Below, in pieces: positions 1 to 64,000 of a stretch of 64,000 bases of DNA (positions within the stretch are counted from its first letter, which is position 1; each line of letters opens with the position of its first letter). The notes beneath the pieces were generated by a model. That model was not told the DNA's origin. It did not search any database and saw nothing but the letters and a program-made list of their open reading frames with translations. Source of the DNA: Succiniclasticum ruminis DSM 9236 (GTDB lineage Bacteria; Bacillota; Negativicutes; Acidaminococcales; Acidaminococcaceae); contig NZ_FONL01000001.1 of assembly GCF_900112895.1 (NCBI RefSeq), forward strand, positions 1-64,000. Reading direction: 5' to 3'. Position numbers and translations under genes: made by a program.

Positions 1-1793
1 TTACGGCGACCATTGAGACGGATGGCATGACCGTTCCCACGGTGAATCCCGGAAAACATATCGATATCCTCCAAAGCGATACGGACCATTTCTTTGCCGG
101 CGCAGCCATCAACGGGGCTAACGCATACAAGACAACGCCGTTTACGGAACAGGATACGGCGCAAAGCGTGACGGTAGCAGGAACCCAGAGTAAAGGCGTG
201 ACCCTGAATTCCGAAAAGAAGCATATCATCTACGCCGTGAGTACGAAAGATGTGAATACCGTCACCTTTGGTAAGGCGGACTTTGTGAAGGACGCTGTAC
301 TGCTGGACCGCAGCGGCGCGGAGTATAATTATGCACCGGTAACGGCGTTAGGCACAGATGGCTTTAACGTTACCTATGCCGCGCCGGAAACGGTAACGGC
401 AGGAGAATCCATGACGCTGCTGAAGGCGAATGCAACGCTGAAAGAGATGGCGGCGCTGACAAAAGAGACGGCTTACAGTTTCGCACCGCTTTCCGGCGTG
501 ACGATTGACGCGAGCATCACCGGCAGTCTTACCACCAGCAAGGGCATGGTGACCTACACGCCTTCGGCGAACCGGGCATCGAAACTGACCTTTGGCAGCG
601 TGGCGTGGGATGAAAGCAAACCGTTGCTGACCCGTCCGGCCAACATCACCTTCGCAGGGGCGGACGTGGATACTTCGAAAATCAGCTTTACCGGCGTTAC
701 CTCGCTGGAAGCAGACAAAAAGATGACGCTGGTTGCTGATTTCGGCGACAGCGTGGGAACCGTCACCGGCACTACGTACAAGATAGGTACAGGATTTGTA
801 GGCGAAGGTTCGGCAGAGATCTCCGGAGACGACCTGATCTTTAAGACGAAGAGAGGAGCCAAAATTTCTGATGAGACCCACAACGCCGTAATGGCTATGG
901 AAGCGGGTATGGCAACATTGGTTGCGGGTACTGAACACCTGGGCAACGTAATGGACGGGCTGGGCCAGGCGGCCAACGCGGGTACGGACGGCACATCCAC
1001 CGCGGCCTCCGTGGGCGGCGAATCTTCCCGTTACAAGACAGGAAGCCATGTGAATACCCGCAGTTGGAACGCGGCAGTAGCAGTAGGCCGGAATAATGAG
1101 ACAAAGAAAGGCAGTCTGGAATATGGCATCTTCGGGGAATACGGCAAAGGCAGTTACACCCTCCACAGCGATGCGGGCCGGGGGGATGGCGACGGCCATT
1201 ACGCAGGCGGCGGTCTCCTGGCCAGGTGGACGAATAAACACAATGTGTACACCGAGGCCAGCTTCCGTCTGGGGCGCATGAGCGACACCGCTTCCGATAT
1301 CCTGCACGACGTGGCAGACAACAGATACGGCTATGATGTACATGCCAATTATTTCGGTGCCCATGTAGGAATTGGTCTGGTGACCAATTACAGAAACGGC
1401 AGACGTCTGGACGTGTACGGGAAGTATTTCTATACAAGACGGGAGGGCGTAAGCTTTGACGCAGGCGCGGATCATTATGACCTGGACAGCGTATCCAGCA
1501 GCCTATTGCGTATTGGTGCCCGCTACGGTACTACGGTAAAGAGGTGGAACTGGTACAGCGGACTGGCGTTTGAATACGAGTTCGACGGCAAATCGGAAGG
1601 CACGGTAAGTACCGGAGGCAACAGCGCGGCAATCCGCGCGGCCAGCGTGAAAGGCGGCAGCGTCCGGGGTGAGATCGGCCTGCGTATGGACGCCACGAAG
1701 GACAACCCCTGGAAAGCAGATATTGCTATCTACGGATACGGCGGTAAACACCAGGGCTTCGGCGGCAACGTGACCGTGGCCTATACGTTCTGA
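1..1793 (+). CDS. Autotransporter-type outer membrane protein, C-terminal part
   Basis: The reading frame is open from the window edge, so the N-terminus (signal peptide and most of the passenger) lies upstream; about 597 residues are visible. The first ~300 residues are Thr/Val/Gly-rich, without cysteine, and look like beta-helical passenger. The last ~260 residues show the alternating aromatic/glycine pattern of an autotransporter beta-barrel and end in VTVAYTF, the C-terminal aromatic signature recognised by the outer-membrane BAM machinery. The protein therefore probably sits in the outer membrane with its passenger exposed or released. The passenger substrate or ligand cannot be read from this part. 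A radical SAM gene follows after 36 bases on the same strand. Confidence 0.8.
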   Translation, partial: TATIETDGMTVPTVNPGKHIDILQSDTDHFFAGAAINGANAYKTTPFTEQDTAQSVTVAGTQSKGVTLNSEKKHIIYAVSTKDVNTVTFGKADFVKDAVLLDRSGAEYNYAPVTALGTDGFNVTYAAPETVTAGESMTLLKANATLKEMAALTKETAYSFAPLSGVTIDASITGSLTTSKGMVTYTPSANRASKLTFGSVAWDESKPLLTRPANITFAGADVDTSKISFTGVTSLEADKKMTLVADFGDSVGTVTGTTYKIGTGFVGEGSAEISGDDLIFKTKRGAKISDETHNAVMAMEAGMATLVAGTEHLGNVMDGLGQAANAGTDGTSTAASVGGESSRYKTGSHVNTRSWNAAVAVGRNNETKKGSLEYGIFGEYGKGSYTLHSDAGRGDGDGHYAGGGLLARWTNKHNVYTEASFRLGRMSDTASDILHDVADNRYGYDVHANYFGAHVGIGLVTNYRNGRRLDVYGKYFYTRREGVSFDAGADHYDLDSVSSSLLRIGARYGTTVKRWNWYSGLAFEYEFDGKSEGTVSTGGNSAAIRAASVKGGSVRGEIGLRMDATKDNPWKADIAIYGYGGKHQGFGGNVTVAYTF

Positions 1794-1829
1794 TAATGAG
1801 TCGTTTAAAAGGAAAGGAAGTCATCCATT

Positions 1830-2723
1830 ATGTTATGTTACGTTTGCCCTCACCGCTGCGGAGTTGACCGTCCTGTCAGCATCAACGATACCGACGGCAT
1901 GTTCGGCTGCTGCGGCGTGGGAATCCTGCCTGTTGTTTCCCGGGCCGGTGTCCATATGTGGGAAGAGCCCTGTCTCAGCGGTACGCGGGGAGCCGGTACC
2001 GTGTTCTTCACCGGTTGCAATCTGCACTGTTGTTATTGCCAGAATTACGAGATCAGTTGCCTTAACAAGGGGAAAGAAATCTCCGTGGCACGACTGAAAG
2101 AAATCTATCACGAACTGATTGCCAAGGGCGTACACAACATTGATCTGGTCACCCCTACACATTTCGCTTATTCCATCCTGCAAAGCCTGGAAGAAAAGCT
2201 GCCGGTTCCCGTGGTATACAATACCAGTGGTTTTGAAGCTACGGACACGCTGCTGAAATTCGAAGGAAAGATACAGATCTGGCTGCCGGACCTGAAGTAC
2301 AGCGACGATATGCTGGCACTGAAATACAGCAACGCATACGATTACTGGAACATCACCCGGAAAGCCATTCTGGAAATGTTCCGGCAGGCCGGCCCCTACA
2401 AACTGGACGCAGACGGCATCATGCAGAGCGGCGTAATAATCCGCCACCTGGTATTGCCGGGTTTTATGGACAACACGAAACGCGTCATTGACTGGGTGGC
2501 TCAGACCTTTAAACCCGGAGATGTGATGTTCAGCCTCATGCACCAGTATATACCCTGCGGCCGTGCGTCAGAATACCCGGAGTTAAACCGCAAGGTTACT
2601 ATGGAAGAGTACAAAGAAGTGGAAGATTATCTCTTTGCCAGTGGCATTGAAGACGGCTTCGTGCAGGAAGAAGACTCTGCCTGCGGCGAGTTTATCCCCT
2701 GTTTTGACGGAACCGGAGTGTAA
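1830..2723 (+). CDS. Radical SAM protein, PflX-like (COG1313 type)
   Basis: The 297-residue protein has a cysteine-rich N-terminus (CYVCPHRCGVDR, then GCCG) followed by the radical SAM cluster motif CNLHCCYC near residue 66 (CX3CX2C), which would bind a 4Fe-4S cluster and S-adenosylmethionine. The arrangement resembles the PflX family of pyruvate formate-lyase-activase-like proteins, whose target is generally unknown. The start has a purine-rich ribosome site (GGAAAGGAAG) about 9 bases upstream. It is cytosolic, with no signal peptide. Its closest relative in this window is the AmmeMemoRadiSam enzyme at 44.6 kb. A terminator hairpin overlaps its stop codon, so it is not co-transcribed with nagB. 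The substrate is not predicted. Confidence 0.85.
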   Translation: MLCYVCPHRCGVDRPVSINDTDGMFGCCGVGILPVVSRAGVHMWEEPCLSGTRGAGTVFFTGCNLHCCYCQNYEISCLNKGKEISVARLKEIYHELIAKGVHNIDLVTPTHFAYSILQSLEEKLPVPVVYNTSGFEATDTLLKFEGKIQIWLPDLKYSDDMLALKYSNAYDYWNITRKAILEMFRQAGPYKLDADGIMQSGVIIRHLVLPGFMDNTKRVIDWVAQTFKPGDVMFSLMHQYIPCGRASEYPELNRKVTMEEYKEVEDYLFASGIEDGFVQEEDSACGEFIPCFDGTGV

Positions 2724-2736
2724 TGCTCCGGTTTTT
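2711..2736 (+). terminator. Rho-independent terminator overlapping a stop codon
   Basis: AACCGGAG pairs with CTCCGGTT around a 7-base loop that contains the TAA stop of the radical SAM gene, and a T run follows. It ends the upstream transcript before the nagB promoter. Confidence 0.8.
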
Positions 2737-2794
2737 CGCTTCAGAGAGTACCTTCGGAAAGTTTTGAAATGTTTGTAAAAACAGTGATTTTTCA

Positions 2795-2823
2795 TTGACT
2801 ACATTGCGATTTCTTACTATAAT
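2795..2823 (+). promoter_or_regulatory. Sigma-A promoter of the nagB operon
   Basis: TTGACT and TATAAT are separated by exactly 17 bases. Transcription should begin near 2830, giving a leader of about 320 nt that carries the glmS-type ribozyme. The leader before the cleavage site holds two further hairpins: GGAACC/GGTTCC (2862-2913) and GAATCTC/GAGATTC (2921-2956). Confidence 0.85.
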
Positions 2824-2960
2824 TAGTAGTGGTTTGTATGTTACCATTCAACATATAGTTTTGGAACCATTGCAGTGTTTCTGACAGAATCATTGCCTGA
2901 CCAGGTTCCTTAACAGTAAATGGAATCTCTGACCGGGGAGGATAAGCAGGAGATTCTATA

Positions 2961-3088
2961 GCGCCAGGCCCTGAACGGGTGACGAGGAATGGCAGTTGTC
3001 GAAAGACTCGGCGGATGCTGCCACGGCGTACAGTGCGTCGTGAAAGGGAAAGCAAAAAGCGGAATCAAAACCGTAACAGAGGTTCCCT
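2961..3088 (+). promoter_or_regulatory. glmS ribozyme: glmS ribozyme (glucosamine-6-phosphate-responsive self-cleaving leader)
   Basis: The conserved core is readable in order. The cleavage context A|GCGCCAGG is at 2960/2961. TGACGAGGA follows at about 2980. P2.1-like arms GGCAG and CTGCC flank the hallmark stretch TCGAAAGACTCGGCGGATG. A P3-like hairpin (ACGGCG...CGTCGT) comes next, then a P4-like stem GGGAA (3046-3050) with TTCCC (3083-3087) enclosing CGG/CCG. In known members glucosamine-6-phosphate is the cofactor for 5' self-cleavage, which leads to mRNA decay. Here the element lies 60 bases before nagB, not glmS. Base pairing was judged by eye. Confidence 0.93.
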
Positions 3089-3148
3089 CATCACTGACAG
3101 AAGTTACTAAATTATTAAACCGTAAAAGGACAAAAGGAGAATGAAATA

Positions 3149-3952
3149 ATGAGAGTCGTTATTCAGGATAATTATGAAAAAATGTGCCTCTGGGCCGCTA
3201 ACTATATCGCAAAACGCATCAAAGAACACAACGCCGGTCCCGAAAAGGACCGCCCGTTTGTACTGGGTCTGCCCACCGGTTCTTCCCCCATCGGCGTGTA
3301 CAGGGAACTGGCCCGCATGAACAAGGCCGGAGAGCTGAGCTTTGCCAATGTGGTGACTTTCAACATGGACGAATATCTGGGCCTGCCCCACGAACATGAC
3401 CAGTCTTACTGGTACTTCATGCACGACAATTTCTTTAACCACCTGGTGGACATGAAACCGGAGAACATCAACATCCTCAACGGTATGACCACCGACCCGG
3501 TGAAAGAATGCGCGGATTACGAAGCCAAGATTGCTTCCTACGGCGGTATCGACCTGTTCATGGGCGGCATCGGCGTGGACGGTCACATCGCTTTCAATGA
3601 GCCTTTCACCAGCCTGGCTTCCCGTACCGGTCTGCGGAATCTGACCACGGACACCCGTATCGTCAACTCCCGTTTCTTCGGCAACGATCCGGAAAAGGTT
3701 CCGTCCCTGGCTCTGTCTGTCGGTGTTGGCACCGTTACGGATTCCAAAGAGGTGCTGATCCTGATCAACGGCCATAACAAAGCCAGAGCCCTGGCCGCTA
3801 CCGTAGAAGGCAGTATGTCCCACAAATGGACCTGCAGCGCCCTGCAGATGCACAACGGCGCCATCATCGCCTGCGATGAAGCAGCCTGCGGCGAATTGAC
3901 TGTAGATACCTACAAATATTTCCTGGATATCGAAAAGAAGGAGAGATTGTAA
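3149..3952 (+). CDS. nagB: Glucosamine-6-phosphate deaminase
   Basis: The enzyme interconverts glucosamine-6-phosphate and fructose-6-phosphate plus ammonia. At 267 residues it matches the usual length of the hexameric family. Visible signatures are the phosphate-binding LGLPTGSSP (about residue 40), the catalytic-acid segment FNMDEYLGL (about 70) and [14 protein letters not shown] (about 135). The start has AAAGGAGA 8 bases upstream. It is first in an operon with a beta-helix acyltransferase and glmM, which are biosynthetic amino-sugar genes, and it follows a glmS-type ribozyme. That context suggests the reverse, aminating direction rather than only catabolism; this is inference. No nagA or GlcNAc transporter is adjacent. 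Confidence 0.95.
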
Positions 3953-3955
3953 TTC

Positions 3956-4618
3956 ATGTATACCATTACCGATCTGTATGATCTGGATCATACCCTGGCT
4001 GCCGATTATCTGAAAGGCTTCACCTATCCCTGGGAAGCCCTGAAAGGCATCAAGGAACTGATCCTGAAGCTGGGTCCCACTCTGGGCGCTGATTATGAAG
4101 AGGTAAAGCCCCAGGTCTGGGTGCACAAAACCGCAACCGTCTTCCCTACCGCTTACCTGGGCGCGCCCTGCATCATCGGGCCCAACACGGAAGTCCGTCA
4201 CGGTGCTTTTATCCGTGGTACCGCGTTAGTCGGTGCGGACTGCGTAGTGGGCAACTCCGTGGAATTGAAAAATGTAATTTTATTTGATCACGTACAGACT
4301 CCCCATTACAATTATGTCGGCGACAGCATCCTGGGCTATTACAGCCACATGGGCGCCGGCAGCATAACCAGTAACGTAAAGGCAGATAAAAAGCTTGTTA
4401 TCGTCCACAACGGGACGGAACAGATTGAAACCGGCATCAAAAAGTTCGGTGCCATGCTGGGTGATCATGTGGAAGTTGGCTGCAATGCGGTTATGAATCC
4501 GGGCACGGTCATCGGCCGGAACAGCAATGTCTATCCCACCTCCTGTGTGAGAGGCGTTGTACCTGCTGATTCCATCTGGAAGAACAACGGGGAAATCATC
4601 CATAAGGGGGAAATGTAA
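3956..4618 (+). CDS. Left-handed beta-helix acyltransferase, GlmU C-terminal-like
   Basis: The 220-residue protein has an alpha-helical N-terminal stretch of ~60 residues and then hexapeptide-repeat sequence (for example IIGPNTEVRHGAFIRG and HVEVGCNAVMNPGTVIG), typical of trimeric left-handed beta-helix acyltransferases. It resembles proteins often labelled UDP-N-acetylglucosamine pyrophosphorylase in Firmicutes, but no nucleotidyltransferase domain is present (no LAAGxGTRM motif). A glucosamine-1-phosphate N-acetyltransferase role fits its place between nagB (3-base gap) and glmM (1-base gap), although the acceptor is not proven. It carries NVKADKK and HNGTEQIETGIKKFGAMLGD segments like those around the GlmU active site. 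Confidence 0.8.
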   Translation: MYTITDLYDLDHTLAADYLKGFTYPWEALKGIKELILKLGPTLGADYEEVKPQVWVHKTATVFPTAYLGAPCIIGPNTEVRHGAFIRGTALVGADCVVGNSVELKNVILFDHVQTPHYNYVGDSILGYYSHMGAGSITSNVKADKKLVIVHNGTEQIETGIKKFGAMLGDHVEVGCNAVMNPGTVIGRNSNVYPTSCVRGVVPADSIWKNNGEIIHKGEM

Positions 4619-4619
4619 C

Positions 4620-5966
4620 ATGGGTAAATATTTCGGTACAGACGGCTTCCGCGGCGAAGCCAATAAAGACCTGACCTTTGAACATGCGGTAAAAATCGGC
4701 CGTTTCCTGGGCTGGTACTACGGCGCCAGACTGGGCAAAAAGGCCAAAATCGTTATCGGTAAAGATACCCGCCGCAGTTCTTACATGTTTGAATCGGCCC
4801 TGTGCACGGGCCTGGTAGCATCCGGTGCGGATGCCTACATCATGCATGTGACTACTACGCCCTCCGTAGCTTACATCACCCGGGTGGATGATTTTGACTG
4901 CGGTATCATGATTTCCGCCTCCCACAACCCGTTCTATGATAACGGCATCAAACTGCTGAACAGCAACGGCGAAAAGATGGACGAAGAAACCATCCTGAAA
5001 GTGGAAGACTATATTGACGGGAAGCTCGAAGTTCCCATGGCGGAACGTGCCGCCATCGGCCGCACGGTGGATTACGTGGCAGGCCGCAACCGTTACATCG
5101 GTTACCTGATTTCCCTGTCCAAATTCAGCTTCAAAAATGTGAAAGTAGGCCTGGATGTGGCCAACGGCGCTGCCTGGCAGATTGCCAAAGCGGTGTTTGA
5201 CGCCCTGGGAGCCAAAGTATATGTGATCAACAACCAGCCGGACGGCTGCAACATCAACACGGACTGCGGCAGCACCCATATCGAACACCTGCAGAAGTTC
5301 GTAGTGGATAACAAGCTGGACATCGGCTTTGCCTTCGACGGCGACGCAGACCGCTGCCTGTGCGTGGATGAAAAAGGCAACGTAGTCACCGGTGACCACA
5401 CCCTGTACATCTATGGCCTGTACATGAAAGAACGGGGCAAGCTGCTGAACAACAAAGTGGTGACAACCATCATGTCCAACTTCGGTCTGTACAAAGCACT
5501 GGATAAGGTGGGCATCGAATACGAAAAGACCAAAGTCGGCGATAAATATGTATATGAAAACATGGTAAATACCGGCAACCGCATCGGCGGCGAACAGTCC
5601 GGCCACACCATCTTCATCAAATACGCCACTACCGGCGACGGCATCCTCACTTCCCTGAAGCTGATGGAAGTTATGCTGGCCAAAGAAAAGCCCATGAGCG
5701 AACTGGCAGCGCCTGTTGTGTTCTATCCGCAGGTACTGAAGAATGTAAAAGTCAAGAGCAAACCGGATGCCCAGAACGATCCGGACGTACAGGCAGCCGT
5801 TGCCAAAGTGGCAGAAGCTCTTGGAGACACCGGCCGCATCCTGGTACGGGAAAGCGGTACCGAACCGGTCATCCGCGTCATGGTGGAAGCGGAAAGCGAT
5901 GAGGTCTGCGAGAAATACGTGGATGAAGTTATCGAAGTTATTAAAGCCAAAGGACACATTGCGTAA
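4620..5966 (+). CDS. glmM: Phosphoglucosamine mutase
   Basis: This enzyme converts glucosamine-6-phosphate to glucosamine-1-phosphate for UDP-GlcNAc, peptidoglycan and LPS synthesis. The 448-residue protein begins MGKYFGTDGFRGEAN, has the phosphoserine loop ISASHNPFYDNGIK (about residue 100), the metal loop DGDADR (about 240) and the C-terminal phosphate-binding RESGTEPVIRVM. The start at 4620 is preferred over an in-frame upstream ATG because it carries AAGGGGG at the right spacing and lies just after the previous stop. It is last in the nagB operon and is followed by a strong terminator. Its substrate is the ligand of the leader ribozyme. Confidence 0.96.
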   Translation: MGKYFGTDGFRGEANKDLTFEHAVKIGRFLGWYYGARLGKKAKIVIGKDTRRSSYMFESALCTGLVASGADAYIMHVTTTPSVAYITRVDDFDCGIMISASHNPFYDNGIKLLNSNGEKMDEETILKVEDYIDGKLEVPMAERAAIGRTVDYVAGRNRYIGYLISLSKFSFKNVKVGLDVANGAAWQIAKAVFDALGAKVYVINNQPDGCNINTDCGSTHIEHLQKFVVDNKLDIGFAFDGDADRCLCVDEKGNVVTGDHTLYIYGLYMKERGKLLNNKVVTTIMSNFGLYKALDKVGIEYEKTKVGDKYVYENMVNTGNRIGGEQSGHTIFIKYATTGDGILTSLKLMEVMLAKEKPMSELAAPVVFYPQVLKNVKVKSKPDAQNDPDVQAAVAKVAEALGDTGRILVRESGTEPVIRVMVEAESDEVCEKYVDEVIEVIKAKGHIA

Positions 5967-5986
5967 AGGAATCTTACAAAAATATA

Positions 5987-6015
5987 GAGGCTGGACAAAA
6001 GTCCAGCCTCTTTTT
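5987..6015. terminator. Bidirectional terminator between glmM and the RND pump
   Basis: GAGGCTGGAC pairs perfectly with GTCCAGCCTC around an AAAA loop. T runs follow on the + strand and A-rich sequence precedes, so it can stop both convergent transcripts. Confidence 0.9.
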
Positions 6016-6038
6016 AATTATAAATGTTGTAAATCTTC

Positions 6039-9000
6039 TTATTCCTCATTGCCTATCTTAAACACCATGCAGTAAACAACGGGCAAAACAATCAATGTAA
6101 TCAGCGTAGCCACGGTAAGCCCGCTGGAAATGGCTATAGCAAGTCCGCGCCAGAAGGCGCTGGGGAACATGGGAATCAGCCCCAGAACAGTAGTAAGGGC
6201 TGTCAGCATAATGGGACGAAACCTCACCACCGCAGATTCTTTTACAGCTTTCAGCGGAGGCATTCCGGCCGCCAGGTGCTGGTCGATCTGATCTACCAGC
6301 ACAGTAGCGTTTCGGATGACCGTACCGATTAGGGCCAGGGCCCCTACCACCGCCATTATGCCAAGGGGTGTATTAAAGAGGAACAGCCCCAGGAAGACAC
6401 CGATAATACCCAGTGGCGCAGTACACAGTACCACAAAAACTTTTTTCACGTCCATCAGCATCAACATCAACAGCACCAGCATGATGACGAGCATTATGGG
6501 AACCGGCCCCAAAATAGAGCGTAGAGAATTGGCGCTCTTTTCCGACGGACCGTCCAGCTCGATGCTGACGCCCGCAGGCAGGTTTTTCCGCAGTTCTTTG
6601 GCCTGTTCCATTATTTGTTCCGCAACGTCGTTTCCGGTTACGCCGTCAATGATACCGGCGTTGACCGTAATGGTAGGAAGCAAGTTTCGCCGCCAGATCA
6701 TGCCGTCTTCTTTTTCATAACTCAGATATGCCACCTGGTTCAGCTGCACTGCGCCTCTGGCAGTGGGTATGCTCATAGCTCCCAGGTCGCTGATATTCTC
6801 ATGGTTCCTGGGTTCCAAACGGAAGACCATGTCGATGGCCTGATCCCCTTCATAGTACTGACTCACGGTGTAACCGCTGATTTCCGCATACAGAGCGGAA
6901 GCTACTGTCTTGCGTGTCAGTCCCATCTGCCGCAACTTGTCATCATCCAGTTCCACCTTCACGGCAGGAGCTTTTTCCATCCAGTCATACCGCACCATGG
7001 TAACATTCTTGTTCTGCAGCATAATCTGTTTCAGCTGCCCCGCATATTCTTTTGCCTGGGCATCTGTTAATGCACGGACGCGAATCATGACCGGGTATGG
7101 TGTAGGCGGACCAAGGGGAATAGATCGGGAATAACTCTGCACATTGGGAAGCTGTTCTTCCACCATAGTTTTAATCTTCTTTTCCAGCGCCATCCGGGAT
7201 TGCAGGTCTTCGGCCACTACCACCAGCTGGGCGTAATTATCACGGGGTTGCACCGGATCCAGTACCAAAACAAAACGTGGACTGCTTTTCCCAACGTACG
7301 TTGAAATACTGGCTACGCCTTTTTCTTTCATTACCAGCTGCGTCAGCTTTTTCGCCGCCTCGTCACTGGCCTGCAAGCTGGAGCCTTCGGGCAGGTTCAG
7401 CTCCACCAGCAGTTCCGGCCGCACAGATGCCGGGAAAAACTCCCGTTTCAGAAGTTTACTGAGCAGCAGCGACCCACAGAAAATGCAGACCGTAATGATA
7501 AGAACGGCAACGCGGTGCTTGAGCGCCCAGTCCAGTAATTCCCTGAACACGCCGTAAAACCCGCTTTCGTATTCCAGGCTTTTGTTTTCGTTCCCTTCTG
7601 TTACGCCCGTCTTTTTTTTATCATTATTTAAATCGGGTGGCACAAGCCAGGCGTGGGCCAGGGCAGGCGCTACCGTAGCCGATACCAGCCAACTGCTCAT
7701 CAGGGTAACAGTGATTACGGCAAACAGGCTGCCGGCATATTCCCCTACATTAGATTTGGCAAAAGCAATGGGCATAAAGCTGACGCAGGTAATCATAGTC
7801 CCGGTCAGCAACGGCCTGGCGCAACTTTCAAAGGCAAAAGAGCAGGCCCTGATCCGATCCCATCCCTCATTGATCTTGGTTTCAATCATTTCCACCACGA
7901 CCACGGAATCATCCACCAGCATCCCAAGAGAAACAATCAGAGCGCCGAGGGACAGCTTATGTAAATCTATGCCCAGCAGGAACATGCCAGCCATGCTGCA
8001 CATCAGCACCAGCGGTATGCAGGCGGAAATCACATATCCGCTCTGCCGGCCCAGGGTCATCAGACTTACCACGAGTACGATCATGATAGCTTCGATCAGG
8101 CTTTCCATAAATTCACTGATGGAATTTTTTACCACCTGGGGCTGATTGAGCACCTGGTTGAGTTCAAAACCAAGGGGCAGGCCTTTGCGGATCTCCCTGC
8201 ATTTTTTATCCAGGTTTTCTCCCAGCGTTAAGTTGTTTCCTCCGTCTACCATGGAGATTGCAATTCCTACCGCGGGCTTTCCGTTAAAATACATCTTCGG
8301 TTCTGCCGGATCCGCGTAATCACGCTTTACAGCCGCCACGTCGCCCAACCGCAGGGTGCGCCCGTTGCCACTGATGGGAAGATTTTCTATATTTTTTACC
8401 GTATCCGGTATGCCTGTAAGACGCAGGTACACGTTGCTTTGATCATCGTGCTTCATGGCCGCCGGGGCAACGGATGTTTCCGCCTGGATGACCGCGGCGA
8501 GCTGATCCACGCTCATGCCCAGCTGGGACAGCTTGGCGTTATCCAGCTGGATATAGATTTTTTCAGGCTGAACCCCCAGCAGTTCCACTTTTTTTACGTC
8601 CGGCACCAACACAAACTGATCCTTGATCCGGCTGGCCACCTTCCGCATCTCTTCATAGGAAAAGCTGTCGGAGGTGATTGCGTAGACGTTCCCGAATACG
8701 TCATCAAAGTGGTCGTTGAAAAACGGCCCGTACAAATCGGAAGGCAGTGTGCGCCTGCCGTCGTTCACCAGGTTCCGTACTTCCTGCCAGCGCAGCCGTG
8801 TGGTTTCCGGGGAAACAGAGTCCTTCAGGTATACGTTGACTACACAGGTCCCGGGGCGCGAGTAACTGGTAATATAGTCCACGTCTGGCACGGTCTGTAT
8901 GATTTTTTCGATTTTATCGGTAACCTGCATCTCCATCTGCTTCGCAGTAGCTCCAGGCCAGGCAGCGGATACCACCATCTGCTTGACAGTAAAATTCGGA

Positions 9001-9116
9001 TCTTCCTGGCGTCCCAGTATCAGGTAGGAAAAAATGCCCATAATGGCAATAAGTACGGAAAAAAAGTAAACAACCTGCTTATGTTTAATCGACCATTCCG
9101 CCCAGTTTGTGTTCAT
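6039..9116 (-). CDS. RND-family efflux transporter, inner membrane subunit
   Basis: This is a 1025-residue AcrB/MexF-type proton-driven pump. The N-terminal membrane segment (VVYFFSVLIAIMGIFSYLIL) is followed by the large periplasmic porter loop. The central membrane block contains SLGMLVDDSVVVVEMIE, with the Asp pair of the proton relay. A duplicated second half contains VGALALIGTVIRNATVLVDQI. The fold is the usual 12-helix duplication. Its start overlaps the adaptor stop by four bases (ATGA), which implies translational coupling. The substrate cannot be read; drugs, fatty acids or detergents are all possible. No TolC-like outer-membrane channel is encoded nearby. Confidence 0.93.
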   Translation of the reverse strand: MNTNWAEWSIKHKQVVYFFSVLIAIMGIFSYLILGRQEDPNFTVKQMVVSAAWPGATAKQMEMQVTDKIEKIIQTVPDVDYITSYSRPGTCVVNVYLKDSVSPETTRLRWQEVRNLVNDGRRTLPSDLYGPFFNDHFDDVFGNVYAITSDSFSYEEMRKVASRIKDQFVLVPDVKKVELLGVQPEKIYIQLDNAKLSQLGMSVDQLAAVIQAETSVAPAAMKHDDQSNVYLRLTGIPDTVKNIENLPISGNGRTLRLGDVAAVKRDYADPAEPKMYFNGKPAVGIAISMVDGGNNLTLGENLDKKCREIRKGLPLGFELNQVLNQPQVVKNSISEFMESLIEAIMIVLVVSLMTLGRQSGYVISACIPLVLMCSMAGMFLLGIDLHKLSLGALIVSLGMLVDDSVVVVEMIETKINEGWDRIRACSFAFESCARPLLTGTMITCVSFMPIAFAKSNVGEYAGSLFAVITVTLMSSWLVSATVAPALAHAWLVPPDLNNDKKKTGVTEGNENKSLEYESGFYGVFRELLDWALKHRVAVLIITVCIFCGSLLLSKLLKREFFPASVRPELLVELNLPEGSSLQASDEAAKKLTQLVMKEKGVASISTYVGKSSPRFVLVLDPVQPRDNYAQLVVVAEDLQSRMALEKKIKTMVEEQLPNVQSYSRSIPLGPPTPYPVMIRVRALTDAQAKEYAGQLKQIMLQNKNVTMVRYDWMEKAPAVKVELDDDKLRQMGLTRKTVASALYAEISGYTVSQYYEGDQAIDMVFRLEPRNHENISDLGAMSIPTARGAVQLNQVAYLSYEKEDGMIWRRNLLPTITVNAGIIDGVTGNDVAEQIMEQAKELRKNLPAGVSIELDGPSEKSANSLRSILGPVPIMLVIMLVLLMLMLMDVKKVFVVLCTAPLGIIGVFLGLFLFNTPLGIMAVVGALALIGTVIRNATVLVDQIDQHLAAGMPPLKAVKESAVVRFRPIMLTALTTVLGLIPMFPSAFWRGLAIAISSGLTVATLITLIVLPVVYCMVFKIGNEE

Positions 9117-10225
9117 TTCGTATCACTGCCTTCCAGCCGTACTTCCTGCCCTTCCGCCAACTTATTGACGCCACCCGTCACCACAACGTCACCATTGGCA
9201 AGACCGCCGGCAATAATTACGTTGCTGCCCTCATAGCCTGCTGTCTTTACATTTACCAGTGTTGCTTTTTTATTCCGGATTACCCATACCTGGGGCTGTT
9301 CCCCAGTCTGGTATACTGCACCGGAAGGAATCGCTATCACGTTTTCTGTACCGTTTTGCAATGTCACCTTGGCTGTCATGCCCAGTTTTACCGCTTCCGG
9401 CATAGTATCTACGGCCACTTTTACTTTATAAGTGCGGGTCACAGAATCCGCCATGGGCGCGATCTCGCTGATGTGCCCGGAAGCCATGCTGTCATTCAAT
9501 GCCCAGAATGTTATTTTGGCAGGCTGGTTGGGACGGATCTGACCTAACCTGTTTTCCGGAACATAAATCTGGATTTCACGGCTGCCATCTCGCACAATGG
9601 TAACCACAGGCGTGCCGGCGCCTACTACCTGGCCTATCTCACCGGAAATGGCTGCTACTGTGCCGTCATGGTCGGAAACCAGCTGTGTATATTCCATCTG
9701 ATTCCGGCTGGCGTTCCATTTAGCCCGTGCGCTTTTCAGTGTCGCATCTGCCGCATCAAGCTGCGTTTTGTATTGATCCCGTGCCATAGCGCTTACAGCG
9801 TTCTGCTCATACAGTTTGCTGTAACGGGCGTAGTTCTCTTTTGCCAAATTGTAATTAGAAAGAGCCGCCTGATAGGCCGCCTGGTCCGCATCATAGCTCT
9901 GCCGTACATCCTTGGGATCAAGCTCCATCAACACCTGCCCGGCGCGGACCGTATCTCCCAGATTAACGGACCGGGACACAATCTTGCCGCCTGTCTGAAA
10001 GGCAAGATTGCTTTCATACTTTCCCCGCACTTCGCCCGGATACGTAGCTGTACCGTCCGCAACTGTTTCCCCGACGGTCATGGTGCGCACCACCGGAACG
10101 GTCCTTTTTTCTGTTGCAGGCGGCTTCAGTACAGAAACAACCCGCCATCCCACAAAAGCAATCACAGCAATACCAAGCAAAATAAAATGTTTTTTTGTCA
10201 GTTTAATATCCCTTAAAAAATTCAT
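9113..10225 (-). CDS. RND efflux periplasmic adaptor (membrane fusion protein)
   Basis: The 370-residue HlyD/AcrA-type adaptor has an N-terminal membrane anchor (about residues 13-32), a biotinyl/lipoyl-like half motif (GKIVSRSVNLGDTVRAGQVL), a helical hairpin rich in Ala/Gln/Lys (about 100-160), then beta-barrel and membrane-proximal domains. No lipobox cysteine is seen, so it is anchored by the helix. It bridges the inner-membrane pump to an outer-membrane channel that is not present here. It is first in the two-gene pump operon, and the TetR gene lies upstream on the same strand, 119 bases away. Confidence 0.92.
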   Translation of the reverse strand: MNFLRDIKLTKKHFILLGIAVIAFVGWRVVSVLKPPATEKRTVPVVRTMTVGETVADGTATYPGEVRGKYESNLAFQTGGKIVSRSVNLGDTVRAGQVLMELDPKDVRQSYDADQAAYQAALSNYNLAKENYARYSKLYEQNAVSAMARDQYKTQLDAADATLKSARAKWNASRNQMEYTQLVSDHDGTVAAISGEIGQVVGAGTPVVTIVRDGSREIQIYVPENRLGQIRPNQPAKITFWALNDSMASGHISEIAPMADSVTRTYKVKVAVDTMPEAVKLGMTAKVTLQNGTENVIAIPSGAVYQTGEQPQVWVIRNKKATLVNVKTAGYEGSNVIIAGGLANGDVVVTGGVNKLAEGQEVRLEGSDTK

Positions 10226-10344
10226 GCCCTGTTCTCTCCAATCTGCCGTTACAACTTTCTTTTCTTTATATTATATTACAACCAATCTGTTCCAATCTAA
10301 TTCAAACTTTATATTCCTGGTGATAGCAGCCAATTAAATCATTT

Positions 10345-10980
10345 TTATTGCAACTGTTCTCTTCCCGTTGAAATGGTATTCAGGTAATCAAGGTACACAG
10401 ACCTCAGCTTTTCAGAATCATCTGCGCCAGGAAGTCGTTTTGATTCCGATATGGCTTCGTAGCTGTAGGTCACCAGATAAAAAGCAAAAATACTGATAAG
10501 CACGAAGGCCGTGCGCCGACTATCCGTTTCTGCCTTTACGTACTGACTGTCCTTTGCCCTGTCGAAAGCCTCCGTCAGCCTGTCGTAAAAAGCAAGCATC
10601 TGTTGCCTGACGATATCGTTCCCTACTGCTGTTGGTGTCAGGAACTCCCGATAAATGACATGGATACTCTCCGGTTCCTTCAGGAAAACATTCTTCACCT
10701 CATCCAAAAACGCCAGGATACAGGCCAGCGGGGTCTGCCCCGGTTCTTTTAATATTTCCGCAAGGCGAAGCAGCTTTTCTGCCTGCTGTTCCAACACCTT
10801 CCGGTACAACTGAGCCTTGCCACCGAAATGATATGAAACCAACGCGCTGTTGGCACCTGCCTCCTCGGTTATTTTCTTAACGGAAACTCCGTGGTAGCCG
10901 TATTGAGCAAAAAGCCATTTGGCGGCCTGCAAAATCTTTTCAGAAGTGCCTTTGGCTGATTGCGATGCAACTGTCTTCAT
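10345..10980 (-). CDS. TetR/AcrR-family transcriptional regulator
   Basis: The 211-residue protein has a typical N-terminal helix-turn-helix (ILQAAKWLFAQYGYHGVSVK, then ITEEAGANSALVSYHFGGK) and an all-helical ligand domain that resembles CerR-type C-termini. It probably represses itself and the downstream RND operon. A 16-bp palindrome overlaps its own start region just beyond the -10 box, as expected for autoregulation. The inducer is unknown. A same-strand arrangement (regulator then adaptor then pump) means read-through could also drive the pump genes. Confidence 0.9.
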   Translation of the reverse strand: MKTVASQSAKGTSEKILQAAKWLFAQYGYHGVSVKKITEEAGANSALVSYHFGGKAQLYRKVLEQQAEKLLRLAEILKEPGQTPLACILAFLDEVKNVFLKEPESIHVIYREFLTPTAVGNDIVRQQMLAFYDRLTEAFDRAKDSQYVKAETDSRRTAFVLISIFAFYLVTYSYEAISESKRLPGADDSEKLRSVYLDYLNTISTGREQLQ

Positions 10981-11030
10981 GTCCGGTTCCCCAATCTTCC
11001 TTTCATAATAGTCAAGAAGAATATATAATT

Positions 11031-11075
11031 AATTAAACGTTTAATTTATTATAACATAGATTTTACTGCACGCAA
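11031..11075 (-). promoter_or_regulatory. Promoter and palindromic operator of the TetR gene
   Basis: On the minus strand a -35 TTGCGT and a -10 TATAAT are 16 bases apart. Immediately downstream lies the perfect 16-bp palindrome AATTAAACGTTTAATT (11031-11046), a good candidate operator for the TetR protein it precedes. I did not see a second copy in the 119-bp gap before the adaptor gene. Confidence 0.65.
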
Positions 11076-11087
11076 GGGTCAATAATA

Positions 11088-11132
11088 AAGCGCTGCAGTA
11101 AAATGTATCTTACACATTTTACTGCAGCGCTT
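11088..11132 (-). terminator. Long perfect hairpin terminating the S41 protease transcript
   Basis: The arms AAGCGCTGCAGTAAAATGT and ACATTTTACTGCAGCGCTT are complementary over 19 bases with only a few loop bases. On the minus strand it is followed by TTTATTATT. It lies between the protease gene and the TetR promoter. Confidence 0.75.
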
Positions 11133-11188
11133 CTTGTTTTACGGCTCACTACGTAAAGCTTGGGTACACATTTTTTTATTGCCACTGC

Positions 11189-12349
11189 TTAACTTCTTTT
11201 CTTTTCCAGTTCTTCCTTCAAATACTCTTCCGCCTTTTTCAATTGCACGTCATTGGCAGCCTTCTCCGGCAATTCGATTTCCACATCGGGTTCCACGCCC
11301 ACTTTGTGGATGGACCGGCCGGAAGGCGTATAATACATGGCCGTGGTCAGCTTCAGCCCCGTATCGGCCGTGATATGGAACACCGACTGCACGCAGCCTT
11401 TTCCATACGTTTTCACACCAAACAGTTTTCCTGCTTTGGTATCCTGTACCGCACCGGACACGATTTCCGAAGCGCTGGCGCTGCCATGGTCGATCAAAAC
11501 CGCCAGCGGATATTTTACTTTTTCCAGTTTGGACTTGTAGACCTGTGTTTTTCCTTTTTTATCTGTAATAGAAACCACCGGGCCATTAGGTACGATGTAA
11601 TTTGCTACTTTAACGCATTCCCCTAACAGGCCCCCGGGATTGTGCCGAAGATCCAGCAGAGTCGCCTGCATGCCTTCCTGTTCCAGTTTTTCGTAAGCTT
11701 TTTTAAATTCCTCGCCGGTGTTTTCGTTGAACATGGAGATACGGATATAACCGATTTTGGAATCCGGCAGCATTTTTCCCGCTACCGATTTAATCTTTAT
11801 ATCGTCCCTTACAATATCGGCCGTAAACTGCTCTCCGTTCTTGTGTTCCAGCAACAACTTGACATTAGTCCCCTTTTTACCGCGGATGGTACTGACCACA
11901 TCCTCAAGGGAGCGTCCTTTCGTATCTACATCATTCACCTTCAGAATCTTATCCCCGGCTTCAATGCCTGCTTTCGCCCCGGGAGACCCTTCCATGGGAG
12001 ACACCACTACGAACTCCTTGTTGCGTTGTCCCAGCACTACGCCAATACCGCCGAACGTTCCGTCCGTCATCTCGTTCAGACGGGCAAAACCCTCCTCATT
12101 CAGATACTCGGAATACGGATCGTCCAGGCTTTCCACCAGCCCGTGCATGGCGCCTTCGAACAGTTTTTTATCTGTATACTCCCCTACATAACCGGAATGG
12201 ATACGTCCCAGCGTATAAAGGAACTGCAACGCCCCTTCCGCGTTATGGGTCACCTTCTGCAGGCCCCAGGCCATACCAATAACCGTCATTGATACGGTCA
12301 GTATAACTACCAGAGGAATCACCCAGATACTGACTTTTTTATTAAACAC
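11189..12349 (-). CDS. S41-family C-terminal processing peptidase
   Basis: The 386-residue protein has an N-terminal membrane anchor or signal (VSIWVIPLVVILTVSMTVIG), a PDZ domain (about residues 85-165, with GIGVVLG and AGIEAGDKIL) and an S41 tail-specific protease domain containing the catalytic-serine segment DHGSASASEIVSGA and the lysine segment YGKGCVQS. It should cut C-terminal tails of periplasmic proteins. A GTG start at 12349 is chosen because GGAGGG lies 6 bases upstream; an upstream in-frame ATG adds 21 residues with no ribosome site. It follows ftsE-ftsX-M23, a common neighbourhood in Firmicutes in which Ctp proteases can tune cell-wall hydrolases. Confidence 0.93.
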   Translation of the reverse strand: MFNKKVSIWVIPLVVILTVSMTVIGMAWGLQKVTHNAEGALQFLYTLGRIHSGYVGEYTDKKLFEGAMHGLVESLDDPYSEYLNEEGFARLNEMTDGTFGGIGVVLGQRNKEFVVVSPMEGSPGAKAGIEAGDKILKVNDVDTKGRSLEDVVSTIRGKKGTNVKLLLEHKNGEQFTADIVRDDIKIKSVAGKMLPDSKIGYIRISMFNENTGEEFKKAYEKLEQEGMQATLLDLRHNPGGLLGECVKVANYIVPNGPVVSITDKKGKTQVYKSKLEKVKYPLAVLIDHGSASASEIVSGAVQDTKAGKLFGVKTYGKGCVQSVFHITADTGLKLTTAMYYTPSGRSIHKVGVEPDVEIELPEKAANDVQLKKAEEYLKEELEKKRS

Positions 12350-12392
12350 CTGATTCCCTCCACTGCAAATTACAAAATAAAGCGTGATATCA

Positions 12393-12428
12393 AAAAGGAG
12401 GAAGGAGGACAAGCCCCTTCCTCCTTTT
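12393..12428 (-). terminator. Terminator after the M23 peptidase gene
   Basis: AAAAGGAGGAAGG and CCTTCCTCCTTTT pair perfectly, with a T run on the minus strand. It sits only ~45 bases before the protease start, so that gene depends on read-through or on a weak promoter inside the gap. Confidence 0.8.
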
Positions 12429-12480
12429 AACGTCCCCGTACAGTCAGCGGCAAGACGCCGTTACAAAACGTTTTTCTTAA

Positions 12481-13617
12481 TCAAGGCAGATAATTCAGCG
12501 GTTCCGTCACTTCGCCGTGAAGGCGGACCTCAAAGTGGCAGTGGGGACCGGTGGAATACCCGGTACTGCCTGCCAGGGCCACAACCTGACCCTGTGATAC
12601 CCGCTGGCCTTCACCTACAGACAGACTGGAATTATGTCCGTAAATAGTAACCAGCCCGCCGCCATGGTCGATCATGATAGCATAACCGTAACCGCCCATC
12701 CAGCCGGAATACACAACCACCCCGGCTGCCGCCGCATGAATAGGTGTGCCGTAATCTACCGCAATATCCATGCCGGAATGATATTTCCGTGTACCGAAAA
12801 TCGGATGTACGCGCCAGCCGTAATAAGAAGTAATAGTACCGGAGCAGGGCCATACGAAAGAGCCGTTCCCTCCGCCGGAAGGCATCACGGAAGCAGTTTC
12901 CATCCCCTGCAACATCGCCTTGATATTATCGGAAATAGCAAGCATACGGTCATATTCTTCCTCTGACTTACGCTTTTCTTCTTCCGCTATGTACAGTTTC
13001 TGGGCACGCTGCTGGCGCATCTCTTCCGCACTGCTGCGTTTCTGTTCCAGAGCGGCTTTATCCTTTTTGATTTCGCCCATCTGGCCGTCCAGCTGATCCT
13101 GCCGTTTCTTGATTTCCGCAGCCTCTTTTTCCACAATGGCAATCAGGTCCAGGTCGCTGCGGATGATTTTCTGCAAAAGGTACATACGGGAAGCAAAATC
13201 ACCGAAGTCCTTGGCCCCCAGCAATACGTCCAGGTAATTGATCTGTCCGTTCTCATATATATCACGGAGGCGCTGACGGTAGATCAGCATCCGCCCTTCC
13301 ATTTCCTCTTTCTTTTTATTCAGTTCGGCCGTGTTTTTATCAATATCCTTCTGCAGCGTGTCTGCTTTTTTCTGCAGCACATCGATATCCTGCTGCAGGC
13401 GGCTTAACTTACTGACGATTTCGCCCAGGCTTTCTTTTGCCTCTGCGACTTTATGTTTCGCCTGGTCTTTCTTTTCTTCTGCCACCTGCACATTATGCTG
13501 GGCCTTGTCCAGTTCTTTCTGTTTTTTCTCCATTTCGCTGGCGGCAAAAGCAGGCAGCATATTCAGCAGGAACAGCCATACTGCGAAGAACGCTGCCAAT
13601 AATCTACGTAATCTCAT
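12481..13617 (-). CDS. M23/LytM peptidase with coiled coil, EnvC-like
   Basis: The 378-residue protein has a signal peptide (cleavage likely after AFA, about residue 25), a long Lys/Glu/Gln-rich coiled coil to about residue 225, and a C-terminal LytM domain. The zinc and catalytic residues are intact: HSGMDIA, YGHNS and HCHFEV. That differs from E. coli EnvC, which has a degenerate LytM domain, so this protein may itself cut peptidoglycan cross-links. It lies 13 bases after ftsX. The coiled coil probably docks on the FtsX periplasmic loop and couples ATP hydrolysis by FtsE to wall cleavage at division or elongation. Confidence 0.92.
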   Translation of the reverse strand: MRLRRLLAAFFAVWLFLLNMLPAFAASEMEKKQKELDKAQHNVQVAEEKKDQAKHKVAEAKESLGEIVSKLSRLQQDIDVLQKKADTLQKDIDKNTAELNKKKEEMEGRMLIYRQRLRDIYENGQINYLDVLLGAKDFGDFASRMYLLQKIIRSDLDLIAIVEKEAAEIKKRQDQLDGQMGEIKKDKAALEQKRSSAEEMRQQRAQKLYIAEEEKRKSEEEYDRMLAISDNIKAMLQGMETASVMPSGGGNGSFVWPCSGTITSYYGWRVHPIFGTRKYHSGMDIAVDYGTPIHAAAAGVVVYSGWMGGYGYAIMIDHGGGLVTIYGHNSSLSVGEGQRVSQGQVVALAGSTGYSTGPHCHFEVRLHGEVTEPLNYLP

Positions 13618-13630
13618 AGGGCAGCTCCTC

Positions 13631-14518
13631 CTAAACCCGCAGGAACTTCTTCAGGGAAAGGTAGCTGCCCAATGCCCCTATCAGCGTGCCGCAGGCAAGG
13701 ATGAAAATATCCGCATACAGCAGGGTTGGCCAGGACGGCAACACCGGGAAAAACGCAAAGGTCGTATGCAGCCTGCCGCTGAGACTGACATAAATCAAAT
13801 CGACTACAGCACAGGCAATGATACCGCCCCCCAGCCCCAGGGTCATGCCTTCCAGCAGGAAGGGCCAGCGGATGAACCAGTCAGTGGCGCCTACGTACTT
13901 CATAATAACCACTTCACGCCGCCGGGCAAACACTGTAAGACGAATAGTATTGATAATGATGAACAAGGTCGCAAAACAGAGGAATACAATCAGCACTGCA
14001 CCCCCGATACGCATCACCTTGGTAAGGGCGAAGAGATGCTCCACCACTTCCTGTCCGAATTTTGCTGTTTCTACCTTGGGCCAGTGTTCCACCTGGGAAA
14101 CCAATGCCTTGATCCGTTCCGGCCTGTCTACCTGGACCTCGAAAGAAAACGGGAAAGGATTGTCCTTGCCCAATGCCTTCAATAAAGTTGCCTGGTCTCC
14201 CAAACGATTTTTAAAGCGTTCCATGGCCATGGCTTTTGTTACTTCCGTAACCTGGACTACGCCTTCCATCTTTTTCAGTTTTTCCCGCATCTCGGCTACT
14301 TCTTCCCCGGTAGCGGTATCCTCCAGATAGACCGTCATCTCCACCTGGCCTTCCAGATATTTCGCCAGGTTGTCCGTATTCAGGTACATCAGCAGGAACA
14401 ACCCCAGGACCAGAAGAGAAACAGCAACCGTAGAGACAGATGCAAAACTCATTATACCGTTTCGTTTAATGGATTTGCCTGTCTCACGGATAAAATATTC
14501 TTTACTGCTCAGACTCAT
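13631..14518 (-). CDS. ftsX: Cell division ABC transporter permease FtsX
   Basis: The 295-residue protein has a cytoplasmic N-terminus, a first membrane segment (about 24-45), an extracytoplasmic loop of ~120 residues and three more C-terminal membrane segments, the FtsX topology. It partners FtsE and does not transport a substrate; it transmits conformational change to a wall hydrolase. Its start overlaps the ftsE end by 17 bases, implying coupling. The downstream M23 peptidase is the likely target. Confidence 0.95.
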   Translation of the reverse strand: MSLSSKEYFIRETGKSIKRNGIMSFASVSTVAVSLLVLGLFLLMYLNTDNLAKYLEGQVEMTVYLEDTATGEEVAEMREKLKKMEGVVQVTEVTKAMAMERFKNRLGDQATLLKALGKDNPFPFSFEVQVDRPERIKALVSQVEHWPKVETAKFGQEVVEHLFALTKVMRIGGAVLIVFLCFATLFIIINTIRLTVFARRREVVIMKYVGATDWFIRWPFLLEGMTLGLGGGIIACAVVDLIYVSLSGRLHTTFAFFPVLPSWPTLLYADIFILACGTLIGALGSYLSLKKFLRV

Positions 14519-15194
14519 ATCCGTATACTCCGTTCAATTCGTCACGAACGATTTCACCGTGTTCGATTGCGATGACCCGCTTGCCCATGCTGTCGACAAT
14601 TTCCTTGTCATGAGTGGCCATGATGATCGTCGTGCCGGTATTGTTGATTTCCTGGAAAATCTCCATAATCTCCATACTGGTTTCCGGATCCAGATTCCCG
14701 GTAGGTTCGTCTGCAATCACCAGACTGGGGCTGTTGACAATAGCCCGGGCAATAGCGATACGCTGCTGCTCTCCGCCGGACAGTTCGTTGGGCTTGGAAT
14801 ACGCCCGGCGTCGCAGACCTACCAGGTCCAGCACATTCATTACACGCCGTTTGATCTTGCGGTAAGGCGCTTCAATAACCTGCATGGCAAAGGCTACATT
14901 ATCATACACCGTACGGTCCGGCAGCAGACGGTAATCCTGGAATATGATCCCCAGCTGGCGCCGCAGGTACGGTACTTCTTTCGCTGTCAAATTCAAAATG
15001 TCCACATCATTCAGCCGTATACTGCCCGAAGTGGGAAGCACTTCCCGGAACAGCAGCTTGATAAATGTAGACTTACCGGCCCCGCTGGGACCTACAATGA
15101 ATACAAATTCACCCTGTTCAATTCGAATATTAATATTACGCAGCGCCACATTCCCGCCGGGATATGTTTTGCTGACATCTGTCATTTCCAGCAC
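14502..15194 (-). CDS. ftsE: Cell division ATP-binding protein FtsE
   Basis: The 230-residue ABC ATPase has Walker A GPSGAGKSTFIKLL, signature LSGGEQQRIAIARAI, Walker B LVIADEPTGNLDP and a switch His in MATHDKE. Its N-terminus MLEMTDVSKTYPGGNVAL is typical of FtsE. It powers FtsX at the inner membrane. It is the first gene of ftsE-ftsX-M23 and has a GGAGGGAG ribosome site. Confidence 0.96.
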   Translation of the reverse strand: MLEMTDVSKTYPGGNVALRNINIRIEQGEFVFIVGPSGAGKSTFIKLLFREVLPTSGSIRLNDVDILNLTAKEVPYLRRQLGIIFQDYRLLPDRTVYDNVAFAMQVIEAPYRKIKRRVMNVLDLVGLRRRAYSKPNELSGGEQQRIAIARAIVNSPSLVIADEPTGNLDPETSMEIMEIFQEINNTGTTIIMATHDKEIVDSMGKRVIAIEHGEIVRDELNGVYGYESEQ

Positions 15195-15246
15195 TGGTTA
15201 AACTCCCTCCAAAACGCTTCAAAAAAAGTAATTCACCATTTATAAT

Positions 15247-15275
15247 ATACTACTTTTTGTGTACACCGTTTGCAA
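15247..15275 (-). promoter_or_regulatory. Probable promoter of ftsE-ftsX-M23
   Basis: TTGCAA and TAGTAT are 17 bases apart on the minus strand, about 50 bases before ftsE. The match is moderate. The 96-base gap also contains an A/T-rich inverted repeat after csaB, but no clear terminator. Confidence 0.5.
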
Positions 15276-15290
15276 AATAATTGCGAATTA

Positions 15291-16382
15291 TTACTTATGC
15301 AACAGAGCAAAAGCTTTGGACACCGTGCTTTGGGCAAGCTCCCGCATAGCCACAAGATGTTCCTCCTGCAGCTGGGGTTTGCGCCCCCACAGTTCTTCTG
15401 CTTCCCTTTCAACATTTCCGGCATCCAGTGTTTCCACCGTTCCCACCGCCTCTGTCCCGATAGCTTTCAGAAAACTGTCCACTTTGGGATCATAGGATAT
15501 GGCCATCAGCGGCACTTTCATCACAGCGGCAAAAATCAGCGCATGCAGCCGCATGCCGATCAGCAACCGGAAGCTGCCAATGATACTCAGAAATTCCTCT
15601 GTGGAATAATCCCCCTGGAGCAGGGCAACCCTGTTCCTGATTTTGGGAAGATAACTCTGAAGCAACTGGCTGTCTTTCAAGTCTTTGGAAAGCTGCAAAG
15701 GCAAAATGGCTATCTGGGCATTATATTCTTCGCTGAGTTTTCCCAACGCCTCCGCGAGTTGTTTCAGACAGCGCTGATTTTCCGGCCATTCCCGCACGGA
15801 AACGCCGATAATCGGTTTGTAGGGATCCAGACCGGCTTCTGCCAGTATGCTTTTCCCCATTACTTTTGATTCAGGATTTAACATCAGAACCGGATCCGCC
15901 GTAACTTCCACTTTTGCAGCAGAAACGCCCATACGCGCGAGTTCTTCTGCCGAATCACGGTCCCTCACCGTAATCACGTCCGCCTTGTTTACTACCAGAC
16001 GGGTCAGCAGCCGCATGAACCGGCTGCGGATCGGACCGATACCCTGGGCGAACAGCATAACCTTCTTCCGTTTCCATTTTGCCGCTGCAATCACGGAAAG
16101 ATAATAGGCAAGGCTGCGCTTGCTGGTCACATCCTGCAGCAGGCTGCCGCCGCCACTGATGACCAGATCCGCCTCGCGGATAGCCCGCAACAGACGCACC
16201 GCCGCAAAACGGTACAGGGATTTAACCTGATGTTTAGCTATTGTATTTCCCGGATTTCCGGAAATCACGGTAATATCCGCCTTCGGTTCTTCTGTACGCA
16301 AAGCAGCCAGAATCGCCGTCAGCAACGCTTCGTCACCGGCGTTATTGAACCCGTAATAACCGGAAATTACGATTTTACTCAT
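15291..16382 (-). CDS. csaB: Polysaccharide pyruvyl transferase CsaB
   Basis: The 363-residue protein starts with the diagnostic SGYYGFNNAGDEALL glycine-rich motif and has the GGGSLLQD and LIGMRLHALIFA motifs of the pyruvyl transferase family. In monoderm Firmicutes CsaB adds pyruvate ketals to the secondary wall polymer so that S-layer-homology domains can bind. In Negativicutes SLH-bearing outer membrane proteins tether the outer membrane to the wall, so CsaB may make or modify an envelope polymer. Which one is not known from this sequence. It overlaps the upstream membrane protein gene by 8 bases. Confidence 0.92.
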   Translation of the reverse strand: MSKIVISGYYGFNNAGDEALLTAILAALRTEEPKADITVISGNPGNTIAKHQVKSLYRFAAVRLLRAIREADLVISGGGSLLQDVTSKRSLAYYLSVIAAAKWKRKKVMLFAQGIGPIRSRFMRLLTRLVVNKADVITVRDRDSAEELARMGVSAAKVEVTADPVLMLNPESKVMGKSILAEAGLDPYKPIIGVSVREWPENQRCLKQLAEALGKLSEEYNAQIAILPLQLSKDLKDSQLLQSYLPKIRNRVALLQGDYSTEEFLSIIGSFRLLIGMRLHALIFAAVMKVPLMAISYDPKVDSFLKAIGTEAVGTVETLDAGNVEREAEELWGRKPQLQEEHLVAMRELAQSTVSKAFALLHK

Positions 16383-18522
16383 TAACAGAAAATCTCCTTA
16401 GCCACGGTTTAACATATGGCATTAAAATTGAAACTACGATTACCGCAATAATTCCCAGAACAGAACCCAGCAGATAGCCGTCTGCCGCACGGATGTAACT
16501 CATCATAGCCGGTGTTCGCATATGGCAGAACGTCTGCACCAGGGAGCCCTGACCGATGACAGCCCCCAACACCAGTGCCAGTTTACACCAGTTGGGCGCC
16601 ATACGGTATGCGGCCAGAACGGCCAGGAAGAAGGCCGGATGACCAATCATGAATTCCTTTTCACGGGGACGGGCATACATTACCTCTTCCAGGAAGAGGC
16701 GCAGTTTGATTTCGATGGCAGGCACCGGCACGCCGCCGGTATGTCCGCTGCGGCCTACAAAGATATACGCTACAAACAGCAAGACGCCTAATATCACAAA
16801 ATGCCCCAGGGTCAGGCGCATCTTACAGATCCGTACCAGCTGGGCAAACAGGTCGGCTGCTTTTCTCCCTGTTTCCTGAAAGATGCTGTACTGCCGCAAA
16901 AACAGCAGCAATGTTAACAGCACCGGCATAATAAAAGTAAGCTTTACGCCACGATAAATGTCCGCTTCCAGCAGAAAACGCAGGTCTCCCATGATAGAAC
17001 CGTTCAGGGTCGCACCAATCAGGGAAAGGGCAATAGCCAGAGCCAGCTGCCATAAAGCGGTAAAAATTACGCCTGCAGTTGATTTAGTATCTGTTTTTAT
17101 ATTTTCCCACAAGGTCAGAATCACACTGATGGAAAGGACCGGATACAGCACCGCCGATAAAAAGGCCAGTCCCTGCCGTATGGACAGACCGCGTCCCATG
17201 AACAAGCTATATGCCGTGATCAGCATACCGGCAATGACCAGCAAGTACTGCTTCGTGCCTTTACAGGATGGCAAAATCATTCCCATATATAACGCCAGCG
17301 CCGACCAGGCTCCCAAAGCGACTAACAGCAGCGCTTTACGGTCCGGATCATAAGACCCGGCAAACCCCGGATTACCATTGGCAGAAGCATCTGTACCGCC
17401 CGGTTTCTGGAACACACCGGCCACGTCGATCTTATAACCGCGGCCTTTCACCTGCTGCGTGATCTGCCGCATATAGTCCAGATTCAGGTCAATAATATCC
17501 ACCCCGTTCTGCGGTTTCAGGAACAGGCGTACATAATTGACCCGGATATTCCGTTCCTCGTCTGCCAGCGCCCAGCGCCGCAACGCGTCCGGCATCATCA
17601 GTTTGCTGTTTTCCTGGGCGTCAATGTTCAGTACGCGTACCGCATTGTTGTCCACACTGCGAAGCAGGGCGTCCAGCCCCGCAAATTTGGCAAACTGCAA
17701 CTGGGTCACATGCTCCAGCAACCCCAACCGGATATTCCGCTCCCGCAGTTTCCTCCCCATATACTCTATATCGGCAGGAAAACCGATTACGTCCGTACCG
17801 CAGGGAATATAGGTGGTCACCTGCACACCCGCTTTATCAATCCGGGCAAACAGGCTGTCCACTCCCTTTTGTGTATAAGGCAGATAGTTTTGCGGACGTA
17901 CCGCAATATAAAACCCCTTTTCCTTAACTTCCCGCAGTTCTTTCACGGACAGACCCAGCGGCGCCTGCATCATAGGCGTCTTGGCCCTGTAATCCGGTTC
18001 CAGCAACAGACGGGAGTCACCCTTCACTTCCAGAATTTCCGGAGTCTGGCTGAACTGTTTCACCCGCTCTGTACCGTAACGCAGGAACAGGTCTTCTTTC
18101 ACCTCGTTCCAGGCCTCTTCATCCTGACCCCGGGTCACATATACAGCGTCTGGGTCAAGAGCCGGTGAAACAAGGATTGTGTCAAAATCGCCCCGGTGTA
18201 CACCGGCAGCCGACTTTTGCAGCACATCTCCCGGCATAGCGGAAACACGTTTTTCCCTGTCCAGCCGTTCCAGCGTGGTGTCGTACACAATCAGCGTAGT
18301 TACACCGGCGTCCTTAAACTGCCGCAGCAACTTTTCGCTGCTGTAACCTTCCCGCTGGGCCATCATCAGGATTGCCTGATAGTCCAGGGTCTGTTCTACC
18401 GTATCGTTGCGTTTTTCAATGCCCACGCGGATCTGCATCAGATACAGCGCCGCACAGAACGCAACGGCGATGCACAGGACCAATATGGGGTTGTAACGTT
18501 CTTTCCAATTCTGTAAACTCAT
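16375..18522 (-). CDS. DUF5693-like multi-pass membrane protein
   Basis: The ~715-residue protein has one N-terminal membrane segment (ILVLCIAVAFCAALYLMQI), an extracytoplasmic domain of roughly 370 residues, and then about eight to ten hydrophobic segments to the C-terminus. This matches the DUF5693 layout that I associate with csaB neighbours in Firmicutes; the function is unknown. The ATG at 18522 is chosen over one 45 bases upstream because AAAAAGAAGA precedes it. The tight linkage to csaB suggests a role in making or exporting the pyruvylated polymer, by context only. The extracytoplasmic part contains beta/alpha stretches (for example LRSVDNNAVRVLNIDAQ) that could be a TIM-barrel-like fold. 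Confidence 0.75.
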   Translation of the reverse strand: MSLQNWKERYNPILVLCIAVAFCAALYLMQIRVGIEKRNDTVEQTLDYQAILMMAQREGYSSEKLLRQFKDAGVTTLIVYDTTLERLDREKRVSAMPGDVLQKSAAGVHRGDFDTILVSPALDPDAVYVTRGQDEEAWNEVKEDLFLRYGTERVKQFSQTPEILEVKGDSRLLLEPDYRAKTPMMQAPLGLSVKELREVKEKGFYIAVRPQNYLPYTQKGVDSLFARIDKAGVQVTTYIPCGTDVIGFPADIEYMGRKLRERNIRLGLLEHVTQLQFAKFAGLDALLRSVDNNAVRVLNIDAQENSKLMMPDALRRWALADEERNIRVNYVRLFLKPQNGVDIIDLNLDYMRQITQQVKGRGYKIDVAGVFQKPGGTDASANGNPGFAGSYDPDRKALLLVALGAWSALALYMGMILPSCKGTKQYLLVIAGMLITAYSLFMGRGLSIRQGLAFLSAVLYPVLSISVILTLWENIKTDTKSTAGVIFTALWQLALAIALSLIGATLNGSIMGDLRFLLEADIYRGVKLTFIMPVLLTLLLFLRQYSIFQETGRKAADLFAQLVRICKMRLTLGHFVILGVLLFVAYIFVGRSGHTGGVPVPAIEIKLRLFLEEVMYARPREKEFMIGHPAFFLAVLAAYRMAPNWCKLALVLGAVIGQGSLVQTFCHMRTPAMMSYIRAADGYLLGSVLGIIAVIVVSILMPYVKPWLRRFSVNE

Positions 18523-18583
18523 TCTTCTTTTTCCGCATAACTCACAGCGGCGTATATCTCCCGGCATACGTCGCTGTTACTGA

Positions 18584-19721
18584 TTATATTTGTTTTGCCG
18601 CCAGTCTTTTGGCTTCATATTCCTGACGCAGGTAGGCTTCTACAAATGGACGCAAATCCCCGTCCATCACACCATCCACGTTGGAAGTTTCATAAGATGT
18701 ACGATGATCCTTCACCATGGTATAAGGCTGGAAGACATAGGAACGGATCTGGCTTCCCCATTCGATGGCCTGGTAATCCCCGGCCAGGTCGCTGATTTTG
18801 GCGTCCCGCTTTGCCTTTTCAAATGCGTACAGCTTACCGCGTAACATCTGCAGCGCTTTTTCACGGTTCTGGATCTGGCTCCGCTCGTTCTGGCACTGCA
18901 CCACGATACCAGTAGGCAGGTGGGTCATGCGAACGGCTGAAGAAGTCTTGTTGACGTGCTGTCCGCCGGCGCCGCTGGCCCGGTATACATCCACACGCAC
19001 TTCGTCCATGTTAATTTCCACATTGACCGTATCGTCCAGCTCCGGCATTACATCCACTGCGGAGAACGACGTATGGCGGCGCGCATTAGCGTCAAAAGGT
19101 GAAATACGTACCAGGCGGTGCACCCCCTTCTCACTGCGGAAAAAACCGTAAGCATTGTGCCCGTTAATCTGCAACGTTACGCTCTTGACTCCTGCTTCAT
19201 CCCCTGCCAGATAATCCAGCATTTCCACCTGGTAACCGTTCCGTTCCGCGAAACGGGTAAACATGCGCAACAACATGGAGGTCCAGTCCTGGGCCTCCGT
19301 CCCGCCGGCACCTGCATGCAAAGTCAGGATGGCATTGTTGGCATCATACTCTTCCGACAACAGCATCCCCAGCTCCAGATGGTGCAGATTCTCTTTGATT
19401 TTATTTAACGTTTCATCCAGTTCCGAAATCAGGGACTCGTCCTGTTCTTCCGCTGCCATCTCTTGCAGCACTTCCAGATCGTCCAACCCTGTTTCCAGAG
19501 CTTTATATTCATCAACTTCCGATTTTAAACCGTCAACATCTTTGGAAATCTTCGTGGCCTTCTCCGGATTATCCCAGAAGGAAGGCTCGCCCATCAGATG
19601 TTCAAGCTCGGCAATCTTTTCCTCTTTGCTGGGGATGTCAAAGAGACCCCCTCATTTCGTCCAGTTTTTTCTTGAGAGCTACGATTTCAGGTCTGTATTC
19701 TTCAAGCAGCAACTTTCTCAC
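18584..19721 (-). CDS. prfB: Peptide chain release factor 2, with programmed +1 frameshift
   Basis: The factor releases peptides at UGA and UAA. The main frame encodes 351 residues after the shift, with codon-recognition motif RISPFDANARRH and catalytic GAGGQHVNKTSSAVR. The first 27 codons lie in a different frame and end MRGSL-stop at CTT TGA C; skipping one T joins LDEMRGSL to DIPSKEEKIAELEHL, which restores a normal ~378-residue RF2. The likely start is GTG at 19721; a TTG three codons later is also possible because AAAGGA lies very close to the GTG. It sits 22 bases after secA and is followed by the DUF5693-like gene. Confidence 0.95.
19637..19652 (-). promoter_or_regulatory. RF2 autoregulatory frameshift site
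   Basis: On the minus strand AGGGGG (an internal Shine-Dalgarno-like stimulator) is followed three bases later by CTT TGA C. This is the canonical spacing of bacterial prfB sites. Low RF2 leaves UGA unread and favours the +1 slip. Confidence 0.95.
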
Positions 19722-19743
19722 ATCCTTTACTGGTTATTTTTAA

Positions 19744-22284
19744 TCATTTCCCTTTGCCGCAGCAGTTTTTATATTTCTTTCCGCTGCCGCAGGGACACGG
19801 ATCGTTCCGTCCCACTTCCGGTCCTTTGTTAACTACCGGTTGTTTTACGGCTTCCTCCTCCGGGGTATCCACCGTCGGATTATTCATGGTAGCGTTTTCC
19901 AGAGGGTCGTCCATGGTCATGGAAGGCTGGGATATCACATTGACGCGGTACATATACTTTACTACGTCATCTTCAATAGCCTCAATCATGGCCTCAAACA
20001 TATCGAAGGCTTCAAACTTATATTCCACCAGAGGATCTTTCTGCCCATACGCCCGCAGGCCCACTCCTTCACGCAGCATGTCCATGGCGTCCAGATGTTC
20101 CATCCAGTGGTTATCAACGACCTTCAGCATTACCAGGTTTTCCAGTTCCCGCATGATTTCGGGGCTGATTTCTTCCTCACGGCTGGCGTAAATATCCTCC
20201 GCCAGCTTATGCAGGTACTCTCCGATTTCTTCCCGGCCCAGGTCTGCCAGCATTTCTTCTTTAAGCTCGCCAAAAGGAGCAAAGAACTCCTCGCAGTAGC
20301 GAACCATGTTCTTCAGATCCCAGTCTTCGGAATAGGATTCCGGCGGACAGTACATGGTCATGGCCCGGTCCACAATCTTGTGCGTGAATTCCATGACGGT
20401 AGAACGCAGGTCCTCCTGATCCAGCACCTTGCGGCGTTCTTTGTAGATAACCTCGCGCTGCTGGTTCATGACATCGTCATACTCAAGAACCATCTTACGA
20501 ATGTTAAAGTTGCGTTCTTCCACTTTCTTCTGGGCGTTTTCAATTGAGCTGGTCACGATTTTGTTTTCAATAGGCTCGTCCTCTTCCATGCCCAGTTTAT
20601 CCATCATGCCCTTAATCTTATCAGAGCCGAACAAACGCATCAGATCGTCTTCCAGGGACAGATAGAAACGGGAAGAACCGGGATCGCCCTGACGGGCGCA
20701 ACGTCCGCGCAGCTGGTTGTCGATACGGCGGCTTTCGTGCCGTTCCGTGCCCAGGATGTGCAAGCCGCCCTTTTCGGCCACGCCTTCACCCAACACAATG
20801 TCGGTTCCGCGGCCCGCCATATTGGTAGCGATGGTAACCTGGCCCGGCTGGCCTGCATCTGCCACGATCAAAGCTTCTTTTTCGTGGTACTTGGCATTCA
20901 GCACGTTATGGGGAATCCCCTGCTTTTTCAACAGCGCGCTCAGATCTTCGGACTGGGTGATAGAAGTAGTTCCTACCAGTACCGGCCGTCCGGACTTGTG
21001 CAGTTCTACGATTTCCTTTACTACCGCCCTGTACTTGGCAGCCTTGGTCTTATAAATCACGTCCGGATAATCGGTACGAATCATGGGCTTGTTGGTGGGA
21101 ATCACAACAACGTCCAGACCATAAATCTTCTGGAATTCCTGTTCCTCCGTCTTGGCCGTACCGGTCATGCCGGCCAGTTTTTTATACATGCGGAAATAAT
21201 TCTGGAAGGTGATAGTGGCCAGGGTTTGGCTTTCGCGTTGCACCACTACGCCTTCCTTGGCCTCGATGGCCTGGTGCAGGCCCTCGGAATAACGGCGCCC
21301 GTACATCAGACGTCCGGTAAATTCGTCGACGATGATGACCTCTCCGTCTTTCACCACATAATCCCGGTCACGGATCATCAACTCCTTGGCTTTGATCGCG
21401 CACATGATATGGTGGGAGAAGTCCACGCCGTGTTCCGTATCATACAGGTTGGTCACGCCCAGCGCCTTTTCCGCTTTGGCGATACCCACTTCCGTAGGCG
21501 CCACCTGCTTCTGCTTTTCATCGACGGTGTAGTCCTCGCCTGGTTTCATGTTGGCAACGATACGGGCGATAACTTTGTACAAATCGGCGGATTTTTCGCC
21601 GGGGCCGGAAATGATCAGCGGGGTACGGGCTTCATCAATCAGAATCGAGTCCACTTCGTCCACGATACAGTAATTCAGTTCCCGCTGTACCATTTGGTCT
21701 TTATCTACCACCATGTTATCGCGGAGATAATCAAAGCCGAATTCGTTGTTGGTTCCGTACGTGATATCAGCCTGGTACGCAGCCTTCCGTTCCGTGAAAT
21801 CAAGATCATGGACGATCAGACCCACTGTCAGTCCCAGGAAATTATAAATACGGCCCATATCCACACTGTCACGGCGGGCCAGATAATCGTTGACGGTAAC
21901 TACATGGACGCCGCGACCGGTCAGCGCGTTCAGATACACCGGCAGCGTTGCTACCAGGGTCTTGCCTTCACCGGTACGCATCTCGGAAATCTTGCCCCGG
22001 TGCAGTACCACGCCGCCGATCAGCTGCACATCAAAATGGCGCAGACCGGTGGCGCGCCTGGACGCTTCCCTTACCACCGCAAAGGCTTCCGGCAAAATAT
22101 CATCCAGCGTCTCGCCTTTTTTCAGGCGCAGTTTAAACTCAGCCGTCTTTGCCTGCAGATTGGCGGAGCTCATCCGTTCCATTTCAGGCTCCAGCGCATT
22201 GATTTTGTCTACAATCGGCTGGATGTTTTTTAATTCTTTTTCATTGGGATCTCCGAATATCTTCTTTATTAAAGATTCCAGCAA
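19744..22284 (-). CDS. secA: Preprotein translocase ATPase SecA
   Basis: The ~846-residue motor drives proteins through SecYEG. Walker A is [13 protein letters not shown], the DEAD-type motif is [15 protein letters not shown], and the C-terminus carries the zinc/SecB-type motif [18 protein letters not shown] start at 22284 is preferred because AAGGAG lies 7 bases upstream and yields [18 protein letters not shown]; a GTG three codons earlier overlaps the ribosome site. It is first in the secA-prfB-DUF5693-csaB series behind a strong promoter. Confidence 0.97.
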
Positions 22285-22376
22285 ACTAATCACTCCTTAA
22301 CCTGGGAATTTTCATTAATGGTTATATTTTTCTTCATGTTTTTAGCAAACAATTATCCATTATTGTCTATCATAAA

Positions 22377-22405
22377 ATTTTAACAGAAAGAGCCGCAAAA
22401 GTCAA
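22377..22405 (-). promoter_or_regulatory. Sigma-A promoter of the secA operon
   Basis: TTGACT and TAAAAT are 17 bases apart on the minus strand, about 90 bases before the secA start. Confidence 0.8.
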
Positions 22406-22465
22406 AAAAACACCGCCATTTCTGTAGTAAAGTTTGTGAAGTTTACGTGAAGAATAAAAACAAAA

Positions 22466-22489
22466 AACGCAGGACTTTCGTCCTGCGTT
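22466..22489 (-). terminator. Terminator of hpf
   Basis: AACGCAGGAC pairs with GTCCTGCGTT around a four-base loop, and a T run follows on the minus strand. It separates hpf from the secA promoter. Confidence 0.88.
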
Positions 22490-22507
22490 GAATATGCAAC
22501 AGATGTT

Positions 22508-23059
22508 TTACTCCAGCTTGGGCTCCAGCAGTCCGTAATTGCCGTCTTTACGCCGGTACACTACGCTTACTCCTCCAAAATCCGGATCATAGAATACAAA
22601 GAAATCATGATTCAGCAGATTCATCTGCAAAATTGCTTCTTCCGGTGTCATGGGATTCATGGTAAAACTCTTGCTGCGGATAATCTTAAAATCTTCTTCC
22701 GCTTCCGCCTGAACCGGAACCGCTTCCACTGCAGGCGGGGTTTCTACAGGAACTTCCCGGAAGTTGCTGTATTTCCGTTTCATTAATTTGGTCTTATATT
22801 TGTGTACCTGCCGCTCAATCTTTTCCACCACCAGATCGATGGAAGAATACATATCTTTTGTAGATTCCTGGGCCCGCAGCAGGATACCCTTAGCCGGAAC
22901 GGTGATTTCAGCAATATGGTTTCCGTTTTCTACCTTAAGTACTGCAGTAATATCTCCCACCGCTTTAAACTGCCTGGTAACTTTATCGATCTTTTTCTCC
23001 AGGTACGCTTTGACCGCCGGTGATACAACTGCGTTTCTGCCTTTTACGATAATTGCCAT
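22508..23059 (-). CDS. hpf: Ribosome hibernation-promoting factor, long form
   Basis: The 183-residue protein has an N-terminal S30AE/YfiA domain (about 1-100, MAIIVKGRNAVVSPAVKAYL) that binds the 30S decoding channel, an Ala/Val/Glu/Pro linker (about 115-135), and a C-terminal dimerisation domain (RSKSFTMNPMTPEEAILQM...HDFFVFYD) characteristic of long HPF, which makes 100S disomes. The ATG at 23059 has AAGGAGGA 6 bases upstream; an earlier in-frame ATG is less likely. The 254 bases before it contain no clear promoter that I would defend. Confidence 0.95.
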   Translation of the reverse strand: MAIIVKGRNAVVSPAVKAYLEKKIDKVTRQFKAVGDITAVLKVENGNHIAEITVPAKGILLRAQESTKDMYSSIDLVVEKIERQVHKYKTKLMKRKYSNFREVPVETPPAVEAVPVQAEAEEDFKIIRSKSFTMNPMTPEEAILQMNLLNHDFFVFYDPDFGGVSVVYRRKDGNYGLLEPKLE

Positions 23060-23313
23060 ACTGAGTCCTCCTTGAACGTCCAAGGTTACTTGGTTATTAC
23101 AGGCTCCGGATCAGGAAGCTGCGGCCCGTCCTCTAACTGATCTGTAATGCCTCCTCTTTGCAAATCCTGTCCGCAGGGCTCCTCCCCTTTGTCTGCTATC
23201 TATTCATTCGACGTATTACATATTATTCCTGTTTGTAAATACAGATTTCTAACTTTTGTCACTTTTTTACTAAAAACTGCACAATTCGTTACAACTCGTT
23301 GTTTCATTAACCC

Positions 23314-24132
23314 TTAATGTTGAAATGGATTGCCGCATTCCGGACAAAAATTGGGCAGGTTATTGGGATCTGCGGAAGCCCAGCCACATTTGTTGCATTT
23401 AACAACAGGCGCGTTCATTTCCGCAGGTCTCCGGATACCGCAGTTGATGCAGAACTGTCCTTCATGGTTCAGGGTTCCGCAGTTACCGCACATCCATTCG
23501 GTGGGAACAGGAGGAACCGGATTCTGCTTTTCCGGCTTAGCCGGTTCTTCTTTTGACGGTTGCTCCCCGACTTCCGTCTTGGTCATTTCCACTTTATATT
23601 CCAGTACCCGGCTGCCAATCGCCCCGGTCACTGGATTGATCTTAATATCTGCCGTAAACCGCTGTGTTTCCACTTGCGCCTCATAATAGCTGAGGTTCCC
23701 TTCGTATTTCTGTTCAATTGAGGTTATCTTCCCGTCCGGATACTCCAGCCTTACTATTTCTTCAATGTCTTCCACTGTTTTATTAACGGTTGTGCTGCCG
23801 GGAATATTGCTGCCCCCGATTTTAACGGTTTTCACTTTATTGATTTTTTTAATTACAGTAACCTCATAGGCACGGAGTGTATTATTATCAAAAAACAAAA
23901 AAGCAACAGTCGTATCAGTTTCCTGTTCATTTAACAATCCCTGAAAAACTGCTGCAACCGGAACTTCCGCTTTCGCAGCAAGGATCGCCTTTTCATAAGC
24001 AGCCGGATACTTACTTTGTTCTGTCTTCACAGCCTTCCCGGTTTTGCCATTCGCGTTTTCTGCAGCAAAACCTGCAGATGCGCTGATTATGAGGATCAAC
24101 GCCAGAAACAACATTACCGTCTTTTTCAACAT
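23314..24132 (-). CDS. Exported protein with C-terminal double zinc ribbon, unknown function
   Basis: I do not recognise the family. The 272-residue protein has a signal peptide (VMLFLALILIISASAGFAAE), a central region of ~150 residues with beta-rich segments (YEVTVIKKINKVKTVKIGG; RFTADIKINPVTGAIGSRVLEY, PepSY-like in flavour), a Lys/Pro/Glu linker, and two four-cysteine knuckles at the end (CGNC...CINC and CNKC...CPEC). Zinc ribbons after a Sec signal are uncommon because such domains usually work in the cytosol. It lies alone between hpf and the amino-acid importer. Confidence 0.6.
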   Translation of the reverse strand: MLKKTVMLFLALILIISASAGFAAENANGKTGKAVKTEQSKYPAAYEKAILAAKAEVPVAAVFQGLLNEQETDTTVAFLFFDNNTLRAYEVTVIKKINKVKTVKIGGSNIPGSTTVNKTVEDIEEIVRLEYPDGKITSIEQKYEGNLSYYEAQVETQRFTADIKINPVTGAIGSRVLEYKVEMTKTEVGEQPSKEEPAKPEKQNPVPPVPTEWMCGNCGTLNHEGQFCINCGIRRPAEMNAPVVKCNKCGWASADPNNLPNFCPECGNPFQH

Positions 24133-24212
24133 GGTATTTATCCTCCTGTAAAGCGTAACACAAACACGTTTTCAATCTTTCCCCTGCAGCGTTTTCGCAA
24201 ACGCCCCCTGTA

Positions 24213-24950
24213 TTACAGAATCTTGGACAGGAAACTCTGGGTCCTGGGGTTCTGCGGATGGTCGAATACCTGCTCCGGTGTTCCTTCTTCCACAATATAC
24301 CCGCCGTCCACAAACAGCACCCGGTCACCCACTTCTTTGGCAAAACCCATTTCGTGTGTAACAACAACCATGGTCATGCCTTCTTTGGCCAGCTGCTTCA
24401 TAACTTCCAGCACTTCGTTGATCATTTCCGGATCCAGCGCCGAAGTCGGCTCGTCAAACAGCATGGCTTTGGGTTTCATGCACAGAGCCCGGGCAATAGC
24501 CACACGCTGCTGTTGCCCGCCGGAAAGCTGGTCCGGATAGTTATTCGCTTTTTCCGCCAGCCCGACTTTTTTCAGGTACGTCATGGCCAGTTCTTCCGCT
24601 TCCTTCCGGCCGGTTTTCCGCACCTTCATGGGAGCCAGCACCAGGTTTTCCAGCACCGTCATGTGGGGGAACAGGTTGAAACGCTGGAACACCATACCCA
24701 CTTCCTTGCGGACCTCATTGATATTCGCTGACCCGTTCAGAGGGATGTTGTCAAACACAATCTCCCCGCCCGTGGGTTCTTCCAGGTAATTGATGCAGCG
24801 CAGCAGGGTGGACTTGCCGCTGCCGGAGGGCCCGATGATGACCACCACTTCTTTTTCTTTGATATACAGGTCAATGCCCTTCAATACATGGAGGTCGCCG
24901 AAACTCTTTTTCAGACCCGTAATTTTAATAATATCCTGTCGTTCTGTCAT
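24213..24950 (-). CDS. Polar amino-acid ABC transporter, ATPase subunit
   Basis: The 245-residue GlnQ/HisP-type ATPase has Walker [15 protein letters not shown], signature [15 protein letters not shown], Walker [14 protein letters not shown] and the switch HEMGFA. It energises the permease encoded just upstream, whose end overlaps its start by four bases (ATGA). The importer family takes glutamine, arginine, cystine or similar amino acids; the substrate is not readable. Confidence 0.93.
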
Positions 24951-25603
24951 TTTGTATCAAACTTCCTTTCCAGGAGGCCGGTAAGCCGGGCTACCGTAAA
25001 TGTCAGGATCAGGTAGATGATCGCTACCGCCATCCAGATCTCAAAGGACGCATACGTACGGGCAATAATCAGCTGACCCCGGCGGGTCAGTTCCTCAAAT
25101 CCGATTACGGAAACCAGGGATGAATCCTTCAGCATGGCGATGAATTCGTTGCCCAGCGGAGGGATGATTCGCTTGAAGGCCTGGGGTAAAATGATATAGC
25201 GCATCGTCTGCCACCAGGTCATGCCCAGACTGCGCCCAGCTTCCATCTGACCCACGTCAATGGACTGGATGCCGCCCCGGAACACTTCCGCCACATAGGC
25301 ACCGCTGTTGATGGAGCAGGCGGAAATCGCCGCGAAGAACGCGTCTACCCGGTGCCCGATAATGCTGGGCAGCGCGAAGTAAACCAGGAAAATCTGGATC
25401 AGGAGCGGTGTTCCCCGGATAAAATCCACATACACATTGCCCAGCCAGCGCAAAATCTTAAAATCAGACAGGCGAACCAGGGCCACGACGATACCAATCA
25501 GCATACCGAAGAAAACACTGAGAGCCGTGATTTCAATCGTAATGCCGGCGCCCGCAACCAACAGTGGGAACGCGTTTTTCATCAAATCAAAATTAACGTC
25601 CAT
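24947..25603 (-). CDS. Polar amino-acid ABC transporter permease
   Basis: The 218-residue HisM/GlnP-type permease has about five membrane segments and the EAA loop ([20 protein letters not shown] and [18 protein letters not shown]). The ATG at 25603 is preferred over one 42 bases upstream because GAAGG lies 8 bases before it and [15 protein letters not shown] is a typical N-terminus. It acts with the downstream ATPase and with one or both upstream binding proteins. A terminator hairpin lies 137 bases upstream, between it and the binding-protein gene. Confidence 0.92.
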
Positions 25604-25739
25604 AAGGCAAACCTTCTTATTTTTGTATTTTTTTACATTTTGCAATCCATCGCAAATGCAAAGGCACTCTGCCGCAACGCACCTGAAAAGGCACGGCAGA
25701 AAAGCTTTTCAAATATTATACTACATAAATAAAAAATAC

Positions 25740-25768
25740 AAAAGGGAATTTATGCAAAATTCCCTTTT
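25740..25768 (-). terminator. Terminator or attenuator between binding protein and permease genes
   Basis: AAAAGGGAATTT pairs with AAATTCCCTTTT around five bases, and T-rich sequence follows on the minus strand. Because the same transporter continues downstream, partial read-through would give more binding protein than permease. Confidence 0.8.
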
Positions 25769-25817
25769 GCATTATTACGAATAGCAAAACAAAGATTTAT
25801 TGTAAAAACTTAACAAC

Positions 25818-26591
25818 TTATTTTTTTACAGCGCCGAACCATTTCGTGTAAAGTTTTTCATATTCGCCGTTTTTCTTCAGGTCCAGCAGGGCCTTGTTGA
25901 TGTCTTTGGTCAGCGGGCTGTTTTTCTTCAGGGAGATGCCATAGGATTCCGCTTCCATAGTGTCGCCCACGATCTTGGCATAATCTTTGCCGCCGCCGGT
26001 AGCCAGGAAGTATTCCGCGACCGGTTTGTCAATGATGACTGCTTCAACGCCTTTATTCTTCAATTCCAGGAAAACTTCCGCATTGGTATTGAAGTTTTTA
26101 ACCTTGGCGCCGGGGACCTTGGCCGCCCGTTCCGCACCGGTGGTGCCGATTTGTACCGCGATTCCCTTATCGTTCAGGTCATTTACGCTCTTTACTGCAG
26201 CGTTGTCTTTACCCACTACAACAACCAGGCCGGAAACGTAGTAAGGATCGCTCATGTCCACGGCTTTCTGACGGTCCGGTGTAATGCTCATACCGGCGAT
26301 GGCCACATCGATATTCCCGGCATTGATGGCGGGAATCAGTGCATCAAAGCCCATGTTCAGGATTTCCACTTTCATGTTCAGCTGCTTGCCGATAGCGCGG
26401 ATCAGATCCATGTCGAAGCCGTCAAATTCCTTGCTGCCTTCTTTCTGGAACTCAAAGGGAGCAAAGGTGGGTTCTGTCCCAACTTTCAAAACTTTGGGCG
26501 CCTGCGCTGCTTTTTTTTCACCGCCGCCACAACCTGCTACCATCATAACGGCCATCAACAGAGTCATCATAAGCACTAATGCTTTTTTCAT
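25818..26591 (-). CDS. Amino-acid ABC transporter substrate-binding lipoprotein 1
   Basis: The 257-residue protein has a lipoprotein signal (lipobox VAGC, mature N-terminus CGGGEKK) and a SBP_bac_3 fold: GTEPTFAPFEF, FDGFDMDLIRAIGKQLNM, DALIPAINAGNIDVAIAGMS. The mature protein should bind a polar amino acid outside the inner membrane and pass it to the adjacent permease. It is a clear paralogue of the next gene upstream, which lies 135 bases away. Confidence 0.93.
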   Translation of the reverse strand: MKKALVLMMTLLMAVMMVAGCGGGEKKAAQAPKVLKVGTEPTFAPFEFQKEGSKEFDGFDMDLIRAIGKQLNMKVEILNMGFDALIPAINAGNIDVAIAGMSITPDRQKAVDMSDPYYVSGLVVVVGKDNAAVKSVNDLNDKGIAVQIGTTGAERAAKVPGAKVKNFNTNAEVFLELKNKGVEAVIIDKPVAEYFLATGGGKDYAKIVGDTMEAESYGISLKKNSPLTKDINKALLDLKKNGEYEKLYTKWFGAVKK

Positions 26592-26726
26592 TTTTTGTTC
26601 TGCCTCCTCGCATTAATTAATTGTTCAGCATAATTTAAGTTTACATAAAATCAAACGGATTCTTTCGTTGCTAAACAAATCGTGTAAATCCTTATACTAC
26701 TTAACCACAACCATGAACGCTGTATC

Positions 26727-27542
26727 TTATTTTGCAGGTTTGCTGCCAAACCATTTTTCATACAGCTTGTCATAGGTGCCGTTCTTCTTCAAAGCATCCA
26801 GCGCTTTGTCAATCCCCTTGGCCAGTTCCGGATTCTTCTTGGAAATTACGATACCGTAATCTTCCGCGGTCAGAGGCTCGCCGGCCAGCTTCGCGTATTC
26901 GCTGCCGCCGTTCTTCAGGAAGTACTGTAATACAGGAAGGTCGCTGATAACCGCATCCGCGCCCTTGTTCTTCAGTTCCATGCAGGCCAGATCGCTGGTG
27001 TTGAAGGTCTTCACAACAGAGCCCTTATCTTTCAGTTTTTCCCCGTACAAAGCGCCGGTCGTACCCAGCTGTACCGCAATCGTCTTTCCTTTCAGATCTT
27101 CAAACTTCTTGACATCGTTCACATCCTTGCGTACTACAAAGGCCAGGCCGGATTTGTAGTACGGCTGGGAAAAGATGACCTGTTTTTTCCGTTCTTCTGT
27201 AATGCTGAAGCCCGCAATCGAAACATCAATATTGCCTGCGTTGATGGCAGGAATCAGGGCATCAAAGCCCATGTTTTTGATGGTGCACTTTTTGTAACCC
27301 ATTTCTTTGGCGATAGCGCGGATCAGGTCCATATCAAAGCCGGTAAATTCCTTGGAATCTTTTTCCGGGAATTCAAAAGGCGCAAAGGACGGTTCCGTAC
27401 CTACGAGCAGTTCTTCTTTGGCTGCCGGAGCCGGTGCAGCCGCCTGCTTCTTTTCATCCTTCTTGTCCCCGCCGCCACAGCCGGCAGCCAAAATACCCAG
27501 CGCCAGGACCAGAACGCTTAACAATACCGTAATTTTTTTCAT
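26727..27542 (-). CDS. Amino-acid ABC transporter substrate-binding lipoprotein 2
   Basis: The 271-residue protein has lipobox LAAGC, a Lys/Ala/Pro spacer (DKKDEKKQAAAPAPAAKEE) and the same SBP_bac_3 motifs as its neighbour (GTEPSFAPFEFPE, FTGFDMDLIRAIAKEMGY, DALIPAINAGNIDVSIAGFS). The two binding proteins differ along the ligand pocket region (for example ADAVISDLPVLQYFL against VEAVIIDKPVAEYFL), so they may widen substrate range. It is first in the transporter series and carries a long structured leader. Confidence 0.93.
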   Translation of the reverse strand: MKKITVLLSVLVLALGILAAGCGGGDKKDEKKQAAAPAPAAKEELLVGTEPSFAPFEFPEKDSKEFTGFDMDLIRAIAKEMGYKKCTIKNMGFDALIPAINAGNIDVSIAGFSITEERKKQVIFSQPYYKSGLAFVVRKDVNDVKKFEDLKGKTIAVQLGTTGALYGEKLKDKGSVVKTFNTSDLACMELKNKGADAVISDLPVLQYFLKNGGSEYAKLAGEPLTAEDYGIVISKKNPELAKGIDKALDALKKNGTYDKLYEKWFGSKPAK

Positions 27543-27873
27543 TTACTTCCCCTCCAAACCTGTTATTCAATACCGATACTCCGGGCAGATACTTTTTATA
27601 AGGCCAGGCTTTGCCTGGCACAGGATACCGGAAAACCGGTTCAAGCACCTGCCTGAATAAAAACGCCCCGGCTGACCTGGTTTTCGCCCCCACACCCGCC
27701 TGCTGGAAGGTTCGCTCCTAAGCAACTGCTCCCCACTACTACTCCTCTCGTTATTGACGGCAGGACTTACTTCTAAGCTGCACCGTGCTCACAGTAATCT
27801 TACTGCTTACGTGGATCGTTTCGCCTGCAACTGGCATCGACTTTCAACCACAGACCCGGATTGTTTTTATTCA
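27543..27873 (-). promoter_or_regulatory. Long structured 5' leader of the amino-acid importer, class unknown
   Basis: Between a good promoter and the binding-protein start lie about 330 bases without an ORF. Read on the minus strand they contain GTGG...CCAC enclosing GCC/GGC, the hairpin CAGTA-AGAT-TACTG, CCTGC (about 27765) with GCAGG (about 27700), GAGGAGTAGTAGTGGGGAGC, ACCGG-TTTT-CCGGT, and GCCAGGC-AAA-GCCTGGC close to the gene. This looks like a folded regulatory leader. I tried lysine, glycine, SAM, cobalamin, T-box and SRP-like consensus motifs and none fits well. Confidence 0.5.
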
Positions 27874-27876
27874 CTA

Positions 27877-27905
27877 AATATAGCACACAAAGCCGAATAA
27901 TTCAA
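27877..27905 (-). promoter_or_regulatory. Sigma-A promoter of the amino-acid importer
   Basis: TTGAAT and TATATT are 17 bases apart on the minus strand; transcription should start near 27870. Confidence 0.75.
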
Positions 27906-28005
27906 GCATTTCATAACATTGTTTACGGCTTTATCATTATGTGTTTAATAATTAACATTTTGAGCATAATATGACGAACCTGCTTTTGGCGAATTACAGT
28001 TTGTC

Positions 28006-28034
28006 TTGACGGATTCTTCCAAAGCCACTATACT
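28006..28034 (+). promoter_or_regulatory. Sigma-A promoter of the HD-GYP gene
   Basis: TTGACG and TATACT are 17 bases apart. The leader is about 150 bases. Confidence 0.75.
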
Positions 28035-28061
28035 ATACTTACCTGAAAAAACTGAAACCAT

Positions 28062-28089
28062 AACCGGATCCGTTCCGGTTTTATTTATC
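28062..28089 (+). terminator. Early hairpin in the HD-GYP leader, possible attenuator
   Basis: AACCGG and CCGGTT flank a 7-base loop and are followed by TTTATTTAT, about 25 bases after the predicted transcription start and 105 bases before the gene. Confidence 0.5.
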
Positions 28090-28193
28090 TGATAAGCAAT
28101 AAAAAACTCATGGAAATGCCGGTTTAACGTATTTACGCGGACCGGAAAAAGCCGGCCAATCCAAGCAATACAATTAAGTACGGACGTGATATT

Positions 28194-28916
28194 ATGCTTT
28201 CTATTCCTCAGTATCTTGATTTTGCCTATACAGGGAAGACGAAAGAGATCTGCAGCTTTTTTCTTGAACTTTTACAGCGTAAGAACGAAGTTCTGTATCT
28301 GCATTCGCAACAGGTAGCTAATTATTCGGCCAGCGTGGCCGCCAAGCTGGGACTATCCAGAAAGGAAATCGGCATCATCCGGACAGCGGCGCTGATGCAC
28401 GACATCGGCCTTTTAAGCGTTCCCAACAGCATCATGAATAAATTCCCGTATCTGAGCACCCGTGAAATGGCCCAGTACAAGCGGCACTGTATCGCAGGCT
28501 GCAGTATGTTGGAAAACATGGAAGAATTCTCCGGCATCATCGACCTGATCCGCAGCCATCATGAAAAATGGGACGGCACCGGATATCCAAAGCGCCTGAA
28601 GGGCGTGAACATTCCTCTCGGTGCAAGGATCATTGCCGTAGCGGATTATTACGACAGTGTGATCAATCCCTGCGCGACCCAGTGGCAGAAAAGCCATCAG
28701 GAAGCGTTGCAGGAACTGTTAAGCGCTATGGGGACCGCTTTCGATCCGGAAATCGTGAAAGCCTTTATTGAAGCCATCGTTCCCGGCAATACCATCAAAC
28801 CGGTTCCGGTTTTCAATAAAAAAGGACCTAAGGAAAAATCAAAAACAGCTGCCGCGTCCCTGTCTTCGGTTGCAACAAAGGTAGCTGAAACAAGTGAACT
28901 AAAAGAATACGAATAA
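28194..28916 (+). CDS. HD-GYP domain phosphodiesterase-like protein
   Basis: The 240-residue protein is mostly a single HD-GYP domain: HSQQVANYSA, metal-binding MHDIGLLSVP (about residue 68), RHCIAGC, SHHEKWDGTGYP (HHExxDGxGYP, about residue 122) and VADYYDSV. Such domains hydrolyse cyclic di-GMP; all core metal residues are visible. There is no receiver, PAS or membrane segment, so it is cytosolic and may be regulated by expression or partners. The last ~40 residues (Lys/Ala/Ser-rich) look disordered. No diguanylate cyclase is encoded nearby. Confidence 0.9.
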   Translation: MLSIPQYLDFAYTGKTKEICSFFLELLQRKNEVLYLHSQQVANYSASVAAKLGLSRKEIGIIRTAALMHDIGLLSVPNSIMNKFPYLSTREMAQYKRHCIAGCSMLENMEEFSGIIDLIRSHHEKWDGTGYPKRLKGVNIPLGARIIAVADYYDSVINPCATQWQKSHQEALQELLSAMGTAFDPEIVKAFIEAIVPGNTIKPVPVFNKKGPKEKSKTAAASLSSVATKVAETSELKEYE

Positions 28917-28921
28917 ATCAA

Positions 28922-28960
28922 ACAGCAGGTTACGGATTGCTCCGCAGCCTGCTGTATTTT
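28922..28960. terminator. Bidirectional terminator
   Basis: ACAGCAGG pairs with CCTGCTGT, with CGGA/TCCG nested inside, followed by ATTTT. It lies between the convergent HD-GYP and CoA-transferase genes. Confidence 0.8.
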
Positions 28961-28963
28961 ACT

Positions 28964-30094
28964 TCACTCCATTTTTATTTCTTTCAGTAATTCTTCTGTA
29001 TTTTCTCCCAGACGGGGGGCTCTCCGGTAAAAGGCACAAGGCGTTTTGGAAAATTTGGGAACGAAACCCATGGTCCTGTAATGGCCCAGTTCCGGATCCT
29101 CTATATCCAATACCATTTCGTCAGCTTTCGCCTGCCCTGTTGCTACGGCCTCGTCATAATTCAGCACCGGTTCAAAGCAGGCGTCGGATCCTCTGGCCAG
29201 TTCCACCCACTCCGCCATGGTTTTTCCGGCAATGATAGCGGCCAGTTCTTCTTTCAATATGGGATAATTCTTCTCATCACGGATTGCCGTAACCAGATCC
29301 GGCCGTTCCAACACCTTGCACAGCTTTGTCCAGAATTTTTCCTCCAGACAGCCCACACTCATGTACCTGCCGTCCTTTGTCCGATACACGTTGTAATTGG
29401 GGTTGGCGCCACTGAGCCAGTTGTTGCCCCGCACATTCACGAACCCGTTACCGAAATAGGTTGCGCTGACGCCGGGCACCAGCGCCAGGCAGATATCAAA
29501 CAGGGAAATGCTGATTTCCTGCCCTTCCCCTGTCCGGTCCGCATGCCGCAGCGCAGCCAGGATCGACATGCCCGCCAGGGCGGAAGCCTGCATGTCCGCT
29601 GCCAGTACGCCGGGTATGGATGGTTTTCCGTCCTTTTCCCCGCTGAGGGATATCAGGCCGGCAAGGCTCTGATAACCGATATCGTGATCTGCCTGCTTCA
29701 TCAGGGGCCCCTGTTTTCCATAACCGGTAATAGAACAATAGACGATCTTCGGATTTACTTTTTTTACAGTGGCAAAATCAACTCCCAGCTTTTCCATTAC
29801 GCCGGGACGGTAACTCTCCACCACTACATGAGCGGTTTTTGCCAGTTCAAGGAAGATTTTCCTGTCTTTTTCCTGTTTCAGGTCCAGGGCCACGCTCTTT
29901 TTGTTACGGTTCACTTCCATAAACCAGCAGGCAAAATCACCCCGCCGGGGCACGAAGTCCCGGGAGTAGTCACCTTTAACCGGTTCTTCAATTTTAATGA
30001 CATCCGCCCCCATATCCGCGAACAGGCGGGTACAGAAAGGGCCGGGCAAAAGCCGTGACAGGTCAAGCACTCTGATGTCCTGTAAGGGTCCCAT
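28964..30094 (-). CDS. CaiB/BaiF family (type III) CoA-transferase
   Basis: The 376-residue protein has the family opening IRVLDLSRLLPGPFCTRLFADMGADVIKIE (split motif, residues 7-36), a CoA-binding region (NRNKKSVALDLK), and the catalytic Asp in VLAADMQASALAGMSI (about residue 165), which forms an aspartyl-CoA thioester in formyl-CoA transferase. It moves CoA between organic acids; the acids here are not predicted. No acyl-CoA dehydratase or decarboxylase gene lies adjacent. Divergent to a YbaK-like gene with overlapping promoters. Confidence 0.9.
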   Translation of the reverse strand: MGPLQDIRVLDLSRLLPGPFCTRLFADMGADVIKIEEPVKGDYSRDFVPRRGDFACWFMEVNRNKKSVALDLKQEKDRKIFLELAKTAHVVVESYRPGVMEKLGVDFATVKKVNPKIVYCSITGYGKQGPLMKQADHDIGYQSLAGLISLSGEKDGKPSIPGVLAADMQASALAGMSILAALRHADRTGEGQEISISLFDICLALVPGVSATYFGNGFVNVRGNNWLSGANPNYNVYRTKDGRYMSVGCLEEKFWTKLCKVLERPDLVTAIRDEKNYPILKEELAAIIAGKTMAEWVELARGSDACFEPVLNYDEAVATGQAKADEMVLDIEDPELGHYRTMGFVPKFSKTPCAFYRRAPRLGENTEELLKEIKME

Positions 30095-30145
30095 GGTTTC
30101 ACTCCTATCTTGTCCTAACCTAGCATATTTCTATTTGCTATTCTT

Positions 30146-30196
30146 ATTTTAATCTGTTGAACATCGGTTGACAAGTGAAACAGAAAAACGTAAACT
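30146..30196. promoter_or_regulatory. Overlapping divergent promoters of the CoA-transferase and YbaK genes
   Basis: On the plus strand TTGACA (30168-30173) and TAAACT (30191-30196) are 17 bases apart. On the minus strand TTGTCA (30169-30174) and TAAAAT (30146-30151) are also 17 apart. The two -35 boxes share five bases, so the promoters should be mutually exclusive. Confidence 0.65.
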
Positions 30197-30242
30197 TTAA
30201 AGAACAACGATTACAAAATTAAAATGCAAAGGAGTTACAATC

Positions 30243-30719
30243 ATGTCTGTGGAACGCGCCAGTGAGTTTCTGTCCCGGTTCGGGATGGAAGATAAGATTA
30301 TTACCTTCAAGGAGTCCAGCGCTACGGTAGAACTGGCTGCCAAGGCCGCCGGTACGGAACCGGCCCGCATTGCCAAAACGCTTTCCTTCGCAGGAAAGGA
30401 ACAGCCTGTTTTAATTGTAACTGCCGGGGATACAAAAATCGACAATGCCAAGTTCAAGCACTTTTTCGGCATGAAAGCCCACATGCTCCCCTTTGCCGAA
30501 GTGGAGGAACAGATTGGCCACGCTCCGGGCGGCGTCTGTCCCTTCGGCGTGAACGAAGGCGTCAAAGTGTATCTGGATATTTCCATGAAACGCTTCCCCA
30601 CCATGTTCCCCGCTGCGGGAGAAGAGAACAACGCCATCGAACTGACGCCGGAAGAACTGGAAAAGTACACGGTTAACGAAGGATGGGTGGATCTCTGCAA
30701 AGGATGGCAGGAAAACTGA
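30243..30719 (+). CDS. YbaK/EbsC-family aminoacyl-tRNA deacylase
   Basis: The 158-residue free-standing editing domain has the family lysine in ARIAKTLSF (about residue 44), the stretch GDTKIDNAKFK, and GHAPGGVCPFGV (GxxPGGVxPFG), typical of YbaK and related trans-editing proteins that hydrolyse mischarged Cys-tRNA(Pro) or similar. It is cytosolic. It has its own promoter and an AAAGGAG site 9 bases before the start. Which tRNA it edits is not clear from sequence. Confidence 0.9.
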   Translation: MSVERASEFLSRFGMEDKIITFKESSATVELAAKAAGTEPARIAKTLSFAGKEQPVLIVTAGDTKIDNAKFKHFFGMKAHMLPFAEVEEQIGHAPGGVCPFGVNEGVKVYLDISMKRFPTMFPAAGEENNAIELTPEELEKYTVNEGWVDLCKGWQEN

Positions 30720-30815
30720 AAGACAGCTGGCTGGTGCATCTGCCATCAATTTGTCTATATGCCTGCCGCCAATTGAATCAGTTTACTATTTCAGCACTGT
30801 TTTGAAATGACAAAA

Positions 30816-30873
30816 AAACCGTAATGCTTCGGAATGCATCTTTCCATAGTATGCTCTCCGGACATTACGGTTT
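30816..30873. terminator. Bidirectional hairpin between YbaK and tctA genes
   Basis: AAACCGTAATG pairs with CATTACGGTTT, and the interior TTCGGA/TCCGGA and ATGCAT/GTATGC also pair imperfectly. A run of A precedes and T-rich sequence follows, so both convergent genes can end here. Confidence 0.7.
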
Positions 30874-30879
30874 ATTTGT

Positions 30880-32355
30880 TTATCTTTTCTTTTTCATTAC
30901 AAAAGGCGCAACCAGGGAAATCACAGCAGCTGCCAGGAAGAACAGGCAGATGGGCCGCGTAAAGAAGATTGCGGGATTACCGTCGCTCATAATCAGGGAC
31001 CCCACAAAATTCTGTTCCGCCATACCGCCTAAGATAATGCCGATGATGACAGCACTCATGGAAAACTTCAGCTTATTCAGAAAATATCCCAGAATACCGC
31101 TGGCCACCATAATGTACACGTCTGTCATGGAATTTCCATAACTGTAAGTACCTACAAAAGTCATCAGCATAATGATGGGGAGCAATATCGTATTCGGTAC
31201 GTTGGTCAGTTTCACGAACAGCCGGATCAGGGAATAGCCCATGCAGGCCATAATAATGTTGGCCATAAGTAAACCGATAAAAATCGCGTACACATCCGGA
31301 GCTTTGTCAATGAACAGCAAGGGTCCCGGCTGCAGGCCCTGTACCATCAGGGCTCCCATCATAATTGCGGTAGCCCCGTCCCCGGGAATACCTAATGTCA
31401 GTACGGGGATAAACGCCCCACCGCTGACGGCGTTATTACCTGCTTCCGGCGCAGCCACCCCTTCCGGTTCACCGTGTCCGAAATTATCGCTGTGTTTGCT
31501 CCATCGCTTCGCCTGGTCGTAGGACACAAAACTGGCAATATCCCCGCCCGTTCCGGGGATACAGCCGATAAATGTACCGATGGCGCTGCTGCGCAGCATA
31601 GTTACAAAACAGCATTTCAAGTCTGTCAGGGACGGCAACACATTGTCAATGGAAACATGCTGCTGAAGTTGTGTTTTCCGCCAGCAGTCCTCCACACTCT
31701 GCAACGTCTGCGAGAGGGCAAACACACCAATCAGGATGGGGATGAAACTGACCCCACCCAACAGATAAGTAGTGTTTAGTGTAAATCGGATGGCTCCGCT
31801 CATTGCATCAATACCGACCGTAGCTAAAAACAGACCGATGATTCCCCCCATGATCCCTTTGATCACGTTACCGCTGGAAACACTGGTAATTATGGATAAC
31901 CCGAATACCGCAAGGGCAAAATATTCCGGTTTGGAGAACTGTAGTGAAATCTTGGCCAGAAGCGGTGCGCAGATAATCAGGCAAACGGTACTGAAGACTC
32001 CCCCAAAAGCACTGGCCGTAGTGGAAAGCCCCAACGCCCGGCCAGGCTGCCGCAGTTCTACTGCCATGGGATAACCGTCCAGGGTCGTAGCCACACTGGC
32101 AGGGGTACCCGGAGTCTTTAACAGGATAGCGCTGATGCTTCCCCCGTAAATCGCGCCGCAGTAAATTCCCAGCAGCATCAGTATGCCGGCCATGCCTTTA
32201 AACGCAAAAGCCAGAGGCAACAGCAACGCCAGTCCCATATTCACGGAAAGGCCCGGCATAGCGCCGAACATAATTCCCACGCCCACGCCAAAAATCAGGC
32301 ACACAAAATTGAAAGGATCTGCTATCATTCCCAACGCTGTAATAATATCCGCCAT
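30880..32355 (-). CDS. tctA: Tripartite tricarboxylate transporter, large permease TctA
   Basis: The 491-residue protein has about 10-12 membrane segments and the TctA hallmarks FGAMPGLSVNMGLALLLPL and the later PGTGGDIASFVSYDQAKRW and LTLGIPGDGATAIMMGAL. With TctB and a periplasmic TctC it imports citrate or related carboxylates using an ion gradient. Here the order on the transcript is tctC-tctB-tctA. The carboxylate is not predictable from TctA. Confidence 0.95.
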   Translation of the reverse strand: MADIITALGMIADPFNFVCLIFGVGVGIMFGAMPGLSVNMGLALLLPLAFAFKGMAGILMLLGIYCGAIYGGSISAILLKTPGTPASVATTLDGYPMAVELRQPGRALGLSTTASAFGGVFSTVCLIICAPLLAKISLQFSKPEYFALAVFGLSIITSVSSGNVIKGIMGGIIGLFLATVGIDAMSGAIRFTLNTTYLLGGVSFIPILIGVFALSQTLQSVEDCWRKTQLQQHVSIDNVLPSLTDLKCCFVTMLRSSAIGTFIGCIPGTGGDIASFVSYDQAKRWSKHSDNFGHGEPEGVAAPEAGNNAVSGGAFIPVLTLGIPGDGATAIMMGALMVQGLQPGPLLFIDKAPDVYAIFIGLLMANIIMACMGYSLIRLFVKLTNVPNTILLPIIMLMTFVGTYSYGNSMTDVYIMVASGILGYFLNKLKFSMSAVIIGIILGGMAEQNFVGSLIMSDGNPAIFFTRPICLFFLAAAVISLVAPFVMKKKR

Positions 32356-32365
32356 TTTCGTCCTC

Positions 32366-32836
32366 CTACTCTAAAAACACAGAGGACGGGAGCGACGTAT
32401 GGAGAAGCTGCCCGAACACAAGGTAAATAAACAGCGTTACTCCTACCGCGGTAAAAAGCATCAGCTTCTTATCCCGGCACTCCAGCCGGTGCATAATGCA
32501 GGGAATCAGAACCACAGCCGCAGCATAAAAACCAATCAGATGGATCAGTCCGCAAAATAGTACCAGCAGAGCCATCATCACATAAACCTGCCGGTTGGCC
32601 GCAGTGCCCAGAATCACTTTTTCCACCGTCAGTTCCTTACGGTGGCATAACGTATAAACAGCTAAAACCAGGGCCGCGACGGTCAGCGCTAACCCCAGCA
32701 GGAAAGGCCAGAAACCGGGGCCGGGCCCCTGTTCCGTAATCTCCATGGGAAAGCCGGCAGATGCACCCATTATCGCTCCGCCAATAACCACACCCATCAA
32801 AAACACCACAAAATTGCACAATTTCATGGAAACCAT
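32366..32836 (-). CDS. tctB: Tripartite tricarboxylate transporter, small permease TctB
   Basis: The 156-residue protein has four hydrophobic segments with the TctB layout (N-terminal pair, short charged loop, C-terminal pair). The ATG at 32836 is chosen because GGGGAG lies 7 bases upstream; an earlier in-frame ATG has no site. Its end is 10 bases before tctA, and it follows tctC by 102 bases. Confidence 0.9.
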   Translation of the reverse strand: MVSMKLCNFVVFLMGVVIGGAIMGASAGFPMEITEQGPGPGFWPFLLGLALTVAALVLAVYTLCHRKELTVEKVILGTAANRQVYVMMALLVLFCGLIHLIGFYAAAVVLIPCIMHRLECRDKKLMLFTAVGVTLFIYLVFGQLLHTSLPSSVFLE

Positions 32837-32938
32837 ACTATAACTCCCCGATTTGAAGAAGCCGTAGCGATATTGACATACCGCTGCGGCTTTTATAAAG
32901 GAAGTACGGATCATCTCTGCCGCACTTCTGAAACGGTT

Positions 32939-33901
32939 CTACTTTTTCAGGAATTTAGCGTACATCGCGTCGTCGTCCGCCATCATCTTATCACAGGCAT
33001 CACCGATGATTGCCGTGGGATCAATACCCTGTTTCTTGAAATAATCCTTAAATTCCTTGCTGTTGCATACTTTTTCAGCAGCCTTGCGCAGCACATCCAA
33101 CTTTTCCTTCGGCGTACCCTTCGGAGCTACCAGAGCAGCCCAGGCGCGGATTGCCATCGGATGGCCCAGTTCCTTAAATGTCGGAACCTTGGGATAGAAT
33201 TCGCTGCGGGTATCCGCCATCACAGCCAGAATTTTCAGCGTGCCTGCATCAATCTGGCTCTTGAACACGCTGGGATCCGCCAGGGTCGCTTCGATATGTT
33301 TGCCTGCCAGAGCGGCCGCAATGTCGGCGCTTCCCTTCGGGTAAGGAACGTGTTTAAACTTTACGTCAAATTCCTTTTCAAAATTCAGCGCGGCAATATG
33401 CCAGATTGCGCCGGTGCCGGAGTTACCCATGGAAATTTTGCCGGAATTCTCTTTTGCATATTTTACAAACTCATCCAGCGTATTGTACGGCGCTTCCTTC
33501 GTAACAATCAGGGCAGCGGGGGCCGCAATGGGGGCACATACAGAAACAAACTCCCTGTTGGTCACGGTTGCTTTTCCCTGATGGGGGAACATAGCCAGTT
33601 CCACCGTCACCATGCCTAAAGTATGCCCGTCCGGTTTCGCCTTGGACAGTTCCACCATACCGGTGATACCGCCACCGTCCGGTTTATTTACGGGAACAAA
33701 CTTGCTTCCCTTCAACTCCTTTTGCAGGAACGAAATCAGCCCGCGGGCACTGGTATCCGTACCGCCGCCCGGTGCTTTCGGAATAATGACAGTAATGTCG
33801 CCGTCTGCCGGATACGCTGCTTTCTTTTCCGTACTGCCACCACAGCCGGCCACACCTAAAAGCATCGCTGTCAGCATTAATAACGTTATAAGTTTCTTCA
33901 T
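32939..33901 (-). CDS. tctC: Tripartite tricarboxylate transporter, substrate-binding lipoprotein TctC
   Basis: The 320-residue Bug-type binding protein has a lipobox (GVAGC), then IIPKAPGGGTDTSARGL, PVNKPDGGGITGM and GNSGTGAIWHIAAL, which are the carboxylate-contacting loops of the family. The ATG at 33901 has GGGAGGA 6 bases upstream; an earlier ATG ten codons upstream is less likely. It captures the ligand outside the inner membrane for TctAB. Confidence 0.94.
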   Translation of the reverse strand: MKKLITLLMLTAMLLGVAGCGGSTEKKAAYPADGDITVIIPKAPGGGTDTSARGLISFLQKELKGSKFVPVNKPDGGGITGMVELSKAKPDGHTLGMVTVELAMFPHQGKATVTNREFVSVCAPIAAPAALIVTKEAPYNTLDEFVKYAKENSGKISMGNSGTGAIWHIAALNFEKEFDVKFKHVPYPKGSADIAAALAGKHIEATLADPSVFKSQIDAGTLKILAVMADTRSEFYPKVPTFKELGHPMAIRAWAALVAPKGTPKEKLDVLRKAAEKVCNSKEFKDYFKKQGIDPTAIIGDACDKMMADDDAMYAKFLKK

Positions 33902-33944
33902 TGATCGTCCTCCCTTTTTGATTGATTTCAATACAATTTATTTT

Positions 33945-33974
33945 ATCATATTCTGCAGTTGCCTGCTATATCAA
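33945..33974 (-). promoter_or_regulatory. Probable promoter of tctCBA
   Basis: TTGATA and TATGAT are 18 bases apart on the minus strand, between the sialidase-like gene and tctC. Confidence 0.55.
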
Positions 33975-33980
33975 ACCGCG

Positions 33981-35123
33981 TCATGTTATCCTGAACTTAC
34001 GGCATTGGGCGATTTCCTTCCAAGTCAGAAAGACAACAGCAATGTTTTCCCGGTTGTATGTGTAAGACACCCACAATCCGTTAAAGACGTACGTTAAGGA
34101 CGGATAACTGAATTCGCCCTTCCCTTTTTCCAGCCGCAGGAACATCTCCCAGCGGCTGCCGTCTTCCCGGCCCATAAACAGAGCCAGCGGCGTACGGGCG
34201 CCCCAGTTGCCCCGCACCGGGTTGCAGGCCAGAAACAGCCGGCCGCCCGGCACACGGATCACATCAAATCCGCTGTTGTTATTGTACAGTTCCGTAGGCT
34301 GGGGGTCTGTCCAGTGTTTTCCTTCATCATCCGAAACGCTGCTGTAAATATAGCCTTCCGTGCTGCGCATATACATGTGCAGCCTGCCTTTGTCCTGCCA
34401 GAGGACCGGCTGGATCACGCCGCGCCCATTAAAGCTCTGGGCGCTGAGAGGCGGCAGTTCGGAAGCCGTTACCGGTTCCGTCTGCCCGTGTTCCCCTGCT
34501 TCCGGCATATTAAGCGCCAGCAGGTTCAGTCCCAGTAACGCGGTACGGTTCCAGGTGATGCCGTAATTATCGCTGTAATCGCAGAAGCACTGCCAGTCGC
34601 CCCGCTCAATGCTCCCCCCGGCGCAGATACGCCCGGAAGGAAGGAGGATGGGTTTTGTCCGCACCGGCCCACGGCCTCCGGTGGAGTCGCCCGGTACCAG
34701 CGGACGAGGATGTCCCCAATATACCGGGTCAGTCCGGCTCAGCATGACCATGGTCTTCCAGTCCGCTATTTTATTCCCGGTTTTGAAAAACAGCAGCACA
34801 TGTTCGTGCTGGACCAGCAACACCGGGTTCCAGCATGCCTCCGGCATGTTCGTGATGCAGACCGGTTCCGTCCATTCACAGGATACCGCCAATGTTTCCT
34901 GCACACGGCCGTCATGGATATGCTCCCGGCCACTGTCCTGCTTTTTCTCTTTCACCGCAGTATAACGGGGCCTGCCTACAGAGAAATAGATCTCCGTATC
35001 CGCCGCGCCTTCCCGGCTGCCGCCGAACCAGACGCACAGCAGGGAACCGTTTGGCAGCGCCGTCAGACAGCTGCCGTGGCACATGGGTGTGGGCAATGTT
35101 TTGCATATCAGTTGTTTAAACAA
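33981..35123 (-). CDS. Sialidase-fold (BNR/Asp-box) protein
   Basis: The 380-residue protein has two Asp boxes (SDNYGITW and SDDEGKHW) and a six-bladed propeller pattern resembling the sialidase_2 family, including WFGGSREG and NNNSGFDVIRVPGGRLFLACNP. No signal peptide is visible, so it appears cytosolic unless secreted otherwise. Some relatives are bacterial sialidase-like proteins without proven sialidase activity. I do not see a confident arginine triad. It is on the same strand as tctCBA but has its own promoter. Confidence 0.75.
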   Translation of the reverse strand: MFKQLICKTLPTPMCHGSCLTALPNGSLLCVWFGGSREGAADTEIYFSVGRPRYTAVKEKKQDSGREHIHDGRVQETLAVSCEWTEPVCITNMPEACWNPVLLVQHEHVLLFFKTGNKIADWKTMVMLSRTDPVYWGHPRPLVPGDSTGGRGPVRTKPILLPSGRICAGGSIERGDWQCFCDYSDNYGITWNRTALLGLNLLALNMPEAGEHGQTEPVTASELPPLSAQSFNGRGVIQPVLWQDKGRLHMYMRSTEGYIYSSVSDDEGKHWTDPQPTELYNNNSGFDVIRVPGGRLFLACNPVRGNWGARTPLALFMGREDGSRWEMFLRLEKGKGEFSYPSLTYVFNGLWVSYTYNRENIAVVFLTWKEIAQCRKFRIT

Positions 35124-35159
35124 AAAAGGTCACACCTTTCCTTGTTCATTGCTATTCCT

Positions 35160-35188
35160 ATTTTACCATTTCATCTAAAAAATCGCAA
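35160..35188 (-). promoter_or_regulatory. Probable promoter of the sialidase-fold gene
   Basis: TTGCGA and TAAAAT are 17 bases apart on the minus strand, about 35 bases before the gene. Confidence 0.6.
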
Positions 35189-35274
35189 AAAAATACAGGG
35201 CTTCGGAATAAAACCAAAGCCCCGGTTCACAAACTCAGGTATTAGCAAGGCAGTCCGTCTGCCCCTTTGAAAGA

Positions 35275-35311
35275 AACGGTTTGCCTGTAAGATACAGGCA
35301 GTTACTCCGTT
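35275..35311 (-). terminator. Terminator of serC
   Basis: AACGG/CCGTT enclose GCCTGT/ACAGGC, followed by TTTCTTTC on the minus strand. The T run is imperfect. A second weaker hairpin (GGGCTT/AAGCCC, about 35199-35218) lies between it and the next gene. Confidence 0.55.
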
Positions 35312-35335
35312 TAAACACGGATCGCAACCGGTTCG

Positions 35336-36421
35336 TTATTTGTTTTTCTGATAGAACTCTTCCATGAACTGCGCCAGCGCCTCGCAGCCTGCCAGCGGCA
35401 TGGCGTTGTAAATGGAAGCCCGGATACCGCCTACGCTGCGGTGCCCTTTCAGTCCGCCCAGCCCGCGCTGTTTGCCTTCCTCCACAAATTTTGCTTCCAG
35501 TTCTTTGGAAGGCAGGTTGAAGGTCACGTTCATGATGGAACGGCTGGCCTTTTCCGCCCGGCCTTTATAAAATTCCGGATACTTGTCCAGCAGCGCGTAC
35601 AACAAAGCCGCTTTTTTCCGGTTCACGGCTTCCATAGCTGCCAGGCCGCCCTGTTTCTTCAGCCACTTTGCCACCTTGCCTACGATATAGATTGCAAATA
35701 CCGGCGGCGTGTTGTACAGGGAATCCTTGTTCAGTATAGTTTCATAGTTCATCATGACGGGCAGCTTTTTGTCGCGGCCGGCCACGTAATCTTTCTTCGC
35801 AATGATCAGCACCACGCCGGCGGGCCCGATATTCTTCTGTGCCCCGCTGTAAATCAGGGAGAACTTTTCTACCGGGAAAGGACGGGACAGAATTTCCGAA
35901 GACATGTCCGCGATCAGGGGCACGTCTCCCGTTTCCGGATAGGCAAAATACTCCGTGCCTTCAATGGTATTGTTACCGGTAATGTGCAGGTATGCGCAGT
36001 TTTCCGGCAGCTTCACTTCTTCCGGACGGGGCACCCGGTCGTAGCCCCGGTCTTTGGAGCTGAACACCTTCACCGCCCTGCCCACTTTTTCCGCTTCTTC
36101 AAAGGCTTTGTCGGAGAAAGAACCGGTGTCGGCATACGCCGCCGTCATCCCTTCTTTCAAAAAGTTGCAGGGCACGCAGCTGAACTGCAGGCTGCCGCCG
36201 CCGCCCATAAAGAAGATGCCGTAATCGTCCGGCAGATTCAGCAAATCTTTTATATCCTGTTTGGTTTCTTCCAGCACTTTTTCAAAAGCAGGGCTGCGAT
36301 GGCTGATTTCCAGGATGGACATCCCGGTATTGTTAAAATCCAGCAGTTCCGCCTGTACTTCTTCCAGTACTTCCAGAGGCAGGGCCGCAGGGCCCGCGTT
36401 AAAATTGAATATCCGGCTCAC
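35336..36421 (-). CDS. serC: Phosphoserine aminotransferase
   Basis: The 361-residue PLP enzyme converts 3-phosphohydroxypyruvate to phosphoserine in serine synthesis. It has NFNAGPAALPLEVLEE at the start, SILEISHRSPAFEKV, and the PLP lysine in YSGAQKNIGPAGV (about residue 196). It lies 32 bases after the DUF1015 gene on the same transcript. serA and serB are not in the window. Confidence 0.96.
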   Translation of the reverse strand: MSRIFNFNAGPAALPLEVLEEVQAELLDFNNTGMSILEISHRSPAFEKVLEETKQDIKDLLNLPDDYGIFFMGGGGSLQFSCVPCNFLKEGMTAAYADTGSFSDKAFEEAEKVGRAVKVFSSKDRGYDRVPRPEEVKLPENCAYLHITGNNTIEGTEYFAYPETGDVPLIADMSSEILSRPFPVEKFSLIYSGAQKNIGPAGVVLIIAKKDYVAGRDKKLPVMMNYETILNKDSLYNTPPVFAIYIVGKVAKWLKKQGGLAAMEAVNRKKAALLYALLDKYPEFYKGRAEKASRSIMNVTFNLPSKELEAKFVEEGKQRGLGGLKGHRSVGGIRASIYNAMPLAGCEALAQFMEEFYQKNK

Positions 36422-36453
36422 GTTGATTACTCCTTTTCAAAAAATTAACTTAA

Positions 36454-37707
36454 TTACTGTAAATCTTCCAGCAGATGCACCACCATACCGTCTCTTAATT
36501 TGGGTTCAAACCAGGTGGACTTGGGCGGCATGATCTGGCCCGCGTCCGCAACGGACATGACTTCCTGCATCAGGGTGGGGTACATGGAGAAGGCCACGGC
36601 AAATTTGCCGCTGTCCACTTTACGTTCCAGTTCCTCCAGGCCCCGGATGCCGCCCACAAAACCAATACGGTCATCCGTGCGGGGGTCGCCGATTTTCAGG
36701 ACCGGCGCCAGCAGATTGTTTTGAAGAATGGAAACATCTAATGCGGCAATCGTATCCTTCGGGTCAAAGGTACCCTCTTTGGCTCTCAGTTCATACCAGC
36801 GTCCCGCCAGATACATGCCGAAGGTGTGGCGCTTCTCCGGATGATACGCTTTGCGCATGGGCTTAATCAGGAACTTCTCTTCCACGGCCCGCATGAACGT
36901 GATTTCACTGTAACCGGCCAGATCGGCCACAACACGGTTGTAGTCCAGTATCTCCATCATGTTGTCGGGGAAGATGACGGCCTGGAAATACTCATATTCA
37001 GCATTCGCATCCTTTGCGCCCGCTTCCTTTTCCCTTTGGTCCGCCACGCGCATGGCGCCGGCGCAGCGATGATGGCCGTCCGCAATGTAAAACGCGGGCA
37101 CCGCCTCAAAGAGACGGGTGATCTCCCGGATCTGCACCGGGTCGTCTACCACATACAGGGTATTGCGCACGCCGTCTTCGGCGATAAAGTTGATGACCGG
37201 TTCCCGCTCCGCCATCAACTTCAGAATGTACGAGCTGATTTCCGGACGCTGCCGGTAGGTCAGGAACACCGGACCTGTCTGGGCTTTTGTCACGGTAATG
37301 TGACGTACCCGGTCCAGCTCCTTTTCCGTGCGGGTCAGTTCGTGCCGGCGGATGGTGCCGTTGCGGTATTCTTCCACCGCTGCCGTTGCCACCAGTCCGA
37401 TCTGGATATGCTGGTTCATCCGCTGCCGGTAAATATAAAAGCAGGGCGTCTTATCCTGTTTCATTTTGCCGCTGGTAACATAGCTGACCAGATTTTCCCT
37501 GGCCTTTGCGTAGACTTCATCACTGTAGGGGTCTGTACCTTCGGGCAGCGTGGCTTCCGATTTGGTTACTGTTAAAAAACTGAATGGATCCGCCGCGATT
37601 TTTGCGCGGGCTTCTTCCGTGTCCATTACGTCATAGGGCAGCGATGCGATTTTTGCCGCCAGTTCCAATTCCGGTCTCAATCCTCTGAAAGGTCTTACCG
37701 TTGCCAT
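36454..37707 (-). CDS. DUF1015 family protein
   Basis: The 417-residue protein has the DUF1015 opening VRPFRGLRPELELAAKIA, SLPYDVMDTEEAR, and the conserved IADGHHRCAGAMR (about residue 210). The family is cytosolic, often adjacent to serine-synthesis genes (as here, with serC), and has been linked to serine or phosphoserine metabolism by context; its reaction is not established to my knowledge. It is the first gene of the pair behind a strong promoter. Confidence 0.9.
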   Translation of the reverse strand: MATVRPFRGLRPELELAAKIASLPYDVMDTEEARAKIAADPFSFLTVTKSEATLPEGTDPYSDEVYAKARENLVSYVTSGKMKQDKTPCFYIYRQRMNQHIQIGLVATAAVEEYRNGTIRRHELTRTEKELDRVRHITVTKAQTGPVFLTYRQRPEISSYILKLMAEREPVINFIAEDGVRNTLYVVDDPVQIREITRLFEAVPAFYIADGHHRCAGAMRVADQREKEAGAKDANAEYEYFQAVIFPDNMMEILDYNRVVADLAGYSEITFMRAVEEKFLIKPMRKAYHPEKRHTFGMYLAGRWYELRAKEGTFDPKDTIAALDVSILQNNLLAPVLKIGDPRTDDRIGFVGGIRGLEELERKVDSGKFAVAFSMYPTLMQEVMSVADAGQIMPPKSTWFEPKLRDGMVVHLLEDLQ

Positions 37708-37843
37708 AGAAAAACCTCCTGTATAAAACTATAAACACTGTTCTCAGGAAAAGCATTCGCAAAACCGTGCATAATTATGCCATTTCCGATATTTTACTCA
37801 TTTCTTTTCCCGATTTGTAGTTCATTATTATAATTAATATCTA

Positions 37844-37873
37844 ATTATAGTAGTAAAAAGAGACGAATGTCAA
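37844..37873 (-). promoter_or_regulatory. Sigma-A promoter of DUF1015-serC
   Basis: TTGACA and TATAAT are 18 bases apart on the minus strand. With the azlC promoter it fills the 335-base divergent gap; the rest of the gap is A/T-rich without another clear element. Confidence 0.8.
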
Positions 37874-37975
37874 TATATGTTGTGTATCTTTCACAATTAT
37901 GCTATGCTTTTTCACAAATCCGGTTTTGTATTTGTAAAAACTGAGACAAAATCAAATTTTATTTCCTGTACAGAA

Positions 37976-38004
37976 TTGCAGAAAACAGGAACTCGCTATA
38001 TAAT
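37976..38004 (+). promoter_or_regulatory. Sigma-A promoter of azlCD
   Basis: TTGCAG and TATAAT are 17 bases apart, about 40 bases before azlC. Confidence 0.7.
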
Positions 38005-38042
38005 TAAATATTATCACAGTTTTCAAAAGGACGGTTTTTACC

Positions 38043-38738
38043 TTGCATTTTAATAAAAAAGTGATCCAACGGGCCATGCCGATATATATCGGTTACCTGT
38101 TCCTGGGGCTGGCCTGCGGTATTTTGGGACAGCAGGCGCATATCGCTCCCATCGAAGCGTTTATCATGAGCATTTTGGCTTATTCGGGCAGCGGGCAGTT
38201 CATCTGCATCGCCATGCTGCTGGACAACGCCTCGCTGTTTTCCATCCTGGTTACCAATTTTATGGTGAGCCTGCGGTACATGTTCTTTTCCACAGCCATG
38301 TACCCCCACATTAAAAACTGCTCTCTTCCTTATTCGGTAATCTTCGCCCAGAACATTACCGACGAAACTTTCGCGGTAAACCTGGACAGTTTTAATAAGG
38401 ATAAGGACTGGGATCCGCACCAGGGACTGGCATTAGGTTTTTCACCCTGTCTGGTCTGGGCCAGCGCCAACTTCATCGGCTGCACGGCGGCGGCCTGGCT
38501 GAACCCTCCCACTGAACTGGTTTCCTATATCCTGGTCGCCATGTTTTTAGGCATCTGGAGCAGTTACCTGCATGATACGGTGTTGCTGATCGCCGGGCTC
38601 CTGGGCGGCATTCTTTCTGTGCTTCTTTCCTTTGTGGTACCCTTTAAATTGCACATCGTGCTGGCCACGCTGATCGTTTCTGTGATTGCCTGCTGGCTGG
38701 AAGTAAAACATTCGAAAAAAGAAGAAGCTGACTCCTGA
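38043..38738 (+). CDS. azlC: AzlC-family branched-chain amino acid exporter subunit
   Basis: The 231-residue membrane protein has about seven hydrophobic segments and AzlC features (GYLFLGLACGILGQQ, ILAYSGSGQFICIAMLL, LRYMFFSTAMYPHIK). With the small AzlD partner it should export branched-chain amino acids or analogues (BrnFE type). The start is TTG, with AAAAGGACGG upstream. azlD follows after 75 bases. Confidence 0.9.
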   Translation: MHFNKKVIQRAMPIYIGYLFLGLACGILGQQAHIAPIEAFIMSILAYSGSGQFICIAMLLDNASLFSILVTNFMVSLRYMFFSTAMYPHIKNCSLPYSVIFAQNITDETFAVNLDSFNKDKDWDPHQGLALGFSPCLVWASANFIGCTAAAWLNPPTELVSYILVAMFLGIWSSYLHDTVLLIAGLLGGILSVLLSFVVPFKLHIVLATLIVSVIACWLEVKHSKKEEADS

Positions 38739-38813
38739 TAATAAACAATTCAGTTTCTTTATTTACAAAGATTAACACTTGCCGGAAAACAACCGGCAGA
38801 CTGGAGAATCTCA

Positions 38814-39143
38814 ATGGATAACGAATCCTTATATATTTACGGCGCCACCCTGATGATGGTAATCGGCACCTTTTCCTGCCGGGAACTTCCCCTTCTTTTA
38901 CTGCGGGGCCGTAAGCTGCCGGACTGGTTCAGCATCTGGCTGAAATACATCCCTACCGCGATTTTCGGCGCGCTGATTTTCCCCGACATATTCCTGAAGG
39001 ACAATGCACTGAACTTTTCCCTGCAGAACTACGGTCTGTGGGCCACCATCTGCGCCTTCCCTGTCGTGTATAAAACACAGTCACTGCCGGTGGCTCTCGT
39101 GGCGGGGACGGTTTTCTTCTGCATTTTTAAATACCTAATTTAG
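38814..39143 (+). CDS. azlD: AzlD-family small exporter subunit
   Basis: The 109-residue protein has three to four hydrophobic segments and the AzlD-like core GTFSCRELPLLLLRGRKLPDWF and KYIPTAIFGALIFPDIF (in two stretches). It is the obligate partner of AzlC. The 75-base gap before it contains a small GCCGG/CCGGC hairpin that could lower its relative expression. GGAG lies 7 bases before the ATG. Confidence 0.88.
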   Translation: MDNESLYIYGATLMMVIGTFSCRELPLLLLRGRKLPDWFSIWLKYIPTAIFGALIFPDIFLKDNALNFSLQNYGLWATICAFPVVYKTQSLPVALVAGTVFFCIFKYLI

Positions 39144-39205
39144 CAAAAAATATTTTCTTTCAGAATTTCAAACTCCATGTTTGTCATAAATTTTATGGGG
39201 GTTTC

Positions 39206-40870
39206 ATGATGTTTCCTGCAAGCAAAAAACAAATCAGTACAATTGCCGTTGCACTGATTTTTTCTTTTTATACGGCTGCAGCAACTGCCGCCCCTGTGGC
39301 GCCGACGGTTCGCGCCCCGGGCGCTTCTGCCGGAACGGTTCCCCGGCAAATTTCCGCGCAATCCACAGCAACCGCTCCCCAGCCTGCTGCGGAACCTGAG
39401 CAGGCATTGCAGTCCGCAACAGAAAAACCGGAAAGCACACCAGTGACAACAGCACCCGTTGAAACAACGCAGCCTGTCACTGTTTCGGCCGCCGCAACGG
39501 ATACTGCGCCTGCTGCAAGTAAGCCGGTCACAACATCACAACCAAAAACAACTGAAGCAGTCAAATCAGCCGCAGCGCAGAAACAAAGTGCAACCGTCGT
39601 CCCCGGCCACCCTTTCCGCATCCAGAATAAAGAGGAGAATTACAACTCCCTGCTATCCAAGACGGCAACCCGGAAACTGGACGCCGCCCTGGCAGACATG
39701 ATTGGCGGCTACGGGGAAAAAGTTCCGGGTCTGGCGGTCATCGTGTTCAAGAACGGCAAGGAAGTATACCGTAATATGATGGGCAACCGTTTCCTCAGTC
39801 CCCGGAACAAAAACTGGAACCTGCCCGTCACCTCCGAAAGCCGTTTCCGTGTTGCATCTATCTCTAAAATTTTTACTGCCGCAGGCTATATGAAACTGGT
39901 GGAAGAAGGCAAAATCAATCTTGACGAAGACGTGAGCCGTTACCTGGGCTTCACGCTGCGGAATCCGAACTATCCCAACAAGCCGATTACCTCCCGGATG
40001 CTTTTGTCCCACACTTCTTCCATCCGGGATTACCCCACACCTTATGTGCCTTTTAAAAGTAACGTCAAATCCTTTTTCACTTCAGCAGACTGCTGGACAC
40101 GAGGCAAAGCTCCCGGTTCGTACTTCAGCTATTGCAACCTTAATTACGTGCTGCTGGCTACCATCACAGAAAAAGTGTCCGGCCAGCGTTTTGACAAATA
40201 CATGACGAAGAACGTGCTGAGGCCTCTGGACATCAAAGGCAGCTTCAATCTCCGGGATTTTTCCTCTTCTGACCTGCAAAAAATGGGAACCCTGTACCGA
40301 AAGACAAAAGGAGAATCGGGCCGCTACTACGCCCAGATCGACGACCGGCCTATCGATTTACCAAGCGCTTCCCTGCTTTCCAGTTACCGCCCCGGAACCA
40401 ATGCCGGCATCTTTTCTCCCCAGGGAGGACTGCGAATTTCTCCGGAAGAACTGGCTCACATGCTGGAGATGCTGCTGAATCAGGGGAAGTTCAAAGGAAA
40501 AGAACTCCTAAAACCCACTACGGTACAACTGATGGAAAAACCAGTGTGGAATTACAATCCGGCCCAACCTAACGGAAACATCGAAAACGACTCCATCGAA
40601 AGCTACGGCCTGGCCCTGCAATACTTCAGCGGCAACGGTTCCACCAGACCCGCCCCCAACCGGCCTGACTTTGACCTGGTTGGTCATCTGGGAGAAGCCT
40701 ACGGTTTCATCGGCGGCCTCATGTGGCAGCCCGGCACAAAGAATGGATTCCTCTTCCTGCAGAACGGTTTCGCTACAGACTACAAACATAACAAAGGACG
40801 TTACAGTCGCAACTACCGCTGGGAAGAGAATTTCATGAAGACTATTATTGAAAATGTATTCCCGAAATAA
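39206..40870 (+). CDS. Exported serine hydrolase, beta-lactamase/PBP4* family
   Basis: The 554-residue protein has a signal peptide (TIAVALIFSFYTAAATAAP), a Thr/Pro/Ala/Gln-rich linker of about 110 residues, and a class-C-type serine hydrolase domain. The catalytic set is complete: SxxK as SISK (about residue 219), YxN as YCN (about 312) and a KTG equivalent, VGHLGEAYGF (HxG, about 490). It probably acts on a peptide or ester in the cell envelope; activity as a beta-lactamase is possible but not implied. The linker could cross the periplasmic wall layer. Confidence 0.88.
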   Translation: MMFPASKKQISTIAVALIFSFYTAAATAAPVAPTVRAPGASAGTVPRQISAQSTATAPQPAAEPEQALQSATEKPESTPVTTAPVETTQPVTVSAAATDTAPAASKPVTTSQPKTTEAVKSAAAQKQSATVVPGHPFRIQNKEENYNSLLSKTATRKLDAALADMIGGYGEKVPGLAVIVFKNGKEVYRNMMGNRFLSPRNKNWNLPVTSESRFRVASISKIFTAAGYMKLVEEGKINLDEDVSRYLGFTLRNPNYPNKPITSRMLLSHTSSIRDYPTPYVPFKSNVKSFFTSADCWTRGKAPGSYFSYCNLNYVLLATITEKVSGQRFDKYMTKNVLRPLDIKGSFNLRDFSSSDLQKMGTLYRKTKGESGRYYAQIDDRPIDLPSASLLSSYRPGTNAGIFSPQGGLRISPEELAHMLEMLLNQGKFKGKELLKPTTVQLMEKPVWNYNPAQPNGNIENDSIESYGLALQYFSGNGSTRPAPNRPDFDLVGHLGEAYGFIGGLMWQPGTKNGFLFLQNGFATDYKHNKGRYSRNYRWEENFMKTIIENVFPK

Positions 40871-40874
40871 AACG

Positions 40875-40905
40875 AATCCGGTCACTTAAGTGACCGGATT
40901 TTTTT
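40875..40905 (+). terminator. Terminator of the serine hydrolase gene
   Basis: AATCCGGTCACTT pairs perfectly with AAGTGACCGGATT, followed by a T run. Confidence 0.92.
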
Positions 40906-41015
40906 CGCAACTTCAGGCGTGGCGCGGCTTTCGAGCCTGCTTTCTGTTAATATAATAAAGACAACGTCAAATATCTTGTTGTTCATTAACTTTCCATACC
41001 TGCGTTCTAACTGTA

Positions 41016-42860
41016 TTATTCGGGAAAGCTGTCATTGCGCCGACCCGCCAATTTCGTTTTTTTCAGTTTCCATGTGTTATGTGTTACCAATGCTGCTGCC
41101 ACAATCGTAACCATAAGCAGCATCCAGGGCTTCAGCATGGGACCGCCAAACAGGGTTGCAATACCCAGGGCAAAGGGCAACAGTACAAGATTACAGATAC
41201 ACACCTTTCGCACGTTGTCTTTAACGGTTTCCACGCAGGCGCGGCTCAACGTAAAGGTAGCCGCCACGTTGCACAGATCATTGTCGGTCAGTACCACCTG
41301 GGCTGCTTTCCACACGGTTTTGGTACCGCTGCCTACGGCAAATCCGAAGTCCGCGCACTCCAGCGCCGGGGCATCGTTGTCGCCATCGCCAACCACTGCC
41401 ACCACTTCCCCGCCTTTGCGGAAAGTCTGTACCAGCTGCGCTTTATGGGTGGGCAGCAGTTCCGCCGCCACACGATCTGCGCCGGCCAGCCTGCCTAAAT
41501 ACAGACCGGCCCGTTTATTATCCCCGGTCATCACGGATGTGACAATGTTCATCTCTTTTAACCGGCGCATAGCTTCCGGCGTTTCTTTCCGAAGCTCATC
41601 GGAAAACCCGAAAATAGCATACAGGGTGCGCCCCACCGTCAGGTACCACACCGTCTTGCCCGCGTCGGACATCTGTTCCACGTACCCGTTGGTCTCCGCC
41701 GGAATCCGGGCATAGCGTTTAACAAATTCCAGGGAACCCAGCCGGATGTTTTCCTTGAAACAGCGGGCGCTGTGCCAGCCTTCCGGTGTGGACCGGACCT
41801 CTGTTACCAGAGGCAGTTTACATCCTTCCGCCGCCCCCCGCACTGCCGCAGCTTCCGGCAGTTCGCTGTCCTGCAGCATGGCTGCTGCCAGACTCAGCAG
41901 TCCGGGTTCAGAACCGTTGTTGAAGATATGGATATCCGTCAGCACCGGGTGCCCGATGGTCAGGGTTCCTGTTTTGTCAAAAATAATCAGCGATGTTTCG
42001 CCGGCATCCCCTAAAATGGTTCCATCCCGCAACAGGATGTTCTGCGCCGCCGCTTTCTGCACTGCGGTAAAGGCAGCTGTGCTGACAGCCGGCAGCAACA
42101 GTATCGGGCAGCAGCAGACAAAGATGGACACGGCAACCTGCCAGATGGGGAAAGTCGCTTTTCCGGTAAAGAAAAAGCTGAGGCAGGCCACAATAGACAA
42201 CAGGATAGAGCTGCTCACCAACCACATAGAGGGCATATCCAGAAACTGTGGCAGGGGCGCCTTACACCAGCGATCCAGATAAACGCTTCCCAGCGCTGCC
42301 GTCACGCATACACCAATATAGAAAAGAAACAGCGGCGGCAGATTCCCGTATGGCTGCCCCAGCACAAGATGGACAGCAGTAAACAATCCGCCCGCCACGG
42401 CAGCAATGGTGCTGATGAGCAACAATACCTCCGCCGAAGGAATACGCTCCTGCAGATCCTGCAACGCCTGCTGGTAAAACTGACGGCCTGCGTAGAGTAT
42501 GGGAACTAACAACACCAGTTGAAGCACGCCGCGTAAATTGACTGTATCATATGCTCCCGGCAAGTCAAACAGGCTGGCCCGGATACCGGCAGACGCCAGT
42601 AACGGCGCTACTTCTGTCCAAACCGCAATCACCAGCAACGGTATCAGACTCAGCAACGCCAGTTTTAACCGGGAAATTTGTCCGGCAACCGCACGTCCCT
42701 TTTGTTTAGGCCGCTGCCGACGTTTCGGCTGTGGTGTCGCGTCCTGCTCCGCAGCGTTAATAGACGCAGTGTCAACTTCCTGGACTGCGGAGGCTGGTTG
42801 TACTGATTCGTCCGTGCTTTTATTATTTATTTCATTCTCTGTTACGTTTTCTGATTTCAT
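41016..42860 (-). CDS. P1B-type ATPase-like protein lacking the actuator domain
   Basis: The ~614-residue protein has an acidic, probably disordered N-terminus (~50 residues), a basic patch (KRRQRPKQKGR), then six membrane segments before the P domain and two after it, matching P1B metal-pump topology. The phosphorylation motif FDKTGTLTIGHP and the hinge GDGDNDAPALECADFGFAVG are intact. The ion-path motif, normally CPC, reads CCCPILLLPA. Between the fourth and fifth segments, where a ~110-residue actuator domain with TGE belongs, there are only ~16 residues (DRWCKAPLPQFLDMPS). The N domain lacks the usual HP dipeptide. The start at 42860 has GGAG upstream; an earlier ATG lies at the transcription start. 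Transport is doubtful. Confidence 0.85.
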   Translation of the reverse strand: MKSENVTENEINNKSTDESVQPASAVQEVDTASINAAEQDATPQPKRRQRPKQKGRAVAGQISRLKLALLSLIPLLVIAVWTEVAPLLASAGIRASLFDLPGAYDTVNLRGVLQLVLLVPILYAGRQFYQQALQDLQERIPSAEVLLLISTIAAVAGGLFTAVHLVLGQPYGNLPPLFLFYIGVCVTAALGSVYLDRWCKAPLPQFLDMPSMWLVSSSILLSIVACLSFFFTGKATFPIWQVAVSIFVCCCPILLLPAVSTAAFTAVQKAAAQNILLRDGTILGDAGETSLIIFDKTGTLTIGHPVLTDIHIFNNGSEPGLLSLAAAMLQDSELPEAAAVRGAAEGCKLPLVTEVRSTPEGWHSARCFKENIRLGSLEFVKRYARIPAETNGYVEQMSDAGKTVWYLTVGRTLYAIFGFSDELRKETPEAMRRLKEMNIVTSVMTGDNKRAGLYLGRLAGADRVAAELLPTHKAQLVQTFRKGGEVVAVVGDGDNDAPALECADFGFAVGSGTKTVWKAAQVVLTDNDLCNVAATFTLSRACVETVKDNVRKVCICNLVLLPFALGIATLFGGPMLKPWMLLMVTIVAAALVTHNTWKLKKTKLAGRRNDSFPE

Positions 42861-42905
42861 GCACACAAGACTCCGAAATTTAGTATCGTGATTCACTTCA
42901 TACTA

Positions 42906-42934
42906 ATCTTAACAAGGCAGACTTTTCTTGTCAA
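42906..42934 (-). promoter_or_regulatory. Sigma-A promoter of the P1B-like gene
   Basis: TTGACA and TAAGAT are 17 bases apart on the minus strand. Transcription begins near 42899, which supports the ATG at 42860. Confidence 0.75.
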
Positions 42935-43101
42935 TTTTGCTGATACGTTTCTTCGCATTTTGCTGTATAATGTAAGAAAGGAAAACAATTAAAGCGTGAT
43001 GCATGTAATGTTTTCTAATGTCTCTCAATTTCACCAAAATCTGCACCAGAAACAGACAGATTATTCAATTTGTAAACAGCAATGCAGAAAGGAGTCTCAC
43101 C

Positions 43102-44493
43102 ATGGCAATCCTCGGCGCAGTTCAGGTCCCCCACCCGCCCCTCATCCTTCCCGAAGTGGGCCACGGGGAAGAAAAACGCATCCAGTCCACTATCGACGCA
43201 TTTGAAGCCGCTGCGAAATTCATAGCAGATTTAAAACCGGACACGGTCATCATCTCCAGCCCCCATTCCATTTTGTACTCTGATTATTTCCATATTTCAC
43301 CGGGCGCCTCAGCAAAAGGAACCATGGCCCAGTTCGGCGCGCCCCAGGTCAAGTTTACGGCAGCATATGACGAAGAACTAGTCCATGCTATTGACGCAGC
43401 TGCAAAACAGGAGGGCATCCCTGCCGGCACTTTGGGCAACCGGCAGCCGGAACTGGATCACGGAACCATGGTGCCCCTGTATTTCCTCGCCAAATACTGC
43501 AAAACCTGCAAAATCGTACGGCTGGCCCTTTCCGGTTTTTCCCTGAAAGAGCATTACCGGGTTGGCATGCTCATTGCGGAAACGGCAGAAAAGCTGAGCC
43601 GGAAGATTGCCTGGATTGCCAGCGGCGACCTGTCCCACAAACTTACAAAAAGCGGTCCTTACGGTTTTAACCCCGCAGGTCCGGAATACGATAAAAGAAT
43701 TATGGACGTAATGGGAAGCGGCAACTTTGCCGAGCTGTTTTCCTTTAAAGATACGTTTCTGGAAGAAGCCGCCGAATGCGGTCACCGTTCTTTCGTTTTA
43801 ATGGCCGGTGCCTTTGACGGGCTGGCAGTGAAAGCGGAAAAACTGAGCTATGAAGGACCCTTCGGCGTAGGGTACGGCGTCACCCTGTTCACCCCAACCG
43901 GCACAGATGAAAGCCGTCACTTCCTGAGCGCCTACGACACCATCCGGGGCAGGATGAAAGCAGAACGGCTGGCCAAAGAAGACGAGTACGTGAAACTGGC
44001 ACGGGAAGTCATCGAGCATTACGTGAAAAGCAAAGGCGGCTACCTGCGTTCCCCACAGCATATTATCCCGGAGATGACGGCGCAGAAGGCCGGCGTGTTC
44101 GTTTCGCTAAAGATCCGCGGCGCATTGCGGGGCTGCATCGGCACCATCGGCCCCATGTACGACAACGTGGCGGAAGAGATTCGGCACAATGCCATTTCCG
44201 CCTGCAGCCGCGATCCCCGTTTTACCCCGGTGCTGCCCGATGAACTGGGAGAACTGGAATACAGCGTAGACGTGTTAGGACCCATGGAACCCATCAGCTC
44301 GCCGGCCCAGCTGGACGTAAAACGGTACGGCGTGCTGGTGACCAAAGGCAGTCGCAGCGGGTTGCTGCTGCCCAACCTGCCCGGCGTGGATACCATTGAG
44401 CAGCAAGTCGATATCGCCAAACAGAAAGCCGGCATCCGTCCGGAAGAAAGCGGCTGCCAGCTGCAGCGCTTTGAAGTGATACGGCATTTCTAG
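43102..44493 (+). CDS. amrB-amrA: AmmeMemoRadiSam protein, Memo (B) fused to AMMECR1 (A)
   Basis: The 463-residue protein joins two domains. Residues ~1-265 resemble Memo, of the LigB extradiol-dioxygenase fold (AVQVPHPPLILPEVGHGEE; SSPHSI; DHGTMVPLYFL; ASGDLSHK), with conserved His and Asp that could bind iron. Residues ~285-463 are AMMECR1 (YLRSPQHIIPEM; RGCIGTIGPMY; RFTPVLPDELGELEYSVDVL). The ATG at 43102 has GAAAGGAG upstream and begins at the Memo motif. The radical SAM partner follows after 84 bases. The system is conserved and cytosolic; its product is not established to my knowledge. Confidence 0.93.
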   Translation: MAILGAVQVPHPPLILPEVGHGEEKRIQSTIDAFEAAAKFIADLKPDTVIISSPHSILYSDYFHISPGASAKGTMAQFGAPQVKFTAAYDEELVHAIDAAAKQEGIPAGTLGNRQPELDHGTMVPLYFLAKYCKTCKIVRLALSGFSLKEHYRVGMLIAETAEKLSRKIAWIASGDLSHKLTKSGPYGFNPAGPEYDKRIMDVMGSGNFAELFSFKDTFLEEAAECGHRSFVLMAGAFDGLAVKAEKLSYEGPFGVGYGVTLFTPTGTDESRHFLSAYDTIRGRMKAERLAKEDEYVKLAREVIEHYVKSKGGYLRSPQHIIPEMTAQKAGVFVSLKIRGALRGCIGTIGPMYDNVAEEIRHNAISACSRDPRFTPVLPDELGELEYSVDVLGPMEPISSPAQLDVKRYGVLVTKGSRSGLLLPNLPGVDTIEQQVDIAKQKAGIRPEESGCQLQRFEVIRHF

Positions 44494-44577
44494 TCTTTTG
44501 TTAAGCAGATAACCAACCTGCAGATACCGCCTTCACATTGTAACTTTTACCGTTTTTACATGCAAGGAGTAACAATC

Positions 44578-45405
44578 ATGTCATACACCTGTCCCTACTG
44601 TCACCACCACTGCACGCTGCAGGAAGGCAAGACCGGGTTCTGCCGCGCCCGCACACTGAAGGACGGAAAGAATGTCTGCGGCAATTATGGTTTTTTGACT
44701 TCGCTGGCGCTGGATCCGATAGAAAAGAAACCGCTGAACCGGTTTTATCCCGGAACGACGATTTTGTCTTTGGGAAGTTATGGCTGCAACCTGCGCTGTC
44801 CTTTCTGCCAGAATTTTTCCATTTCCCAAAACGGACGGGATGCCTTCCAGCCTGTTATCGCCAGACCGGAACAGATTGCGGCCAAAGCGCTGGAACTGAA
44901 AAACCGGAACAACATCGGCGTCGCCTTTACCTACAATGAGCCCCTGTTAAGCTGGGAATTTATCCGTGACACCGGTGAACTTGTACATAGCAAAGGACAA
45001 AAAAACGTAGTGGTCACCAACGGGAACTTTTCTGTAGAAATCGCAAAGAGTCTTGGAGGCATTGTGGACGCCTACAACATTGACCTGAAAGGCTTTACAC
45101 CGGAATGGTACAAAAAGCTGGGCGGCGACCTGGAAATGGTAAAAGCTTTCATTACGGAAGCATGCAAAACTGCCCATGTAGAACTGACTACGCTGATCGT
45201 ACCCAAAGAGAATGACAGCCCGGAAGAAATGGAAGCCATCGCCCAATGGATCGCCGGACTTTCGCCGGACATTCCGCTGCACGTAAGCAAATTCTTCCCC
45301 CGCTGGAACATGGTGGACAGAAATGAAACGCCTGCTGCCCGGGTATACCGGTTGGCAGATGTAGCACGCAACTATTTAAAATACGTTTATACGGGAAATT
45401 GTTGA
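44578..45405 (+). CDS. amrS: AmmeMemoRadiSam system radical SAM enzyme
   Basis: The 275-residue enzyme has an N-terminal cysteine motif (CPYCHHHC, then GFCRAR) and the radical SAM motif CNLRCPFC near residue 68 (CX3CX2C). The order and spacing fit the third member of the AmmeMemoRadiSam system. The ATG at 44578 has AAGGAG 8 bases upstream. It should generate a 5'-deoxyadenosyl radical to modify an unknown substrate, perhaps together with the Memo-AMMECR1 fusion just upstream. Confidence 0.93.
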   Translation: MSYTCPYCHHHCTLQEGKTGFCRARTLKDGKNVCGNYGFLTSLALDPIEKKPLNRFYPGTTILSLGSYGCNLRCPFCQNFSISQNGRDAFQPVIARPEQIAAKALELKNRNNIGVAFTYNEPLLSWEFIRDTGELVHSKGQKNVVVTNGNFSVEIAKSLGGIVDAYNIDLKGFTPEWYKKLGGDLEMVKAFITEACKTAHVELTTLIVPKENDSPEEMEAIAQWIAGLSPDIPLHVSKFFPRWNMVDRNETPAARVYRLADVARNYLKYVYTGNC

Positions 45406-45444
45406 AACTCTACATTAAATAAAATAGTGAAGAAAAAGAAAAAG

Positions 45445-45478
45445 CCTGCGCAAAACATCATGAACGGTTTTGCGCAGG
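45445..45478. terminator. Terminator between amrS and fbp
   Basis: CCTGCGCAAAAC pairs perfectly with GTTTTGCGCAGG around a 10-base loop. T-rich sequence follows on the + strand and A-rich sequence precedes, serving both convergent genes. Confidence 0.9.
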
Positions 45479-45494
45479 TTTTGCTTTTTATATC

Positions 45495-47399
45495 TTATCT
45501 TTTCTCCATAATCTTTCCATCTCTGTACGCCTTCAGCAGATCTGTCAAATCCGAGATTTGCTGTTTTAAATTCTGGCCGTTATCCGTGTCGCCAATCATC
45601 ACCCGCTTGGGTTCCATCTCCACCTGGGTGGTGACGGAGTCGATGTCCGCGTTGGTAGTAAGCACGTGTTCAATATCCTGGAAGGGGTAATGGGCTTTGA
45701 TGCGGATGCCGTGGGAATTGAAAATCAGCGTGTAACCCGCGATGCCGGTGGATTTCTGATAGGCTTTGCAGAAACCGCCGTCAATGCAGATTTCCTTGCC
45801 ACCGGCACGAACCGGTGTATCCCCCTTGGCTACCTTTACCGGTGTGTGGCCGTTAATGATGTGAGACTGGGGTGAATCCAGACCGAATTCATGTAGTACC
45901 TTTTCGCAGATTTCTTTCTTCCGGTGCAGTTTGTAGTAAGGATCCTGTGGCTCCGGCCAGGTGCTTTCGTCGTCGATATAGCTGCGTTCAAAGGTCTTGA
46001 TAGTACGCCCGGTCACCGGGGAATCGGGATGGATCCACATAAACCAGAAGAAATCCTGGTCTTCCAGCTTACGCCGCCTGTAGCAGACGCGGCACAGGTG
46101 ATCCACCCAGTCCATATAGGCGCGGCCTTTCAGGGTTTTACCCCACAGGGTAACGTCCCGGAAATTGCCTTCCTCGTCCATGGGCAGACCGCCATGGAAC
46201 ATAAGGTTGCCGTTCATGACTTTGTACAGTGACCCGTGGCTGAAGAAGAAATCCATATGCCGCTGCAGGGCTTCGCTGTTCATGAAATCCCACTGCCAGT
46301 CTTCAATAATCTTCTCTTCTTCCGGGGAATACTCATAGGGATGCTCCGGATCATAGGTGGGAAAGTCTGTGGTATTCATTTCATACTGCGCACCGTCCGA
46401 CAGCGTGGCAATTCCTTTCACCGGATCGATTTTGTCGAAGAGCAGCCGGTCTTCCATTTTAAACTCCGGATGGCGCAGCATGGCCTGTCCTTCCGCTTTG
46501 AACAGCATCACGTTGATAGCCTTCACTAATGCGTTCTTGCTTTCATCCTTACGGTAATTTTCCGCGGAAAAGACCACAAAATCCCGCATACTGATGCCAT
46601 ACCCGTTTTCCAGGATTTCCCAGTTGTTATAGCGCACGTTATTACGGATCACGTTGATGATGCAGGGGATACTGCCGGCCGCTGCCCCCATCCACAGCAC
46701 ATCGTGGTTACCCCACTGCACATCCACGGAATGGTGCACCATCAGCCGGTCCATAATTTTATGGGCATAGGGACCGCGGTCATAGATGTCGCCTACGATA
46801 TGCAGGTGATCCACCGCCAGCCGTTTAATCAGATAGGTCAGCGCATAAACGAAGGGCCGGAAACTGCCGGTTTCCCAAATCGTATCCAAAATTTTGGCAT
46901 GGTACACGTACCGGTTCTGATCTTCATCCGGCAACGCGTGCAGCAATTCGTCCAGCACATAACGGAAGCCTTCCGGCATGGCCTTACGTACCTTGGAGCG
47001 GGTGTACTTGGAAGACAGCAGGCGGGCCAGCCGCAACAGCCGGCGCAGGGTCATTTTCGCCCAGGTTTCCGTTATCGGATTATCTTTGTCCATCATGTCC
47101 AGTTTTTCTTTGGGGTAATAAATCAGGGTACAGAGGTTTTTGCGGTCCCGGTCGTTCATGGTTTCAGTGAACAGCATATCCACTTTTTCCCGGATGACAC
47201 CGGAGCTGTTGTTTAAAATATGATAAAAGGCTTCGTATTCCCCATGCAGGTCGCTCATAAAATGCTCCGTGCCCTTGGGCAGGTTGATGATGGCCTGCAA
47301 ATTGATGATTTCCGTAATCGTCGCCTCCTGGGTGGGAAACTCCCGCGCCAGCAGTTCCAGATATTTTCTGTGTTCCTCTGTCCGGTTCTTACTTTCCAT
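45495..47399 (-). CDS. fbp: Fructose-1,6-bisphosphatase, class III
   Basis: The 634-residue gluconeogenic enzyme is of the large Firmicute class. Metallophosphatase motifs are FMSDLHGEYEAF (about residue 53), VGDIYDRGP and QWGNHDVLWMGAAAG. The ATG at 47399 is preferred; a GTG five codons upstream overlaps the GGTGGGG site. It is monocistronic. The 266 bases before it contain a T-rich -10-like TATAAT near 47535 but no convincing -35. Confidence 0.95.
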   Translation of the reverse strand: MESKNRTEEHRKYLELLAREFPTQEATITEIINLQAIINLPKGTEHFMSDLHGEYEAFYHILNNSSGVIREKVDMLFTETMNDRDRKNLCTLIYYPKEKLDMMDKDNPITETWAKMTLRRLLRLARLLSSKYTRSKVRKAMPEGFRYVLDELLHALPDEDQNRYVYHAKILDTIWETGSFRPFVYALTYLIKRLAVDHLHIVGDIYDRGPYAHKIMDRLMVHHSVDVQWGNHDVLWMGAAAGSIPCIINVIRNNVRYNNWEILENGYGISMRDFVVFSAENYRKDESKNALVKAINVMLFKAEGQAMLRHPEFKMEDRLLFDKIDPVKGIATLSDGAQYEMNTTDFPTYDPEHPYEYSPEEEKIIEDWQWDFMNSEALQRHMDFFFSHGSLYKVMNGNLMFHGGLPMDEEGNFRDVTLWGKTLKGRAYMDWVDHLCRVCYRRRKLEDQDFFWFMWIHPDSPVTGRTIKTFERSYIDDESTWPEPQDPYYKLHRKKEICEKVLHEFGLDSPQSHIINGHTPVKVAKGDTPVRAGGKEICIDGGFCKAYQKSTGIAGYTLIFNSHGIRIKAHYPFQDIEHVLTTNADIDSVTTQVEMEPKRVMIGDTDNGQNLKQQISDLTDLLKAYRDGKIMEKR

Positions 47400-47634
47400 A
47401 ATACTTCGCCCCACCTTTCACAAAACGTTCAGCCCCTTCTCCCGGCGCCTTCAGGATTATCGTATCGTTACGCCGGCACACCTACGGAGCAAGATAAATT
47501 GAGTACAACGTAATTTTCACTTTATTATATATATTATACATTAAATCATACTATTTGTGCTACATATTTTTGCAGTTTTCAGAGAAAAGAAAGTCTCCTT
47601 AAAACCGTAACCGGTATAAAAACCGTAGAAAAGG

Positions 47635-47670
47635 AAAAACCGGATGCGCATTCATCCTGCATCCGGTTTT
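47635..47670 (-). terminator. Terminator of the small exported-protein gene
   Basis: AAAACCGGATGC pairs with GCATCCGGTTTT around 12 bases, with T-rich sequence on the minus strand. It lies between this gene and fbp. Confidence 0.85.
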
Positions 47671-47680
47671 TTATTGTGAC

Positions 47681-48118
47681 CTACTTACTTTCATTACCGA
47701 GGGCTTCAACCCGTTTAGCCAGACGATCCAGCACCGTGCCCTGTTTGATAGGCTGCGGATTATATTTCAGCTGGTCATACGATTTGATTGTTTTCAGATT
47801 CTCGTCCTGCACCGCGCCCTTTTCCATATAAGCAGTGTAATCGTCATAATTAATACCGTATCTGACAAACACATAGTGCATACCTTTGCCCAATGCGTCG
47901 TCTACCCAGGTGTACGTGCACACCCAAACTTTCTTTTCATTCCTGTCGGGAACTTTTTCTACACTTGTGTAATCAAAAAACGTTCCCTGATAATCCGTAG
48001 AACTGAGCCACAACCACTTACTCTGATCCAGTTTGCAATAGTTGGAAACCGGTTCCGCGCTGCACACGGATGTAAACAATGCAACCAGCAACGCACACAG
48101 AACAAATATCTTTTTCAT
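47681..48118 (-). CDS. Small exported protein of unknown function
   Basis: I do not recognise the family. The 145-residue protein has a signal peptide (KKIFVLCALLVALFTSVCSA) and a mature domain rich in Tyr, Trp and Asp (LDQSKWLWLSSTDYQGTFFDY), which recalls small periplasmic proteins seen in several Negativicutes, although I cannot name a family. The start at 48118 is chosen because GGAGGG lies 6 bases upstream. It is monocistronic. Confidence 0.6.
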   Translation of the reverse strand: MKKIFVLCALLVALFTSVCSAEPVSNYCKLDQSKWLWLSSTDYQGTFFDYTSVEKVPDRNEKKVWVCTYTWVDDALGKGMHYVFVRYGINYDDYTAYMEKGAVQDENLKTIKSYDQLKYNPQPIKQGTVLDRLAKRVEALGNESK

Positions 48119-48201
48119 TGTCATCCCTCCAGGAGTCTTTAGCTTACTAATATATTATAACACAACAAGCAAAAAAAGAAATTATTTTATATCCAATATG
48201 C

Positions 48202-49386
48202 TCAGGACTTTGTCCCAATCACCCTGTAGCAAAGACCCGCGCTGGCCAGCAGCATGGCCGCCGCCAGGAAAAACAGCACGGGAATACCGAAGCGTTCTGC
48301 AATAAATCCCCCAAAAATAGCGCCGGAGCTCATGCCCACAAACTGGAAAGACTGATTGATGCCGTACATGCGGCCCAGGAATTCCTGGGGAACAAACTCT
48401 TTGATAAGGTGGTTGACAGAAGGCATAAGCCCCGCCACCGCGATACCGTGGATAAAGCGTAAAACACCTAACTGCCAGGGAGCCGTAACAAAAGCCTGGG
48501 GAACTGCCACAACACAAGCTGTCAGAAGTGCACAGAATAAAACTTTCTGGGCCCCGATCCGGTCAGAAAGGGAACCCAGACGCGAGCCGAACAGAGCGCT
48601 GGCAAACCCGGCGCTGGAAAAGACCGCTCCGGAGATCAGAGCGATGTGGTCTGACCGCGGGGCCAGCCCCGCAATATAAACCGTAAGAATCGGCTGGATG
48701 CACATCAGAGAAAACTGAAAGGTAAATGTAGTCACAAAAACTCCGTACAACGCCGAAGGCCGCGGCAGGGAAGCAAAGGCCTCCCGGTTGGAAGTTTTCA
48801 CTGCCGATGCACCGGCAGCTTTGCGGCTCTCATGTATACCCATAATAGCAAGGCTGCTCAGCAGACAGAGCGATGCCACCACAAAATAGGTGTGGCGGTA
48901 GCCCACAGTTTCCGCCAGCCAGCCACCCAGCAGGGGACCGAGCAACGCTCCGCTGATCTGACCGGTATAAAACACGCCTAAAGCCCAGCCCGCCCGGTGG
49001 ACCGGCGATTCTGAAGAAACGAGAGGAATCGCGGTAGCAAGGAACCCGCTCAGGGCTCCCTGCATAAGGCGCAACACGACCAAATGATACACATTTTGCG
49101 CCATGCCCATGCCGAAATTGATGACGGCCAGCCAGATGACGGCCCGCAGGCACATAATCTTCCGTCCGAACCGGTCAGAAAGCCTGCCCCAGATAGGCGA
49201 AAAGATGGACAGCGTGACAAAATTCATGGCAAAGATGATACCGGCCCAACGCGCTACCTCACCCGGATCTTCCACACCCAGCGAACGGATATACAGCGGC
49301 AGCATGGGCGCCAGCTGGCTCATGCCCAGCGACGTGATGAATGCCGCCAGCGTGCAGATATATACGTTACGTTTCCACTGTTCCAT
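48202..49386 (-). CDS. MFS transporter, probable multidrug exporter
   Basis: The 394-residue protein has 12 membrane segments. Motif A is GRLSDRFGRK (about residue 65) and motif C is a Gly-rich stretch ALLGPLLGGWLAETVG (about 155), typical of DHA1 drug/proton antiporters such as MdtG. The exported compound is not known. Confidence 0.88.
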   Translation of the reverse strand: MEQWKRNVYICTLAAFITSLGMSQLAPMLPLYIRSLGVEDPGEVARWAGIIFAMNFVTLSIFSPIWGRLSDRFGRKIMCLRAVIWLAVINFGMGMAQNVYHLVVLRLMQGALSGFLATAIPLVSSESPVHRAGWALGVFYTGQISGALLGPLLGGWLAETVGYRHTYFVVASLCLLSSLAIMGIHESRKAAGASAVKTSNREAFASLPRPSALYGVFVTTFTFQFSLMCIQPILTVYIAGLAPRSDHIALISGAVFSSAGFASALFGSRLGSLSDRIGAQKVLFCALLTACVVAVPQAFVTAPWQLGVLRFIHGIAVAGLMPSVNHLIKEFVPQEFLGRMYGINQSFQFVGMSSGAIFGGFIAERFGIPVLFFLAAAMLLASAGLCYRVIGTKS

Positions 49387-49441
49387 ACAGTAACACTTCC
49401 TGAAAACTCATCCGTTGCAAAAAAGTATTTTCTGCATTTAA

Positions 49442-49470
49442 ATTATATCACTGTGGCTTTCTTTTGTGTA
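49442..49470 (-). promoter_or_regulatory. Possible promoter of the MFS gene
   Basis: A -10 TATAAT and a weak -35 TACACA are 17 bases apart on the minus strand, about 55 bases before the gene. Confidence 0.45.
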
Positions 49471-49495
49471 TGCACGGCAGCAACACTTATAAAAA

Positions 49496-49531
49496 ACACC
49501 GGACGTTCCATCGGAAGGAACTGTCCGGTGT
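49496..49531 (-). terminator. Terminator of the DUF3887-like gene
   Basis: ACACCGGAC pairs with GTCCGGTGT, with TTCC/GGAA nested inside, followed by a T run on the minus strand. Confidence 0.88.
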
Positions 49532-49559
49532 AATTTTTCATTGTCAGTTTCTCAAATTA

Positions 49560-50012
49560 TTATTTTGCTGGTGCGTTCTTCTGCGGTTCAATCGGCGTTA
49601 CCTGGAACGCTGTTACTTTCGGTGCACCGTTTTCTTCAACAAATGAAACAAAAATCCTTGCGAATTTATCCCTTGATACGGTTCCAAAATACACCAGTTC
49701 ATCTACTCCGCTGTAACCTTTTTGCAAATCGTATTGCTTATTCAGGAGAACCAGATTTGCATTTTTGATTGTGCCAATCTGTTTCTTGACCCCGTCCTGG
49801 ACAGCCTTGAAATTCTCTGCCGTAAGTTTCTCTTTTAACGCCTTGCTAAAGCTTTTGCTGACCTGCGCATAGGTCGCCTCGCCGCCGGTAAGTGCTGCTA
49901 CCAAAGCATCCGCAGCTTTTTCCTCAGCATTGAACCGGCCTGCTGCACCTGCTGCAAAGCAACTGGCGCTAATGGATAATGATAACAGCAACATCATTAA
50001 CATCTTTTTCAT
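49560..50012 (-). CDS. Small exported DUF3887-like protein
   Basis: The 150-residue protein has a signal peptide (MLMMLLLSLSISASCFAAG) and a ~100-residue alpha/beta domain whose pattern (KSFSKALKEKLTAENFKAV, then Lys-Gln-Ile-Gly and FVEENGAPKVTAFQV) resembles DUF3887, a domain of unknown role also found fused to peptidases and hydrolases. It is probably periplasmic. A tRNA gene lies 92 bases upstream on the same strand. Confidence 0.6.
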   Translation of the reverse strand: MKKMLMMLLLSLSISASCFAAGAAGRFNAEEKAADALVAALTGGEATYAQVSKSFSKALKEKLTAENFKAVQDGVKKQIGTIKNANLVLLNKQYDLQKGYSGVDELVYFGTVSRDKFARIFVSFVEENGAPKVTAFQVTPIEPQKNAPAK

Positions 50013-50060
50013 CTTACCTAATCCTCCAATTAAAAAATATTGTTATTATAACATATGCCT

Positions 50061-50099
50061 TTTAACAGTATCAGAAGATAATTTTTCTGAACTGTTAAA
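50061..50099 (-). repeat. Nested hairpin downstream of tRNA-Val
   Basis: TTTAACAGT/ACTGTTAAA enclose TCAGAA/TTCTGA. It may terminate the tRNA transcript, although the T run is poor; a TATAAT (about 50043-50048) just after it may start the DUF3887 transcript. Confidence 0.5.
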
Positions 50100-50104
50100 T
50101 GAAC

Positions 50105-50181
50105 TGGTGCGCAGAGTGGGGCTCGAACCCACGACCTCCGCCATGTCAAGACGGCACTCTAACCAGCTGAGCTATCCGCGC
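50105..50181 (-). tRNA. tRNA-Val (anticodon GAC)
   Basis: On the minus strand the cloverleaf reads acceptor GCGCGGA/TCTGCGC, D arm GCTC, anticodon stem CCGTC/GGCGG with loop TTGACAT (anticodon GAC), T arm GTGGG-TTCGAGC-CCCAC, discriminator A and encoded CCA. It should read GUC and GUU valine codons. Confidence 0.95.
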
Positions 50182-50215
50182 AACATTACAAAATTATTAT
50201 ACAACAAATAAAAGA

Positions 50216-50241
50216 TCCCTGCAACCTTTTGATTGCAGGGA
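50216..50241 (-). terminator. Terminator of rplM-rpsI
   Basis: TCCCTGCAA pairs with TTGCAGGGA around an 8-base loop, followed by TTTTATT on the minus strand. Confidence 0.85.
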
Positions 50242-50263
50242 AAAGTTTTGTAACTCGCAGCAA

Positions 50264-50656
50264 TTAACGCTTGCTGTACTGGGAAGCCTTGCGGGCTTTC
50301 TTCAGGCCATATTTGCGACGTTCCTTTTCGCGGGGGTCGCGAGTCATCAGGCCTGCTTTTTTCAATGCCGGACGATATTCTTCGTCAACTTTGCACAGAG
50401 CACGGCTGATGCCGTGACGGATAGCACCGGCCTGGCCGGAGATACCGCCGCCGATTACGTTAACAAGAATGTCGTATTTATCTTTGGTTTCAGTCAGTTC
50501 CAAAGGCTGGTTTACAATCAGCTTCAGGGTTTCCAGACCAAAATAATCGTTCATTTCGCGGCCGTTAATGACCACTTTGCCTTCACCCGGTACCAGGCGG
50601 ACACGGGCAACGGAAGATTTGCGACGGCCGGTCGCGCTGTATACTACTTCTGCCAT
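50264..50656 (-). CDS. rpsI: 30S ribosomal protein S9
   Basis: The 130-residue protein begins [17 protein letters not shown] and ends with the universal [12 protein letters not shown] tail that reaches the P-site tRNA. It follows rplM by 19 bases, the usual pair. Confidence 0.98.
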
Positions 50657-50675
50657 GATGTTTTCCTCCTCCTGA

Positions 50676-51113
50676 TTACCGTACGTTGATTTCTAATACT
50701 TCGGGCTGCTGCGCTGCATGGGGATGTTCCGGACCAGCGTATACGTGCAGTTTCTTGTAAATCTGGTCGCCCAGACGGTTTTTCGGAATCATGCCGCGTA
50801 CTGCGATTTCAACCATGCGGACCGGATTATTGGCCAGCATGTCTTTTGCCAGTACAAAACGGTCGCCGCCCAGATAACCGGTATGATGGAAATAGGTCTT
50901 CTGGGTCAGTTTTTTGCCGGTCAGCACTACTTTGTCAGCGTTTACGATGATTACATTGTCGCCGGTATCCATATGCGGGGTAAAGGTAGGTTTGTGTTTA
51001 CCACGCAGGACTTTGGCAACTTCCGCAGCCAGACGGCCCAGCGTTTTATCAGTGGCGTCCACCACGAACCATTTCCGTTCGATGTTGGACGGGTTTGCCA
51101 TGAAAGATTTCAT
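50676..51113 (-). CDS. rplM: 50S ribosomal protein L13
   Basis: The 145-residue protein has [17 protein letters not shown] near the start and the family block [18 protein letters not shown]. It is the first gene of rplM-rpsI. The leader (about 120 bases from the promoter) may hold an autoregulatory structure, as in L13 leaders of other Firmicutes, but I cannot assign it. Confidence 0.97.
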
Positions 51114-51243
51114 TTCAATATCCCTCCCAGGATTATTTCTTGAAGTATTTACATAATAATGAAAAAACGTGAATGTGATGATGAGTCATTGCATTCCCTG
51201 CATCGGGGCTAATCGAATTCGGGACGCAAAATCACGTAAATAT

Positions 51244-51272
51244 ATTTTAATCACTTTTTATGTGTTTGTCAA
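51244..51272 (-). promoter_or_regulatory. Sigma-A promoter of rplM-rpsI
   Basis: TTGACA and TAAAAT are 17 bases apart on the minus strand, a consensus -35. Confidence 0.85.
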
Positions 51273-51329
51273 CAGGATAGAGAGTATTTTTATAAAAATT
51301 TTAAAGGAAAAGACATCGCAAAAACGTTC

Positions 51330-51438
51330 ACGATTGCTATTTCATGAATTCATGTGCCTGTGGCTTCGAAACTCAGGCTTCGCCTTCAGACAGTCTCGCC
51401 ACGACGGCACGTTTCATTTCATGAAATGACGCAATCGT
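51330..51438. repeat. Long imperfect inverted repeat between truA and the rplM promoter
   Basis: The outer arms ACGATTGC/GCAATCGT, then ATTTCATGAA/TTCATGAAAT, GTGCC/GGCAC and GTGGC/GCCAC, form a hairpin of about 109 bases with an internal GGCTTCGCC-type mini-hairpin at the tip. It has no ORF. It lies just after truA on that transcript, so it could be a 3' structure, or a small non-autonomous mobile element. The 353-base gap otherwise holds only the rplM leader and promoter. Confidence 0.7.
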
Positions 51439-51466
51439 TCCCTATGTTTTTCTCATGCCTTTTCCT

Positions 51467-52222
51467 TTAATCTTTATATAATTCGTATTCAACTCTTGCC
51501 AGATACAGTCCCTGCGCCGGTGCCGGAGAGTTTTCAAATTCTCCCCGTTTTTGGGTCAGCTCTTCTGCCATCGCCTGAGGCGGTTTTTTCCCCAGCCCAA
51601 TCTGCACCATGGACCAGACTAAATTGCGTACCATATGATATACAAAGCCGTTGCCTGCAATATGATAGACCAGCGTACCGTCCGCTTCCGTTTCCCAACA
51701 GGACCTGTAAATCGTTTTAACGGGAGATACCTGCGTGCTTCCGGTGCTTTGGAAACCGCTGAAATCATGCCGGCCGAGGAGCAATTCCGCTGCTTCATTC
51801 ATTTTATTCATGTCCGGTTTCTCTTTCATCTGCCACACATAGTTGCATGTAAACGGATCCGGTTCCGGCGTGAAGCGGATCCGGTATTCGTATTCTTTCC
51901 GGCGGGCATCTTTACGTGCATTAAAACCGGGCCGCGCTTCTTCTGCACGCAACACCCGTATATCCTCCGGCAGGATGCTGTTCAGAGCCCGCGGCATGTT
52001 CGCCGTTGGAATCGTTCCCTCTGTAGAAAAGGAAACCACCTGGCAGCGGGCATGCACTCCCGCATCTGTCCGGCCGCTTCCGGTAACGGTTACGGGTTCG
52101 CCGCAAACACGCGCCAGTTTTTCTTCCAGTTCCTGTTGTATGGTTTTTTCTTTCGCCTGCCGCTGGAAACCGGAGTAATTGCTTCCGTCGTAGCAGACAG
52201 TAAGTTTAATCGTTCGTTTCAT
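51467..52222 (-). CDS. truA: tRNA pseudouridine synthase A
   Basis: The 251-residue enzyme makes pseudouridine at tRNA positions 38-40. The catalytic Asp lies in GSGRTDAGVHARCQVV (about residue 53), and VCYDGSNYSGFQRQ is at the start. It follows ecfT by 93 bases, a common Firmicute order (ecfA1-ecfA2-ecfT-truA-rplM-rpsI). Confidence 0.96.
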   Translation of the reverse strand: MKRTIKLTVCYDGSNYSGFQRQAKEKTIQQELEEKLARVCGEPVTVTGSGRTDAGVHARCQVVSFSTEGTIPTANMPRALNSILPEDIRVLRAEEARPGFNARKDARRKEYEYRIRFTPEPDPFTCNYVWQMKEKPDMNKMNEAAELLLGRHDFSGFQSTGSTQVSPVKTIYRSCWETEADGTLVYHIAGNGFVYHMVRNLVWSMVQIGLGKKPPQAMAEELTQKRGEFENSPAPAQGLYLARVEYELYKD

Positions 52223-52315
52223 TCTGCATCCTGATTCTTCGCAAAGAGTGCCGCAAAACAGTTCGGGAATTATCGTTTTTATAATCGCTGGTCAACACAC
52301 AACAGCAAAACACGT

Positions 52316-53125
52316 TTAAACCAGTTTCGGCCCCCAGCGCAGAAACGCCAGCAGCCCGATCATGGCAAAAGCAAACACAAACGCCATCACGTCACCGGAA
52401 CGGTAGGCCAGCTGATGCATCCGCGTCCGTCCTTCCCCACCCCGGTAGCAGCGGGCTTCCATGGCAACGGCCAGGTCGTCCGCCCGGCGGAAAGCGCTGA
52501 TGAACAGTGGCACTAAAATCGGCAGCATGTTTTTTGCCCGGACCAGCAGGTTACCGCCGGAAAAATCCGCGCCCCGCGCCGTCTGCGCTTTGATGATACG
52601 ATCCGTTTCTTCCATTAAAGTAGGTATAAAGCGCAGCGCGATGGTCATCATCATGGCCAGTTCGTGGGCCGGCACGCCGACGACACGGAAAGGACGCAGC
52701 AGCGCTTCGATACCGTCCGTCAGTACAATAGGCGAAGTGGTAAAGGTCAATATGGAAGAAATCATCAGCAAAAGGATCAGGCGCATGGCCATCTGAACAC
52801 CCAGCTGCAATCCTTCTTCCGTAACTTTTATAAATTTCCACTGATATAATACGTGTTCGCCCTGCCCCATGACCGCATGAAGCACCAGTGTCAGCACAAT
52901 GATAAACAACAGTGGCTTTACAGATTTCAGCACCAGCATGAAAGGCAGGCCTGAAACCAGGATGATAAACAGCACCATGGCACAGAGCGCTGCGTAACCG
53001 ATCGCCGTGTTGGCCAGAAACACAGCCACGATCAGGAGCAGCGTTGAGAGAATTTTAGTCCGGGGGTCAAGGCGGTGAATAAAGCTATTGCCCGGATAAT
53101 ATTGGCCCAGCGTTATATCCAGCAT
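52316..53125 (-). CDS. ecfT: ECF transporter transmembrane subunit EcfT
   Basis: The 269-residue protein has about six membrane segments and the two coupling-helix motifs with Ala-Arg-Gly: KAQTARGADF (about residue 180) and AMEARCYRGGEGRT. With EcfA1/A2 it powers interchangeable vitamin-binding S components encoded elsewhere. It lies directly against the ecfA2 end with no gap. Confidence 0.95.
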   Translation of the reverse strand: MLDITLGQYYPGNSFIHRLDPRTKILSTLLLIVAVFLANTAIGYAALCAMVLFIILVSGLPFMLVLKSVKPLLFIIVLTLVLHAVMGQGEHVLYQWKFIKVTEEGLQLGVQMAMRLILLLMISSILTFTTSPIVLTDGIEALLRPFRVVGVPAHELAMMMTIALRFIPTLMEETDRIIKAQTARGADFSGGNLLVRAKNMLPILVPLFISAFRRADDLAVAMEARCYRGGEGRTRMHQLAYRSGDVMAFVFAFAMIGLLAFLRWGPKLV

Positions 53126-53983
53126 CTATTTCAGCCCCTTCCTGCGTTTCACTTCCGCCAGCAGCAGTTTCGCATCGGTGATCTCATGCGGCAGGCGAAG
53201 GCCTTTCGCCCGCAGCGCATCTGCCAGCTTATAGACTTCGGGAACGTCCATCCCCACCTCCAGCAACCGGTTCTTTTCTTTCAGAAATATTTCTCCCGGT
53301 CTGCCGTCAAGAATAATCTGTCCCTTATTGATCACCAGCAGCCGTTTGGCATATTTCGCCGCGTCTTCCATGCTGTGGGTCACCATGATGATAGCGATGC
53401 CCCGCTTTTTGTATAGTGCCATGATTTCCGCAAAAACAGCCCTGCGGGAACCCGGATCCAGTCCGGCTGAGGGTTCGTCCAGAATCAGGTAGTCCGGATT
53501 CATCGCCACTACCCCCGCGATGGCGACACGCCGCATCTGTCCGCCGGACAGGGAAAAAGGCGAGCGATGGGCATAGGTTTCAAAATCCAGGCCGACAAAC
53601 TTCATGGCTTCTTTAACACGGGCATCCATTTCGTCGTTGTCCAGTCCCAGATTCCGGGGACCAAAAGCAACGTCTTCGTACACAGTCTCCGCAAATAACT
53701 GGTGTTCCGGATATTGGAACACCATGCCGATGCGGCCCCGCGCCTGCTTGGCTTCCTGCGTTTTGCCGGACAGGTCAGTGCCGTCCAGCGATGCCGTCCC
53801 TTTTAAGGGATGCAGCAGGCCGTTCAAATTTTGTACCAATGTGGATTTGCCGCTGCCGGTGTGCCCGATGACGGCTACAAATTCACCTTTATCAATTTCG
53901 AGGGAAACATCCTTCAGCGCTTCCTTTTCATAAGGTGTCCCCGGCATATATACATAAGAGACATGTTCCAGTTTAATTGACAC
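53126..53983 (-). CDS. ecfA2: ECF transporter ATPase EcfA2
   Basis: The 285-residue ABC ATPase has Walker A GHTGSGKSTLVQNL, Q-loop FQYPEHQLF, signature SLSGGQMRRVAIAG, and Walker B LILDEPSAGLDP. It forms the heterodimer with EcfA1 at the inner membrane. A 106-base gap separates it from ecfA1. Confidence 0.94.
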   Translation of the reverse strand: MSIKLEHVSYVYMPGTPYEKEALKDVSLEIDKGEFVAVIGHTGSGKSTLVQNLNGLLHPLKGTASLDGTDLSGKTQEAKQARGRIGMVFQYPEHQLFAETVYEDVAFGPRNLGLDNDEMDARVKEAMKFVGLDFETYAHRSPFSLSGGQMRRVAIAGVVAMNPDYLILDEPSAGLDPGSRRAVFAEIMALYKKRGIAIIMVTHSMEDAAKYAKRLLVINKGQIILDGRPGEIFLKEKNRLLEVGMDVPEVYKLADALRAKGLRLPHEITDAKLLLAEVKRRKGLK

Positions 53984-54089
53984 GATAACCGTTCCTTACT
54001 GCTTACCTGTATTTTTCAATCAGCACAAGCTGCTTGCCTTCATTGTATAAACTAAATCGCTACCCCAATAATGCGTTAATCGCTAAATT

Positions 54090-54920
54090 TCACGCAAGAG
54101 CCGCAGCCAGTTCTTCGTTGGTAATAATACCAGGGGGCAGCTTCGCGCCGCTTTTGCGAAGTTCAAAAGCAAATTTTGCGGCCAGGGGAGCTTCCAACCC
54201 CAGTTTTTCCAGCTCATCCACCTGCGAGAACACTTCTTTTGGGGTTCCCTGGAATTCAACCTTTCCTTTACTCATCACGATGACACGGTCAGCCAGCAAA
54301 GCCTCTGTCATAAAATGCGTAATATAAACTACAGTGATACGCTTTTCCCTGTTCAGTTTACGCATCGTGTTAAGAATCTCTTTCCGGCCTTTCGGATCCA
54401 GCATAGCCGTAGGTTCATCCAAAACAATGCAGTTAGAACCCAACGCCAGGGTTCCGGCGATGGCTACCCGCTGCTTCTGGCCACCTGACAAAAGGTGCGG
54501 GGCGTGCTCACGGTAATCCAGCATATCCACCGCCCGCAAGGCATCTTCCACTCTTTTCTTCAGTTCCTCCGTGGGAACGCCGATATTTTCCGGTCCGAAA
54601 GCCACGTCTTCTTCCACTATGGCCGCCACGATCTGGTTGTCCGGATTCTGGAACACCATGCCAGTGTCCTGACGGATCCGCCACAAATTGTTTTCATCCA
54701 GCGTGTCCAGCCCATGGACTTTCACACTGCCCTCCGTAGGAAGAAGCAATGCGTTGAAATGACGGGCCAGCGTGCTTTTTCCGCTTCCGTTGGCGCCGAT
54801 AACCGCCACAAATTCTCCCGGCCGGATTTGAATCTCAATTCCGTCCAGCGCCGTGACCTGATTATTATCAGCGTCTATATAAACATGTTTAAGCCCCTGG
54901 GTTTCAATTACCGGCTCCAT
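54090..54920 (-). CDS. ecfA1: ECF transporter ATPase EcfA1
   Basis: The 276-residue ABC ATPase has Walker A GANGSGKSTLARHF, Q-loop FQNPDNQIV, signature LLSGGQKQRVAIAG and Walker B IVLDEPTAMLDP. It is first in the ecfA1-ecfA2-ecfT-truA series and has its own promoter after the rplQ terminators. Confidence 0.94.
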   Translation of the reverse strand: MEPVIETQGLKHVYIDADNNQVTALDGIEIQIRPGEFVAVIGANGSGKSTLARHFNALLLPTEGSVKVHGLDTLDENNLWRIRQDTGMVFQNPDNQIVAAIVEEDVAFGPENIGVPTEELKKRVEDALRAVDMLDYREHAPHLLSGGQKQRVAIAGTLALGSNCIVLDEPTAMLDPKGRKEILNTMRKLNREKRITVVYITHFMTEALLADRVIVMSKGKVEFQGTPKEVFSQVDELEKLGLEAPLAAKFAFELRKSGAKLPPGIITNEELAAALA

Positions 54921-55022
54921 AGTTCCCCCTGATATCGTAACAGAATATCCTTCCTATAAGACAGTATTTCATTTAGTTATAACCCTGTATACGGACAGGT
55001 TTCTTCTATAATAAACACGTAT

Positions 55023-55051
55023 ATTATAACTTTACTCCCGACAATCGTCAA
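55023..55051 (-). promoter_or_regulatory. Sigma-A promoter of the ecf operon
   Basis: TTGACG and TATAAT are 17 bases apart on the minus strand, about 100 bases before ecfA1. This explains the 335-base gap together with two terminators. Confidence 0.85.
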
Positions 55052-55128
55052 CCCGATTTGTCGTATGAGTTAACAAATTTATTTCATGTAAGGGAAGAGA
55101 ATTCTCATAGCTCAAAAATCAACCATTA

Positions 55129-55161
55129 TAAAAAGCGCTGCAACCGGTAAGGCGTTGCAGC
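55129..55161 (-). terminator. Second terminator after rplQ
   Basis: GCTGCAAC pairs with GTTGCAGC, and GCTTTTTAT follows on the minus strand. Confidence 0.8.
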
Positions 55162-55196
55162 ACTTTCTTTGCGAAGATTTTTCCATTACTAATAAT

Positions 55197-55231
55197 AAAA
55201 ACTGCTTACCTTATTTCAGATAAGCAGTTTT
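55197..55231 (-). terminator. First terminator after rplQ
   Basis: AAAACTGCTTA pairs perfectly with TAAGCAGTTTT, followed by a T-rich run on the minus strand. Two tandem terminators end the long ribosomal operon. Confidence 0.88.
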
Positions 55232-55255
55232 CTATTGAATTATCTCTTCCGAATC

Positions 55256-55594
55256 TTACAGAAGTTCAATAATCGCCATTTCGGCTGCGTCGCCGCGACG
55301 AGGACCAACCCGGTAGATACGGGTGAAGCCGCCCTGTCTTTCCTTGTATTTCGGAGCCAGTTCGTCAAACAGTTTTCTGGTAGCGGTTTCGTCTACCAAA
55401 GTGGCCAGCACCTGACGGCGTGCATGTAAGTCACCAACTTTAGCCAGGGTAATCAGCTTTGCCACATTCTTGCTGGTCTCTTTTGCTTTTGTGATGGTGG
55501 TCTCAATTCTGCCATTCATGATTAAGGCGCTGGACAGACTGCGGAACAGAGCTTTACGGTTACCGGACGCGCGGTTTAATTTTCTGTATGCCAT
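55256..55594 (-). CDS. rplQ: 50S ribosomal protein L17
   Basis: The 112-residue protein has [19 protein letters not shown] at the N-terminus and [21 protein letters not shown] at the end (split to show key residues), as in bacterial L17. It is the last gene of the alpha operon, 15 bases after rpoA. Confidence 0.97.
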
Positions 55595-55609
55595 TTTCCG
55601 TCCCCCTTA

Positions 55610-56596
55610 TTATTCTTGATCGTCCTTACGCAAGGACAGTTGTAAATCAACTAACTTTTTAATAATTTCTTCTAAAGACTTGGTACCCAGGTTACGGACC
55701 TTCTTCAAATCGTCTTCCGATTTGTTGATCAGGTCACCTACTGTATTGATACCGGCACGGCGCAGGCAGTTGTTGCTGCGCACAGACAAATCCATTTCTT
55801 CAATCGACATGGACAGTTTCGGATCCGGTTGTGCAACTTCCGGATCATTCGCCGCCGGTTCTGCAACCGGAACAGATTTCTGTTCAACAACTGTGCCGTT
55901 TTGGAAGAGATTCAGATAATCAATCAAAATCCCTGACGCACGGCTGATGGCATCTTCCGGATTGATGCTGCCATCGGTCCATACTTCCAGTGTCAGTTTG
56001 TCATAATCAGTCACGTTGCCTACACGGGTATCGGTCACGCCGAATTTGACGCGGGTAATCGGGGAATAGATGCTGTCGACGGGAATCCAGCCGATCCCCA
56101 TATCATCCCTTTTATTTTTATCACCGGGAACATACCCCCTGCCAAAATCGACATAGATATCGATTTTCAGGCTGGCGTCTTTATCCAGTGTCGCAATATG
56201 CAATTCGGGATTCAGGATTTCAACATCACTGTCGGGTTCAATGTCTGCAGCCGTAATTTCCTGTTCGCCTGCCACATCGATGTGCAGAATCTTCATCTCA
56301 TTTTCCGGAGAATGCAGCTTCATGCAAAGCCCTTTGATGTTCAGGATGATGTCCGCTACGTCCTCCCGGATACCGGGAATCGTTGTAAACTCGTGCAGTA
56401 CCTTCGTCCCCTCACCATATTCGATCATAACGCCGATTACTGCCGCCCCTTTCAGGGAAGATAACAGAACCCGGCGCAAGCTGTTCCCTAACGTAATACC
56501 GTAGCCACGTTCCAAAGGCTCCCATACAAACTTACCATAGCGTCTGTCTTCAGAAACCTCAGATGTAACCAATTTCGGGTCAATAATATCAATCAT
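55610..56596 (-). CDS. rpoA: DNA-directed RNA polymerase alpha subunit
   Basis: The 328-residue subunit has the dimerisation domain (GYGITLGNSLRRVLLSSL, about residue 35) and a C-terminal helix-hairpin-helix domain for UP elements and activators (RSNNCLRRAGINTVGDLI). The ATG at 56596 has AAGGAGG 8 bases upstream; an in-frame ATG 42 bases earlier is not used. Confidence 0.97.
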   Translation of the reverse strand: MIDIIDPKLVTSEVSEDRRYGKFVWEPLERGYGITLGNSLRRVLLSSLKGAAVIGVMIEYGEGTKVLHEFTTIPGIREDVADIILNIKGLCMKLHSPENEMKILHIDVAGEQEITAADIEPDSDVEILNPELHIATLDKDASLKIDIYVDFGRGYVPGDKNKRDDMGIGWIPVDSIYSPITRVKFGVTDTRVGNVTDYDKLTLEVWTDGSINPEDAISRASGILIDYLNLFQNGTVVEQKSVPVAEPAANDPEVAQPDPKLSMSIEEMDLSVRSNNCLRRAGINTVGDLINKSEDDLKKVRNLGTKSLEEIIKKLVDLQLSLRKDDQE

Positions 56597-56665
56597 GCGG
56601 AAAGCCTCCTTCTCTCGCGTATTACCACAATACGCCAACTGGTTGGTGGCAAAAGATGCTCATCA

Positions 56666-57259
56666 TTACTTGGAGTACAGTTCGACGATGGACTGTTCCA
56701 CTACCGGAACATCAATTTCCTCACGAGTCGGGAAACGGTCAACTTTTGCGCATAATGCTTCAGCGTTCACAACAAGCCAGGCCGGAGCGGTAACAGCGGC
56801 CAGCTTTTCGTTCATGCCTTTGAAATAAGCCTTGCTGCGGCTGTTCTCGATTACAGAGATTTCATTGCCTGCTTTAATCAGCGCAGAAGGAATATCAACC
56901 CGTTTGCCGTTTACGGCGATATGGCCGTGGGTAACAAGCTGACGGGCCTGGCGGCGGGTCGTTGCCAGTCCCATACGGTATACTACGTTGTCCAGCCTTC
57001 TTTCCAGTAACAGCAACAGGTTTTCACCGGTGATGCCGGGCATCTTTTTCGCTTTTTCGTAGTACAGGCGGAACTGTTTTTCCAGTACGCCGTAAATGAA
57101 TTTAGCTTTCTGTTTTTCTTTTAACTGGGCGCCATATTCGCTCACTTTACGGTTCGCATGATGGGGCTGACGGAAAGAACTTTTGGCCAGGCCGACAACA
57201 GCGGGTTCCAGACCCAGCGAACGGCAGCGTTTCAGAGCAGGTACTCTATCAATTGCCAT
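56666..57259 (-). CDS. rpsD: 30S ribosomal protein S4
   Basis: The 197-residue primary-binding protein contains the S4 RNA-binding domain ([35 protein letters not shown]). No N-terminal zinc cysteines are seen. It lies 25 bases after rpsK. Confidence 0.97.
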
Positions 57260-57284
57260 CTGTGTTTTACACCTCCTGCAGTAA

Positions 57285-57677
57285 TTATACTCTACGACGT
57301 TTCGGCGGGCGGCAGCCGTTATGCGGAATCGGAGTTACGTCTTTAATGGAGTTAACTTCGAGACCGGTAGCCTGTAAAGCGCGGATTGCAGCTTCACGGC
57401 CGGCGCCGGGGCCTTTAACATATACTTCAACGGTTTTCATGCCATGTTCCATTGCGGCTTTGGTAGCTGTTTCAGCTGCCATCTGCGCCGCAAAGGGCGT
57501 GCTTTTGCGACTGCCGCGGAAGCCCATTTCGCCGGCAGAAGCCCAGCTGATTACGTTGCCGTTCAAATCAGTAATCGTAACCAGCGTGTTGTTAAAAGTG
57601 GATTTAATATGCGCAGCGCCGGCAACGACGTTTTTGCTTACTTTCTTTTTGTTGCGAACTACTTTTTTTCCTGCCAC
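57285..57677 (-). CDS. rpsK: 30S ribosomal protein S11
   Basis: The 130-residue protein has [36 protein letters not shown] and ends [14 protein letters not shown], the universal S11 tail. Confidence 0.98.
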
Positions 57678-57701
57678 TTCTTTTTTACCCTCCTCTACTG
57701 A

Positions 57702-58064
57702 TTACTTCTTACCCTGACCCTTTTTGGGACCCTTGCGGGTACGGGCGTTGTTTTTGGTATTCTGACCGCGTACGGGCAGACCAGCGCGATGTCTTCTGCC
57801 ACGGTAGCTGCCAATTTCTACCAGACGTTTGATGTTGAGGGATTCCTCACGACGGAGGTCGCCTTCCACCTTGTAATCTCTGTCCACAACTTCACGAATT
57901 TTAGCAACTTCACTTTCGGTCAGGTCGCGGACACGGGTATCGGGGTTGATACCGGTCTTTGCCAGGATCTCACGGGATAAGGTAAGACCGATACCGAAAA
58001 TATAGGGCAACGCGTATTCTACACGCTTATCATTCGGTAAATCGACACCAGCAATACGTGCCAT
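57702..58064 (-). CDS. rpsM: 30S ribosomal protein S13
   Basis: The 120-residue protein begins [19 protein letters not shown] and ends with the basic [16 protein letters not shown] tail that contacts tRNA. It follows rpmJ by 17 bases. Confidence 0.98.
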
Positions 58065-58081
58065 TCAAGTGTACCTCCTTC

Positions 58082-58195
58082 TTAACCTTGTCTTTGTTTA
58101 TGTTTAGGATTTTCGCAAATAACCATAACGCGGCCTTTGCGTTTGATAATTTTGCATTTTTCGCAAATACGTTTTACAGACGGTCTGACTTTCAT
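58082..58195 (-). CDS. rpmJ: 50S ribosomal protein L36
   Basis: The 37-residue protein reads [17 protein letters not shown] and then [20 protein letters not shown], with the zinc ligands C-x2-C, C and H of the C+ form. A GGAGG site precedes the ATG. It is too short for many gene finders but is clear between infA and rpsM. Confidence 0.97.
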
Positions 58196-58223
58196 TTTCT
58201 ACCTCCTCAGTGTCTGTGCCGGT

Positions 58224-58442
58224 TTATTTATACCGGTAGGTAATTCTTCCACGGTTCAAATCATAAGGTGTCAGTTCCACTGTCACTCTGTCGCCGGGTA
58301 AAATTTTGATGAAGTTCATACGGATCTTGCCCGAAATATGCGCCAGTATCTCATGATTATTCTGTAATTTTACCTTGAACATAGCGTTGGGAAGCGATTC
58401 CAAAATCGTGCCTTCCACTTCGATTACATCCTGCTTTGACAC
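58224..58442 (-). CDS. infA: Translation initiation factor IF-1
   Basis: The 72-residue OB-fold protein ([27 protein letters not shown] end) binds the 30S A site. It follows adk by 6 bases; the methionine aminopeptidase gene often found here is absent. Confidence 0.98.
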
Positions 58443-58448
58443 AGATCC

Positions 58449-59105
58449 TTACCTCCCTGCCCGCTTTTCAAGGCTTGCCTTTACATCGGCATAAACTTTG
58501 TCGATAGCCTGCGTTCCGTCAATTTCCAGATAAACGCCCTGCTTCTTATAGTATTCGATCAGGGGTTCCGTCTGGGAATGATATGCCTTCAGGCGGTTTT
58601 TAACAGTCTCTTCTTTATCATCGTCACGCTGATAAAGGCTGCCGCTGCATTTATCGCAGACACCATCCACTTTCGTGGGATTGAAGGAAACATGGTAGGT
58701 TGCGCCGCAGGCCTTGCAGATGCGCCGCCCCGTTACACGGGCTACCAGTTCGCCATCCGGTACGACAATATTTACTACGCCGGTCAGTTTGATCCCAAGA
58801 TCGTTCAGGATACCATCCAGTGCAACAGCCTGTTCTTCCGTACGGGGAAACCCGTCTAAAATGAAACCTTTTGCACATTCCGGTTTAGACAAACCTTCCC
58901 GTACAATTCCGATTGTTACAACATCCGGTACCAGTCCGCCGGCATCCATGTATCTTTTTGCTTCTTTGCCCAGCTCCGTGCCCTGCTTTACAGCAGCCCG
59001 GAACATATCCCCGGTAGAAATGTGGGGAATTTTATACGAATCGACAAGCTTTTCAGCCTGAGTACCTTTTCCGGCACCAGGAGGTCCCATTAAAAGAATG
59101 TACAT
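58449..59105 (-). CDS. adk: Adenylate kinase
   Basis: The 218-residue long-form enzyme balances ATP, ADP and AMP. It has P-loop [27 protein letters not shown], and a lid with four cysteines (CKAC...CDKC) that bind structural zinc. It lies 14 bases after secY. Confidence 0.97.
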
Positions 59106-59119
59106 CTGTTCATCCTCCT

Positions 59120-60376
59120 TTACTTCATAAAGCCCTGGTAATGACGTACCAAAGCCAACGACTCAATCTGTTTCATTGTATCCAATGCGACACCGACGAC
59201 GATCAGCAGGGATGTGCCGCCGATGTAAATACCCTCGATACCGGTCAGGTACACGATAATATGCGGCATCATGGCTATCAGGGCCAGGAATATGGCGCCG
59301 GACAGAGTAATGCGCGTCATAACGTTATCCAGATAATCGGTAGTCGGTTTACCGGGCCGCAGCCCGGGGATAAACCCGCCCATCTTCTTGATATTTTCGC
59401 TCATGTTCTTGATATCCAGCGTTACCGCGGTATAGAAGAACGTGAAGAATATAATCAGGATGATATACAATGCAGTTTGCAGCGGCGTGCCCCAAGCAAA
59501 ATACCCTGCAATTTTCTGTACCCAGGGTACTTTCACAAACTGTCCGATCGTAGCCGGAAGCATCAGGAGAGACGAAGCGAAGATAATGGGGATTACGCCT
59601 GCCTGGTTTACCTTTAAAGGAATGTAACTGCTGTGACCACCATACATCTTACGACCCACGATACGTTTCGAATACTGCACGGGAATCTTGCGGACGCCCT
59701 GGGAAATCGCAACAACGAAAACGACCATGGCCAGTGCAATGAGCAGGAACAGGATAACATTCAGGATGTTAATCGTACCCACATTCAGATATTTCGCCAG
59801 CGTGGAGATTCCGTCCGGAAGGCGGGATACGATACCCGCAAAGATGATCAGGGAGATACCGTTGCCGATACCTTTCTGCGTGATTTCCTCACCGATCCAC
59901 ATCAGCAGGCAGGTACCTGCCGTTAAGGATACGACTATCATCAATACCGAGAACACGTTCGGGTTATTGATGGCGGACCGCAGACCGAAGGCCATACCAA
60001 AGCCCTGGACAGCAGCAAGGACCACTGTAAGGTAACGGGTTACCTTATTGATTTTCTTGTAACCTTCCTGCCCTTCCTTGGACCATTCTTCCAGTGTGGG
60101 AATGACCACTTTCAACAGCTGCAAAATAATGGACGCGTTGATGTATGGGGTAATACTCATTGCAAAAATGGAGAATTTGCTCAGGGCGCCGCCGGAAAAT
60201 AAATCCAGCAGGCCGAACAGATTTCCATTGTTAAATAACTGTTCAATCATCGCGGCGTTGACACCGGGAACCGGGATATGGGTTCCCAGACGGAACACCG
60301 CGAACATCACCAGGGTGAAGATGACTCTCCGCCTCAGTTCAGGGACCCGAAGAACATTAGCTAAAGCAGCTAACAT
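59120..60376 (-). CDS. secY: Preprotein translocase channel SecY
   Basis: The 418-residue channel has ten membrane segments, the plug region after the first ([13 protein letters not shown]), and the cytosolic loop with [13 protein letters not shown]. It works with SecE, SecG and the SecA encoded at 20 kb. It is 2 bases after rplO, indicating coupling. Confidence 0.97.
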
Positions 60377-60378
60377 TA

Positions 60379-60819
60379 TCAGATCACCTCTACTTTTCCG
60401 CCGGCAGCTGTAATCTTCTCTTCAGCAGTCTTGCTGAAGCCGTTTGCCTGTACCGTCAGTTTTTTAGTCAGCTCGCCGCCGCCTAAAATACGCAGTCCGT
60501 CGCGAATGTTCTTGATCAGACCACATTCAATCAGCATTACAGGTTCTACTACAGTACCGTCTTCAAAGCAGTTTAAAGTACCTACGTTAACTTCTACATA
60601 TTCTTTGCCGAACTTGTTATAGAAGCCGCGTTTCGGAAGACGCAGATATAACGGTCTCTGGCCGCCTTCAAATCCCGGGCGTTTTACACCGCCAGAACGG
60701 GACTTCTGACCTTTCTGGCCTTTACCGGAGGTCTTACCCAGACCGGAACCCAGACCACGGCCTACACGGACACGGGCTTTATGGGAGCCCGGCGCGGGAT
60801 GTAATTCATGTAATTCCAT
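60379..60819 (-). CDS. rplO: 50S ribosomal protein L15
   Basis: The 146-residue protein has the Gly-rich N-terminus ([19 protein letters not shown]) and [18 protein letters not shown], as in all bacterial L15. It sits between rpmD and secY. Confidence 0.98.
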
Positions 60820-60838
60820 TGTGCTGCACCTCCTTGTA

Positions 60839-61024
60839 TTAAGCTTCTACTTCTTCAACCTTCACCAGATGTTCCACTTTATGGACCATGCCGCGAATAG
60901 TCGGATTATCTTCCTGCACTACAGAAGTGCCGATTTTTCCTAAACCCAGAGCTCTTACGGTTGCGCGCTGATCTTTTTTATAGCCGATTAAGCTGCGGGT
61001 CAGCGTGATTTTTAATTTTTTCAT
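60839..61024 (-). CDS. rpmD: 50S ribosomal protein L30
   Basis: The 61-residue protein has [19 protein letters not shown] and ends in the short bacterial form. It is 17 bases after rpsE. Confidence 0.96.
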
Positions 61025-61041
61025 CAGGCTTCCTCCTTAGC

Positions 61042-61560
61042 TTAACCTAAAATTTCCTGCGGGGTCTTGCCGCGCAGCGCTGCAACAGCATTCAGGTTTT
61101 TCAGGGATTTCAAACCTTCCAGTGTTGCGCGTACCATGTTATTGGGGTTGTGGGAACCCTGGCATTTCGTCAGGATGTCATGGATACCAGCCAGTTCCAA
61201 TACGGCACGTACCGGACCGCCGGCAATAACGCCGGTACCTTCGGAAGCCGGACGCAGGAACACGCGGCCTGCACCGTACACACCGATAACTTCATGAGGA
61301 ATGGTATTGCCTTTCATGGTTACTGTAATCAGATTCTTCTTAGCGTCGTCAACGCCTTTCCGGATTGCTTCCGGAACTTCAGCAGCTTTGCCCAGGCCCA
61401 TGCCTACATGGCCTTTTCCATCGCCAACCACAACCAGTGCGGCAAAGGTGAAGCGACGGCCGCCTTTAACAACTTTCGCAACGCGGTTGATGAATACAAC
61501 TTTCTCGGTAAAGCCGTCATCAGGTTTTTCGCGTCTGTCGCGCTTATCAAAATTAGCCAA
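61042..61560 (-). CDS. rpsE: 30S ribosomal protein S5
   Basis: The 172-residue protein has the N-terminal dsRNA-binding fold ([19 protein letters not shown]) and [17 protein letters not shown], and the C-terminal fold with [16 protein letters not shown]. It helps set decoding accuracy. Confidence 0.98.
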
Positions 61561-61577
61561 GATACTTCCTCCTTCCG

Positions 61578-61937
61578 TTAGAATTGCAGTCCAGCTTCAC
61601 GAGCTGCTTCTGCTAATGCGGCGATACGACCGTGATACAGGTAGCCGCCGCGGTCAAATACAACTTCTTTTACGCCTTTTGCCATTGCTTTTTCAGCAAT
61701 CGCTTTGCCAACGGCTTTGGCAGCTTCCACGTTGCCGCCGTAGTTTTCAAAGGTTTTTTCTACAGTGCTGGCTGCCGCAATGGTCTCGCCGGTTTCATCA
61801 TTGATGACCTGTGCATAGATGTTGCTCAGGGAACGGTATACGTTCAGGCGAGGTCTTTCAGCAGTGCCAACAACATATCTGCGGGAACGAACATGACGTT
61901 TCTGACGTTTTTCGTTCTTGTTCGGTTTGTTAAACAA
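61578..61937 (-). CDS. rplR: 50S ribosomal protein L18
   Basis: The 119-residue 5S-rRNA-binding protein has [18 protein letters not shown] and ends [19 protein letters not shown] (the universal DRGG...YHGR block). Confidence 0.98.
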
Positions 61938-61958
61938 GAGGTTTCACTCCTTCCTTAA

Positions 61959-62507
61959 TCACTTCTTAGCCTTAGCGCCTGCTTTGCCGACTTTGCGGCG
62001 TACATGTTCGCCTTCATAGCGGATGCCTTTTCCTTTATAAGGTTCAGGCGGACGCAGGTTACGGATATCTGCTGCCACAGCACCGACCATTTCCTTATCC
62101 GCGCCGCTGACAATAATCTTGTTCGGGGACGGTACTTCAAAGGTGATGCCGGCAGGCGGCTCTTTTACAACCGGATGGGAGAAACCCAGTGTGAAATTAA
62201 TGTTATTTCCCTGTTTCGCTGCACGATAGCCAACGCCCTGAATTTCCAGGGTCTTGCTGAAGCCTTTGGTCACACCTTCCACCATGTTGTTGATCAGGGT
62301 ACGGGACAGGCCGTGCATGGCGCGGTTTTCTTTTTCATCATCAGGACGTTCCACGGTAATTACGCCGTTGTCCATGGTGATCTTCATTGACTGGCTGATC
62401 TGGCGCTGCAGTTCGCCTTTGGGGCCTTTTACAGTTACCAGATTGTTTTCAACCGTAACCGTTACGCCAGCGGGAACGGTGATCGGCATTTTACCAATTC
62501 TAGACAC
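61959..62507 (-). CDS. rplF: 50S ribosomal protein L6
   Basis: The 182-residue protein begins [17 protein letters not shown] and ends with [19 protein letters not shown] before a basic tail. It lies near the factor-binding centre. Confidence 0.98.
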
Positions 62508-62531
62508 TTAAACGGTACCTCCTTTATAGTA

Positions 62532-62930
62532 TTACCAAACGTATGCCAGAACTTCGCCGCCCAGACCAGCTTTGCGGGCCGCTTTGTCGGTCATCAGTCC
62601 CTGAGAGGTGGAGATGATGGCGATACCCAGGCCGCCGAGAACCTTCGGCAGCTGATCTTTCTGGGAATATACGCGCAGGCCAGGCTTGGAAATACGTTTG
62701 AGGCCGGAAATTACTTTTTCACGGTTTGCGCCGTATTTCAGGCTTACTTTGATAACATTCTGTTTGTTATCTTCGATTACTTCAAAATCTTTAATAAACC
62801 CTTCGTCCTTTAAAATCGTGGCAATCGCCTCTTTGATTTTGGAACCGGGGATTTCAACTTTATCATGATGAACCGAGTTTGCGTTACGGATACGGGTAAG
62901 CATATCGGCGATCGGATCAGTCATTACCAT
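62532..62930 (-). CDS. rpsH: 30S ribosomal protein S8
   Basis: The 132-residue protein begins [15 protein letters not shown] and ends [19 protein letters not shown] then GEVLAYVW. Two in-frame ATGs start it; the first is used. S8 often represses the spc operon by binding a site near rplE. Confidence 0.98.
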
Positions 62931-62960
62931 TATTCAATGGCCTCCTTTCTTTGATGGTTG

Positions 62961-63146
62961 TTACCAGCTTGCTTTTGTTACGCCGGGAATTTCGCCTTTG
63001 TAGGCATATTCACGGAAGCAGATACGGCACATACCGAACTTACGCAGGTAAGCATGGGGGCGGCCGCAGATTTTGCAGCGGTTGTAATGACGAACTTTAA
63101 ATTTCGGTTCTTTACTCCATTTTTCAATCAGTGCTGTCTTAGCCAA
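62961..63146 (-). CDS. rpsN: 30S ribosomal protein S14, zinc type
   Basis: The 61-residue short form has the zinc pair CKIC...CRIC and ends [11 protein letters not shown]. This is the C+ form used by Firmicutes. Confidence 0.98.
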
Positions 63147-63163
63147 AATTCTTTCCTCCTTAC

Positions 63164-63709
63164 TTAAGCTGCGAACGGCATACCCATAAGCCGCAGCAAT
63201 TCGCGGGCTTCTTCGTCGGTCTTGGCAGTAGTCACGATGATGATGTCCATGCCATGAACTTTGTCAACTTTATCATACTCGATTTCCGGGAAAATCAGCT
63301 GTTCTTTCAGACCCAGGGCATAGTTGCCGCGTCCGTCAAAGGAAGTCGCGCTGACACCGCGGAAGTCACGTACCCGGGGCAGTGCTACATTCATCAGTTT
63401 GTCAAGGAAATAATACATACGGTCGCCGCGCAGGGTAACTTTTGCGCCGATCGGCATGCCGGCACGCAGTTTGAAAGCCGCGATAGATTTCTTGGCTTTG
63501 GTGATAACAGGTTTCTGACCGGCGATGGTTACCAGTTCAGAAACTGCAGTTTCCAACGCTTTGGCATTGGCAACCGCTTCGCCGACGCCCATGTTGATGA
63601 TAACTTTTTCAACTTTGGGGATTTCGTTTACATTTTTATATTGGAATTTATCTACAAGTCCTTTTACGACTTCAGATAAATATTTCTCTTGCAGTCTGGT
63701 CTTTGCCAT
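63164..63709 (-). CDS. rplE: 50S ribosomal protein L5
   Basis: The 181-residue 5S-rRNA protein has [19 protein letters not shown] near residue 33 and [20 protein letters not shown] near the C-terminus (adjacent blocks). It lies 27 bases after rplX. Confidence 0.98.
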
Positions 63710-63736
63710 TTACAATGTTTCCTCCTTTCCCGGATA

Positions 63737-64000
63737 TTATTTATCGATTACTTCGCCGCAGTGCTTGCAGACTCTCTTGGACTTGCCATCTTCAATCTTA
63801 TGAGCAATACGGGTCGGTTTTTTGCAGCTGGGGCAAACCAGCATTACCTTGCAGGAAGCAATGGCTGCTTCTTTTGTTACGATGCCACCCTGGGGGTTGG
63901 TCTGGGACGGTTTGGTGTGACGTTTTACTTTATTGACGCCTTCCACGATAACTTTGCCTTTTTTCGGCAGGGCGGTCAGGATTTTTCCTTCTTTGCCTTT
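63737..64000 (-). CDS. rplX: 50S ribosomal protein L24, N-terminus beyond the window
   Basis: The frame stays open to the window end, giving 87 visible residues ([21 protein letters not shown], then [17 protein letters not shown]) and a C-terminal knuckle CPSC...CKHC that may bind zinc. The missing part is probably about 20 residues. It is the first visible gene of the spc operon here. Confidence 0.95.

Follow-up and report, generated by a model that had tools for sequence, protein, structure and literature searches.

The glmS ribozyme, a standard example of a switch for a single gene and a target for drugs, normally limits GlmS. In the window, the 64,000-nucleotide stretch of the Succiniclasticum ruminis DSM 9236 genome analysed here, an element of this type stands instead before nagB, the gene for glucosamine-6-phosphate deaminase/isomerase. 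This raises the questions of whether the element is a true ribozyme, what the genes behind it make, and in which direction NagB works. Our analyses point to a true glmS ribozyme whose place is unusual but recurrent, where it is predicted to control an operon for UDP-GlcNAc.

The element before nagB is a glmS ribozyme

The ribozyme and two of its pairings lie at these window positions:

2949 to 3098, plus strand: glmS ribozyme (RF00234), by covariance match, predicted cleavage between A2960 and G2961
3031 to 3096, plus strand: P3.1 pseudoknot strands CAGTG (3031-3035) and CACTG (3092-3096), p about 0.08 in the window, weak alone
3045 to 3088, plus strand: P4 outer helix, AGGGAA (3045-3050) with TTCCCT (3083-3088), both sides changed in 5 of 5 pairs and 91.3% of cells paired

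With cmscan, RF00234 matches over its full length (1-167) at 61.9 bits (gathering score 37, E 7.7e-12). No second match turned up in the genome of 2.54 Mb. A covariance model built from 26 glmS-linked ribozymes only, all from the same GTDB family as the window genome and hereafter called R1, also detects the element (33.4 bits, E 5.5e-10). A sequence-only reading of this DNA had recognized a glmS ribozyme core at 2961, with cleavage at A2960/G2961, a hallmark string and a P4-like GGGAA/TTCCC pairing, and had named a covariance search as the check. That search scores over threshold, and both the string and the helix are present.

All 46 nagB-operon ribozymes compared start with AGCGCC, and the core GCGCC..GACGAGG..TCGGCGG was parsed in every one of them; the first G of GACGAGG is what we take to be the general base G40. 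The A preceding the cut is invariant in the 26 aligned glmS-linked rows of the family and in the 8 nagB-linked rows of the same genus, which agrees with the cleavage position first proposed, while a separate tally of A at -1 is true by construction, its sites having been located by AGCGC. Helix cells are paired in 85.4% of cases versus 71.1% after shuffling, and double-changed cells number 180 versus 60.2, a value that none of 500 shuffles reached and that exceeds the slid controls (at most 49); the alignment, fitted to the model, has 47 rows and includes a weak second match from L041 (E 0.17). Changes on both sides occur in four of the six ribozyme helices and in neither of the other two. For P3.1, a single-sequence test of too little power gave p <= 0.05 in 6 of 39 sequences.

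Some ribozymes of the same genus score lower with Rfam, namely those of G044 (42.9 bits), G056 (43 bits) and G055 (35.6 bits, below the gathering score), which would fit a functionless relic or a chance match. The low scores, however, accompany long inserts in the P3 loop around an intact core, and the helix covariation is strong, so that we consider such a reading very improbable. The nagB-leading element is, by core and covariation, a genuine glmS ribozyme, and its response to glucosamine-6-phosphate (GlcN6P) is predicted. The inserts measure roughly 65-80 nt in the ribozymes of L044, L045 and L046 (genomes G044, G056 and G055, respectively).

As far as the available sections of the papers describe them, the ribozymes before glmS in Bacillus subtilis (PMC3997798) and C. 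difficile (PMC11477304) share family, core, cleavage position and outer P4 helix with the window ribozyme. Unlike them, the window copy heads nagB-actT-glmM, and its inner P4 hairpin is short, as seen in the alignment and the sequences.

A probable operon for UDP-GlcNAc precursors

The remaining parts of the operon, apart from a leader hairpin treated below, are the following:

2795 to 2823, plus strand: sigma-70-type promoter, TTGACT, 17 nt, TATAAT; its score exceeds all 40 shuffles, also read directly
3134 to 3139, plus strand: AAGGAG, likely ribosome binding site of nagB, read directly
3149 to 3952, plus strand: nagB, glucosamine-6-phosphate deaminase/isomerase, 267 aa (TIGR00502)
3956 to 4618, plus strand: actT, stand-alone left-handed beta-helix hexapeptide acetyltransferase resembling the C-terminal half of GlmU, by profile and sequence matches
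4620 to 5966, plus strand: glmM, phosphoglucosamine mutase (TIGR01455, 542.4 bits, cut-off 447.55)
5987 to 6015, plus strand: stem of terminator type, GAGGCTGGAC / GTCCAGCCTC, with T5 behind it, likely operon end, read directly and unscored

The promoter would start transcription near 2830, which leaves about 131 nt before the cut, and the upstream radical-SAM gene stops at 2723, ahead of the operon promoter. actT and glmM lie close behind nagB on the same strand. The succession of ribozyme, nagB, a beta-helix acyltransferase and glmM had already been read from the sequence, and the TIGR00502, GlmU-C-like and TIGR01455 matches agree with it. NagB scores 367.7 bits against TIGR00502 (cut-off 236.9) and is the sole TIGR00502 match in the genome; its catalytic D, D, H and E, at positions that we take from E. 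coli, are kept in all 81 sequences compared.

ActT, matched once genome-wide at E <= 1e-10, aligns with positions 215-393 of the 393 of TIGR03992 at 144.4 bits, under the whole-protein cut-off of 292.1. Its segment PHYNYVGDS aligns with PHLQYIGDS of a GlmU and contains His-x-x-Tyr, presumably the motif of the GlmU acetyltransferase half. The protein also matches the dual-enzyme structures of archaeal type PDB 5z09 and 2ggo, which we take to be Sulfolobus ST0452. For GlmM, too, the genome gave a single match, at E <= 1e-60. Elsewhere in the window, a raiA RNA, a known conserved RNA, is found at 27663-27864 on the minus strand (190.7 bits, gathering score 101.3, full length).

GlmS is retained and GlmU is shortened

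The window genome carries one intact glmS on another contig (607 aa, 801 bits versus a cut-off of 418; L002 1498-3321, C21), and the whole-genome covariance search gave no RF00234 match at this gene. With an intact, ribozyme-free glmS, NagB has not replaced GlmS in this genome, and the idea that NagB stands in for a missing GlmS was ruled out.

GlmU, in contrast to its bifunctional form, is shortened. The protein (L251 1489-2457, C29) has 322 aa and matches positions 2-318 of the 452 in the profile. Aligned with the full-length GlmU of the same-genus genome G051, it shows 79% identity across 316 residues and then stops; the gene on its 3′ side resembles a ribose-phosphate pyrophosphokinase, named by eye from the sequence. 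The acetyltransferase half has thus been lost in place, and ActT, a relative of that half, is the obvious substitute and would replace it. ActT is like bifunctional GlmU in matching its C-terminal acetyltransferase half, an activity predicted from sequence, and unlike it in that pyrophosphorylase and acetyltransferase are encoded by separate genes in the window genome.

Among 59 genomes of the GTDB family, RF00234 is present in 46 (45 over cut-off), standing before glmS in 38 and before nagB in 8. In the glmS arrangement, glmM lies 5′ of the ribozyme in most, not all, stretches read. A TIGR00502 nagB occurs in nine of the 59 genomes: eight copies are ribozyme-led, all in the window's genus, and the ninth, in G029, is 39% identical and on a different contig. 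Every same-genus genome with a window-type nagB has the ribozyme-led layout (8/8).

Grouped by gene content, three of the 14 genus genomes (G049, G051 and G053) keep glmM-ribozyme-glmS together with a full-length GlmU. Ten of the other 11 have an intact GlmS that scores 801-813 bits, versus 844-847 in those three; the GlmS of G046 is partial. Of these 11, ten have a GlmU match that reaches no further than position 338 of 452, and one has none, although the truncation was read base by base only in the window genome and contig ends may explain some of the others. The nagB operon was seen in 8 of these 11. G047 and G052, with a truncated GlmU match and neither nagB nor ribozyme found, were rejected as counter-examples, as operon remnants lie at their contig ends: G052 has the ActT-GlmM part there, and G047 has a fragment of GlmM, with 93% identity, that begins with base 1 of the contig. 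G046, a 73% complete genome, counts neither for nor against.

The layout recurs in genomes of rumen type

A scan of species genomes seeded with the window NagB, which favours nagB-bearing loci by construction, gave at least 80 loci. By title, those listed come mostly from ruminant-gut bins, Lachnospiraceae, Ruminococcaceae, Oscillospiraceae, Clostridia and Erysipelotrichaceae, with a few Spirochaetales; 'rumen-type' is used here as a label for these NagB-seeded loci from other genomes. Gene positions at relatives' loci were taken from tblastn. R1 finds a ribozyme in 38 of the 80 loci among the matches listed, always on the operon strand and 5′ of the first gene. All except one have E <= 0.001, and the exception, L116 (E 0.19), reaches 53.2 bits with Rfam. 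Rfam at E <= 0.1 found no glmS ribozyme in 7 of the 42 R1-negative NagB loci on which it was run.

The first gene behind the ribozyme in the 38 listed loci is nagB in 30, actT in seven (L099, L107, L112, L130, L138, L145 and L148) and glmM in one (L156). The earlier claim of a glmS ribozyme before nagB instead of glmS thus stands for this locus, but the ribozyme is not tied to nagB in particular, and the layout reaches beyond this lineage into rumen-type genomes outside the family. Titles, abstract openings and selected passages of the literature, a scope that leaves the main survey outside, contained no glmS ribozyme before nagB.

At the level of genomes, RF00234 was found in 35 of the 50 rumen-type genomes searched (34 over cut-off), with 36 matches in total. 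Thirty-five of these lie at the nagB operon, 30 being tied to nagB loci by an identical 90-120-nt piece and five by coordinates (L104, L110, L114, L142 and L151); the remaining one lies directly before the glmS of G078. This genome (L206 / L283) has two glmS ribozymes, one before nagB and one before glmS, and in L148 and L156 glmS follows further along the same ribozyme-led gene run. Both arrangements suggest the same feedback on the two enzymes.

The eight listed loci led by actT or glmM could mean that the ribozyme serves these two essential genes, with nagB a passenger in first place, and the truncated GlmU of the window genome, which makes ActT look needed, points the same way. Ten of the 38 ribozyme loci, however, have no actT match within the available stretch (L096, L113, L115, L116, L119, L123, L131, L132, L142 and L156); nagB adjoins the ribozyme in nine of them, seven of which are also without a GlmM match (all but L113 and L142). 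We therefore regard a passenger nagB as improbable. Two further observations concern copy and carrier: G063 (contigs C4, C10 and C13) has two actT and two glmM matches, and no NagB in plasmid records exceeds 64.3% identity.

The unit was most likely exchanged with rumen Firmicutes

The window operon and the family's glmM-ribozyme-glmS set share the GTDB family of their hosts, the ribozyme family and the pathway. Their proteins differ: the window GlmM is 41-45% identical to that of the family's glmS-type loci, versus 50-91% (median 86) for 46 rumen-type loci, and the GlmS of the window genome is 49-53% identical to that of the same glmS-type loci. ActT is 61-88% identical to 38 rumen-type loci, and NagB 69-94% to 80 rumen-type loci among the matches listed. 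The three rumen-type GlmS proteins nearest to that of the window genome are 78.6, 71.4 and 70.9% identical (L176, L179 and L177), whereas the other 27 of 30 and those of its own family are 47-58% identical. The ribozyme-free glmS of the window genome is likely a replacement gene, given its 78.6% identity to one rumen-type GlmS and only about 52% to those of its family.

The ribozymes differ as well. Position 5 and its presumed P2.2 partner, taken to be the ribozyme's 5-53 pair, are A and A in all 26 of the family's glmS-linked ribozymes that were aligned (out of 30 loci); unlike these, the window type has C at 5 and G opposite, as do all 30 rumen-type loci checked and all 8 same-genus nagB-linked ribozymes. 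The 5-53 pair is described as poorly conserved but important for rate in the available part of PMC7125110. A local descent of the nagB ribozyme from the family's glmS ribozyme was considered and rejected, with the position-5 pair and the protein identities against it. Since NagB, ActT and GlmM are all nearest to rumen-type loci and the ribozyme carries the C/G pair, the unit was most likely exchanged as a whole with rumen Firmicutes, as judged from identities and this pair rather than from a tree. The local glmM-glmS set was probably replaced, not rearranged.

Role of the operon and direction of NagB

With the acetyltransferase half of GlmU lost and the operon's GlmM the sole copy found, the operon looks biosynthetic. 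A shut-off by GlcN6P would be sensible only if the operon supplies the amino sugar, a condition that the first reading had attached to the feedback. The gene context (GlmM and an acetyltransferase behind nagB, half of GlmU lost, a sole GlmM) supports it. The ribozyme most likely provides GlcN6P feedback on UDP-GlcNAc supply.

The proposed course is as follows. When GlcN6P is plentiful, the ribozyme would cut the leader at A2960/G2961 and the operon mRNA would be degraded, presumably through RNase J; when it is short, the mRNA would persist and NagB, GlmM and ActT would be made. NagB would then convert fructose-6-phosphate and NH3 to GlcN6P, GlmM would convert GlcN6P to GlcN-1-P, ActT would acetylate this to GlcNAc-1-P, and the shortened GlmU encoded elsewhere would finish UDP-GlcNAc. 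GlmS would be a second, ribozyme-free and glutamine-dependent entry, much as GDH stands beside GS-GOGAT. One counterpoint is that placing GlmM and ActT under a GlcN6P shut-off would also slow the use of GlcN6P.

An aminating NagB, which would give an ammonia-dependent entry in addition to GlmS, is plausible, and we put it at about even odds. Rumen ammonia is usually millimolar, which would favour amination. The positions of E. coli R158 and K160, presumably the GlcNAc6P allosteric site, which is not common to all NagBs, hold G and R in the window protein, versus R and K in E. coli. The altered residues also occur in 40 of 42 NagB relatives without a ribozyme match, and across the 81 sequences the residues of NagB give no division between relatives with a linked ribozyme and the rest. 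Nor is an aminating NagB obligatory, since GlmS is intact here and matched in 28 of the 35 ribozyme-bearing rumen-type genomes (39 of all 50). In the other 7 of 35, GlmS was not found at E <= 1e-60; most of the records are metagenome bins, and we base no conclusion on this absence. GlmU is full length in four of the 35, partial in eight and without a match (E <= 1e-20) in 23, although in these metagenome bins absence is weak evidence.

NagB may instead deaminate as usual, the operon balancing GlcN6P between glycolysis and the wall, with the ribozyme's effect on nagB secondary or tuned by other hexose phosphates. The accessible text of one study states that NagB acts mostly in the deaminating direction and, for the Akkermansia enzyme, with Km values of 41 mM NH4 and 5.5 mM Fru6P, judges physiological amination unlikely (PMC5902328). 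The intact GlmS of the window genome speaks for this reading too, as do NagA matches in that genome and in 12 of 14 genus members, which would allow for a GlcNAc-breakdown route. The sign of the feedback would be wrong, however, as high GlcN6P would shut off its own disposal; moreover, nagB occurs together with glmM and actT, and G078 carries one ribozyme before glmS and another before nagB. NagA was matched in 14 of the 35 ribozyme-bearing rumen-type genomes and not in the other 21, but these absences may be misses, since the search also missed its Bacillus subtilis control, a species that possesses a NagA according to the part available of PMC6171935. Overall, we consider ordinary deamination rather unlikely. 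The best explanation overall is, in our estimate, a horizontally spread UDP-GlcNAc operon, nagB-actT-glmM, under a glmS ribozyme and working along the course proposed here, a reading that we hold to be somewhat more probable than its opposite.

A covarying hairpin with a Shine-Dalgarno-like motif precedes the cut

Directly 5′ of the cleavage site, the leader contains two further features:

2920 to 2959, plus strand: P0 hairpin, arms 2920-2930 and 2949-2959 with A2960 unpaired, by predicted fold and covariation
2935 to 2941, plus strand: GGGGAGG, candidate STAB-SD enclosed by the P0 arms, with a predicted pairing of its two final G to CC at 2933-2934

P0 is, by its pattern of change across relatives, a covarying hairpin outside the known ribozyme that ends 1 nt 5′ of the cleavage site. 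The window hairpin folds at -12.9 kcal/mol (z -2.65), with 3 of 200 shuffles equally stable. Its consensus is roughly TAAAAYAGnCTC for the 5′ arm and GRGnCTRTT for the 3′ arm, which ends at -2 and leaves A-1 free. An anchored-helix test gave p <= 0.05 in 25 of 46 sequences, or 18 of 39 once seven near-identical same-genus rows were removed, versus none of 30 glmS-linked family ribozymes. Arms placed by the A-run pair at 6.79 of 9 positions, whereas 2000 swaps gave a mean of 5.79 and a maximum of 6.41 (39 rows).

For covariation 38 rows were used, without L156 and the seven rows from the same genus and with L128 anchored by hand. Here 78.6% of cells are paired versus 67.0% after shuffling, and 57 are double-changed versus 25.9, both unmatched in 500 shuffles. 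The covariation score is 0.409 versus 0.232 (0/500), with slid controls at or below 0.173. Pairs changed on both sides, one of five measures, number 7 versus 5.8 and were equalled in 103 of 500 shuffles.

GGAGG occurs at -60 to -8 in 29 of 39 leaders, where 3.3 are expected, and at -120 to -60 in none of 39 (1.3 expected); AAGGAG is present in 16 of the 39 nagB-operon leaders. The last GGAG or AGGA begins 10-24 nt 5′ of the cut in 38 of 39, with none in L124, and the predicted folds pair, on average, half of the GGAGG-like motif. Start codons after the motif are depleted (10 of 38 versus 19.2 expected), and initiation is possible in those 10. Among the leaders of glmS-linked family ribozymes (n = 30, L008-L037), 8 contain GGAGG where 2.9 would be expected, and 7 contain AAGGAG where 0.6 would be, a weaker form of the motif that leaves room for a more general stabiliser. 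In G078 the motif is found in the nagB-linked leader (L115), and none was seen in the stretch read of the glmS-linked leader.

P0 with its GGAGG resembles a STAB-SD, an mRNA stabiliser that cleavage would detach. According to the sections available, RNase J1 is blocked by a 30S subunit bound at a STAB-SD (PMC4113751), and the same nuclease degrades the cleaved glmS mRNA (PMC3997798); together these lead us to propose that the ribozyme detaches a stabiliser. Uncut mRNA would probably be further protected by P0 and its motif, through 30S binding that blocks a 5′ exonuclease, and cleavage would remove the protector. Like the cry3A STAB-SD of Bacillus thuringiensis, as far as the accessible text of PMC4113751 goes, the motif is a leader Shine-Dalgarno sequence that, judged by sequence, serves no start codon. 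Unlike cry3A, it sits within a covarying hairpin, and a self-cleavage site follows 10-24 nt after its start, which would allow its removal; 30S binding is putative here. P0 with this motif directly 5′ also sets the window type apart from the glmS ribozymes before glmS. Titles, abstract openings and selected passages of the literature gave no STAB-SD before a glmS ribozyme, and in the text available of PMC3997798 'glmS ribozyme' and 'STAB-SD' occur together with the latter in the reference list only. As far as these searches reach, the P0 hairpin is new.

A protein site or a folding aid would fit the P0 sequence data almost as well. P0 would then bind a protein such as one of CsrA type, or free the cleavage strand during folding. 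GGA motifs do occur in the hairpin, and a GGA in a loop is what we take to be a CsrA-like site, a possible identity of the motif; the helix also ends at -2 with A-1 mostly free. Against a protein site, the conserved motif exceeds a bare GGA, with AAGGAG in 16 and GGAGG in 29 of the 39 leaders. We hold a protein site or folding aid to be possible but doubtful. The fullest form of our own proposal, to which we attach equally tentative belief, is that of a mobile module of ruminant-gut Firmicutes in which NagB would act as an ammonia-driven GlcN6P synthase beside GlmS, its mRNA guarded by a detachable P0/STAB-SD protector that the ribozyme cuts off when GlcN6P is ample.

Implications

The glmS ribozyme would here govern a whole alternative pathway, and would do so in distant gut bacteria. 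Its location offers independent evidence that the supposedly catabolic NagB is wired biosynthetically. The direction of NagB, an old question, can now be tested in an ammonia-rich niche where amination could matter. P0 before the cut provides a concrete new explanation of how cleavage may destabilise the mRNA; if it is true, the switch works by removal of a stabiliser as well as by creation of a 5′-OH end.
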